From NCBI GenBank assembly GCA_028698215.1, contig JAQVDY010000014.1:1-40639 (forward strand): a DNA stretch of 40,639 nt, written 5' to 3'. Source of the DNA: Actinomycetota bacterium (lineage in GTDB: Bacteria > Actinomycetota > Humimicrobiia > Humimicrobiales > Humimicrobiaceae). The notes under the pieces were generated by a model. The model was not told the DNA's origin. It saw only the letters and a program-made list of their open reading frames with translations, and did not search any database. Position 1 is the first letter of the stretch. Each line of letters starts with the position of its first letter. A program made the translations under genes and the position numbers. This document shows positions 1 to 40,639 of this stretch, piece after piece.

Positions 1-61
1 TAGGTATGGGCCATAAATCCTTTTGGTTACAAAGTTCAGCTAATGATATAGGTATTCGGCT

Positions 62-367
62 TTAATTACAATTAAAAGTTGAATAAAACTTCACAGCCAG
101 CAATTTTAAAAAGTAAGCCTCTTTTGGATTACTAATTTTAAAGATGCTATCTAAATGACGACGACCCTTATGGCTGTCCCCATATATTATATATTCAACA
201 GAAAATGCTGCCGAGTCTTTCTTGTATTCTTTGACAATGGCAAAGAATCTTGTTTTTCCAATACCCAGCACTTTCTGTATATCGACCCTTTTTATCTTCT
301 TTTCCACATACCTTGCTAGTAGATCTCTTATTTGTTTATCAGAGAACTTTTTATGTAACTGAGCCAT
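62..367 (-). pseudogene. Truncated transposase-like protein (N-terminal HTH fragment)
   Basis: This 101-residue ORF begins MAQLHKKFSDKQIRDLLARYVEK and holds a helix-turn-helix-like stretch (about residues 25-50, around VDIQKVLGIGKTRFFAIVKEY). That is how integrase-core transposases of a group common in anaerobes start, from my memory of the family. The full proteins run to several hundred residues with a DDE core; here the reading frame stops after 101 residues and the last 40 or so do not resemble a transposase. It lies beside two direct repeats (419-470) that look like IS ends and begins behind an 8-bp inverted repeat (372-379/391-398). I read it as the broken 5' end of an insertion sequence. 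It could instead be a small DNA-binding protein; no homology search supports either reading. Confidence 0.45.
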
Positions 368-371
368 AATA

Positions 372-398
372 TTTTGACCTTTCTATTTTTGGTCAAAA
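372..398. repeat. 8-bp inverted repeat before the transposase fragment
   Basis: TTTTGACC at 372-379 is repeated inverted as GGTCAAAA at 391-398 with 11 nt between. It covers the ribosome-binding region of the - strand ORF that starts at 367, so it could limit translation or be a binding site for the element's own protein. Function is inferred. Confidence 0.4.
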
Positions 399-418
399 AT
401 TATAACTCATGTAGGGTG

Positions 419-470
419 TTCACTTTTAACTTGTAGATCGTAAATAACGGTTCACTTTTAACTTGTAGAT
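419..470. repeat. Two direct repeats, probable IS end
   Basis: TTCACTTTTAACTTGTAGAT occurs at 419-438 and again at 451-470, with a 12-nt spacer; a preceding G is shared as well. Repeated short motifs of this kind near one end are typical transposase-binding sites of insertion sequences such as the IS21 group. They lie upstream of the truncated transposase and just before the marR promoter, so they probably mark the boundary between the element and the resident chromosome. No matching copy is visible elsewhere in the window. Confidence 0.5.
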
Positions 471-489
471 GACATTAAGCAATATGTGC

Positions 490-538
490 TTGACAAAACC
501 CCCAAAATTATTTAGCATTCTAATCTTTAGAAATCTAA
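490..538 (+). promoter_or_regulatory. marR-MATE promoter with overlapping palindromic operators
   Basis: TTGACA (490-495) is followed after 17 nt by TAGCAT (513-518), a plausible sigma70-type promoter. From the end of the -10 box onward lie two overlapping palindromes: TTCTAA-TCT-TTAGAA (518-532) and TTAGA-AA-TCTAA (527-538). They share one arm and cover the expected transcription start. MarR-family repressors usually bind such dyads in their own promoter, so autorepression by the next gene is likely. The transcript would have only about 20 nt before the ATG. Confidence 0.6.
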
Positions 539-545
539 ATTAATT

Positions 546-1010
546 ATGGCACAGCAAAAAGGGATAAAAGTTATACTGGATATTCTTAAAGTCCTGTATT
601 CCTTAAAGAGGAATCTGGCTGGAGATATAAATGAAAAGGTCAAAGGCCATGACGTAGGCAGGTCGGAAGTTATATCTATAATGCATATGTATGTCCAGGG
701 CAAAAAAAATATGGGACAACTGTGCCAGGATGTGGACCTGAAATCAGGAAGCCTTACTTCGGTTATAGATAACCTGGTAGCCAAGGGTTATGCTAAAAGG
801 GAATATGATGCCAATGACCGCAGGAAAATAATTGTAGGGCTAACCGGCAAGGGGCAAAACCTGGGAAAACAAGTATGTGATTATGTGGAAGCCCATGCTT
901 ATGGGAAGATAGGGCAGCTTAAACCAAAAGATAGGGAAGAATTCTTTCATGCTATTGGGAAGCTGCAAAGCATAGTGGAAAGTTTTGAAAAACATGAGCT
1001 TAAAAAATAA
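546..1010 (+). CDS. MarR-family transcriptional regulator (MepR-like)
   Basis: A 154-residue winged-helix regulator, the normal size for MarR proteins. The recognition helix lies near residues 67-79 (SGSLTSVIDNLVAKG) and the wing near 88-100 (DANDRRKIIVGLT), with the family's D-x-R-R pattern. N- and C-terminal helices would form the dimer interface. The ATG at 546 has no clear Shine-Dalgarno sequence and lies close behind the predicted start of transcription. The gene overlaps the following MATE transporter gene by 17 bp. The mepR-mepA pair of Staphylococcus aureus has the same arrangement, where the repressor senses cationic drugs and releases the pump. The repressor role and the palindromic operators at 518-538 are inferred; the ligand is unknown. 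Confidence 0.85.
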   Translation: MAQQKGIKVILDILKVLYSLKRNLAGDINEKVKGHDVGRSEVISIMHMYVQGKKNMGQLCQDVDLKSGSLTSVIDNLVAKGYAKREYDANDRRKIIVGLTGKGQNLGKQVCDYVEAHAYGKIGQLKPKDREEFFHAIGKLQSIVESFEKHELKK

Positions 1011-2376
1011 AAGGAATATAGATAATCTACACAATAAGAGGATCGGCCCTCTTTTGGCTAAACTGGCCATCCCGGCTACCATCGGTATGCTGGCCAACAG
1101 CCTGTACAATGTGGTAGATACTATTTTTATCGGCAGGGGAATAGGTACATTGGCCATTGCCGGGGTAGGCATAGTATTTCCTATCCAGATGATAGTTATG
1201 GCCTCAGCTCAACTGGTAGGGCTGGGTTCAGCTTCCATGATTTCCCGCAGGCTGGGAGAAAAGGATTACGAGGGTGCCTCCAGGGTAACAGCTAACTCTT
1301 TTATGGCGGTAACCATACTGGGATTGGTGATAACTGCAATAGCATTGATATTTCCTGATGCCATATTAAGACTGTTTGGAGTTACCCCCAACATATACCC
1401 TTATGCCAGGGAATACCTTTCTACCATAACCCTGGGCTTTGTATTCTTTCCTTTTTTAGTGTCCACCAATAACCTTATCAGGGCAGAAGGGGACGCTAAA
1501 AACTCCATGATAATAATGCTTCTGGCTACCGGTTTAAATATTGTGCTGGATCCAATATTTATCTTTGTATTCGGCTTGGGTATAAGAGGGGCAGCCTATG
1601 CTACTGTTATCAGCCAGTTTGCCGGCTTTCTTTATGCTTTGATTTATTATGTGAGGGGCAAGAGCTGCCTGCATATAAAGCTAAGCCACTTTAAAATCAG
1701 GTGGAGCATTATAAAGGAGATAACCAGTCTGGGATTTGCCTCTTTTATCAGGCAGGTAAGCGGCAGTGTACTGATGATAATAGTGAACAATTCCTTAAAG
1801 ATATACGGGGGGGATATAGCCATTGCCGCCTTTAGCGTCATCAACCGTATTGTCATGTTTGTAACCATGCCCCTGTTTGGCATAGTAGCTGCCGTGCAGC
1901 CCATAGTGGGCTACAATTATGGGGCTAAGAACATGTCCAGGGTAAAAGAAGCCTTAAAGGTTTCTATTTTTACTACTATGGTAATAGGAGGGTTCTTCTT
2001 TGCAGTGTTGCTGGCTTTTCCTGGTCCCATACTGAGGGTGTTTAGTAATGACCAGGCCCTGTTATCCTTAGCTGCTAATCCTTTACGGATTTTAATGCTT
2101 CTATTTCCCTTAATAGGCTTTCAAGTCATAGGAGCTGGCTTTTTCCAGTCTATCGGCAAGGCCAATCCCTCTATCATATTATCTATGAGCCGGCAAATAC
2201 TGTTTTTAATACCATTGATTTTACTGCTGCCCCTGGCCATGGGTATTTCAGGCATATGGTTCTCTTTTCCCATAGCTGATTTTCTGGCAATATTGCTTAC
2301 CGGATTTTTCCTGCTGCGTGAGTTGAGATTAATGGAAAAAAGAACCGAAATAAAACCAGCTTGCCAGGAAAGCTAG
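994..2376 (+). CDS. MATE-family multidrug efflux transporter
   Basis: An integral membrane protein of about 460 residues with some twelve hydrophobic segments in two similar halves, as in MATE exporters, which use a sodium or proton gradient to pump out drugs or metabolites. The N-terminal half holds the characteristic stretch IGPLLAKLAIPATIGMLANSLYNVVDTIFIGR, and the second half repeats the pattern around AAVQPIVGYNYGA. The closest described type by feel is MepA. I chose ATG 994 because GGAAAG (977-982) lies 11 nt before it; TTG 985, in frame, is an alternative. The start lies inside the end of marR, so translation is probably coupled. The substrate cannot be told from sequence. Confidence 0.88.
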   Translation: MSLKNKRNIDNLHNKRIGPLLAKLAIPATIGMLANSLYNVVDTIFIGRGIGTLAIAGVGIVFPIQMIVMASAQLVGLGSASMISRRLGEKDYEGASRVTANSFMAVTILGLVITAIALIFPDAILRLFGVTPNIYPYAREYLSTITLGFVFFPFLVSTNNLIRAEGDAKNSMIIMLLATGLNIVLDPIFIFVFGLGIRGAAYATVISQFAGFLYALIYYVRGKSCLHIKLSHFKIRWSIIKEITSLGFASFIRQVSGSVLMIIVNNSLKIYGGDIAIAAFSVINRIVMFVTMPLFGIVAAVQPIVGYNYGAKNMSRVKEALKVSIFTTMVIGGFFFAVLLAFPGPILRVFSNDQALLSLAANPLRILMLLFPLIGFQVIGAGFFQSIGKANPSIILSMSRQILFLIPLILLLPLAMGISGIWFSFPIADFLAILLTGFFLLRELRLMEKRTEIKPACQES

Positions 2377-2682
2377 GGCACCCTTATAACTATAATTAAT
2401 GGTTTGGCAGATTCTCAATATTCTATTCTTTCCTAATAATTTTCTATATAAATTCCATTACATTTATTGACTCAAAATACAGATATTGGTAAAATGTTTA
2501 AATATTTAAAACAGAATTTTACTATATGAAACTCTAGGCATTAAACTTCAAGCCTAATAACCAGCCTGGTTTAGGTTAAGTAATATTTTGCTGATATTAG
2601 AAAGGGTAAGTGCTATTATTATTAGTATAAAATACTTTCAATTTGAAATACTTTTAGTAAAACCTGGCTATAAAGAGAAGTA
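2377..2682 (+). promoter_or_regulatory. Leader and promoter region of the ABC-transporter/catabolic operon
   Basis: This 306-bp AT-rich gap has no gene. A good promoter is TTGACT (2467-2472), 17 nt, TAAAAT (2490-2495). Downstream is an imperfect dyad, CCTAA-TA-ACCA (2553-2563) against TGGTTTAGG (2567-2575), around GCC; it could be an operator or a leader hairpin. A second possible promoter is the extended -10 TGCTATTAT (2611-2619). TTTCAA-T-TTGAAA (2636-2648) is a further 13-bp palindrome just before the gene. The IclR regulator encoded at 13988 is a candidate for binding one of these dyads. All assignments are by eye. Confidence 0.45.
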
Positions 2683-4182
2683 ATGGAAAATCAGGAAATA
2701 TTAAAAATACAAAACGTATCTAAAAGTTTTTCCGGAGTTAAAGTACTCAGAAATATTTCCCTTTCCCTGACCAAGGGAGAGACCCGGGCCCTGGTGGGGG
2801 AGAATGGTGCCGGTAAATCCACCTTAAATAAGATTATATGCGGTGTATACAACTATGACAGCGGCCAGATTAAATACAAGGGACAGCTGCTGCCCAAGGG
2901 TAATCCCATCAAAATGAAGGAAATGGGGATATTTATAATACCGCAGGACCTGGGACTTATGCATAATCTTACGGTAATGGAAAATATCCTATTAGGACGG
3001 GAATTCCGCAGGGTCGGTATCAGGAATTTAAAGAAATCCAGGGAAGTTTGCCAGAAGATCCTGGATGATATTGATATAAAGCTGGACCTGGATATACCGG
3101 TAAGGGACCTTACCATAGACCAGAGGCAGTTTGTGGCTATAGCCAGAGTTCTTTATGCCAATGCTGACCTGATTATAATGGATGAGCCTACCTCCACCCT
3201 TTCTAAAGGAGAGGTTAAAACCCTGTTTAGGATAATTGATAACCTGAAGCAGCAGAATATTACCATTATTTATGTATCCCATAAGATTGATGAGATTTTT
3301 GAGATTGCGGATAATGTGACTATCTTAAAAGACGGAAGCCTGGTAGAAACCACCCCTATAAAAGAAATAACTAAAAATGAAGTTATAAATAAGATGGTAG
3401 GAAGGACTCTGTCTAATATATTTCCTCCCAAAAAGGAGGATTTGGATGGCCAGAAGTTAATGACTCTGCAATCGGTGACGGTAAAAGACCATATATATGA
3501 TATTGACCTGGATATAATAAAAGGCCAGATACTGGGCATAGGCGGGCTGGTAGGTATGGGACAGTCTGCTTTACTTAATACCATATTTGGCATATATAGA
3601 ATAGATTCGGGAACCATAACCTATGAAGGCAAAAAAATAACCCATGCCAGTCCGGCTCATTCCATTAATAACGGCATCCATTATGTTTCCAGTGACCGGG
3701 AAACCGAAATGCTGTTTTTATGCCGCAGCGTTAAGGAAAACATCTCCATTGCTACCATAACTGATTATAAGCAGGTTATGGGTTTAAACAGGGAAAAAGA
3801 ACTAAACGTTGTAGATGAAAAGATTGATGAATTTAATATAGCTACTGCCGGAAGGAACCAGGAAGTCCAATACTTAAGCGGCGGAAACCAACAGAAAGTC
3901 ATACTGGCCAGGTGGCTGGTAAACAAGCCCAAACTTTTTTTGCTGGATGAACCCACCCAGGGTATAGACGTGGGGACCAAGGAGGATATATACCAGACCC
4001 TAAGACAGCTGGCTAATGAAGGGATAGCCATTGTAGTGGTATTAAGCGACATGATTGAACTGCTGGGTTTATGTGACCGGATTGCTGTAATGTATGAAGG
4101 GCGGGTAACCAGGGTTTTTGAAAACAGGGAAGTTAGTGAAGAAAAGATAATGCTGGCTGCCAGCGGAAAAATTGAAGAATAA
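2683..4182 (+). CDS. Sugar-type ABC importer, ATP-binding protein (RbsA/MglA-like)
   Basis: A 499-residue tandem ATPase that powers import through the two permeases encoded at 5513 and 6488. The first domain has Walker A GENGAGKST (39-47), a degenerate signature LTIDQRQ (143-149), Walker B LIIMDE (163-168) and the switch His200. The second has a degenerate Walker A GLVGMGQSA (288-296), a full LSGGNQQ signature (398-404) and Walker B LFLLDE (418-423). This mix of one strict and one degenerate site is typical of the RbsA/MglA class, which serves ribose, galactose, xylose, autoinducer-2 and some nucleosides. Length is normal. It is the first gene of a long + strand block; the substrate is unknown. 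Confidence 0.92.
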   Translation: MENQEILKIQNVSKSFSGVKVLRNISLSLTKGETRALVGENGAGKSTLNKIICGVYNYDSGQIKYKGQLLPKGNPIKMKEMGIFIIPQDLGLMHNLTVMENILLGREFRRVGIRNLKKSREVCQKILDDIDIKLDLDIPVRDLTIDQRQFVAIARVLYANADLIIMDEPTSTLSKGEVKTLFRIIDNLKQQNITIIYVSHKIDEIFEIADNVTILKDGSLVETTPIKEITKNEVINKMVGRTLSNIFPPKKEDLDGQKLMTLQSVTVKDHIYDIDLDIIKGQILGIGGLVGMGQSALLNTIFGIYRIDSGTITYEGKKITHASPAHSINNGIHYVSSDRETEMLFLCRSVKENISIATITDYKQVMGLNREKELNVVDEKIDEFNIATAGRNQEVQYLSGGNQQKVILARWLVNKPKLFLLDEPTQGIDVGTKEDIYQTLRQLANEGIAIVVVLSDMIELLGLCDRIAVMYEGRVTRVFENREVSEEKIMLAASGKIEE

Positions 4183-4294
4183 TTTTTAAAAATATGATTG
4201 AGGGGGTGGGGTAAAGGTAAATATTTTATAAGCTTACCGGGGTTGTTTTCTAGAATGTAATAGCAATCCTCAATATCAATAAAAAGGAGGAAAA

Positions 4295-5431
4295 GTGAAA
4301 GGTAAACTAAAACTAATATTAATTTCCACATTTCTGCTGGTATTTGTAGTAGGAATGGCAGCCACCTACGGCTGTGCTGCTGAAGAACCAGCAGCTGAAG
4401 CTCCTGCTGCTGAAGAACCTGCCGCTGAAGAACCTGCTGCTGAAGAACCGGCAGCCGAAGAGCCAGTTGCTGAGGAACCTGCAGCCGAAGAGCCGGCAGC
4501 AGAAGGCGAAAAATTTGTTATTGGCTATGATATATACTGGGTAGGAAATGCCTGGTCACTGCAGCTGGCAGAGGAATTCAAGTATGCATTGGAGCAGGAA
4601 TATGCTGATATGGTAGAAGAAGTACACTATACCAGCTCTGATGGTGATGTAGCTAAAAACCTGAGCAACTTTGAAGACCTGGTAGCTAAAGGCTGCGATA
4701 TTATATTTGTTACTCCGCAGACTCCTGATAACCTGGTAGATGCTATAAATGCTGCCATGGATAAAGGAATCAAGGTAATTGTGCATTCAGCACCTATTAA
4801 CAGCGATAATTATACCGCTTATATCTGTACTGATGACTTTGAGTGGGGCGAATCAGCTGCTACCTACATCGCAGATGCTGTTGGTGGGGAAGGCAAGATA
4901 GCTATGATAAACGGCTTGGCTGGTTCAGGCGCTGCTAATGATACTTATGAAGGCGCTATGTCTGTATTTAACCAATATCCGGACATAACCACCCTGCCTG
5001 AGGTATATGGAGACTGGGATTTCAGTAAAACCAAGATAGTTATGCAGGACTTGCTGGCTGCACACCCTGACATTGCCGGGGTTTGGACTTTCTCAGAGCC
5101 CAGAGCTGTAGTTGAGACCTATATTGATAATGACCTTCCTTTCGTGCCTATTCCATTCCATGGTGAAAACGGTGAAATGAAATTATGGCAGCAATACAAG
5201 GATGAAGGCCTGGAAGCACAGGTAGTAGTTAAACCTTCAACCATGAGTGTAGATGCACTGCACATTGGAATGAAAGCCCTCATGGGAGAACCATTTGACA
5301 AAGATACCATCATTCCTTCTGACATTTATACCGTGGATGATATCGATAGCCTGATTCTTCCTGACCTACCTGATAAAATCAGGGTTCCGACCTATCTGCC
5401 GGAAGAAAAACTAAGAGAGCTGTTTGAATAA
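4295..5431 (+). CDS. ABC transporter substrate-binding lipoprotein (RbsB-like)
   Basis: The 378-residue protein starts with a basic and hydrophobic signal peptide ending in a lipobox TYGC (Cys27), so it should be lipid-anchored outside the membrane. A linker of AAEEP pentapeptides (about 30-71) lifts off a type I periplasmic-binding domain (from about 73, FVIGYDIYWVGNAWSLQLAEE) of the ribose-binding class. It captures the substrate for the two permeases. The GTG start at 4295 is well supported by AAGGAGG at 4284-4290. The binding domain has several aromatic and acidic residues where sugar binders contact ligand, but I cannot name the ligand. A strong stem-loop follows the gene (5448-5476). 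Confidence 0.9.
   Translation: MKGKLKLILISTFLLVFVVGMAATYGCAAEEPAAEAPAAEEPAAEEPAAEEPAAEEPVAEEPAAEEPAAEGEKFVIGYDIYWVGNAWSLQLAEEFKYALEQEYADMVEEVHYTSSDGDVAKNLSNFEDLVAKGCDIIFVTPQTPDNLVDAINAAMDKGIKVIVHSAPINSDNYTAYICTDDFEWGESAATYIADAVGGEGKIAMINGLAGSGAANDTYEGAMSVFNQYPDITTLPEVYGDWDFSKTKIVMQDLLAAHPDIAGVWTFSEPRAVVETYIDNDLPFVPIPFHGENGEMKLWQQYKDEGLEAQVVVKPSTMSVDALHIGMKALMGEPFDKDTIIPSDIYTVDDIDSLILPDLPDKIRVPTYLPEEKLRELFE
4376..4505 (+). repeat. Tandem 15-nt repeats coding for an AAEEP linker
   Basis: About eight imperfect 15-nt units code for (A/V)AEEP pentapeptides directly after the lipobox of the binding protein. Codons vary between units (GCT/GCA/GCC, CCT/CCA/CCG), which points to selection on the peptide more than to recent slippage. 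The acidic, proline-rich stretch probably spaces the binding domain from the membrane. Confidence 0.75.
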
Positions 5432-5447
5432 AACATGCTGTATGGGG

Positions 5448-5476
5448 TATCGGGTGGCCATCAAGGCCACCCGATA
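5448..5476 (+). other. Intercistronic stem-loop between binding-protein and permease genes
   Basis: TATCGGGTGGCC (5448-5459) pairs perfectly with GGCCACCCGATA (5465-5476) around a 5-nt loop. No T-tract follows, so it is a weak terminator at best. Stable hairpins at this place in sugar ABC operons commonly protect the upstream mRNA so that the binding protein is made in excess over the permeases; I infer that role here. Confidence 0.7.
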
Positions 5477-5512
5477 TAAAAGAAATGAAAATTTATAAAA
5501 GGACAAAGATTA

Positions 5513-6475
5513 ATGACCACTAACTCTACTGGGTCCGGTTTTAGTTTAAAAAAACTGAACAGATATTCTTCAGTTATCTATACTTATATTTTTTTGATAC
5601 TGGTTTTTGCCGTTTTCTATATTTTCTTTCCAATTTACCGCTCCTCTGCCAATCTTTCCAATTTGCTGGTACAAATTGCCCCATTAGCCATAGTAGCCAT
5701 AGGCCAGGGAGTGGTGCTAATAGGGGGAGGGGTTGACCTTTCTATCGGGTCGGTTATTTCATTGACTACGGTGATTGCCGCCAACCTTATGGGCAGCTCC
5801 ACCGGAGGCATACTGCTGGGCTTAATCATGATTTTTGCCATTGCGGTACTGATAGGCCTGGTTAACGGAGTCATCTGCAATGAAACCCATATCCCGCCCT
5901 TGATTGTAACTTTAAGCATGTCTTATGTGGTACAGGGAATTGTGCTGTGGTATAGAAATACCCCTGGAGGATCCGTACCAAGGGCTTTTAGCAGTGCGAT
6001 TCTTTACCGGGTGGGCATATTATCAGTGCCCCTGGTAATAGTAATAATTGTTTATGCCTTTTTTATGTTCCTTATGCACCGCAGCGTATTTGGCCTTCAT
6101 ACTTATGCCGTGGGTGAAAACGAGACTTATGCCCGTATGGCAGGGGTTAATGTCAAGAAGGTAAGAATTGGCAATTATATCATATCCTCTATACTGGCGG
6201 CGGTAGCCGGTTTGATACTGGCCAGCAGGATTGGCTCCGGGGCACCCTTAATCGGGGATCCCTTTACCCTGGATTCATTAACCGGAGCCATAATCGGCGG
6301 TATGACTTTTGCCGGGGGAGAGGGATTTATCATTGGCAGCCTGGGCGGCGCTGCTATTGTAGGCATGATGAGCAATGCCTTGAATATGAGTGGGGTAGAG
6401 CCTTTTTATCAGTACATATTCAGGGGTGGATTGCTCATACTGGCCATGATAATAAATTCTTTTAAGAGAAGATAG
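5513..6475 (+). CDS. Sugar-type ABC importer permease (RbsC-like), first subunit
   Basis: A 320-residue polytopic membrane protein of the BPD_transp_2 (RbsC/XylH) class with eight to ten hydrophobic segments. Family hallmarks are VVLIGGGVDLSIGSVISLT in the first half and the glycine-rich loop GAIIGGMTFAGGEG followed by SNALNM near the C-terminus, where the ATPase docks. ATG 5513 is preceded by AAAAGGA. It lies 81 bp behind the binding-protein gene, separated by a stable hairpin, and 12 bp before a second, different permease gene, so the channel is probably a heterodimer. Expression may be lower than that of the binding protein because of the hairpin. Confidence 0.9.
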   Translation: MTTNSTGSGFSLKKLNRYSSVIYTYIFLILVFAVFYIFFPIYRSSANLSNLLVQIAPLAIVAIGQGVVLIGGGVDLSIGSVISLTTVIAANLMGSSTGGILLGLIMIFAIAVLIGLVNGVICNETHIPPLIVTLSMSYVVQGIVLWYRNTPGGSVPRAFSSAILYRVGILSVPLVIVIIVYAFFMFLMHRSVFGLHTYAVGENETYARMAGVNVKKVRIGNYIISSILAAVAGLILASRIGSGAPLIGDPFTLDSLTGAIIGGMTFAGGEGFIIGSLGGAAIVGMMSNALNMSGVEPFYQYIFRGGLLILAMIINSFKRR

Positions 6476-6487
6476 GATAATAACAAT

Positions 6488-7480
6488 ATGAAAGATGCTA
6501 ACCAACAGAATCTGGCAGCTAACCAGAAATTTGATTTCAAGCAGTTTTTTGTCAGGATCTTCCAGAAAAGCGGGGTATATATCTCCCTGGTAATATTGCT
6601 GATAATAGCAGGCATACTTTCACCGCGCCTGCTTGAACCCAACCATCTTTTATTTATCCTGCGTATTGCTTCTATCCTAGGCATTATCAGCATAGGGCAG
6701 ACCCTGCTTATTATTTCCAGGGGTATTGATCTTTCCGTGGGTGCTTCTGCCACTCTTATCATGGCTTTGATTTCAGGTGTTTCCATGGGCCAGAACCGCC
6801 TTACTTTCCCGGTTATCCTTATGGCTTTGGCGGTAGGGGTACTGGTAGGGATGGTAAATGGCTTTTTGGTAGTAAGATTTAAAATTTCACCGTTGGTAGG
6901 CTCGCTGGGTGTGATGAGCCTTATCACCGGTATCACTTATATATACACCAAGGGATTTGCCCGGGGGGAAGCCCCGGATGCAATTGCCTATATGGGCCAC
7001 GGCAAGCTATTCGGCTTTCTTCCCGTATCCATAATCATATGGGCAGTTATAGCTGTAATCGTAATCCTGGTGTTAGGTAAAACTTCTTTTGGCCGTTATA
7101 TATTTGCCTGCGGGGCTAACCCCCGGGCAGCTTTTATGACCGGCATTAACCCTAATAAAATTTTGTTTTACGTATATATGATAAGCGGACTGCTGACCGC
7201 TATTGCAGCTCTAATCTGGGCAGGATACCTAAGAAGTCCCACCCTGGTAGGCGGGGAATATTATCCCTTGGATTCACTTACCGCCGTTATTATCGGCGGC
7301 ACGACTTTTGCCGGTGGCAAGGGCAGCATAATAGGTACCATTGTAGGGGTTATCATAATTTCCCTGTTATCCAGCCTGCTTAACATGCTGGGATTAGGCC
7401 AGGGAGTAAAACTGCTTTTCCAGGGACTGATAATAATGCTTATGGTGTTTGCCTATACTGGAAGGAAGACCATCAGCTAG
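6488..7480 (+). CDS. Sugar-type ABC importer permease (RbsC-like), second subunit
   Basis: A 330-residue permease of the same class as its upstream neighbour, from which it is clearly diverged. The first half has LLIISRGIDLSVGASATL and the second half AVIIGGTTFAGGKG and SSLLNMLGL, the usual positions of the RbsC motifs. The N-terminal 30 residues are polar and cytosolic. The ATG at 6488 lies 12 bp behind the first permease gene with only a weak ribosome-binding sequence, so coupled translation is likely. Two distinct permeases with a two-domain ATPase occur in several members of this class. The next gene starts 85 bp later and is enzymatic, suggesting import feeds straight into catabolism. 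Confidence 0.9.
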   Translation: MKDANQQNLAANQKFDFKQFFVRIFQKSGVYISLVILLIIAGILSPRLLEPNHLLFILRIASILGIISIGQTLLIISRGIDLSVGASATLIMALISGVSMGQNRLTFPVILMALAVGVLVGMVNGFLVVRFKISPLVGSLGVMSLITGITYIYTKGFARGEAPDAIAYMGHGKLFGFLPVSIIIWAVIAVIVILVLGKTSFGRYIFACGANPRAAFMTGINPNKILFYVYMISGLLTAIAALIWAGYLRSPTLVGGEYYPLDSLTAVIIGGTTFAGGKGSIIGTIVGVIIISLLSSLLNMLGLGQGVKLLFQGLIIMLMVFAYTGRKTIS

Positions 7481-7565
7481 CCTGGTGGATAAGGCAGGCA
7501 AAACCTAAAGCTGTTTTTAACAATATTGCTAAGTGTGGCAAATAACTCAACCATGGAGGTAGAAA

Positions 7566-9524
7566 ATGGAACTGAAATCGTTATTTAAACCAATAAAACT
7601 GGGCCAGCTGGAAGTGCCTAACCGGGTGGTGCTGGCTCCCATGGGTACCAGCCTGTACAGCCCGGATGACACCTGGCCCCGCAGGACCATTAGATATTTT
7701 GAAGAAAGGGCCATAGGGGGCGTGGGACTAATTCTAACCTCTTTTACCAGGGTTCATGATAAACTGGCTACCGGTTCATCTCCATTGACCGGTATCTATG
7801 ATGACCGGCTGATACCTTCCCATCAGGAAATGACTGGAAAAGTCCATAAACACGGATCAAAGATAATATTGCAGATAGCCCTGCATGGCTGTAAATTCGG
7901 GGGAGCAGAGGCTCCTTCATCTATCTATAGCCTAAACTATAATATAAAGCCCAGGGAGCTTACTACCGATGAATTGGACTTTCTAATAGATTGCTTTATA
8001 AAAGCAGGAGACAGGGCTTATGAAGCTGGTTATGATGGGGTTGAAGTGCATGGAGGCTACAGCTACCTTATAGGGCAGATGATTTCTCCTGCCTTAAATT
8101 TAAGGCAGGATAAGTATGGGGGAAGCTTTGAAAACAGGATGAAGTTTCCTGTAGATATAATAAAGGGCATACAAAAACGGCACCCTGATTTTACAGTGGG
8201 CTTTAAATACAGCGCTTATGAATGGCTGCCGGGAGGAGTGGATCTTGACCTGGCTAAAAAAATGGCTGAATATGTAGTGTCTGAAACCGGGGTACACTTT
8301 TTGGATATTGCCAGCTCTTCATCTACCACCATGGTTAAAACCAGTAAATATTCCCATGTTCCTCCGGTCTATATTCCCCGGAATACCCTGATGCCATTAG
8401 CGGAAGCAATTAAGAAAACAGTGCCTAATATACCGGTATTGGCCAATGGGGCTATCAGTGTACCCCAGGAAGCTGATGAGGCTATAGAGGCAGGAAAATG
8501 TGATATGGTGGCAGTAGGAAGGGCATTGATTGCTGATCCTCACTGGGCCAGGAAGGCAGAGTCAGGAAACAGCCGCAGCATTACTCCCTGCATCAGGTGT
8601 AACATATGCCACCACCAGCTCTGGCTGGGTACTCCACTCTGCTGTTCTGTAAACCCTTATGTGCTCAAGGAATCCGACCAATACCTGCCTGAGCCTGTAA
8701 TAAAAAAGAAGGTAATGGTAATAGGGGCCGGCCCTGCCGGCATGAGGGCTGCCATTACTGCAGCTAAAAGGGGCCATGAGGTAACCATCTATGAAAAGAG
8801 TGACCATGTAGGAGGAATGATGTATCCGGGAAGCAGGCCAGCGTTCAAGGATGATGTAGGCCGGGCCCTGGAATGGTTTAAATATGAACTGGAGCAGAAT
8901 AAGGTGGAAGTAAGACTAAACACTACGGTTACCCCGGAACTGGTAGAAAAAACCAATCCTGACGCTTTGGTAATAGCTATTGGAGCTGCCCCCATTATGC
9001 CCGACGTACCGGGAATGGATAAACCCCATGTGGATTCTGCAGTAAATATTTTAACCGATATATCTAAATACAAGGGCAGCAAGGCAGTAGTGGTAGGAGG
9101 CGGGGAGGTAGGTTGTGAAACTGCCTGCTTCCTGGCGGATAACGGTTATGAGGTAACCCTGGTAGAGGTTTTGAGAGATATACTGGTAGAAACCGAGATC
9201 ACTGAAATAAAGCTAAGGTTAACCGACCTGATGAAGGAAAAGAATGTCAAGGTTATGACTGAGACCAAACTTAATGCCATCACCGATGAGGGAGCAGAGG
9301 TAATAGTACCCTATGATACCCAGATGGGCTTGGCGGAAGGGGGCAGGGAAGAAGGCCTGGATGCTGATTTGGTAGCCATAGCGGTGAACCAAAAAGCAGA
9401 CCAGGACCTTATAAAGATATTGTCCATGAAAGCCCTGGAGGTTCACACTATTGGTGACTGCGTGAATGTAGCCAGGATAAGGGAAGCAGTAGAGGCTGGA
9501 GAGCTAGTGGGAAGAACCCTGTAA
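7566..9524 (+). CDS. Old-yellow-enzyme-type FMN/4Fe-4S/FAD oxidoreductase (2,4-dienoyl-CoA reductase/2-enoate reductase family)
   Basis: 652 residues with the three-part layout of this family: an FMN TIM barrel (about 1-340, starting LFKPIKLGQLEVPNRVVLAPMG), a cysteine cluster (Cys342, 345, 348, 359/360), and FAD- and NAD(P)-binding Rossmann folds (VMVIGAGPAGM near 383, AVVVGGGEVGCE near 508). Relatives reduce enoyl groups, oxidise trimethylamine or act on steroids and aromatics. The cluster reads C-x2-C-x2-C, while E. coli 2,4-dienoyl-CoA reductase has C-x2-C-x3-C from memory, a small deviation. GGAGG lies just before ATG 7566. As the first enzyme after the importer it may carry out the first redox step on the imported compound; the actual substrate is unknown. 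Confidence 0.85.
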   Translation: MELKSLFKPIKLGQLEVPNRVVLAPMGTSLYSPDDTWPRRTIRYFEERAIGGVGLILTSFTRVHDKLATGSSPLTGIYDDRLIPSHQEMTGKVHKHGSKIILQIALHGCKFGGAEAPSSIYSLNYNIKPRELTTDELDFLIDCFIKAGDRAYEAGYDGVEVHGGYSYLIGQMISPALNLRQDKYGGSFENRMKFPVDIIKGIQKRHPDFTVGFKYSAYEWLPGGVDLDLAKKMAEYVVSETGVHFLDIASSSSTTMVKTSKYSHVPPVYIPRNTLMPLAEAIKKTVPNIPVLANGAISVPQEADEAIEAGKCDMVAVGRALIADPHWARKAESGNSRSITPCIRCNICHHQLWLGTPLCCSVNPYVLKESDQYLPEPVIKKKVMVIGAGPAGMRAAITAAKRGHEVTIYEKSDHVGGMMYPGSRPAFKDDVGRALEWFKYELEQNKVEVRLNTTVTPELVEKTNPDALVIAIGAAPIMPDVPGMDKPHVDSAVNILTDISKYKGSKAVVVGGGEVGCETACFLADNGYEVTLVEVLRDILVETEITEIKLRLTDLMKEKNVKVMTETKLNAITDEGAEVIVPYDTQMGLAEGGREEGLDADLVAIAVNQKADQDLIKILSMKALEVHTIGDCVNVARIREAVEAGELVGRTL

Positions 9525-9543
9525 AATTAACTGGAGGTATGAA

Positions 9544-10278
9544 TTGAGAATTACTAAAAATATATACCTGGTGGGAAGCGGCCACTATGGGCTTTCCAAT
9601 GAATTTGACTGCAGCATATATGTAGTAGATTGCCAGGGACAGCTGGCATTGATAGATGCCGGGCTGGGGCGGCAGCCTGAGCTAATTGTGCAAAATATGG
9701 AAAACGATGGCCTGGATCCTGAAAAGATATCTGCGGTTCTGTTAACCCACTCCCATGCTGATCATGGGGGAGGGGCAGCCTGGTTTAAAAACAGGTATGG
9801 TTGCCTGGTGTATATCAGCAAGGAAGAAGAAGATATTGTAAATACCGGGGATGAAAAAAAGTTGTCCCTGGATGTGGCCAAAAAAAGCGGACTGTATTAC
9901 CCTGATTACCAGTTTGAGCCCTGCCCGGAAACACGCTCTATTAGTGATGGGGACACCATAGAGGTTAACCAGGTGATTTTTGAATCTATCATAGTGCCCG
10001 GACACAGCCAGGGCTCTACTTGTTTTAAAGTGAACCTGGAAGAGGGCCTGGCCCTGTTTACCGGAGATGTAGTATTTGCGGAAGGCATTATAGGGCTGCT
10101 TAATTGTAATGGATCAGGCCTGGGGCCTTATCGGGAAAATATAGGCAAACTGGCAGATCTGGGCATTGAGCTGCTATTTCCGGGACACCGTGTATTTGTG
10201 GTTTCGGAAGGGCAAAAACATATAGATACCGCTATAGAGGCTTTACAGCAGCTAAGCGTACCCAAAAATTTTATATAA
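9544..10278 (+). CDS. MBL-fold metallo-hydrolase
   Basis: A 244-residue metallo-beta-lactamase-fold protein. The metal site shows H69-S-H71-A-D73-H74, then a His in PGHSQGST, Asp in FTGDVVF and His in FPGHRVF, which together give the usual two-metal set, so the enzyme should be active. Glyoxalase II-like and lactone or thioester hydrolases share this layout. The TTG start at 9544 is chosen because GGAGGT (9533-9538) is well placed for it; the nearby ATG at 9539 leads straight to a stop. It lies 19 bp after the OYE-type gene in the same direction and probably hydrolyses a pathway intermediate. No precise substrate can be given. Confidence 0.85.
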   Translation: MRITKNIYLVGSGHYGLSNEFDCSIYVVDCQGQLALIDAGLGRQPELIVQNMENDGLDPEKISAVLLTHSHADHGGGAAWFKNRYGCLVYISKEEEDIVNTGDEKKLSLDVAKKSGLYYPDYQFEPCPETRSISDGDTIEVNQVIFESIIVPGHSQGSTCFKVNLEEGLALFTGDVVFAEGIIGLLNCNGSGLGPYRENIGKLADLGIELLFPGHRVFVVSEGQKHIDTAIEALQQLSVPKNFI

Positions 10279-10281
10279 TTA

Positions 10282-10300
10282 ATTGCCCTGCAGGGACAAT
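10282..10300 (+). other. Small palindrome between MBL and aminotransferase genes
   Basis: CCCTGCAGGG (10286-10295) is a perfect 10-bp palindrome flanked by ATTG and CAAT (10282-10285, 10297-10300) with a one-base offset. It lies in the 78-bp gap before the aminotransferase gene and could be a binding site or a small mRNA hairpin. No T-tract follows. Confidence 0.3.
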
Positions 10301-10356
10301 AGGCTTAAAATAGCCGCAATTATTTAACTTAAAGCAGTTGTCAGATGGAGGAAATA

Positions 10357-11496
10357 ATGAAATACCTATTGATGATACCTGGCCCGGTGGAAAGCCCTGG
10401 GCAGATAATTGAAGCCTTTAACGGTCAAACCGTTGCCCATTATGGTGCAGAATTCAGGGATTTGTACCTGGATACAGTGGATCAACTTTCTGCTATCATG
10501 GGTACCGAAGGCCAGTCTTACCTCATTCCAGGGTCAGGATCAACTGCCCTGGAAGCCATAGGGGCTAATTTCTGCCATGGCAAGAAATGCCTGGTAATAA
10601 ATAACGGCCATTTTGGCGACAGAATTTATGATATAGCTAAAAGTTATGCTGCTCACTTGGACCAGATAATTTTTCCCAAGGGTTCCCCCTGCGACCTGGA
10701 AGCTATCGAGCAGAGGCTGCAGGCTAATAGCTATGATGTGGTTTGGATGGTCCATGTAGACACCAGCATAGGTATCTTAAATCCCATAAGGGAGGTAGCA
10801 GCCCTGGCCAAAAAATATAAAGCCTGGATGTTTGTAGATGCTATTGCCAGCGGTGGAATAGAAGAAATTAAAATGGATCAATGGGGTATAGATGCAGTAG
10901 CTAATGCTACCCAGAAAGGGCTGGCCTGTCCGGCAGGATTTGGACTGCTTACGGCAGGCAAAAAGATTTTAAGCAAGCTGGATAGTGAATTTAGCCCCAC
11001 TACCTGGTGCCTTAACCTTAAAGTTTGGGTTGAATATTACCATATGTGGAATGACTGGCATCCTTTCCCGGTAAGCCTACCTACCAATTTGGTAAAAGCC
11101 CTGAAGGTAAGCCTGGATATGATAAATCAGCAGGGGATAGAAAACCGCCTGGCTTTCTACCGCCAGGTTTCAGAAAAGCTGATCAAGGCTATTGAGGTAC
11201 TGGGCCTGGGCTTGTTTGTCCCCAGGAACAGCACCGCCCATGGCCTTACCGCAGTAAGCACCGGGGGTAAATTTGATGCTTCCCAGTTTAAGAATTTCCT
11301 GGTTAAAAATTATAATATAATGATAGGCGGTTCCCTGGATGAGGACATGAAAACTACAGTATTTAGAATTGGACATATGAGCACAGAGCAATGCCTTACC
11401 AGGAACCTGGCTGCAGTAATCAGCGGCCTGGGGGCCTATATGAGGGCCCAGGGCTTGGAAGTCAACCTGGACGATGCCATAGCACAGCTGCAGTAA
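10357..11496 (+). CDS. Class V PLP-dependent aminotransferase (alanine/serine/ureidoglycine-glyoxylate type)
   Basis: About 379 residues, beginning MKYLLMIPGPVESP, the usual N-terminus of the alanine-glyoxylate / serine-glyoxylate / ureidoglycine-glyoxylate aminotransferase group. GSGSTALEAIGANF binds the phosphate of PLP, MFVDAIASGG carries the conserved Asp, and ATQKGL holds the Schiff-base lysine (Lys187). I use ATG 10357 because GGAGG (10347-10351) is correctly spaced for it; an in-frame ATG at 10345 overlaps that ribosome-binding site. Such enzymes usually move an amino group to glyoxylate or pyruvate. Within this block it suggests that the imported compound or its breakdown product is an amino compound. 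The exact specificity cannot be read from the sequence. Confidence 0.85.
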   Translation: MKYLLMIPGPVESPGQIIEAFNGQTVAHYGAEFRDLYLDTVDQLSAIMGTEGQSYLIPGSGSTALEAIGANFCHGKKCLVINNGHFGDRIYDIAKSYAAHLDQIIFPKGSPCDLEAIEQRLQANSYDVVWMVHVDTSIGILNPIREVAALAKKYKAWMFVDAIASGGIEEIKMDQWGIDAVANATQKGLACPAGFGLLTAGKKILSKLDSEFSPTTWCLNLKVWVEYYHMWNDWHPFPVSLPTNLVKALKVSLDMINQQGIENRLAFYRQVSEKLIKAIEVLGLGLFVPRNSTAHGLTAVSTGGKFDASQFKNFLVKNYNIMIGGSLDEDMKTTVFRIGHMSTEQCLTRNLAAVISGLGAYMRAQGLEVNLDDAIAQLQ

Positions 11497-11530
11497 AAGA
11501 CAGGTTCATAGGATAAAGGAGAGAAAAGTA

Positions 11531-12715
11531 TTGGATAATTTACTGAATTTGCTGATTAAATCCATAAATAAAAAAGAAGTACTGGGCCTGCTAAAAGACC
11601 TTATGTCTGTAGAGGGCCATATAAACTGTCCTGGACAGGAGCAGGAAATAAGCAGCCTGGTATATGAGCTGGTTAAAGGTGCAGGCATAGAGGTAAATGT
11701 CCAGCCGGTAGAACCGGGACGCAACAATGTTATCGCCAAAGTTGCAGGCCAGGGCAAAAAAAAGAGCCTAGCTTTAAACGGCCACCTGGATACCGTTCCT
11801 CCTAGTGAGGAGATGGAAGATTTCAGGCCCAGGCAAAGAGATGGGAAGATATTCGGCCTGGGTTCAGCAGATATGAAGGGGGGAGTGGCCGCCATGATCT
11901 ACAGCATGATGCTGGTAAAAAGGTTAGGAATTGAGCTGGCAGGCGACCTTTATTTTACAGGGGTGATTGGCGAAGAATCGGGGGGTACCGGTACCCGCTA
12001 TTTGATTAATGAAAGCGGGTTTAAAGCTGATTATCATATAGTGGGTGAACCTACCCAGCTGAAGGTGGTAAATTCCCACAAGGGGGTATCCCGGTACCAG
12101 GCCACCATTAAGGGTAAAGCGGTGCACGCCAGTATGCCTTACAAGGGGCTGAATGCTATCAGGGCTATGGCTGGTTTTATACAGCTGGTAGACCATAATT
12201 ACCTGCCCCTGCTGGCTTCCAGAAAGCAGCCTCAAGTGGGCAGCGCTACCATTAATTACGGCATTATACAGGGTGGAAAAGATATCAACATCGTGGCGGA
12301 TAGATGTATCTTAAAGATAGACCGGAGATGGACGCAACAGGAGCAGGATATGGATATTAAAGCAGAACTGGAAGCTTACCTGAGACAGGCCTGCCGGGAA
12401 GAAGAAGGCTACCAGTATCAGCTAAAATCCCTTCTTCCTGCCAATGCCTATTACGGTCCTTTCTATATTCCTCCAGACCATGAATTTATGTCTGTATGCA
12501 GGCAGGCTTACCAGCGCCTGGGACTCAAATTTGAAAACTGCGGCATGCAAGGCTGGACAGATGGAGCCACCATATGGCATAAGGGATATCCCACCTTGAT
12601 TATTGGTCCGGGCAGTATAGAAAATGCCCATACTGCGGGAGAATTCATAATAATAGATGAGCTGATAGAAGCAGTTAAGATTTACCTGTCTTTAATCTGT
12701 GAAATCTGTATCTAA
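11531..12715 (+). CDS. M20-family metallopeptidase/amidohydrolase (ArgE/DapE-like)
   Basis: 394 residues with the M20 two-zinc site: NGHLDTVP, GSADMKGGVAAM, EESGGTGTR (general base Glu followed by the zinc ligand Glu), GEPTQ and a C-terminal His in ENAHTAGEF. A dimerisation domain lies between (about 180-290). Members cleave acyl groups from amino acids or split dipeptides and carbamoyl amides. The TTG start (11531) has AAAGGAGAG 12 nt before it. Although ArgE-like, it lies in the transporter block, 2.2 kb before the arginine genes and separated from them by a regulator and a promoter. ArgJ makes an ArgE unnecessary, so I assign it to the catabolic pathway: release of an amine that the aminotransferase may then use. 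Confidence 0.85.
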   Translation: MDNLLNLLIKSINKKEVLGLLKDLMSVEGHINCPGQEQEISSLVYELVKGAGIEVNVQPVEPGRNNVIAKVAGQGKKKSLALNGHLDTVPPSEEMEDFRPRQRDGKIFGLGSADMKGGVAAMIYSMMLVKRLGIELAGDLYFTGVIGEESGGTGTRYLINESGFKADYHIVGEPTQLKVVNSHKGVSRYQATIKGKAVHASMPYKGLNAIRAMAGFIQLVDHNYLPLLASRKQPQVGSATINYGIIQGGKDINIVADRCILKIDRRWTQQEQDMDIKAELEAYLRQACREEEGYQYQLKSLLPANAYYGPFYIPPDHEFMSVCRQAYQRLGLKFENCGMQGWTDGATIWHKGYPTLIIGPGSIENAHTAGEFIIIDELIEAVKIYLSLICEICI

Positions 12716-12743
12716 TTTTTTGTAACTTAACCTAAATTTTAAT

Positions 12744-13991
12744 ATGAACTCTAGGCAAAGAGTAGAAGCAGTATTAAACCATCAGCTGCCGGACCGGGTT
12801 CCCATAGATTTTGGCAGCACCAGGACTACGGGTATAACTACCATAGCCTATAATCAACTGGTCCGGAAACTTGGCTTAAATGAACCCCTGCCCCGGATGT
12901 ATGATGTGGTGCAGCAACTATGCTATCCGCAACAGCCAGTAAAAGATTTTTTTAAAGTAGACGCTATTGATGCCGGCCAGGCTTTTTATAGTGACAGCAA
13001 TTACTGGAAACCTTTCATCCTGCATGATGGGTCACAGTGCTTGGTCCCTTCCTGGCTAGACCTGGTGCAGGACCAACAGGGGACAAAGGTATTTGACCAG
13101 CAGCAAACCTTGCTGGGCATTATGCCGCCCCAATCCTACTATATTGACCAGACCTACTGGGTATACGGCCAAATGGATAAGTTCCCGGAACATATTGAAG
13201 CCAGTCATCTGGCCCGGGACCTATGGGCTTATACTACTCCGCCTCCTGGAAATATGGATTTAGGGGAAAGTTCCCAGGCTCAAAAATTTAGGCAGGGCAT
13301 AAAGGAAATGTATGAACAAACCGATTATGCCCTGGTGCTTAGGTTTGGAGGCAACCTGGTGGAAAGCGGATTCAGCACCAGGGGGATGGAAAATTATTTC
13401 TGTGACCTTTACCTGGACCCTGCCGGTGTAAACCGTTTCCTGGAAACACTTATGGAAGATTATCTAAAAAATTTGGCCCGTGTGCTGGACCTGGCAGGGC
13501 AGTATTTAAGCGTAATTATGTTTGCCGATGATATGGGCAGTGAACAAAGCCCCTTTTTTTCTAAAGATATTTACCAAAAATTTTTTAAAAACAGGCATAA
13601 GCAAATGTGGGACCTGGTACACAGCAAAAGCAGCTGCAAGGTATTTTTGCATTCTTGCGGCTCAATCTATGAATTAATTCCGGATTTGATAGAAGCAGGC
13701 CTGGATGTTATCAATCCAGTACAGATTACTGCCCGGGACATGCAGCCGGAAAGGCTGAAAAAAGAATTCGGCCGGGACCTAATATTCTGGGGAGGTTGTT
13801 GTGACAGCAGGACGGTACTGGGCAGCGGAACCCCGGAGCAGGTGAGGCAGCATGTAAGAAAAAACATGGAAATACTGGGGTACGGCGGCGGCCTGGTATT
13901 TAACCAGATTCATAATATACAGCCGGGTGTTCCTGCTGAAAACATAGTGGCCATGTTTGAAGCCGCTTATGAATATGGAGAATATAAATGA
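12744..13991 (+). CDS. Uroporphyrinogen decarboxylase-like protein (MtaA/methyltransferase branch)
   Basis: 415 residues, UroD fold. The start NSRQRVEAVLNHQLPDRVPIDFG is the standard opening of the anaerobic UroD-like (MtaA/CmuA-related) proteins. FLHSCGSIYELIPDLIEAGLDVINPVQ carries His303 and Cys305, and GGCC carries Cys352/353: together an H-x-C plus C zinc site as used by methyl-corrinoid methyltransferases, absent from true HemE. No corrinoid-binding protein is encoded nearby, so a methyl-transfer role would need a partner from elsewhere. The reading frame ends in ATGA shared with the IclR gene. Likely a demethylase or a lyase in the same catabolic pathway; true heme synthesis is improbable because no other heme genes are present. 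Confidence 0.8.
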   Translation: MNSRQRVEAVLNHQLPDRVPIDFGSTRTTGITTIAYNQLVRKLGLNEPLPRMYDVVQQLCYPQQPVKDFFKVDAIDAGQAFYSDSNYWKPFILHDGSQCLVPSWLDLVQDQQGTKVFDQQQTLLGIMPPQSYYIDQTYWVYGQMDKFPEHIEASHLARDLWAYTTPPPGNMDLGESSQAQKFRQGIKEMYEQTDYALVLRFGGNLVESGFSTRGMENYFCDLYLDPAGVNRFLETLMEDYLKNLARVLDLAGQYLSVIMFADDMGSEQSPFFSKDIYQKFFKNRHKQMWDLVHSKSSCKVFLHSCGSIYELIPDLIEAGLDVINPVQITARDMQPERLKKEFGRDLIFWGGCCDSRTVLGSGTPEQVRQHVRKNMEILGYGGGLVFNQIHNIQPGVPAENIVAMFEAAYEYGEYK

Positions 13992-14752
13992 GGTCCCTGG
14001 ATAAAGTCTTTACCATAATTGAAACCTTAAAAGTACACAAAGAAGCCAGGCTTTATGAAATTGCCCAGTGGTCAGGCCTGAACAAGAGCACAGCTTACCG
14101 CATACTGTCTAAGCTGCAAAAAAAAGATTATGTTCAGGTAAACCCGGATAGTAAAAAATACAGCCTGGGACTTAAGTTCATAGAGATTGCCAATACCCAG
14201 ATGGAAAATTTTAGCCTGATTAAGGCATCCAAAGAAGTAATTGATGATCTTAATAACCGTACCAAGGAAACCATACACCTGGTAATGGTGTTGGGAGAAA
14301 AAGCCATATATATTGATAAAAGGGAAAGCCAGAACCCGGTACGGATGTATTCCCGCATTGGCCTGGAAGTGCCTTTCTATTGTACTGCAGTAGGCAAGGC
14401 CATACTGGCTGCCATGCCTGAACACCAAAGGGAAGAAATAATGGATAGCATTGAATTTATAGTTTATACCCAAAAAACCATTACCAACCAGGAACAGTTA
14501 AGGCAAGAAATCAAAGTAATACAAAAAAAAGGTTTTGCCCTGGATAACCAGGAAATGCAGGATAATATCATCTGTATAGCAGCCGCCATTAAGGATTACC
14601 GGTCCATGGTGGTGGGGGCTTTAAGCCTTACCCTTACCCTTTACTCTCCCAATATTGGAGACCCCCAATCCTATGCGCGGCTGGTAATGGATTCAGCCCG
14701 AAAGATCTCCCGTAACCTGGGGCATGTTGATAAAAGCCAGGGATTGACCTAA
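13988..14752 (+). CDS. IclR-family transcriptional regulator
   Basis: 254 residues: an N-terminal winged helix (about 1-70, LYEIAQWSGLNKSTAYRILSKLQKKDYV) and a C-terminal GAF-like effector domain (about 75-250), the usual IclR layout and length. IclR proteins normally sit next to the catabolic genes they control and sense a pathway compound. The start overlaps the stop of the UroD-like gene by 4 bp (ATGA), so it is translated with the operon. It is the last gene of the block; 174 bp later the arginine genes begin with their own promoter. I infer that it regulates the block starting at 2683. Which of the dyads at 2553-2648 it would bind is unknown. Confidence 0.88.
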   Translation: MRSLDKVFTIIETLKVHKEARLYEIAQWSGLNKSTAYRILSKLQKKDYVQVNPDSKKYSLGLKFIEIANTQMENFSLIKASKEVIDDLNNRTKETIHLVMVLGEKAIYIDKRESQNPVRMYSRIGLEVPFYCTAVGKAILAAMPEHQREEIMDSIEFIVYTQKTITNQEQLRQEIKVIQKKGFALDNQEMQDNIICIAAAIKDYRSMVVGALSLTLTLYSPNIGDPQSYARLVMDSARKISRNLGHVDKSQGLT

Positions 14753-14863
14753 AAATTAGCTGCTTATAAATTTTGGCCCGGCCAGCCAGCTAAATATATG
14801 GTTAGGAAGGTGTTAGGACAGGGGACAAAATCAAAGTAACAGTTTATAACTTATAAAAAATAA

Positions 14864-14893
14864 TTTGCATAATATACATAATTTATGTATAAT
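14864..14893 (+). promoter_or_regulatory. argC promoter with overlapping ARG-box-like repeats
   Basis: TTGCAT (14865-14870), 17 nt, TATAAT (14888-14893) is a strong core promoter, 33 nt before the argC ATG. It is covered by half-sites of the ArgR consensus TNTGNAT-N4-ATNCANA: TTTGCAT (14864-14870), ATACATA (14874-14880) and TATGTAT (14884-14890); ATACAT-AATTT-ATGTAT (14874-14890) is a perfect dyad. The spacing is 3 nt between the first two half-sites, so the match is close, not exact. Repression by ArgR (gene at 20240) in the presence of arginine is expected. Confidence 0.65.
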
Positions 14894-14926
14894 TTGCACT
14901 TATTATAAATAAATAAACATAATGGC

Positions 14927-15964
14927 ATGCAAAAGAAAATAAAAGCGGCAGTTATTGGTGGTTCAGGCCTTACTGGAACTGAGCTGATTAAAATTATATT
15001 GGGGCACAGTGGCCTGGAACTGGCCTATGCCACCAGCAGGACCTATAAAGGTAAAAAGATAGGGGAGGTTTTCCCCGGCATTGGCTGCAGCCAGAAATAT
15101 GTGGAAACACTAAACAAAAGCCAGCTTAAGCAAACTGACGTACTGTTTTTATGCCTGCCTCCTCATGATTCCATGCAATACATGGCCAAGGTTTTATCGA
15201 TCTATGAGGGAATAGTAATTGATGTAGGCTCAGATTTCAGGCTAAACAGCGCTTCCCAGTATAAAAAATGGTATCAGGCTGACCATTTATTGCCGGATTT
15301 ATTGGATAAGTTTGTATATGGGCTTCCGGAGGTAAACCGAAACCAAATTAAAGGAGCAAATTTTATAGCTAATCCCGGATGCTACCCTACTTCGGTGCTG
15401 CTGGCCCTTTACCCCTTGCTGGACAGCAAGTTAATTAATCCAGAAAGCCTGGTCATTGATTCCAAATCCGGGATAAGCGGGGCTGGAAGAAAACTTAAGG
15501 AAGCTTACCAGTTTTTAAACCTTTCTGAAAACTTTTATGCTTATTCTCCCCTGGGGCACCGCCATACAGGGGAGATTGAGCAGGAAATTGCTAAAATTTA
15601 TGGAAAGAAGCTTAAAGTTAGCTTTACTCCCCATCTGCTGCCGGTAGACCGGGGTATATTTTCCTCCCTGTATGTACCGGCAGTAAACCTGGATGAGAAA
15701 AAAGTGGCAGAAACCTATCACCATTATTATCAGCAAAGCCTGTTTGTAAAATATGTAAACCATATTCCTCAAATCAGGCAGGTGGCAGGGACCAATAACT
15801 GCCTTATAGCTTCTGCCTATGATAAGGATAGTAAAATATTAAAAATATTTTCGGTTATAGACAATTTAGTAAAAGGGGCAGCTGGCCAGGCTGTCCAGAA
15901 TATGAATATAGCCCTGGGACTGGAAGAAGACCAAGGATTAAGGCTGCAGGGTATCCGCACTTGA
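14927..15964 (+). CDS. argC: N-acetyl-gamma-glutamyl-phosphate reductase
   Basis: 345 residues, normal length. It reduces N-acetylglutamyl phosphate to the semialdehyde with NADPH, the third step of arginine synthesis. AAVIGGSGLTGTELIKIILGH is the NADP-binding Rossmann turn, and NPGCYPTSVLLAL holds the catalytic Cys152. HRHTGEIEQE near residue 210 is the conserved His motif. It is the first gene of argCJBDFRGH and has a promoter with ARG-box-like elements just before it. The ATG at 14927 has little ribosome-binding sequence; an ATG at 14922 is out of frame and ends quickly. Confidence 0.95.
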   Translation: MQKKIKAAVIGGSGLTGTELIKIILGHSGLELAYATSRTYKGKKIGEVFPGIGCSQKYVETLNKSQLKQTDVLFLCLPPHDSMQYMAKVLSIYEGIVIDVGSDFRLNSASQYKKWYQADHLLPDLLDKFVYGLPEVNRNQIKGANFIANPGCYPTSVLLALYPLLDSKLINPESLVIDSKSGISGAGRKLKEAYQFLNLSENFYAYSPLGHRHTGEIEQEIAKIYGKKLKVSFTPHLLPVDRGIFSSLYVPAVNLDEKKVAETYHHYYQQSLFVKYVNHIPQIRQVAGTNNCLIASAYDKDSKILKIFSVIDNLVKGAAGQAVQNMNIALGLEEDQGLRLQGIRT

Positions 15965-15975
15965 AAGGAGGACCA

Positions 15976-17193
15976 ATGGATTTTGAATTACTAACAGACG
16001 GTACTATTACTGATGTACCAGATTTTTGGGCAGGTTCTGCCCATTGCGGTTTAAAAACCAGAAGTAAAAGGGATGATATCTGTATCATCTATACCCCCCT
16101 GGATACCGTGGCTAGTGCTGTATTTACCACTAATCTTTTTGCTGCTGCCCCAGTAATAGTTTGCAGGGAGCAGCTACAGCAGGGGCGTAATATAAAAGCA
16201 GTGGTAGTAAACGCAGGTATTGCCAATGCCTGTACCGGCCAGCAGGGCTATCTTAATTGCCTTAAAACCATAAAAATGGCGGCTGTACAGCTTAACCTGA
16301 AACCAGAAGAAGTGCTGGCTACTTCTACCGGGGTTATAGGAAAGCAATTGCCCATGGATATGATTAGCCGGGGGATAAAGGAATGCAGCCAAAAGCTTAG
16401 CCTTAAAGGGGGCCATGATGCCGCTGCAGCTATTTTGACTACCGATAAGATTAAAAAAGAAATAGCGGTAAAAGTAAACATAGGTCCTGGCCAAGATGTA
16501 GTTATAGGAGGAATAGCCAAGGGCTCAGGGATGATTGAGCCCAATATGGCTACCATGCTGGCTTTTTTAGCTACTAATGCCCATATTGAAAAAAAGGCCC
16601 TGGATAAATTGCTGATGCAGGGGGTAGAGGACAGCTTTAACTCCATTACTGTAGATGGCTGCCAGAGTACCAATGACATGGTACTGGTACAGGCTAATAG
16701 TCAAAGCGGGGTCCATATAAAGGAAGGTAATGCCGGGTGGAAGGCTTTTAGTAAGGCTTTCTTTTATGTGCTGCAGTTTTTATCTAAAAAAATAGTGGAG
16801 GACGGAGAAGGGGCTACTAAATTGGTGCAGGTTACAGTTGAAGGTGCTGCCCAGAAGCAGGCTGCCAAGGCCATAGCCAAAAAGGTGGCCAACTCTAATT
16901 TGTTTAAAACCGCAGTTTACGGCCAAGATCTTAACTGGGGCAGGATTTGTGCTGCCATGGGGGCTTCAGGCCAGGATTTTGATCCGGATAAAGTGGACCT
17001 GTACCTTAATGAGATATGCATAGTTAAAAACGGGCTGGAGCAGGAATATGATGCTGGGGCTGCCCAGGATTTAATAAAAGGCCGCCAGATGGAGTTTAGG
17101 ATAAGTTTAAACCAGGGAAAGCAAAAGTCCGTGGTGTGGACTTCGGACCTTTCCCATGACTATGTATCTATAAATGCCACGTATACCACCTGA
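15976..17193 (+). CDS. argJ: Glutamate N-acetyltransferase/ornithine acetyltransferase
   Basis: 405 residues from ATG 15976, which has AAAGGAGG (15964-15971) directly before it; TTG 15961 is in frame but covers that site. ArgJ moves the acetyl group from N-acetylornithine to glutamate, closing the acetyl cycle; bifunctional forms also use acetyl-CoA. The precursor cleaves itself at Ala192-Thr193 in EPNMATMLAF, giving alpha and beta chains with Thr193 as nucleophile. KGSGMIEPNMATM and YGQDLNWGRI are conserved family stretches. The gene starts 11 bp after argC. With ArgJ present neither ArgA nor ArgE is strictly needed, which fits the absence of both from the cluster. Confidence 0.95.
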   Translation: MDFELLTDGTITDVPDFWAGSAHCGLKTRSKRDDICIIYTPLDTVASAVFTTNLFAAAPVIVCREQLQQGRNIKAVVVNAGIANACTGQQGYLNCLKTIKMAAVQLNLKPEEVLATSTGVIGKQLPMDMISRGIKECSQKLSLKGGHDAAAAILTTDKIKKEIAVKVNIGPGQDVVIGGIAKGSGMIEPNMATMLAFLATNAHIEKKALDKLLMQGVEDSFNSITVDGCQSTNDMVLVQANSQSGVHIKEGNAGWKAFSKAFFYVLQFLSKKIVEDGEGATKLVQVTVEGAAQKQAAKAIAKKVANSNLFKTAVYGQDLNWGRICAAMGASGQDFDPDKVDLYLNEICIVKNGLEQEYDAGAAQDLIKGRQMEFRISLNQGKQKSVVWTSDLSHDYVSINATYTT

Positions 17194-17201
17194 GGGAAAA
17201 A

Positions 17202-18134
17202 ATGGAAAAAGAAATAAAATATTTTACAGGAAATTTGGAAGAAAGGTATTCCACCACAGTAGGCCTGCTGCTGGAATCGCTCCCTTATATAAAGCAGTAT
17301 TTTAACCGGATAGTGGTAGTAAAAGTGGGTGGAGCCATGATGGAGGATGACCGGATCTTAAGCAGTGTACTGGATGACCTGGTGCTGATGAAGTATGTAG
17401 GGATAAAGGTGGTGCTGGTACACGGGGGAGGAAAACAGATATCGGAACTGATGCAGCAAAAAGGGATAAAACCCAGGTTTGTGGATGGACTGAGGGTAAC
17501 CGGTAAACAGGTAATAGAGATAGTAAGGATGGTGCTGGTAGGCCAGGTTAACGGCAAAGTGGTAACCTACCTGAACCGCCATGGCAAGATTGCAGTGGGA
17601 GTGTCCGGAAATGATGCCAGCTTTATAAGGTGCAAGAAAATGGAATACATTAAAGACGGTAAAGTAATTGACTTGGGCTTTGTAGGTGAGATTACCGGTA
17701 TTGACTCCTATTTTTTAACAGATTTGCTGGAAGATGGGTTTATACCGGTTATAGCTCCCCTGGGGGTGGACGGCCAGGGCAATGTCTATAATATCAATGC
17801 TGATACCTTTGCTTCCCGGATTGCAGTAGCTTTGGCAGCAGAAAAGTTGGTATCCCTTACTGACGTAGACGGAATACTAAGAAAGGTAAAGGGGGAAAGC
17901 AAACTGGTGTCATCCATAACCAAAAAGAAGTGCCTGGAAATGATTGATAGCGGAGAAATAGACAAAGGCATGATACCAAAGGTATCAGCCTGTATTGATG
18001 CCCTGGAAGGACAGGTAAGGCGGACCCATATACTTAACGGCAATAAGCAGCATTCCATCCTGGCAGAAATTTTTACTGACAAGGGCATTGGAACCATGAT
18101 TGTTAAGGAGGATTTTAGTGAAGACCAATATTGA
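17202..18134 (+). CDS. argB: Acetylglutamate kinase
   Basis: 310 residues. It phosphorylates N-acetylglutamate, the controlled step of the acetyl-cycle pathway. Conserved elements are VVKVGGAMMED (phosphate loop), VLVHGGGKQIS and the C-terminal ADTFASRIAVALAAEKLVSLTDVDGIL region. About 30 extra residues at the N-terminus (EERYSTTVGLLLESLPYIKQYF) form the mobile helix that is typical of arginine-inhibited, hexameric acetylglutamate kinases; feedback inhibition is therefore likely, as expected when ArgJ recycles acetyl groups. It starts 8 bp after argJ, and its last 17 bp overlap argD. Confidence 0.95.
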   Translation: MEKEIKYFTGNLEERYSTTVGLLLESLPYIKQYFNRIVVVKVGGAMMEDDRILSSVLDDLVLMKYVGIKVVLVHGGGKQISELMQQKGIKPRFVDGLRVTGKQVIEIVRMVLVGQVNGKVVTYLNRHGKIAVGVSGNDASFIRCKKMEYIKDGKVIDLGFVGEITGIDSYFLTDLLEDGFIPVIAPLGVDGQGNVYNINADTFASRIAVALAAEKLVSLTDVDGILRKVKGESKLVSSITKKKCLEMIDSGEIDKGMIPKVSACIDALEGQVRRTHILNGNKQHSILAEIFTDKGIGTMIVKEDFSEDQY

Positions 18135-19329
18135 AATATTTAATGATGGGCAGAAATACCTGATGCATACCTACAGCCGGCTGCCGGCAGTTTTTGAAAA
18201 GGCTAAAATGCAGTATCTGTGGGATGCGGAAGGACATAAATATACCGATTATATTGCCGGGTACGGGTGCCTTAATGTGGGCCATTCCAATCCGGCGGTA
18301 GTAAAGGCCATATCCAGGCAGGCAGCCAGGATTATACAGCCTTCCAACCTCTATTTTAACCTGCCACAGGTAGAGCTGGCCAAAAAGATATGTGCTGTTA
18401 CCCAGTTTGGGCAGAAAGTTTTTTTTGCCAATAGCGGTACAGAAGCGGTGGAGGGCGCTATTAAGCTGGCCCGTAAGTATTCGGCCGAAAAATACAACCG
18501 GGACCGGCACCAGATCATATCTTTCTACCATTCTTTTCACGGCCGTACCCTGGGGGCACTGTCTGCTACCGCCCAGGAAAAGAAACAGAAAGAGTTTGAA
18601 CCTTTGCTTGAAGGTTTTAAGTATGCCCACCTAAATGACCTGGAATCAGTAAACCAGCAAATAAGTGATAAAACCTGTGCCGTAATCATTGAGCCCATTC
18701 AAGGGGAAGGCGGTGTCAATCCTGCAGATAAGCTGTTTTTGGCCCAATTGTCTGAATTGTGCACCAAGAAAGATATTTTGCTGATAGCAGATGAAATACA
18801 GACAGGTATAGGGCGGACGGGGGCTATGTTTGCTTATCTTAAGTACGATATTGTACCGGATATAGTAGTTATGGCTAAAAGCCTGGGCGGGGGAATGCCT
18901 ATAGGGGCTATTGTAACCAATGAGCATATTGCCAGCTATTTTGGGCCGGGATCCCATGGCTCTACTTTTGGAGGCAATGCTGCTTCTTGTGCGGCAGGGT
19001 GTGCGGTTTTGGATTATATGGAAGATAAGAAGCTGGTAGACCGGGCAGAAAAAATGGGCCAGTATTTTAACAGCAAATTAAATGGCTTGAAAAATAAATA
19101 CAGCATAGTCAAGCAGGTCAGGGGAGCCGGTTTGATGCTGGGAATGGAATTCAGCCAGCCTATAGCTTCCCAGCTGGTAGAAAAGGCATTGGCTGATTAC
19201 CTGATTATAAATAAGGTCTCGGACCATACTTTAAGGTTTTTACCGCCCTTGATCATAACCAAAGCCAATATTGACCGGTTAATAAAATGGCTGGACCAAC
19301 AATTAAGGGAGGCTACCTATGAAGATTAA
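18118..19329 (+). CDS. argD: Acetylornithine aminotransferase
   Basis: 403 residues from GTG 18118, which has AAGGAGG (18105-18111) at good spacing; a TTG at 18100 in frame would cover that site. Class III PLP enzyme: FANSGTEAVEGAIKLAR binds the cofactor phosphate, LLIADEIQTGIGRTG carries the Asp that pairs with the PLP nitrogen, and MAKSLGGGMPIGA holds the Schiff-base lysine. It converts N-acetylglutamate semialdehyde to N-acetylornithine with glutamate as amino donor. The gene overlaps argB by 17 bp and argF by 11 bp, so the three are probably translationally coupled. Confidence 0.95.
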   Translation: MKTNIEIFNDGQKYLMHTYSRLPAVFEKAKMQYLWDAEGHKYTDYIAGYGCLNVGHSNPAVVKAISRQAARIIQPSNLYFNLPQVELAKKICAVTQFGQKVFFANSGTEAVEGAIKLARKYSAEKYNRDRHQIISFYHSFHGRTLGALSATAQEKKQKEFEPLLEGFKYAHLNDLESVNQQISDKTCAVIIEPIQGEGGVNPADKLFLAQLSELCTKKDILLIADEIQTGIGRTGAMFAYLKYDIVPDIVVMAKSLGGGMPIGAIVTNEHIASYFGPGSHGSTFGGNAASCAAGCAVLDYMEDKKLVDRAEKMGQYFNSKLNGLKNKYSIVKQVRGAGLMLGMEFSQPIASQLVEKALADYLIINKVSDHTLRFLPPLIITKANIDRLIKWLDQQLREATYED

Positions 19330-20236
19330 ACATTTGCTTAGCTTAAAAGATTATCCCCTGGAGACCATAGATTATTTGTTAAAACTAGCTACCAGGATAA
19401 AGAAGGGCAAGTTTCTATATAAGGATCTACTGGCAGGAAAATCCATAGGCATGCTTTTTGATAAGCATTCTACCCGGACCAGGCTTTCCTTTGAAGCAGG
19501 CATAAACCAGCTGGGAGGCCATCCTATTTACCTGGATGCAAAAAATATGCAGCTTTCCCGGGGGGAATCCATACCTGATACGGCCAAGGTTCTTTCCCGA
19601 TACCTGGATGGCCTAATTATAAGGACTTTTGCTCACCAAACAGTAGAAGAATTTGCTGCCAGCAGCAGTATCCCTGTAATTAATGGCTTAACTGATAAGT
19701 ATCACCCTTGCCAGGCACTTTCCGACTTGTTTACCTTATTTGAAATGGGGCTGCTCAATAAGACTTTGAAATTCTGCTATTTGGGAGACTGCAATAATGT
19801 CAGCAATAGCTTAATGATAGGTTTTGCCAAGCTGGGATTGGATATTACTATTGGCTGCCCGGCAAAATATGGGCCGGCAGGCTGGATAATAGAATGGTTT
19901 GAAAAAGAAGCCAAAACCACAGGCAGCAAGCTTAAGATAATAAATGATCCGTACCAGGCGGTCCAAGAAGCACAAGTTATTTATACTGATGTTTGGATAA
20001 GCATGGGTGATAAAGAAGATCAGCAAAAAATAAAAGAGCTTGAACCTTTCCAGGTAAATGGCAGCCTGCTCCAAAAAGCAGGCCAGTCGGTAAAGGTTAT
20101 GCATTGCCTTCCTGCACATAGGGGGATGGAAATAACCGATGAGGTTATGGACAGCAGCCATTCCATAGTATGGCAGCAGGCCGAAAACCGGCTGCATGCA
20201 CAGAAAGCATTATTGGTATATATTTATTCGAGGTGA
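19319..20236 (+). CDS. argF: Ornithine carbamoyltransferase
   Basis: 305 residues, standard length. It joins ornithine and carbamoyl phosphate to citrulline. All family motifs are intact: STRTRLSFEAG (carbamoyl-phosphate loop), HPCQALSDLFT (HPxQ) and MHCLPAHRG (ornithine-side HCLP, with the catalytic Cys). The start ATG lies inside the end of argD, preceded by AGGGAGG. Carbamoyl phosphate must come from carAB elsewhere in the genome, since no carbamoyl-phosphate synthase gene is in the window. Confidence 0.95.
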   Translation: MKIKHLLSLKDYPLETIDYLLKLATRIKKGKFLYKDLLAGKSIGMLFDKHSTRTRLSFEAGINQLGGHPIYLDAKNMQLSRGESIPDTAKVLSRYLDGLIIRTFAHQTVEEFAASSSIPVINGLTDKYHPCQALSDLFTLFEMGLLNKTLKFCYLGDCNNVSNSLMIGFAKLGLDITIGCPAKYGPAGWIIEWFEKEAKTTGSKLKIINDPYQAVQEAQVIYTDVWISMGDKEDQQKIKELEPFQVNGSLLQKAGQSVKVMHCLPAHRGMEITDEVMDSSHSIVWQQAENRLHAQKALLVYIYSR

Positions 20237-20239
20237 GTG

Positions 20240-20695
20240 ATGAAAAGAGACGAACGTCTAAAAGCTATCAAGGAAATAGTATTGAGCAAAAAGGTATCTT
20301 CCCAGGAGCAGCTTCAGGAAGAACTTAAAGAAAAGGGATTTGAGGTAACCCAGGCTACTGTTTCCAGGGATATCAACCATTTGAGGCTGGTTAAGGTTAG
20401 AAATTACCGCCAGCAGGAGTTCTATACCCTGGGCAGGCGCTATCAGGAAGACACTACTTTTAATATTGAAAAACTAAAAGCAAAATTTAAGGAAAGTGTC
20501 ATTAGCCTCAATAGAGCTTATAATATATTGGTACTAAAAACCTATCCCGGGGAGGCCCAGGGGGTAGCCGCTATAATAGACGGAGTCAATTTTTTAGAGG
20601 TTTTAGGGACAGTAGCTGGAGATGATACCATTATTTGTATAGTGGATACTAAAGATAATGGCATTAAATTAGAGAAGTTATTAAATGATTTTTAA
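20240..20695 (+). CDS. argR: Arginine repressor
   Basis: About 151 residues. The N-terminal winged helix (about 1-70, with FEVTQATVSRDINHLRLVKV) binds ARG boxes; the C-terminal domain (about 80-150) contains GTVAGDDTIICIVDT, the hexamer and arginine-binding motif. I use ATG 20240, since GAGGTGA (20230-20236) precedes it; GTG 20237 is possible. Encoded inside the operon between argF and argG, as in Mycobacterium and Corynebacterium. It should repress its own operon through the sites at 14864-14890 when arginine is plentiful. Confidence 0.93.
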   Translation: MKRDERLKAIKEIVLSKKVSSQEQLQEELKEKGFEVTQATVSRDINHLRLVKVRNYRQQEFYTLGRRYQEDTTFNIEKLKAKFKESVISLNRAYNILVLKTYPGEAQGVAAIIDGVNFLEVLGTVAGDDTIICIVDTKDNGIKLEKLLNDF

Positions 20696-20704
20696 GGAGA
20701 AAAA

Positions 20705-21898
20705 ATGAAAAAGATTGTATTGGCTTATTCTGGAGGCCTGGATACCTCCATTTCCATAAACTGGCTGAAAGAAAATTACGGTTATGAGGTTATTGCTGCT
20801 TTGGTGGATGTAGGCCAGCCAGATGATTTGGAGCAGGCTTACAGCAGGGCTTTGGAGGTAGGGGCAGCCAAAGCATTAATTATTGATGCTAAACAGGAAT
20901 TTGTTTCTGATTATGTACTGCCGTCCATTAAGGCTAACCTGGCTTATGAAAAGAAATACACCCTGGCTACTGCTTTAGCTAGGCCGCTTATTGCCAAAAA
21001 ACTGGTAGAGACAGCCCAGGCAGAAGGGGCAGAGGCAGTGGGACATGGCTGTACCGCCAAGGGAAATGACCAGGTAAGGTTTGATGTGGCTATAAGGTCC
21101 CTTGATCCTAGCCTGGATATCATCGCTCCCCAGAGGGTATGGAACATATCCAGGGACCAGGCTATAGAATATGCACAGGAGCATAATATAAGGATTACGG
21201 TTACTAAAAAAAGCCCTTACAGCATAGATGAAAATTTTTGGGGCAGAAGCATAGAATGCGGAGTCCTGGAAGACCCTTACCAGGAACCTCCCTCAGATAT
21301 TTACGGATGGACTGCCATCACCAAGGATTGCCGGGATAATGAATATATAGAGATAGAATTCAAGCAGGGGGTTCCGGTGGCTTTAAACGGAAAGAAGATG
21401 GGTGCTGCTGAGTTAATTACCCAGGTAGGCAAAACAGCGGGAGCCTATGGCATAGGAAGGGTGGATATGGTAGAAAACCGCCTGATAGGCATTAAGTCCA
21501 GGGAAATTTATGAAGCACCGGCAGCAGTGGTGCTCATAGAAGCACACCGGGAACTGGAAGCTTTGGTGTTGGACCGGGAACTGGCTCACTACAAGTATAT
21601 GCAGGAAGATAAATTGGCAGAGCTGGCTTACTATGGCCTTTGGTTTACTCCCTTAAGGCAATGCATTGCTGCCTTCATAGAGGAATCCCAGAAACATATA
21701 ACCGGTAAGGTTAAAGTTAAGCTGGGATACAAGCATTTTGCCGTAGTGGGAAGAAAGTCCCCCTATTCCCTGTATGATATGGACTTGGCCACCTATGACC
21801 AAAAAGACCAGTTTGATCCCAAACACTCAGAAAGCTTTATTAAAGTATGGGGTTATCCCTATGAGTTATTAGGTAAAAAGGGAAGGATAGATGGATAA
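20705..21898 (+). CDS. argG: Argininosuccinate synthase
   Basis: 397 residues. It condenses citrulline and aspartate with ATP. The PP-loop AYSGGLDTSISINWLKE is at residues 7-23, GHGCTAKGNDQVRFD (about 115-130) is the citrulline/aspartate site, and SPYSIDENFWGRSIE is conserved further on. AAGGAG lies 7-8 nt before the ATG. It is 9 bp from argR and overlaps argH by 8 bp. Nothing unusual is seen. Confidence 0.95.
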   Translation: MKKIVLAYSGGLDTSISINWLKENYGYEVIAALVDVGQPDDLEQAYSRALEVGAAKALIIDAKQEFVSDYVLPSIKANLAYEKKYTLATALARPLIAKKLVETAQAEGAEAVGHGCTAKGNDQVRFDVAIRSLDPSLDIIAPQRVWNISRDQAIEYAQEHNIRITVTKKSPYSIDENFWGRSIECGVLEDPYQEPPSDIYGWTAITKDCRDNEYIEIEFKQGVPVALNGKKMGAAELITQVGKTAGAYGIGRVDMVENRLIGIKSREIYEAPAAVVLIEAHRELEALVLDRELAHYKYMQEDKLAELAYYGLWFTPLRQCIAAFIEESQKHITGKVKVKLGYKHFAVVGRKSPYSLYDMDLATYDQKDQFDPKHSESFIKVWGYPYELLGKKGRIDG

Positions 21899-23333
21899 GA
21901 TCTGGAAGGGAAGGATCCAGAAAAAGACCCATGAACTGGTAGATAAGTTTACAGGGTCCCTGGATATAGATAAGGACCTATATATTTACGATATCATGGG
22001 CAGTATGGCTCATGCTGCCGGTTTAAATTCTGCAGGCATTATAGATGATGCCACCTTTGCTAAACTGTTACAGGGCTTGGATGAAGTTAAACAGTCCATA
22101 GAAAAGGGCCCCTTATCGGGTTTTGAGGATATTCACAGCCTGATAGAAAGCAGGCTTATAGAAAAGGTAGGGGAGGCAGGTAAAAAAATCCATACCGGCC
22201 GGAGCAGGAACGACCAGGTGGTTACCGATGAAAGGCTGTATGCCAAACAGGCAATAGTCCAGCTTTTGGAAGGTTTGATAGATCTGCAATCAAGTTTGCT
22301 TAATCTGGCGGAGAAGAATATTAATACGGTTATACCGGCTTATACTCATCTGCAAAAGGCCCAGCCGGTACTGGCTGCCCATTACCTTTTATCTTTTTTT
22401 ACTAAATTTTCCCGGGACCTGGACAGCTTAGCGGGTTGCTTTAAGGCCTGTGACTCCCTGCCCCTGGGGGCTGCGGCCTGTGTGGGCAGCGGATATAAAC
22501 TGGACCGTAAACTAATAGCTAAGCTTTTAAAGTTCTCTGCGCTTGACTATAATTCTCTGGACACTGTATCCAGCAGGGATTTTATGCTGGATATTATTTA
22601 TGCCTGTTCCAAGGTCATGCTGCACCTTAGCAGGATCAGCGAAGACTTTATCATTTACGCTTCCCAGGAGTTTTCCTATATAGAAATTGATGATGCTTTC
22701 TGCACCGGAAGCAGTATCATGCCCCAGAAAAAAAATCCAGATGTGCTGGAGCTGATCAGGGGAAAAAGTGCGGTAGTAATGGGGAACCTTAATCAGCTAA
22801 TGATGCTGTTAAAGGGGCTGCCTATGGCCTATAACCGGGACTTGCAGGAGGATAAGGGCATATTGTTTGAGGCAGTTGGCCATACTGCAAAAAGCATAGA
22901 AATATTTGCAGCTTTGCTGCAGAATATGGAGTTTAAACCGGCAGAGGATAAATTAAAGGGAAGCTTTATGCAGGCTACAGATATTGCTGATTACCTGGTG
23001 GCTAAAGGGGAAAGCTTCAGGAATTCGCATAATATTGTGGGACGGCTGGTAGCTTATTGCGTAGAAAAAGGAATAGATTTTGATCAGTTAACGCCACAAG
23101 AGTTACAGGAATTTTCCCCTTATTTTACTGATGATTTTTACCAGGTAATAAGTATAGAATCCTGTATTGATTCCAAAAAAGTAGATTGCGGTACCAGCAG
23201 GAGCAGTGTAGAAAAAAATATTAAGGACGCCGGAGAAACATTACACGCTAAATCATCGTTATTAGTTAACTTAAAACAAAAATTAATAAATTATGAACAG
23301 TTAATAAATTTAATACAAAAATCTTTTAAGTAA
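21891..23333 (+). CDS. argH: Argininosuccinate lyase
   Basis: 480 residues, slightly longer than the usual 460. It splits argininosuccinate into arginine and fumarate. KIHTGRSRNDQV and the superfamily signature GSSIMPQKKNPD (with the flexible catalytic Ser loop) are present, as is AYTHLQKAQP. The C-terminal 20 residues (KSSLLVNLKQKLINYEQLINLIQKSFK region) are Lys/Asn/Leu-rich and AT-rich in DNA, which accounts for the extra length. Last gene of the arginine operon; no clear terminator lies in the 22 bp before the next gene, so read-through into it is likely. Confidence 0.94.
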   Translation: MDKIWKGRIQKKTHELVDKFTGSLDIDKDLYIYDIMGSMAHAAGLNSAGIIDDATFAKLLQGLDEVKQSIEKGPLSGFEDIHSLIESRLIEKVGEAGKKIHTGRSRNDQVVTDERLYAKQAIVQLLEGLIDLQSSLLNLAEKNINTVIPAYTHLQKAQPVLAAHYLLSFFTKFSRDLDSLAGCFKACDSLPLGAAACVGSGYKLDRKLIAKLLKFSALDYNSLDTVSSRDFMLDIIYACSKVMLHLSRISEDFIIYASQEFSYIEIDDAFCTGSSIMPQKKNPDVLELIRGKSAVVMGNLNQLMMLLKGLPMAYNRDLQEDKGILFEAVGHTAKSIEIFAALLQNMEFKPAEDKLKGSFMQATDIADYLVAKGESFRNSHNIVGRLVAYCVEKGIDFDQLTPQELQEFSPYFTDDFYQVISIESCIDSKKVDCGTSRSSVEKNIKDAGETLHAKSSLLVNLKQKLINYEQLINLIQKSFK

Positions 23334-23355
23334 CTAATTAGTATGGGGGGTACTG

Positions 23356-24195
23356 ATGATAAATAATTTCAATATGTTTTACGGAAATGATGTAGTCAAT
23401 TCCATATTTATCCAAGATGAAGATAGCCTGGTTATAGTAGACACTGGAGTTCTGGAAAGAAAACAGGAATTGCTGGATGAGATTGCCAAGCAGCATTATG
23501 AAAAGTTATTTATAGTCATTACCCATGCCCATGCTGACCATATCGGTAATAATTTTGCCATAAAGGAAAAGTTTAACCCGGTATTTATTTCTAATATTTA
23601 TTCCAAGGGCCTGCTGGAAGATTATGAATTCCAGTATGATCAAATAGTGGGCAAAGCTAAGGATGAATATGATGTTGATGCTAGCACCAGAAGCTGGTAT
23701 TTCGGGCTCATTGACCAGGCAGTAAGTATAGATATTGCTTTCTATGACCAGATGGAACTCAATTTGGGCAACCGTCAGTTTCAAATCATGCACCTTCCGG
23801 GGCATACGGTAGGGGACCTAGGTATAATAGATAAGGAAAATAAGCTGCTGATAGTAAGCGAACTAATATTTAAGCATTCCCGGGAAATGATTATTTATAT
23901 TGAAGACTACAAGGGATATTTGGAGAGCCTGGATAAGATAGAAGCCCTGGTCAATGATTATAGCATCAACACCATGCTTACTGCACATGAGCAGGAACCC
24001 ATATGCGGTAAAGATAATATTCTGGATATAATTGACTATAACCGCCAGTACATAAACAAGCTTAAAGATGATTACCAGAAACTTTATCAGCAGAACAAAT
24101 CATTAAGGGAAACTGCAGCCCAGATCTGTGATATGTATTCCAAGAGCTACACTTTTGATTCGGTTATAACCGGAAAAGCCCTGCTGGGGCTGTAA
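23356..24195 (+). CDS. MBL-fold metallo-hydrolase with altered metal ligand
   Basis: A 279-residue metallo-beta-lactamase-fold protein. The first metal site is complete: H57-A-H59-A-D61-H62. A His follows in LPGHTVGDLG and another in TAHEQEP. At the place where the family has Gly-Asp, bridging both metals, this protein reads VSELIF, with Glu169 instead of Asp, so metal binding may differ. The C-terminal 60 residues form an extra helical region (INKLKDDYQKLYQQNKSLRETAAQICDMYS). It follows argH by 22 bp but has no known link to arginine. A perfect 34-bp palindrome downstream (24239-24272) probably ends the transcript. The substrate is unknown. Confidence 0.82.
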   Translation: MINNFNMFYGNDVVNSIFIQDEDSLVIVDTGVLERKQELLDEIAKQHYEKLFIVITHAHADHIGNNFAIKEKFNPVFISNIYSKGLLEDYEFQYDQIVGKAKDEYDVDASTRSWYFGLIDQAVSIDIAFYDQMELNLGNRQFQIMHLPGHTVGDLGIIDKENKLLIVSELIFKHSREMIIYIEDYKGYLESLDKIEALVNDYSINTMLTAHEQEPICGKDNILDIIDYNRQYINKLKDDYQKLYQQNKSLRETAAQICDMYSKSYTFDSVITGKALLGL

Positions 24196-24238
24196 TTTGT
24201 CCATTAATTCAGGCAGCAGCTGCAAACAAGCTATAAAT

Positions 24239-24272
24239 AAATAGCTTCAGATAAGCTTATCTGAAGCTATTT
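24239..24272. terminator. Perfect 34-bp palindrome, probable terminator
   Basis: AAATAGCTTCAGATAAG (24239-24255) is followed at once by its exact reverse complement (24256-24272). As RNA it folds into a hairpin of about 15 bp with a short loop, flanked by A and T runs on both sides, so it can end transcripts from either strand. It lies 44 bp after the MBL gene. A smaller hairpin, CAGCTT-AAA-AAGCTG, follows at 24287-24301. Confidence 0.75.
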
Positions 24273-24302
24273 CTACGAGTTAAAAGCAGCTTAAAAAGCT
24301 GT

Positions 24303-24471
24303 ACTTCTATTATTATATCCTAATTTATGTATTTATATAAGTATTATTAATATTATTAAACATTATAATTATTAATATATTTACAATAGTTGATATTTAT
24401 GTTTTAATATTTATAGTTATTAATTAATATATATAATTATGAATAACAAAACGGTTGCCTTATAGGACCCA
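24303..24471 (+). promoter_or_regulatory. Extremely AT-rich stretch with candidate promoter for the MshEN-glycosyltransferase gene
   Basis: Almost only A and T over about 145 bp, without any gene. TTGATA (24390-24395), 16 nt, TATAGT (24412-24417) is a plausible promoter, placing the start of transcription about 48 nt before the TTG codon at 24472. Such tracts can act as UP elements, be intrinsically curved, or bind nucleoid proteins. The assignment is by eye. Confidence 0.45.
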
Positions 24472-26340
24472 TTGGCTCAATTTGACGGCAAATGGGAAAA
24501 AAGGTTGGGGGATCTGCTCCTGGAAGAGGGGATAATTGATACTGAAACACTGTACAAGGCTTTAAAGCTACAGAAACAGCAGGGTGGAAGGCTGGGTTGG
24601 ATACTGGTTTCAGAGGGGCTTATTACCAGGGTAGAGTTGTACCGGACACTGTCCAAAAAGTTTGATTTACCTTTTGTATCTGATAATTTAGAGGAATTGG
24701 TTCTGGAAATGGACACAGGGCTTATGGAAGGATTGGAACCGGAGCAAATAATTGAGTACCAGACCTTGCCCCTTAAAATCAAAGACCAGGTGCTTACGGT
24801 GCTAACTGCCTATCCTCAAAACCAAAAAATATTAGGTATATTAAAAGACAAATTTAAGGTAAATGAGATAGATCAACGTGTAGTAACCGACCAGGATATA
24901 ACCGAGCTGGTAAAGAGGTTCTTCTCCCGCAGCCTGGGACGCAAAACCATATTTGGCCTGTATCACCGGAAACCTGAAGAATCAGCTTTCGTAAGGATGA
25001 ATAAACCCCAGATACTGATAACCATACTGGCAGTAATTGGTATAACTGCCGGCCTTTATTTTTATACTGATTATTTTTTACTGGGCTTGTTTGCCCTGAT
25101 ACAGACGTTTTATTTAATATCCATAGCCTACAAGTTAATTATAAGCCTGGCGGGAGTAAGGCATAAGTTTTTTAACCAATATAAAGAGCCGGGGCCGGAT
25201 AAAGATACTGAATATCCAGTATACACCGTTTTAGTACCATTATTCCATGAACCGGAACAGGTACTGGCCAGTATTATCAAGGCAATAAAAAACTTGGATT
25301 ATCCTCAAAACAAGCTGGACGTAATATTTTTATTTGAAAAAAATGATAAGCACACCATTAACCTGGCTAAAAGGCTAGGGCCTCCTTCCAGCTGGAGGTT
25401 TTTCTATGTCCCCAATGGTACGCCTACCACTAAACCCAAAGCCTGTAATTATGGGCTATACTTTGCCCGGGGCAAGTACCTGGTAATATATGATGCTGAA
25501 GATATTCCAGAGCCAGACCAGTTAAAGAAGGCTTTAGCTGCTTTTAATAACAGTCCTGAGGAATATGCTACTTTTCAGGCTTTCTTGAATTACTATAACC
25601 GTAATGAAAATTTCTTAACCAGGATGTTTACCTTGGAATATACTTATTGGTTTGACTATATGTTAAGCGGCTTGTTTAGGTTTAAACTACCCATACCTCT
25701 GGGAGGCACCAGCAATCATTTTAAAGTGGACGTATTAAGGAAAATAAGTGGATGGGATCCTTTCAATGTAACCGAAGATGCGGATTTAGGGGTAAGAATG
25801 GCAGCGGAAAAAAAGAAGGTAGGAGTAATAAATTCAACTACTTACGAGGAAGCCAACAGTAGTGTTGGTAACTGGATCAGGCAGCGTTCCCGCTGGATAA
25901 AGGGTTATATGCAGACCTCCCTGGTTTATAACCGCAGCCCTATAAAGCTGATAAGAACCCTGGGTTTTACCCGTTGGGCTTCTTTCCAGATGATTGTAAC
26001 CGGTACCCCTTTTACTTTTTTAATTAATCCCATTATGTGGCTGACTTTCCTAGCTTGGATAATTGCCAGAAACTGGATTATTTTCCCTGACATACCCTAT
26101 ATAATTGTCCTAATGGGAACTATAAGCCTAATTGCGGGGAATATAGCTATGATTCTGCTTAATTTTGCCGCTGCCTTTTCTAGAAAATACTACAGCCTTC
26201 TGCCTTTCAGCCTGCTTAACCCCCTATACTGGATACTTCATTCCATAGCTGCCTATAAAGCCCTGTGGCAGCTTATGGTAAGGCCTTTTTACTGGGAAAA
26301 AACCAACCACGGCCTAAGCAGCATCAAATTTGACCACTAA
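24472..26340 (+). CDS. Membrane glycosyltransferase family 2 with N-terminal MshEN domain
   Basis: 622 residues. Residues 11-70 match the MshEN (GspE N-terminal) cyclic-di-GMP-binding pattern: RLGDLLLEEG, then ALKLQ, then RLGWILVSEGL. Two membrane segments follow (about 180-226), then a BcsA/NfrB-type GT2 domain with D292, DAED (341-344), TED (434-436) and QRSRW (471-475), the set of processive polysaccharide synthases. Three or four membrane segments end the protein. It probably makes and exports a polysaccharide under c-di-GMP control. E. coli NfrB has its MshEN domain at the C-terminus, so the order here is reversed. The TTG start follows an in-frame stop at 24463 and has only a weak AGGA. 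No diguanylate cyclase is encoded in the window. Confidence 0.85.
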   Translation: MAQFDGKWEKRLGDLLLEEGIIDTETLYKALKLQKQQGGRLGWILVSEGLITRVELYRTLSKKFDLPFVSDNLEELVLEMDTGLMEGLEPEQIIEYQTLPLKIKDQVLTVLTAYPQNQKILGILKDKFKVNEIDQRVVTDQDITELVKRFFSRSLGRKTIFGLYHRKPEESAFVRMNKPQILITILAVIGITAGLYFYTDYFLLGLFALIQTFYLISIAYKLIISLAGVRHKFFNQYKEPGPDKDTEYPVYTVLVPLFHEPEQVLASIIKAIKNLDYPQNKLDVIFLFEKNDKHTINLAKRLGPPSSWRFFYVPNGTPTTKPKACNYGLYFARGKYLVIYDAEDIPEPDQLKKALAAFNNSPEEYATFQAFLNYYNRNENFLTRMFTLEYTYWFDYMLSGLFRFKLPIPLGGTSNHFKVDVLRKISGWDPFNVTEDADLGVRMAAEKKKVGVINSTTYEEANSSVGNWIRQRSRWIKGYMQTSLVYNRSPIKLIRTLGFTRWASFQMIVTGTPFTFLINPIMWLTFLAWIIARNWIIFPDIPYIIVLMGTISLIAGNIAMILLNFAAAFSRKYYSLLPFSLLNPLYWILHSIAAYKALWQLMVRPFYWEKTNHGLSSIKFDH

Positions 26341-26416
26341 AGCCAGCAACTGTTAAGTTTTTTTATTTTTTTGTGGTAGGATATAGCTGGTAAAAAAATA
26401 TTAGGAAGCTGCTGGA

Positions 26417-27283
26417 ATGAAACTAAAACAAATATATGAATTAGCACTGGAAATGGGCAGGAAAGCTGACCCAGACCTGGCTGATAACTTTCCTGATTGC
26501 CAGATACTTAACCCTATGGAATCAGAGGTAAATACTCTCTATGCGGGCATAGACATAGGAGTAGGGGAGCTTCTATTAGTAGATAGGCTTAATCAATCCG
26601 GGTATGGAGTAGATGCTGTGCTCAGCCATCATCCTCAGGCCAAAGGTTACTACCTTATGTCTGAGGTGGGCAGGATACAGCAACAGACTTGGATAAGGTA
26701 TGGAGTGGACAGGAAAGTAGCCCACAGGCTGGCAGATAAGATGATAAAAGAATACTGGCTGGAGGCAGCATCGGCCAATGGCCTAAGGGCCAGGGATGCA
26801 GCCAGGCAGCTGAAGTTACCGCTGCTTTGCCTGCATACAGCTGTGGATAACCTGGTGCAGGATTTTTTTCTTGATTTTTTAAGGGGCAAAGATAATTCAA
26901 GCTTGATTGAAGTGCTGGATTTAGTACAGAAGATTGAAGAATGCGGCCGTTCTGCTGCCGATGGGGTTAAAGCCCATCTGGCCGGGAAAATAAGCAAGGA
27001 TACCAAATTAGGCTGCCATATGGTAGATATGACAGGGGGTATGGATCCACCTATGGAAATATTTGGACATCTCAAAAAGGCAGGCGTAGATACCATGGTG
27101 GGGATGCATTATGGGTTAGAACACCTAAAAGCTATGGAGAGCTGTGGAATGGCAGCTGTAATATGTGGACATATGGCTTGTGATTCCCTGGGATTAAATA
27201 TTTTTTGCGACCAGCTCCAGGCTAAGGGCGTAAAAGTAATTGCCGGTGCCGGTTTTTACCGGGTAGAGAGGAAGCCCAAGTGA
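26417..27283 (+). CDS. NIF3-like (NGG1-interacting factor 3 family) metal-binding protein
   Basis: 288 residues. NIF3-like proteins (DUF34) are widespread two-metal proteins of debated function, often described as GTP cyclohydrolase I type 2 homologues. The pattern here is LYAGIDIGVGELLLVDRLN, then VLSHHPQAKG, with the His pair as metal ligands, and near the C-terminus CGHMACDSLGLN with a further His. The sequence diverges from the short E. coli YbgI type; the middle section (residues 90-200) is helical. ATG 26417 is preceded by AGGAAG (26402-26407). The stop overlaps the start of the U32 peptidase gene by 4 bp (GTGA), so the two form an operon. Moderately sure of the family. Confidence 0.65.
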   Translation: MKLKQIYELALEMGRKADPDLADNFPDCQILNPMESEVNTLYAGIDIGVGELLLVDRLNQSGYGVDAVLSHHPQAKGYYLMSEVGRIQQQTWIRYGVDRKVAHRLADKMIKEYWLEAASANGLRARDAARQLKLPLLCLHTAVDNLVQDFFLDFLRGKDNSSLIEVLDLVQKIEECGRSAADGVKAHLAGKISKDTKLGCHMVDMTGGMDPPMEIFGHLKKAGVDTMVGMHYGLEHLKAMESCGMAAVICGHMACDSLGLNIFCDQLQAKGVKVIAGAGFYRVERKPK

Positions 27284-29529
27284 CTGTAGGTGGTCAAAAA
27301 TTAGAACTGGTTGCCCCGGCAGGGGGCTGGGATCACCTGGTAGCTGCCCTTAATGCGGGAGCAGACGCAGTTTATTTGGGATACAGCCGTTTTGGAGCCA
27401 GGGCATATGCTGATAATTTTGACTTACCTCTATTAAAAAAGGCAGTATTGCTGGCCCATGAACGGGGTATAAAAGTATACCTCACCTTAAATACCCTGCT
27501 TAAAGACTCAGAGCTGGAGGAAGCGGCCAGGTTCCTGGATCAGTACCTGCAGGTATCACAAGACGGGATAATCATACAGGATCTTGGTATATATAAAATG
27601 ATATCAGACCTTTTCCCCCAAGCCAGGATGCATGCCAGCACTCAGTTAAACATCCATAACCTGGACTCGGCCCTGCAGCTGGAATCCATGGGTTTTAAAA
27701 GGGTGGTTTTAGCCCGGGAGATGACTTTGGGCCAGATAAAAGAAATTAGCAGCAACTGTAATCTGGAGCTGGAAGTATTTGGCCACGGTTCCCAGTGCTA
27801 TGCCTTTTCGGGACAATGTTATCTTAGCTCCTTTGCCAGCGGCCGGAGCGGCAATAGGGGAAGGTGCAGCCAGCCCTGCCGTATGAAGTACAAATTTATG
27901 TATAAGGATGAAAAGGGAGCTTATTCTCTTAGTAAAAAACATCAGTACTATTTATCTAAAAAAGACCTGTCTACCCTGGATTTAATACCCCAGATGGCTG
28001 CTGCCGGCATAAATGCATTAAAAATTGAAGGCAGGATGAAGACTCCGGAATATGTAGCCATAGTGACCAGCATTTATAGAAAATATATTGACCTTTATTA
28101 TGAATCACCTAAAGATTTTCAGGTAGAAGAAAAAGATCGGTACAAGCTGGGCCAGATATTTTTAAGGGACAGCGGTACCGGGTACTTAAAAGAAGAATAT
28201 CCGAAAGATATAGTCAATATGAAAACCAGCGGCAGCATAGGCACTTTTATAGGCAGAATAGCTTCAATTGATTACCAACCCAAAAAAAAGAAGATTGAAT
28301 CTATTACCTTGCAGACCAGGGTGCCGGTACAAAAAGGTGATCTGCTGGAAATTTGGACCAATAAAGGCAATGAAAGGATTACTGTAAACCAGGTAGAGCT
28401 TATTCATAGTAAAGGGAAAAAGGATTTTGTAAAAATCAGCTTAAACAAGGATTTATGGTTATCTGAAAACGACAGGGTGTTTAAATATTTTGATCATAAA
28501 CTGGATGGGGAAGCTAAAAGCTATTATCTTTATAACCAGAAAAAACCCCATTTGCAGGCGGTTACCCAGCAGCCGGGCTTAAGGGAATATGAACTTAATT
28601 ATTATTTTTCTTCCCCTAAACCTGCTGCTGCACAGGATAGAGAAATTATTACTCCAGTACAGCTGTCAGCAAAGGTTTATGACTTTGATTCCATTATTGC
28701 CGCTGCAGATAGCGGTGCCAAGCATATAACCTATGAAGGAGAGATAAATGATAAGTGGTTAGATATGGCCCAGTACTGCAGCAAAGGGGGAAGCAGCTTG
28801 TTTATCAGCATACCCAGGATAATAGATACCGGCCAGTTTAAAAGATTAAAGCAAAGCTTAAAGGAGCTGGCAGGCAAAACAAGGGTTAACCTTGAAGTTG
28901 AAAATCCAGGAGGACTTACCTTACTTAAAGATGTACCTCAACTAAAGGAGTCCAAAATTATTGTAGGCAGGGGCCTGAATATATTTAATTGGCTGTCAAC
29001 AGCATCTTTGGAGAAAGAAATTGGGCAAAAAATAGTAGAGATAGAGTTGTCAAATGAGCTTAATATAGAGGAGATAAGCAGGCTTATCAACCAGGCCTCC
29101 GGGAGGAAAAAATTAGAATTTTCCATGTTTGGCCATGGTTATTTTCCGGTTATGGCCGCTAAATACAAACCGGAATTTATAGATAAGAGATACCAGGGCG
29201 GCATCCAGTATTACATGGAAGATGTAAAAGGCTTTAAATTTCGGGTAGGTTCAGATACTTTTGGCAATATAATACTGTTTAATTCCAAAAAAATTTGTAC
29301 CTTATTTAGCTTGGAATCAGTACTAAAAAGCGGTTTGAGCTTTTTAAGGATAGATTCACGCTTCCTTCAGCCAAAACAGTTATCCAGGGTTATGGATGCA
29401 TACCAGCAGGCCATAGCTATCATGGTAGAAAAAGGGCTGGATAAGTATCGATTGTTTGTTCAGGGTATGGGCCAGGATGAATTATTTAAAGACTACACCC
29501 GGGGGCATCTATTGAGGGGAGTAAAATAA
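27280..29529 (+). CDS. Peptidase U32 family protein (RlhA/TrhP-like RNA hydroxylation factor)
   Basis: 749 residues. The N-terminus ELVAPAGGWDHLVAALNAGADAVYLG and the signature EVFGHGSQCYAFSGQCYLSS followed by GRCSQPC identify U32. These Cys residues, with more downstream, are thought to hold an iron-sulfur cluster. E. coli RlhA (23S rRNA C2501) and TrhP (tRNA U34) need this family for prephenate-dependent hydroxylation; a true peptidase activity is doubtful. The length, with a long C-terminal part after residue 330 (DUF3656-like), is closest to RlhA. The GTG start overlaps the NIF3 stop. The gene converges on the PBP gene with only 46 bp between them and no obvious terminator. Confidence 0.85.
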   Translation: MTVGGQKLELVAPAGGWDHLVAALNAGADAVYLGYSRFGARAYADNFDLPLLKKAVLLAHERGIKVYLTLNTLLKDSELEEAARFLDQYLQVSQDGIIIQDLGIYKMISDLFPQARMHASTQLNIHNLDSALQLESMGFKRVVLAREMTLGQIKEISSNCNLELEVFGHGSQCYAFSGQCYLSSFASGRSGNRGRCSQPCRMKYKFMYKDEKGAYSLSKKHQYYLSKKDLSTLDLIPQMAAAGINALKIEGRMKTPEYVAIVTSIYRKYIDLYYESPKDFQVEEKDRYKLGQIFLRDSGTGYLKEEYPKDIVNMKTSGSIGTFIGRIASIDYQPKKKKIESITLQTRVPVQKGDLLEIWTNKGNERITVNQVELIHSKGKKDFVKISLNKDLWLSENDRVFKYFDHKLDGEAKSYYLYNQKKPHLQAVTQQPGLREYELNYYFSSPKPAAAQDREIITPVQLSAKVYDFDSIIAAADSGAKHITYEGEINDKWLDMAQYCSKGGSSLFISIPRIIDTGQFKRLKQSLKELAGKTRVNLEVENPGGLTLLKDVPQLKESKIIVGRGLNIFNWLSTASLEKEIGQKIVEIELSNELNIEEISRLINQASGRKKLEFSMFGHGYFPVMAAKYKPEFIDKRYQGGIQYYMEDVKGFKFRVGSDTFGNIILFNSKKICTLFSLESVLKSGLSFLRIDSRFLQPKQLSRVMDAYQQAIAIMVEKGLDKYRLFVQGMGQDELFKDYTRGHLLRGVK

Positions 29530-29575
29530 TTTTTCCGGCACTATCTAAAGGTTTTCTGGCCAGAGATCTTACATG

Positions 29576-32413
29576 CTAGGAAGAATCAGTCTCTTCTTCA
29601 GGCTCCAAAAGAGGCTCTTCAAGCTTTATTTTTACTGTTGAGCCGTAGTTTATATAGCTACCGCCAACAGGTGTCTGGTTAGCCACTATTCCGCCTTTAA
29701 TATCTTTTCCGCTTATTTCAGCTACCAAGCCCTTGGCTTCCAGCATCTGTACTGCCTGGTCCCGGTCCAAGCCTACTACTTCCGGTACCAGCACTCCCAG
29801 GCTAACCCTTATAATGACTTCAGCACCCTTATTGTATAAGGTTTGAGGAAGGGGGACCTGGTTAAACACGATACCAATGGCTGCTGTCCCTTCTTCTTCC
29901 AGGACGGTTATATTGGAAAATCCTGATTCCTGAAGCTTGGCCAAAGCTTCTGCCCGGGTAAGGGTAATTACATCGGGAACATTAGCTTCCGGATTTACCC
30001 CTTTGCTTACATAGATAGTTACTGGAGTATCTATAGCTATTTCTGTGCCCGGTTTGGGTTCCTGGTCATATATTTTTGGAGGCTGGTACTGCTGGTTGAA
30101 TTCATTTATGATATTGGTAATGGAAAGGCCAAAACCGGCCAAAATTTCCTGGGCCTCATCCTGCTCCAATCCCAGAAGGCTGGGCATGGCGACGGTTTCC
30201 CTGCCCTTGCTTATCTTAACGGTAATATTAGGCAGCTGGCCGTCAGTTGACTCCAGCACGGTTTCCGGAGCAGGTTCCTGGGCGAACACTATGTTGGAAG
30301 CATAAGTATCATTATGCTCTGTTATTTCTTCTACCGAAAAATGAAGCTCTTCTAATATTTGCCTGGCCTGTTCAATGTCTACCCCTATTAGAGAAGGAAC
30401 TTTGACCTTATTGTGTATTTGGCAATATTCTTGGGGTTGTTGACCCTGGGCAAATGACTGGTATTCCAGTAATTCCTCCGGGCACCAGGGAGCAGGTAAA
30501 AGGCCTGATTCAGAGCAGACCTCTATATCTATTATTTCTTCTCCGGGCACGGCAAAATCCCTTACCGGAAGTCCTTCCAGGGCGGCTGACATGAATTTGT
30601 TCCAGATATCAGCAGGAAAGCTTCCGCCTACCACTGTACGGCCATTAATAGGCTCCATGGACTGGCTTGATTCCGGGTGCCCCATCCATACCACTGTAAC
30701 CAGATCCGGCGTATAGCCTGCAAACCAGGCGTCACGGTGGTCGCTGGTGGTTCCGGTTTTACCTGCTGCCGGCCTTCCTATATTGGCTCCGGTGCCTGTT
30801 CCTTCCTTTATTACTTTAGAAAGTATCTGGGTCAGCTTGTAAGCATAAGCCGGCTCCATTATTTGTTTTTCCGGCTGCTCTGCCTGTTCCTGGTAATCAT
30901 AAAGAGCATTTCCCTGGGCATCAGTTATCTTTAAAATGGATACGGGAGGGTGGTATATTCCGCCGGCAGCAAAGGTAGAAAAAGCCTTGCTTATGTCCAG
31001 GGGAGTAACCCCTACTTCCAGCCCTCCCAAGGCTATGGCAGGATTACTTCCTATGTCCTGGATATCCATTTCCTGGCAAAGGGCTTCTACATTTTCTGCC
31101 CCTACTTCCATCATTAGCTGGGCATATATTACATTCACAGAGTGAATAGTGGCTTCTTCAATATTGAGTTCCCGGTCAAATTTTTGCCCTCCGTAATTAT
31201 CTACCTGCCAGGAAGGACTTTGGGGCAGCTCAATGGTGATGGGACCGTTGGGGTTATAGGTGGTCTGCATGGGTATGTGCTGTCGCAGGGCTTCTGCCAA
31301 TACCATAACTTTAAACACTGAACCTGGCTGCCTTTTGCCCTGGGTGGCAATATTAAACTTGTTTTTTTGGTAATCCTTGCCTCCAATAAGGGCATGGATA
31401 TAGCCATTGGAGGGATTAGTGCATATCAATGAATAGGAAGGACCAATATCTTCCGGAAAAACCTGTTTTACCGCTTGTTCTGCTTTTTGCTGAAGTTCCA
31501 AATCCAGGGTAGTATATATTCTTAAGCCTCCCTTAAACACGTCATAATCAGTAAATTTCTGGTCATATAGCTGCTGTTTTATGTAATCTATAAAATAGGG
31601 CGCAATACCAGGGCTGGGGTCACCCGTTTCATAGGGATTGGTTTCATTTAATTCTATGGGGGCAGTCAGGGCTTCAAAGTATTGATCCTTGTCTATCATC
31701 TCCTGTTCATACATTAAGCTTAACACCAGGTTTCTCCTTTTTTCTGCCCTTTCCATATTGTTAAAAGGGGAGTAATTCTCAGGGGAACGTGCCAGCCCGG
31801 CCAGCAATGCAGCCTGGTCAACGGTAAGTTCAGAGGCATGTACTCCAAAATAAAGCTGGGAAGCTTTTTCAATACCATAGGTACCGGCTCCGAATAATAT
31901 GGTGTTAAGATACATTTCCAGCACTTTATCCTTGGTATAATGCCGCTCCAGCTGTATGGCTATAGCGGCCTCTTTTATCTTGCGGCTCCATGTTTTTTCC
32001 GGAGAAAAATAAACATTCTTTACATACTGCTGGGTTATGGTGCTGCCGCCCTGGGCCAGTTCTCCTGCTTTAAGGTCAGCTATAAGGGCTCCCAGTATCC
32101 TTACATAATCCACCCCCTGATGCTCATAATATCTTTTGTCTTCCACTGCTATTATGGCATCCTTTATATAGGGTGACATTTGGTCAAAGTTTATTATTTC
32201 CCTGTTTTCTTCGGCATGGAATTCCGTAATAAGCTTACCGTCAATGGAATATACCTTGGAAGTCTGGGCAATAGGGGAAGGGGTCAGCTCTTCCAGCGAT
32301 GGCAATGAGCTGATGTAAATAAATCCTCCCACAATAACCACAAACAGTACTACTAAAAAGGCAATTAGCAGAAACAAGAAAAAAAATTTTACTCCGCGCC
32401 TTCTGTTGCTCAT
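29576..32413 (-). CDS. Class A penicillin-binding protein (PBP1A type) with four PASTA domains
   Basis: 945 residues, the only long gene on the - strand. A cytosolic basic tail and one membrane anchor (about 10-34) lead to a GT51 transglycosylase (about 55-230, catalytic Glu91 in AVEDKRYYEH, and GGSTITQQ) and a transpeptidase (about 330-610) with SVFK (Ser365), SVN (425-427) and KTGT (552-555). Four PASTA repeats follow (about 671-736, 742-804, 811-873, 876-932) and an acidic tail. It polymerises and cross-links peptidoglycan outside the membrane. PASTA domains on PBPs are typical of Firmicutes and Actinobacteria, though four on a class A enzyme is many. AGGTGAT lies just before the ATG. Confidence 0.95.
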   Translation of the reverse strand: MSNRRRGVKFFFLFLLIAFLVVLFVVIVGGFIYISSLPSLEELTPSPIAQTSKVYSIDGKLITEFHAEENREIINFDQMSPYIKDAIIAVEDKRYYEHQGVDYVRILGALIADLKAGELAQGGSTITQQYVKNVYFSPEKTWSRKIKEAAIAIQLERHYTKDKVLEMYLNTILFGAGTYGIEKASQLYFGVHASELTVDQAALLAGLARSPENYSPFNNMERAEKRRNLVLSLMYEQEMIDKDQYFEALTAPIELNETNPYETGDPSPGIAPYFIDYIKQQLYDQKFTDYDVFKGGLRIYTTLDLELQQKAEQAVKQVFPEDIGPSYSLICTNPSNGYIHALIGGKDYQKNKFNIATQGKRQPGSVFKVMVLAEALRQHIPMQTTYNPNGPITIELPQSPSWQVDNYGGQKFDRELNIEEATIHSVNVIYAQLMMEVGAENVEALCQEMDIQDIGSNPAIALGGLEVGVTPLDISKAFSTFAAGGIYHPPVSILKITDAQGNALYDYQEQAEQPEKQIMEPAYAYKLTQILSKVIKEGTGTGANIGRPAAGKTGTTSDHRDAWFAGYTPDLVTVVWMGHPESSQSMEPINGRTVVGGSFPADIWNKFMSAALEGLPVRDFAVPGEEIIDIEVCSESGLLPAPWCPEELLEYQSFAQGQQPQEYCQIHNKVKVPSLIGVDIEQARQILEELHFSVEEITEHNDTYASNIVFAQEPAPETVLESTDGQLPNITVKISKGRETVAMPSLLGLEQDEAQEILAGFGLSITNIINEFNQQYQPPKIYDQEPKPGTEIAIDTPVTIYVSKGVNPEANVPDVITLTRAEALAKLQESGFSNITVLEEEGTAAIGIVFNQVPLPQTLYNKGAEVIIRVSLGVLVPEVVGLDRDQAVQMLEAKGLVAEISGKDIKGGIVANQTPVGGSYINYGSTVKIKLEEPLLEPEEETDSS

Positions 32414-32443
32414 ATCATCACCTATCCTGTTTTCTGAAACTGT

Positions 32444-32449
32444 ATTATA
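32444..32449 (-). promoter_or_regulatory. Candidate -10 box of the PBP gene
   Basis: On the - strand the sequence reads TATAAT at 32449-32444, 31 nt before the PBP start codon. No good -35 box is seen at the right distance. The 142-bp gap between the divergent PBP and tyrS genes holds both promoters; for tyrS only a TATTAT at 32524-32529 stands out. Confidence 0.3.
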
Positions 32450-32555
32450 CTACATTTACCGATGGCAAATGAAGAGCCAAAATAGACAGACACCAGGCTT
32501 AGTGATAATATTTAGGCAAAATGTATTATGGAAAGCTTAAAAGGATATAGCAGGC

Positions 32556-33779
32556 ATGGAAAAAAACGTTCAGAAACAGATGGAAATAATATTGTCCGGT
32601 ACCGAAGATGTGCTGATAGAGCAAGAGCTGGAAAAACTTATAACGGAAAGCATAAATACCGGCCGAAAGTTAAAGGTTAAACTGGGCCTGGATCCCACTG
32701 CCCCTGATATACATCTGGGGCATACCGTAGTATTAAACAAACTTAGGCAGTTCCAGGATTTAGGACATCAGGCCATACTGATTATTGGTGATTATACCGC
32801 CAGGATTGGCGACCCTTCCGGCCGATCCAGGCTCAGGCCCAAACTGGATCCGGAACAGATTGACCTTAATGCAAGGACTTATATGAAGCAGGCTTATAAA
32901 GTGCTTAATCCAGACCAGACAGAGATGGTAAACAATTCCCAATGGCTAAAGCAGCTAAGCTTTGAAGATGTGCTTAACCTGACTGCCAGGTTTACTGTTG
33001 CCAGGATGCTGGAAAGAGATGACTTTAAAAAGAGATTTGCTTCCAGCACCCCTATTGCCATTATGGAGTTTCTCTATCCCATTATGCAGGCTTATGATTC
33101 GGTAGCCATAGAGGCAGACGTAGAATTGGGGGGAACCGACCAGAGGTTTAATTTACTTATGGGCCGGGAACTGCAGAAGGAGTTTTCACAGAAACCCCAG
33201 ATAGCCATAACCATGCCTATACTGGTGGGTACTGATGGGGTGGAAAAAATGAGCAAGAGCCTGGGCAACTACATCGGGGTAGATGAACCGCCCCAGGAAA
33301 TATTTGGTAAAGTAATGTCCATACCCGATGACATTATGCTAGACTATTTCCGCCTGGTTACCCGTATAGGCCTAGAAGAATACAAGCAGCTGGAGCAGCA
33401 GCTGTCCCGGGGTGACATAAATCCTTCACTGGTAAAAAGAAAACTGGCTAAAGCCGTAGTGGCTGATTTTTATAGCCAGGAGCAAGCACAGCAGGCAGAA
33501 GCTGAATTTGACCTGATATTTAAAAAGAACCAGGTACCGGATGATATTGAGGAGTATAAGATAAATAAAGGGGACGGCAAAATATGGATAGTAAAGCTGC
33601 TGGTAGATAGTGGCCTGGTCCCGTCCAATGGACAGGCCAGAAGGCTTATCAGCCAGGGAGCAGTGAAGCTGGACCAGGAAAAGATCGGGGATGCAGACCT
33701 GGAGCTGGAAGCAGAGCAGCTTGATGGCAAGGTTCTGCAGAAAGGCAAAAGACATTTTAAGCGGTTAAGGATAGGTTAA
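32556..33779 (+). CDS. tyrS: Tyrosyl-tRNA synthetase
   Basis: 407 residues. Class I synthetase: VKLGLDPTAPDIHLGHT with the HIGH motif as HLGH (53-56), KMSKS at 231-235, and a C-terminal S4 RNA-binding domain (about 340-400, GLVPSNGQARRLISQGAVKLD). The sequence is of the TyrRS group whose active site has the LDPTAPDIHLGH form. No T-box leader is possible in the short upstream gap. In Actinobacteria tyrS commonly lies near argGH, as it does here at a distance of 9 kb. The DUF134 gene follows after 1 bp, so the two are probably cotranscribed. Confidence 0.94.
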   Translation: MEKNVQKQMEIILSGTEDVLIEQELEKLITESINTGRKLKVKLGLDPTAPDIHLGHTVVLNKLRQFQDLGHQAILIIGDYTARIGDPSGRSRLRPKLDPEQIDLNARTYMKQAYKVLNPDQTEMVNNSQWLKQLSFEDVLNLTARFTVARMLERDDFKKRFASSTPIAIMEFLYPIMQAYDSVAIEADVELGGTDQRFNLLMGRELQKEFSQKPQIAITMPILVGTDGVEKMSKSLGNYIGVDEPPQEIFGKVMSIPDDIMLDYFRLVTRIGLEEYKQLEQQLSRGDINPSLVKRKLAKAVVADFYSQEQAQQAEAEFDLIFKKNQVPDDIEEYKINKGDGKIWIVKLLVDSGLVPSNGQARRLISQGAVKLDQEKIGDADLELEAEQLDGKVLQKGKRHFKRLRIG

Positions 33780-33780
33780 A

Positions 33781-34227
33781 GTGGTTAAGCCCAGAAAAAA
33801 AAGAAATGTGCTTTATCCCCCTAAAACCCTTTACTTTAAACCCCAGGGGTCAACCGGCAAGGAGCCTGAGGTGGTGCTTAGCATCGACGAGTATGAAGCG
33901 GTAAGGCTGGCTGATTATCAAAACCTCAAACAGGAACAGGCAGCATCTATGATGAATATATCCCGCCCTACTTTTACCCGCCTTATTGACAGTGCCCGCC
34001 AAAAGATTGCTAAAGCCATAGTAGGAGGCAGGGCTATACGCATAGAAGGGGGAGATTTTATTTTCCTAAAAAATAGGATCAGGTGTGACAGCTGTGGTAA
34101 TATCTGGGAAACTGAGCAAATGCAGAATAAAGAAAAAAACTGTCCCCAATGCGATAGCCAGCAGGTAACCGATGTAGGCAATATGCTAAGCCGGGGCCCC
34201 AGAAGGAGAAGAAGGGGCGGCTGGTAG
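33781..34227 (+). CDS. DUF134 family DNA-binding protein with zinc ribbon
   Basis: 148 residues, start GTG right behind tyrS. DUF134 proteins carry a helix-turn-helix like sigma-factor region 4: here SIDEYEAVRLADYQNLKQEQAASMMNISRPTFTRLIDSARQKIAKAIV (about 41-90), followed by GGRAIRIEGGDF. The C-terminus has a four-Cys zinc ribbon, CDSCGN and CPQCDS (about 101-126), and ends in a basic RRRRRGG tail. Members are predicted transcription regulators, often beside iron-sulfur or metal-cluster genes. It pairs with a second DUF134 at the end of the cluster (40200) and abuts the DUF2099 gene without a gap. A regulatory role at the 35622-35670 promoter is possible but unproven. Confidence 0.85.
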   Translation: MVKPRKKRNVLYPPKTLYFKPQGSTGKEPEVVLSIDEYEAVRLADYQNLKQEQAASMMNISRPTFTRLIDSARQKIAKAIVGGRAIRIEGGDFIFLKNRIRCDSCGNIWETEQMQNKEKNCPQCDSQQVTDVGNMLSRGPRRRRRGGW

Positions 34228-35238
34228 TTGAAGGGCAGGTTGAATAAATTTTTAGCCCGCATACAGGAACAATATGGCAAGTTGCCTAAAGATTTGCATA
34301 TTACCAAAAAAGCAGGTGCCCTGGTAGCCATATCCGGAGGGCATCCTATTTTAGCAGAAGAGCCCACATTAACTTATTGTCCCTTGTATAAGTCATTGTT
34401 TAAAGCAGACTCTATTGACCGCAAATCCATCATGGCCAAATTTGAAATCCAGGCCAAAAAGTGGGGAATGTTTACTCCAGACAGAAAGGTTTCTGAATGC
34501 AGTATAGTGGTTCCTTTCGGGGCTTCTGAAATGATTATGTATGCTCTGGAAAGGAAAGGAGTGGAAGCAGCAGTACTGGTTTGCGAAGGAGCGGGTACGG
34601 TTATCACCGATAATCCTTTTACCGTGCAGGGAATAGGAGCCTATATGAACGGTATTTTTTACACCACTGCTGTTCCGGAAATTATACATAAATTAAAAAA
34701 CCAGGGGGCCTGCGTATTATCTGAAAAAGGCACCATCAATCAGTTGGGCGGAGTGAAAAAAGCCTACAGGCAGGGATACCGTAAAATTGCGGTCACGGTC
34801 AGGGGGGATCAAATAGACCAGATAAAAAAGATAAGGGATTTTCAATTCAGGAATCCCGGATTTACCACAGTTATCATGGCAGTATGCAATACTGGAATTT
34901 CCGGATACCAGGCCAGAGTAGTCAGGGATAATGCTGATCTGGCCTGGGCCTGTGCCTCTTCTAAAATCAGAAGTATTGTGGGTCCTGCTTCAATGGTGCA
35001 GCTAGGAATGAAAATACCGGTATTTATAACTACCAGTGCGGGTATTGAGTTATTGTCCCATTATTCTAACCAGAAAGAGCTGCTTTCAGTTTTAGAAAGC
35101 GGGTCCAAAAAATATATAACCTCCAGCCGCTGCCAGCAAGGGGGGACCAAATTCAATATGGGTAGGTTTTCAGTTTATTTATATCCAGTGGATAAACTGC
35201 CGGTATATACTCCGGATCAGCCCCAGCCCTTAGCATAG
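34228..35238 (+). CDS. DUF2099 / methanogenesis marker 8 family protein
   Basis: 336 residues. From memory it follows the pattern of the methanogen marker 8 proteins: a start with an ILAEEPTLTYCPLYKSLF stretch, GMFTPDRKV, ALERKGVEAAVLVCEGAGTVIT, VQGIGAYMNGIFYTTAVPEII, INQLGGVKKAYRQGYRKIAVTV, and a Cys in ADLAWACASSKIRSIVG. The function of the family is unknown; in methanogens it is linked to methanogenesis by presence alone. No signal peptide or membrane segment is seen. The TTG start at 34228 follows the DUF134 stop directly. No methanogenesis genes are in the window, so this bacterial copy presumably works with the metal-cluster genes downstream. A homology search would settle the family. 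Confidence 0.65.
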   Translation: MKGRLNKFLARIQEQYGKLPKDLHITKKAGALVAISGGHPILAEEPTLTYCPLYKSLFKADSIDRKSIMAKFEIQAKKWGMFTPDRKVSECSIVVPFGASEMIMYALERKGVEAAVLVCEGAGTVITDNPFTVQGIGAYMNGIFYTTAVPEIIHKLKNQGACVLSEKGTINQLGGVKKAYRQGYRKIAVTVRGDQIDQIKKIRDFQFRNPGFTTVIMAVCNTGISGYQARVVRDNADLAWACASSKIRSIVGPASMVQLGMKIPVFITTSAGIELLSHYSNQKELLSVLESGSKKYITSSRCQQGGTKFNMGRFSVYLYPVDKLPVYTPDQPQPLA

Positions 35239-35245
35239 AAAACGC

Positions 35246-35276
35246 TTGACAATAGTTGTATATAATATAATAATAT
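35246..35276 (+). promoter_or_regulatory. Promoter of the FmdB-type zinc ribbon gene
   Basis: A perfect -35 box TTGACA (35246-35251) is followed by a run of overlapping -10-like sequences: TATAAT at 35261 and 35266, TAATAA at 35268 (16-nt spacing) and TAATAT at 35271. The correctly spaced TAATAA is the most likely. The start codon is at 35305, with AGGAGG before it. Confidence 0.6.
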
Positions 35277-35304
35277 TAGCATATTAATATATTTAGGAGG
35301 AAAT

Positions 35305-35493
35305 ATGCCTATATACAGCTATAAATGCAAAAGCTGTGGAAACAGCTTTGATCTTTTAACCGGGGAAGAATTGGCTTGCACCAAATGTGGAAGCCAGGAA
35401 ATAGAAAAAAACTATGCTAGTTTTGAATTTAATGCTAATGTAGATAAAAGTAGTGGATGTGGAAGCTGCGGCGGGGGATGCTGCGGTTTTTAA
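35305..35493 (+). CDS. FmdB/FmdB-like small zinc ribbon protein
   Basis: 62 residues. MPIYSYKCKSCGNSFDLL with C8/C11 and CTKCGS with C25/C28 is the FmdB putative regulator zinc ribbon, a family first seen beside formylmethanofuran and amidase genes. A Gly/Cys-rich tail, GCGSCGGGCCGF, adds four more Cys and may bind a further metal. AGGAGG precedes the ATG. It stands alone between its own promoter (35246) and a strong terminator (35516). Its role is unknown; such proteins may bind metal or regulate. Its position within the metal-cluster region is suggestive. Confidence 0.85.
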   Translation: MPIYSYKCKSCGNSFDLLTGEELACTKCGSQEIEKNYASFEFNANVDKSSGCGSCGGGCCGF

Positions 35494-35515
35494 ATATATT
35501 ACAATCCTGAGCGGA

Positions 35516-35546
35516 GGGCCGCATACCAAGCGGCCCTTTTAATTTT
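35516..35546 (+). terminator. Rho-independent terminator after the zinc ribbon gene
   Basis: GGGCCGC (35516-35522) pairs with GCGGCCC (35530-35536) around a 7-nt loop, followed by TTTTAATTTT (35537-35546). A textbook terminator, separating the zinc-ribbon transcript from the next operon. Confidence 0.88.
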
Positions 35547-35621
35547 AACCAGACAATTTACCCTCAAAATTTTTTATCAACTATAAAAAGTTAGGCAAAC
35601 AAAACTTTTTTTCAAAACTGC

Positions 35622-35670
35622 TTGCATTATGAACTATGGTTCACTATAATACAATTGAACATTAGTTCAT
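35622..35670 (+). promoter_or_regulatory. Metal-cluster operon promoter with twin TGAAC-N4-GTTCA operators
   Basis: TTGCAT (35622-35627), 17 nt, TATAAT (35645-35650) is a strong core promoter. Two copies of the palindrome TGAAC-N4-GTTCA lie at 35630-35643 (in the spacer) and 35656-35669 (over the start of transcription), centres 26 bp apart, with the -10 box between them. This is the plan of a repressor site for a dimer bound twice. The DUF5320 gene at 35688 follows. The binding protein is unknown; the DUF134 proteins (33781, 40200) are candidates. Confidence 0.75.
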
Positions 35671-35687
35671 AACACGGAGGTGGCAAA

Positions 35688-35912
35688 ATGCCAGGATTTG
35701 ATGGAACAGGACCAGCAGGAATGGGTCCCATGACCGGAAGAGGCAGAGGTTATTGTATTATGCCGGCGGCAAAGCTGAACTCGAGGTCTTATCCAGCAAC
35801 AGCTGGAATGAGTCGGCCAGGGACTGCATCCGTTGTAAACAGGCCCAGGTTAAGGGGCCGATGGCCGTTAGGTTCAAGGCTGAGGTTACCCCGGACCAGA
35901 AGAAGAATATAA
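35688..35912 (+). CDS. DUF5320-type small protein, probably frameshifted
   Basis: A 74-residue ORF that starts MPGFDGTGPAGMGPMTGR, the hallmark of DUF5320, small Gly/Met-rich proteins found next to Mrp and NifX-type proteins in anaerobes. ATG 35688 has GGAGG in front and a strong regulated promoter. After GRGRGYC (residue 23) the reading frame turns Arg/Pro/Ser-rich. The other forward frame at 35756-35929 has normal codon use for this genome and stays open into the next gene, so a one-base shift near 35750 is likely. The gene is therefore either broken, misread, or a fusion with its neighbour. The first 43 bases of the shared region are nearly identical to 35942-35984. Confidence 0.55.
   Translation: MPGFDGTGPAGMGPMTGRGRGYCIMPAAKLNSRSYPATAGMSRPGTASVVNRPRLRGRWPLGSRLRLPRTRRRI
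35700..35742 (+). repeat. Direct repeat, first copy (DUF5320 N-terminus)
   Basis: These 43 bases match 35942-35984 with a single difference (CCC or CCT for Pro). They code for DGTGPAGMGPMTGR in both DUF5320 ORFs. At a distance of 242 bp the pair could recombine and delete or duplicate the part between them. Confidence 0.85.
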
Positions 35913-35929
35913 GGAAAGGAGTGCTTGTT

Positions 35930-36289
35930 ATGCCAAGAGGAGATGGAACAGGACCAGCAGGAATGGGTCCTATGACCGGAAGAGCAGCAGGATACTGCGC
36001 TGGATATAATACGGCAGGATTTATGAATCCTTACGGAGGAAGAGGTTTTGCAGGACGCGGGGCAGGAATGGGCCGGGGAAGAGGCTATAGGAATGCCTAC
36101 TATGCTACCGGCCTTCCTTTCTGGGCCAGATACCCGGTTCCCCCCGCTGGTGCAGAACCCTATTATGCAGAAGCAGCCCCTGTTGATGAAATGGACCAGT
36201 TAAAACAGCAGGCAGATGCCTTAAAACAGCAGCTGGACCAGATCCAGGCCAGGATGGAAGAATTGGGCAAACCGGAAAAAGAAGAGTAG
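35930..36289 (+). CDS. DUF5320 domain-containing protein
   Basis: 119 residues from ATG 35930, with AGGAAAGGAG upstream. The N-terminus MPRGDGTGPAGMGPMTGR is followed by a Gly/Arg/Tyr-rich middle (NPYGGRGFAGRGAGMGRGRGYRNAYYATGLPFWARYPVPP) and a C-terminal coiled coil (about 85-115, MDQLKQQADALKQQLDQIQARMEEL). The family is common beside ORP/NifX-like and Mrp genes, often in several copies, and may be a scaffold or chaperone; its function is unproven. The frame is open upstream to 35753, so a longer product is possible if the first ORF is joined to it. An 18-bp hairpin follows (36312-36356), then the Mrp gene. Confidence 0.8.
   Translation: MPRGDGTGPAGMGPMTGRAAGYCAGYNTAGFMNPYGGRGFAGRGAGMGRGRGYRNAYYATGLPFWARYPVPPAGAEPYYAEAAPVDEMDQLKQQADALKQQLDQIQARMEELGKPEKEE
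35942..35984 (+). repeat. Direct repeat, second copy (DUF5320 N-terminus)
   Basis: Second copy of the 43-base repeat described at 35700-35742; 42 of 43 bases agree. A third, more distant version of the same coding motif begins at 39985. Confidence 0.85.
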
Positions 36290-36311
36290 AATAATTAAAC
36301 ATTAAAAACAG

Positions 36312-36356
36312 AAAGAGGATAGAGTCTAGATTGTTTTACTAGACTCTATCCTCTTT
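36312..36356. other. 18-bp perfect hairpin before the Mrp gene
   Basis: AAAGAGGATAGAGTCTAG (36312-36329) pairs without mismatch with 36339-36356 around a 9-nt loop. On the + strand only TTT follows, so it is a weak terminator there; on the - strand a T-rich stretch follows, but no - strand gene is nearby. It ends 22 bp before the Mrp start codon. It may be an attenuator that reduces transcription past the DUF5320 gene or an mRNA-processing site. Confidence 0.65.
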
Positions 36357-36378
36357 ACCAAGCAGTAAAGGCGGTCCC

Positions 36379-37185
36379 ATGAACGACATGAACCAAGATC
36401 AGAAATTAGAAGAAAATATGTCTCAGGTAAAACGTAAATTTATGGTATTTAGCGGCAAGGGGGGAGTTGGCAAGACCACAGTGTCCGTAAACTTAGCCTA
36501 TTCCCTGATGGCTAAGGGTAACAAGGTAGGTTTGCTGGATGTGGACATACATGGCCCCAACGTAATCAAGGCCTTGGGGCTGGATAAGGAAAAACTGTCT
36601 GGAACCGGGCAAAAAATTAAACCCCTGGAGGCTTTCAATAATCTCAAAGTGATAAGCACCGCTTCTTTTTTGGAGACTGAAGACAGCCCCGTAATATGGC
36701 GGGGACCGTTAAAGATGAAGATTATCAGGCAGTTTTTAACTGATGTGGATTGGGGCCAGTTGGATTATATGATCATAGATTCTCCTCCCGGAACTGGAGA
36801 TGAGCCACTTTCCATAGCCCAGCTTATGCCCGGCCTGACCGGGGGAATTGTAGTAACCACTCCCCAGCAAATGGCTACTATAGATGCTAAAAAAAGTATC
36901 AGGTTTGCCCAGCAGCTCAAACTCCCCTATATAGGGGTAGTGGAAAATATGTCCGGTTTTCTTTGTCCCCACTGCGGGCAAAGGATAGATATTTTTAAAA
37001 CCGGGGGAGGACAACAGATTGCTGAAGAAATGGGAGTAGATTTCTTGGGAAGAATTCCCTATGACCCCCTGGTTATGAGTTTAAGTGATGAAGGCCATGT
37101 ATATTTAAAGGATTATAAAAATGGCACTCCTGTAAGTGAAGCCTATAGCCATATAGCTAACCGGATTAAAAGTATTGCTAAATAA
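36379..37185 (+). CDS. Mrp/NBP35-family P-loop ATPase, iron-sulfur cluster carrier
   Basis: 268 residues. The deviant Walker A GKGGVGKTT is at 26-34, DVDIHGPNV and IIDSPPGTGDEPLS follow, and Cys196/Cys199 in CPHCGQR is the C-terminal CPxC that bridges an iron-sulfur cluster between two monomers. Mrp/ApbC/NBP35 proteins hold and deliver clusters. Without an N-terminal four-Cys motif it is the short Mrp type. In Desulfovibrio, Mrp-like ATPases are part of the ORP complex, and an ORP/NifX-like gene is encoded at 39598. A second ATG lies at 36388, in frame. Ribosome-binding site AAAGGCGG is weak. Confidence 0.92.
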   Translation: MNDMNQDQKLEENMSQVKRKFMVFSGKGGVGKTTVSVNLAYSLMAKGNKVGLLDVDIHGPNVIKALGLDKEKLSGTGQKIKPLEAFNNLKVISTASFLETEDSPVIWRGPLKMKIIRQFLTDVDWGQLDYMIIDSPPGTGDEPLSIAQLMPGLTGGIVVTTPQQMATIDAKKSIRFAQQLKLPYIGVVENMSGFLCPHCGQRIDIFKTGGGQQIAEEMGVDFLGRIPYDPLVMSLSDEGHVYLKDYKNGTPVSEAYSHIANRIKSIAK

Positions 37186-37257
37186 TTGATACTTGAACCG
37201 TCAGGCCTAAGTTGATAATATATTTTATGAGTATATGCCCAAAACAAAGGAGGATCT

Positions 37258-37818
37258 ATGAAAAAGGAGCTGGAAGCAGCCAATGCTATGTACCCACTGC
37301 CGGTGGTTTTAGTTACTACCCACGACGGCAGGGGCAATGACAATATCATGACTGCCGCCTGGACTACCAATGTAAGCAGGAAAAATCCTTGTGTAGCCGT
37401 TTCTGTAGGAAAAGATAAGCTTTCCTTTAAAAATATTGAAAACACGGGGGATTTTGTGATAAATATATGCAGCCATAACATATTAAAGCAGGTTGATTTT
37501 TGCGGGGAAACCCATGGCCAGGATATAGATAAATTTAAACAAACCGGCCTTACTGCTGCTGCAGCTGTAAAAGTAGGGGCTAAACTTATATCGGAGTGCC
37601 CAATAAACCTGGAATGCAGATTGAGGCAGGTTTATGCCATAGATACCGGGAATATGGTAATTGGTGAGATAGTAAAAGTACATGTTGAACAGGATATATT
37701 GGATGGGGAAGGTAGAATTGATTACCAAAAATTGGATCCGGTAGTGTATGCCCAGAAAACATATTTTAAATTGGGGGACGCGGTGGCCAAGAGAGGATTT
37801 TCCCAAGAAGATGAATAA
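37258..37818 (+). CDS. Flavin reductase-like/flavoredoxin family protein
   Basis: 186 residues with the FMN-binding split barrel of the flavin-reductase-like group: YPLPVVLVTTHDGRGNDNIMTAAWTTNVSRKNPCVAVSV, then NTGDFVINICSHNIL and DFCGETHGQDIDKF. This is the fold of Desulfovibrio flavoredoxin. It probably passes electrons between flavin and an iron-sulfur partner. AAAGGAGG (37246-37253) is excellent. The last 8 bp overlap the COG1237-type MBL gene. Cys41 in NPCVAV and Cys72/82 (ICSHN, DFCGE) could be redox-relevant. Confidence 0.8.
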   Translation: MKKELEAANAMYPLPVVLVTTHDGRGNDNIMTAAWTTNVSRKNPCVAVSVGKDKLSFKNIENTGDFVINICSHNILKQVDFCGETHGQDIDKFKQTGLTAAAAVKVGAKLISECPINLECRLRQVYAIDTGNMVIGEIVKVHVEQDILDGEGRIDYQKLDPVVYAQKTYFKLGDAVAKRGFSQEDE

Positions 37819-38662
37819 AACCAGTCCTGCTACAATTACTATTCTTATGGATAATCAAGCCTATCAGCCGGAGTTAAAAGCAGAGCATGGGCTTTCCATG
37901 CTGGTAGAAAAGGATGGCATGAGAATCCTTTTTGATACCGGGCAAACCGATAATCTGCAATATAATGGGAGGGCTATGGGTGTAGCCTTGCATAATTTGG
38001 ATGCGGTAGTGTTAAGTCACGGCCATTTTGACCATAGCGGGGGGCTGATGTCGGTTGTTAGGAAAAATCCGGGGATAAGGGTGTATGGCCATCCCGCAAT
38101 ATTTGAAAGCAAATATGCAGACCATGGTAGGGGAAAAATATATATAGGGATGCAGTATAAACTCCAGGATTACCAAAAAGCAGGAGCAAATTTTGTGCTG
38201 TCGGAAAGCAGCCAGGAAATTGGACCTGGTATTTTTAGCTCCGGCCATATTGACCGGGTTAATGATTTTGAGCGGGTAAGCCCTGCATTTATCAAGGACA
38301 CCGGCCGGAATTTTATTTCCGATAACCTGGAAGATGACGGTTGCCTGATAATAGAGCAGGGCCAAAAAATAATATTAATTTTGGGATGTACCCACAGCGG
38401 CCTTATAAATACCCTGGACCTGGTAAGCAGGAAATGGGGCAAAGACCATTTTGCTTTAATAATAGGAGGACTGCACCTGTCTGATAAGGACAGCAGCTAT
38501 GTGACCAGGGTTTTGGAAAGGGCCAACAGGTTTAAGATAGATAAATTAATACCTCTTCACTGCAGCGGCCTTAACCACCAGGCCCTGTTTGAACATTATC
38601 TGGGTCACAGGGTCGAATACGGGGGTGCCGGCAAGGTGATAAATTGCGGGGAGGAGTGTTAG
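37811..38662 (+). CDS. MBL-fold protein, COG1237 (dihydropterin/aminobenzene-phosphate synthase-like)
   Basis: 283 residues from ATG 37811, which overlaps the flavin-reductase-like gene by 8 bp; a longer frame runs upstream but only inside that gene. H70-G-H72-F-D74-H75 (LSHGHFDHSGG) is the metal site. GCTHSGLINTLDL and IIGGLHLSDKD are typical of the COG1237 branch, whose Methanocaldococcus member was linked to making the 7,8-dihydropterin part of methanopterin. Many bacterial members of unknown function exist, often next to iron-sulfur and radical SAM genes. The next gene follows without a gap, so coupling is likely. Family sure, reaction not. Confidence 0.8.
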   Translation: MNKTSPATITILMDNQAYQPELKAEHGLSMLVEKDGMRILFDTGQTDNLQYNGRAMGVALHNLDAVVLSHGHFDHSGGLMSVVRKNPGIRVYGHPAIFESKYADHGRGKIYIGMQYKLQDYQKAGANFVLSESSQEIGPGIFSSGHIDRVNDFERVSPAFIKDTGRNFISDNLEDDGCLIIEQGQKIILILGCTHSGLINTLDLVSRKWGKDHFALIIGGLHLSDKDSSYVTRVLERANRFKIDKLIPLHCSGLNHQALFEHYLGHRVEYGGAGKVINCGEEC

Positions 38663-39601
38663 ATGTTTTATGGTCCAGTGCTTTCACGCAGATTCGGTTA
38701 TTCTTTAGGGGTGGATGTAATACCGTTTAAGGTGTGCAGCTATGATTGTGTTTATTGCCAGCTGGGGCCTACCACCTTAAAAACAATAGAAAGAAAAAGT
38801 TATCTTGAGGTTGATATCAACCAGTTCAAAAAAGAATTAATAGATAAAATTAGCGATTTTCCCTATATTAATTATGTAACTTTTTCCGGCTCGGGGGAAC
38901 CTACCTTAAATTTGGATATAGGCCAGCTTATTGGAGCGGCCAAAGGAGTCTCTCCGGTACCGGTAGCGGTACTTACCTGCGGGGCTACTCTGGGTCTGCC
39001 GGGAGTGGTGGAGGATCTAGGGCAAGCGGATATAGTTAAAGTTTCCCTGGATGCCTGCAGCCAGGATTCCTTAAAAAAGATTAACCGGCCGGCAGCAGGC
39101 ATAGATTTTGAATCCAACCTGATGGGCCTAAAAAGATTAACCCAGGAATTTGAGGGCAGTATATGGCTGGAAATAATGGTTCTGAAGGGCATAAATGATA
39201 ACCTGGGAAGCGCTAACCGTTTTAAAACCATAATAGATGAGTTAGGCAGCAGGATAGATAAGATACACTTAAATACAGCTGTAAGGCCTTCGGGGGGCGG
39301 CTACATCAGGCTACCAGACCAGGGCAGTCTTAAAGAGATTAAAAACATATTGGGCAGCAGGGCAGAAATAATAGGTAAGGTAGAATACGGCCAATACAGC
39401 AGCAACCTTATAAACATGGAGCAGGGAATAACCGAACTTGTAAAGAGGAGGCCGGCCACCATTACTGATATGGCCTCCGCCTTGGGGATAAACAGAAATG
39501 AAGCTATCAAAATTTGCGATAAGTTGATGTCTGAAGGAAAAATAAGGTACAGTATAAAAGGATCTGATAAATATTATGTTACAGATAAGGAGCGAATATG
39601 A
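38663..39601 (+). CDS. Radical SAM protein (COG0731-like) with C-terminal winged helix
   Basis: 312 residues. C25-SYD-C29-VY-C32 (CxxxCxxC) binds the radical SAM 4Fe-4S cluster, and TFSGSGEPTLN is the SAM-binding stretch. After the barrel (about 1-235) a C-terminal winged helix (about 255-310, ITELVKRRPATITDMASALGINRNEAIKICDKLMSEGKIRY) could bind nucleic acid or protein. COG0731 members include wyosine-type enzymes, but most bacterial ones lack an assigned reaction. The start codon follows the stop of the MBL gene directly, and the TGA overlaps the NifX-like start (ATGA). It could build or insert part of a metal cluster or cofactor. The substrate is unknown. Confidence 0.85.
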   Translation: MFYGPVLSRRFGYSLGVDVIPFKVCSYDCVYCQLGPTTLKTIERKSYLEVDINQFKKELIDKISDFPYINYVTFSGSGEPTLNLDIGQLIGAAKGVSPVPVAVLTCGATLGLPGVVEDLGQADIVKVSLDACSQDSLKKINRPAAGIDFESNLMGLKRLTQEFEGSIWLEIMVLKGINDNLGSANRFKTIIDELGSRIDKIHLNTAVRPSGGGYIRLPDQGSLKEIKNILGSRAEIIGKVEYGQYSSNLINMEQGITELVKRRPATITDMASALGINRNEAIKICDKLMSEGKIRYSIKGSDKYYVTDKERI

Positions 39602-39981
39602 AAATTGCTATTTCCACTGATAATAATATGGTATCGCCTCATTTTGGCCGATGCCCTCAATTTACCATTGTGGATTTTGAAGAGGGGAAAATAAAGGAAC
39701 AAAAGATTATAGATAACCCGGGGCATCATCCGGGGTACCTGCCCCAGTTTTTAGCTGAACAGGGAGTAAGCTGTATAGTGGCCGGAGGCATGGGAAGCAG
39801 GGCCGAAGAGCTGTTTGGCCAAGCCCATATCGATACGGTGTTAGGTGTTCAGGGGGAAATACCTGAAGTTATAGACAAGCTGCTAAAAGGTACCCTGGAG
39901 GGAAGCCCAAGCGCTTGTAGCCCTGGAGCTGGAAGGGGTTACGGTATTAATAAAACAGAATGTGATCATGAGGAGGAATGA
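39598..39981 (+). CDS. NifX/NifB-type dinitrogenase iron-molybdenum cofactor-binding protein (ORP-like)
   Basis: 127 residues with the NifX/NafY fold: MKIAISTDNNMVSPHFGRCPQFTIVDFEEGKI, then GVSCIVAGGMGSRAEELFGQAHIDTVLGVQG. Members carry metal clusters; the Desulfovibrio gigas orange protein (ORP) holds a Mo-Cu sulfide cluster, and NifX carries FeMo-co precursors. The C-terminus ends in a Cys- and Gly-rich stretch (SACSPGAGRGYG) and an acidic tail. ATG overlaps the radical SAM stop. No nitrogenase genes are seen, so an ORP-like role is more likely than nitrogen fixation. Confidence 0.88.
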   Translation: MKIAISTDNNMVSPHFGRCPQFTIVDFEEGKIKEQKIIDNPGHHPGYLPQFLAEQGVSCIVAGGMGSRAEELFGQAHIDTVLGVQGEIPEVIDKLLKGTLEGSPSACSPGAGRGYGINKTECDHEEE

Positions 39982-39984
39982 GTT

Positions 39985-40203
39985 ATGCCTAGAGGAGACG
40001 GAACAGGACCGGCTGGCCAGGGACCAGGGACCGGCAGAGGATTAGGCCGCGGCGGCGGAAGAAGCAGGATGGGAGGTTCTGGAGCTGGACCCCAGGGTTT
40101 CTGCATATGCCCTAATTGCGGGCAAAGGACAGAGCATAAGGCTGGGGTTCCCTGCACAGAGTTAACCTGCCCTGAATGCGGAACCAATATGGTAAGAGAA
40201 TGA
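39985..40203 (+). CDS. DUF5320-like Gly-rich zinc ribbon protein
   Basis: 72 residues. MPRGDGTGPAGQGPGTGR repeats the DUF5320 start, followed by a short Gly/Arg stretch and a zinc ribbon with CPNCGQR and CPECG (plus Cys at FCIC and VPC). The CPNCGQR knuckle resembles CPHCGQR in the Mrp protein of the same locus. AGGAGG precedes the ATG, and the TGA overlaps the DUF134 start. The protein may connect the DUF5320 module to a metal-binding ribbon; function unknown. Confidence 0.8.
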   Translation: MPRGDGTGPAGQGPGTGRGLGRGGGRSRMGGSGAGPQGFCICPNCGQRTEHKAGVPCTELTCPECGTNMVRE

Positions 40204-40631
40204 CAGCCAGGCCTCGTATAAAGAAGATAGTGGATATGCTGCCTTTGTATGTATTGTATAAACCCATGGGGGTAGCAGAACAAAACCTGGAAACAGAAAG
40301 CCTTACCTTAGAAGAAATGGAAGCTTTAAAACTTAAAGACGGGCAGGACCTTAAACAGGAAGAAGCAGCCAAGCAAATGGGTATATCAAGGTCTACTTTC
40401 CAGAGGCTGCTTCATGCTGCCCGTAAAAAGATTATAAATGCTATCCTGGAAGGCAAGGCTATAAGGTTTGAAGGGGGCAATTATATTGCCAATGAGAACA
40501 TTATTAGCTCCAAATGTGTTAAAGGTAACTATCACTTCTTTATAAAAAAAGATGAGCTTAAGGACCAGCAATACAAGATAAGCAAAATAAAATGCCCTAA
40601 ATGCGGCAAACGGCTGGTTGATTTTAAATAA
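40200..40631 (+). CDS. DUF134 family DNA-binding protein (second copy)
   Basis: 143 residues from ATG 40200, which shares ATGA with the preceding stop; an ATG at 40176 in frame lies inside the previous gene. Helix-turn-helix: SLTLEEMEALKLKDGQDLKQEEAAKQMGISRSTFQRLLHAARKKIINAIL (about 32-81), then EGKAIRFEGGNY, the same as in the first DUF134 protein. The C-terminal zinc ribbon is less regular here: one Cys in SSKCVKG and a CPKC pair. As the last gene of the operon it may report on or regulate the cluster, possibly through TGAAC-N4-GTTCA sites. The two DUF134 proteins are clearly diverged. Confidence 0.83.
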   Translation: MTARPRIKKIVDMLPLYVLYKPMGVAEQNLETESLTLEEMEALKLKDGQDLKQEEAAKQMGISRSTFQRLLHAARKKIINAILEGKAIRFEGGNYIANENIISSKCVKGNYHFFIKKDELKDQQYKISKIKCPKCGKRLVDFK

Positions 40632-40639
40632 TTAATATA

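Follow-up and report, generated by a model that had tools for sequence, protein, structure and literature searches.

We found that methanogenesis marker 8 (MMP8), whose family is a long-standing signature of methane-making archaea, is also encoded by bacteria, most likely as a small clade within one family of anaerobic Actinomycetota that has inherited it mostly vertically. The reading we favour, at a probability of roughly 45%, is that MMP8 is an FrhB-like redox protein that works without F420 chemistry and has been kept mostly by vertical descent. The gene occupies positions 34,228 to 35,238 on the forward strand of the window, by which we mean the whole 40,639-nucleotide stretch analysed; its TTG start follows directly on the stop codon of a DUF134 gene, and it encodes 336 amino acids. 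The NCBIfam model for marker 8 is TIGR03275, which we take to be one of ProPhylo's methanogen-marker models. According to the ProPhylo paper (PMC3226654), 33 TIGRFAM models are found in all archaeal methanogens and in nothing else. Literature searches by the names DUF2099 and marker 8 gave no matches, although one paper does contain the TIGR03275 identifier, and no known function for the family was found there.

The window protein matches Pfam DUF2099 (PF09872) over profile positions 1-253 of 257 with 249.8 bits (E 3.4e-74), above the gathering cut-off of 25 bits; on TIGR03275 it matches positions 10-253 of 259 with 210.1 bits (E 3.2e-62), below the curated cut-off of 232.7. The sequence-only reading had called the gene a DUF2099/marker-8 homologue, to be abandoned if its HMM score fell below the family threshold or its best matches lay in an unrelated family: taken literally, the window protein does fall short on TIGR03275, while clearing DUF2099 easily. 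The low TIGR03275 score leaves homology standing, because the family is not an unrelated one and seven orthologues from bacteria of the host's family pass the same model with scores of 240-252; the bacterial branch therefore satisfies the marker's own definition. Judged from its sequence, the window gene is a true DUF2099/marker-8 homologue. The copy from genome G004 scores 228, also under the cut-off, and the one archaeal sequence used for comparison, a copy on a Methanosphaera plasmid, scores 310.7. Although the match to both models is full-length, the window protein differs from the described family in scoring below the TIGR03275 cut-off where sister copies score above it, in coming from a bacterium in which McrA, CfbD and marker 3 were not detected, and in carrying a C-terminal extension of about 55 residues (about 278-336; 35,059-35,235, + strand) that lies outside both family models. 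All full-length bacterial members have such an extension, which the archaeal copy almost lacks; the G020 and G004 proteins (L021 and L022) additionally carry insertions of ~20-30 residues in the same loop, near window residue 208.

DUF2099 was present in 11 of 396 genomes sampled across the Actinomycetota, all 11 of them in the window's own family, and likewise in 11 of 40 genomes (MAGs) of the host's class, all in one taxonomic family. The window's genome (1.78 Mb, 98% complete) holds a single copy. TIGR03275 is thus not confined to methanogens or MCR-bearing archaea, its hosts here being bacteria in which the McrA N domain was undetected (11 of 11 carriers), and the methanogen-only rule is broken by bacterial members at the official threshold. 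Searches for viral or phage copies found none, and a plasmid search returned only the Methanosphaera copy; on that plasmid, pNP174, the marker-8 gene (L026, 8001-8849) sits amid HTH, Ig-like repeat and group II intron genes.

The carriers resemble draft metagenome assemblies, two being recorded as MAGs, so archaeal DNA binned by mistake with bacterial MAGs had to be considered. Such an artefact is next to impossible: the gene holds the same place after tyrS, or after tyrS and DUF134, in seven further, separate genomes, where it is accompanied by bacterial genes, and the tyrS-linked copies are 49-70% identical to one another (the range among all ten window-type copies, partial ones counted) against about 30% to the archaeal copy. 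Confinement to one taxonomic family on syntenic contigs therefore speaks against contamination, which for the window type is refuted by synteny. The window itself was correctly recognised as bacterial from sequence, its argR, PASTA-domain penicillin-binding protein and tyrS genes all being borne out by Pfam.

In the MMP8 tree the copies of G000, G001 and G007 group together, as they do in the tyrS tree, which fits vertical descent; most other forks are unresolved, and two loci run into contig ends, G002 within the MMP8 copy and G001 on its right side. The copy in G033 stands apart, with only 37-42% identity to the rest and a very long branch, whereas the tyrS of this genome shares 66-75% identity with the others; this MMP8 copy was thus probably acquired separately or is an old paralogue. 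The G016 gene (L025, 4421-4906) is truncated at 161 codons and jumps to a normal-looking C-terminal end (ERPLPLI), which suggests an internal deletion or a gene in decay.

Bacterial and archaeal proteins share an N-terminal region containing D22, H24 and C51 (34,291-34,380, + strand), and D22, H24, C51, C119 and C242 are among the residues invariant between the bacteria and the archaeon; three cysteines and one histidine of the window protein thus recur in the archaeal copy, within a shared pattern of D22/H24, C51, C119-x-G-x-GT, Q-G-x-G and C242. C220 is not conserved there. The protein had been said to follow a motif pattern typical of methanogens, and all three motifs quoted for it are present in the translation, but in their bacterial form: the archaeal copy reads CDGVGT and VQGVGGRVSA, so the description was only roughly right.

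The predicted structure resembles in part a known class of flavin proteins that carry electrons. Two AlphaFold models with different first sequences (moderate overall confidence, mean pLDDT 76 for both, pTM 0.80 and 0.76, with low confidence at residues 253-280 and at the C-terminus) were searched against the PDB with Foldseek, and the top 9 matches of the first and top 11 of the second were all FrhB of F420-reducing hydrogenase, FdhB-type proteins, F420-dependent sulfite reductase (Fsr), related F420-reducing subunits or HCAR. These matches had E values of 2e-4 to 2e-2 and probabilities of mostly 0.9-1.0, with a global TM score of only about 0.25 and an rmsd of 5-20 Å; the match is therefore partial and only parts superpose. 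Comparing the DUF2099 profile with an FrhB-family alignment gave scores of 33-39 (probability 18-46%), against a maximum of 24.8 among controls comprising six unrelated families, reversed profiles and 60 column shuffles, with a confident local match over about residues 76-186. Taken singly, FrhB sequences could not be told apart from decoys, and the sequence signal is therefore confined to the profile level; the DUF2099 profile found no FrhB chain in the PDB at E 10, a search for a solved homologue by sequence found none, and a Pfam scan of the window protein at E 0.001 gave DUF2099 alone, without PF04422 or PF04432. We consider it fairly likely that the marker-8 core is homologous to FrhB.

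The order of motifs along the chain is also that of FrhB, comprising a flavin-site helix, a KYT loop, two strand-Cys segments and a terminal strand-helix; pairs outside the local match come from a forced full-length alignment and are approximate. An FrhB-like segment by profile alignment and secondary structure, G98-x-S-E...YAL...C119-E-G-A-G-T...F-Y-T146 (34,519-34,665, + strand), contains GASEMIMYAL (98-107), which in the forced alignment pairs with FrhB GIVTGLLAYAL, the buried helix at the FAD pyrophosphate site (PMC3591093), and NGIFYT, whose FYT (144-146) pairs with AGTKYT of FrhB, where the K75-Y76 loop lies near FAD (PMC3591093). Downstream, a predicted strand-helix-strand, KIAVTVRGDQIDQIKKIR...TTVIMAVC220...WAC242 (34,783-34,953, + strand), aligns with FrhB KLGTVAIPC...KLLVGIYC, KIAVTVRGD pairing with KLGTVAIPC and TTVIMAVC with KLLVGIYC, and VFITTSAGIELL pairs with the FrhB terminal strand-helix TVITRTDAGDSIF.

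Beyond the lack of a significant sequence-only match, the protein differs from FrhB and its relatives FdhB, HCAR and Fsr in the region of the F420 site. In FrhB the sheet at 148-172 and the IGKGK turn, between C134 and C192, are assigned to F420 (PMC3591093); 58 residues separate these cysteines, against 22 between C220 and C242 of the window protein, so the F420 site is probably gone, in agreement with the failure of HMM searches to find F420 ligase (CofE) in 25 genomes, themselves incomplete, of the host family. The F420-binding insert itself appears to be missing, and an F420-dependent function in the host is disfavoured by the CofE result. Of the four FrhB cluster cysteines (104, 134, 192 and 195), at most two have counterparts in the approximate alignment, in the segments of C220 and C242, with none for the IPC cysteine or for one member of the C-x-x-C pair; the N-terminal ferredoxin region found in many family members is absent as well. 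D22, H24, C51, C119 and C242 could instead build a different metal or cluster site.

In the mechanism we propose, the core would be a diverged FrhB/FdhB/HCAR-type domain whose flavin-site helix and Y-T loop lead into strands alternating with helices; the conserved C51, C119 and C242 would replace the usual four cluster ligands, and the F420-binding insert would have been lost. Electrons would then probably pass via a bound flavin, an Fe-S or metal site, or both, to a partner that is not F420, either a protein or a cofactor. We put flavin or Fe-S binding at even odds, and are somewhat more tentative about a redox role acting on a partner or metal cofactor. The predicted fold suggests a redox job that is not tied to methane itself.

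Gene content points the same way. HMM searches of the 11 carriers, whose genomes are incomplete, gave no match in any of them to the McrA N domain, to CfbD (marker 13) or to marker 3, and acetyl-CoA synthase (ACS) is uncorrelated with MMP8, occurring in 6 of 11 carriers and 13 of 29 non-carriers. With F420 ligase also undetected, methanogenesis, F430, F420 and Wood-Ljungdahl chemistry are all improbable as the function in bacteria, which upholds the earlier suggestion of a role outside methane formation. Methanogenesis or F430 in the host was rejected on the missing McrA, marker 13 and marker 3. The gene might be a Wood-Ljungdahl remnant, serving acetyl-CoA synthase or a methyl transfer common to methanogens and acetogens, and the six ACS-bearing carriers and an MTHFR-like gene near the G033 copy would suit that; we disfavour it as very improbable, as the 98%-complete host genome gives no ACS match and ACS is about equally common without MMP8.

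Both models have HCAR, the 7-hydroxymethyl chlorophyll a reductase, among their best fold matches, and marker 8 is among the few gene clusters common only to the MCR-bearing Ca. Polytropus, Bathyarchaeota and Syntrophoarchaeum (PMC6474303); both would suit a flavin/Fe-S reductase of tetrapyrroles resembling HCAR, its substrate F430-related in archaea and a corrinoid or another compound in bacteria. This is a decidedly unlikely reading, given that the F430 marker CfbD is undetected in the carriers, that no tetrapyrrole gene adjoins MMP8 except a URO-D-family gene by the truncated G016 copy, and that the substrate pocket is modelled unreliably.

We also asked what the neighbours of MMP8 say of its function. 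Upstream, tyrS (32,556-33,779, + strand) is a conserved anchor, lying directly before MMP8 or one gene further in 8 of 11 carriers. Between the two, in genera g1 and g5, lies a gene for a DUF134 HTH protein with a weak C-terminal zinc-ribbon match (33,781-34,227, + strand), giving the order tyrS-DUF134-MMP8 in G000, G001, G002 and G007. In G025 and G018 the order is tyrS-MMP8 followed by [NiFe] hydrogenase small and large subunits, cytochrome b, a protease and a HypA-like gene; G020 has the same start as far as its contig reaches, within the cytochrome b gene, and in G004 MMP8 is followed by HdrC, HdrB and HdrA-like genes. The same arrangements exist without MMP8: tyrS adjoins hydrogenase genes in G013, G022, G023, G028 and G030, and a HypA-like gene in other genomes without MMP8; DUF134 also occurs 3' of tyrS elsewhere, as in G017, and in G008 tyrS-DUF134 is present with MMP8 located elsewhere. 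MMP8 thus keeps its place while its partners change.

This bears on whether MMP8 could be an accessory for nickel or another metal cofactor, inserting or reactivating a Ni/Fe-S site, in MCR in archaea and in [NiFe] hydrogenase or another nickel enzyme in bacteria. The hydrogenase and cytochrome b genes after MMP8 in G025, G018 and G020, with protease and HypA-like genes beyond them in the first two, are what such a role would lead one to expect, as are the CbiM/CbiQ/ABC genes (Co/Ni uptake) and MinD-type Fe-S ATPase near the divergent G033 copy and the LarA-type gene near the truncated G016 copy. Yet hydrogenase genes adjoin MMP8 in only 3 of 11 carriers, short of a linkage to [NiFe] maturation, and since tyrS-hydrogenase occurs without MMP8 in other genera, and tyrS-HypA likewise occurs without it, the adjacency appears positional, with tyrS and DUF134 the only conserved neighbours. 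Group-1-type hydrogenases are common in MMP8-negative relatives. In the host a full-length large subunit of this type is lacking, a 435-aa ORF giving partial matches only, and the gene run shared by the relatives, with its HypA and protease genes, does not adjoin MMP8 in the window. We regard this role as unlikely.

Downstream in the window lie a promoter-like site, TTGACA-17-AATAAT, just 3' of MMP8 (35,246-35,274, + strand; a consensus match only), an FmdB-type zinc-ribbon gene (62 aa; 35,305-35,493, + strand), which has a Shine-Dalgarno-like GGAGG, goes unnamed in the sequence-only finding and is located between MMP8 and a DUF5320 gene, and a terminator-like hairpin (35,513-35,539, + strand; likewise a consensus match only) that sets the FmdB unit apart from the DUF5320/Mrp cluster. 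The Mrp/NifX cluster thus starts about 0.5 kb downstream of MMP8, beyond all three, and it is not 3' of MMP8 in the other genomes with a readable downstream side. Together with the changing downstream genes, these intervening elements make guilt by association with metal-cluster genes weak, and the functional clue that the sequence-only reading drew from these neighbours is not supported; the cofactor chemistry it proposed is possible on the predicted flavoprotein fold and conserved cysteines, with no basis in the neighbours. An FmdB ribbon also abuts or overlaps the start of the divergent G033 copy, which is suggestive only.

For genome annotation, where marker 8 is taken as a sign of methane or alkane metabolism in metagenomes, this matters: several bacterial proteins pass the official cut-off, so the marker-8 rule can give false calls. 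The FrhB-like fold yields a concrete, testable prediction, that of an anaerobic flavin or Fe-S redox protein, and if that reading is true a methanogen 'domain of unknown function' becomes a question of enzyme class. A bolder version, which we think improbable, is that marker 8 is an unrecognised FrhB/HCAR branch that lost its F420 site and is dedicated to supplying electrons to an enzyme with a metal cofactor. In archaea this would be MCR/F430, in the MCR-free bacteria another anaerobic metalloenzyme; were it true, the bacteria would offer a separate system for learning marker 8's job.

Elsewhere in the window, a search for RNA families found none. The Mrp/NBP35 ATPase (36,379-37,185) and the NifX-like protein (39,598-39,981) correspond to the N- and C-terminal portions of MrpORP, which here appears split into two genes, and positions 24,472-26,340 encode a 622-aa protein in which an MshEN domain is joined to a family-2 glycosyltransferase.
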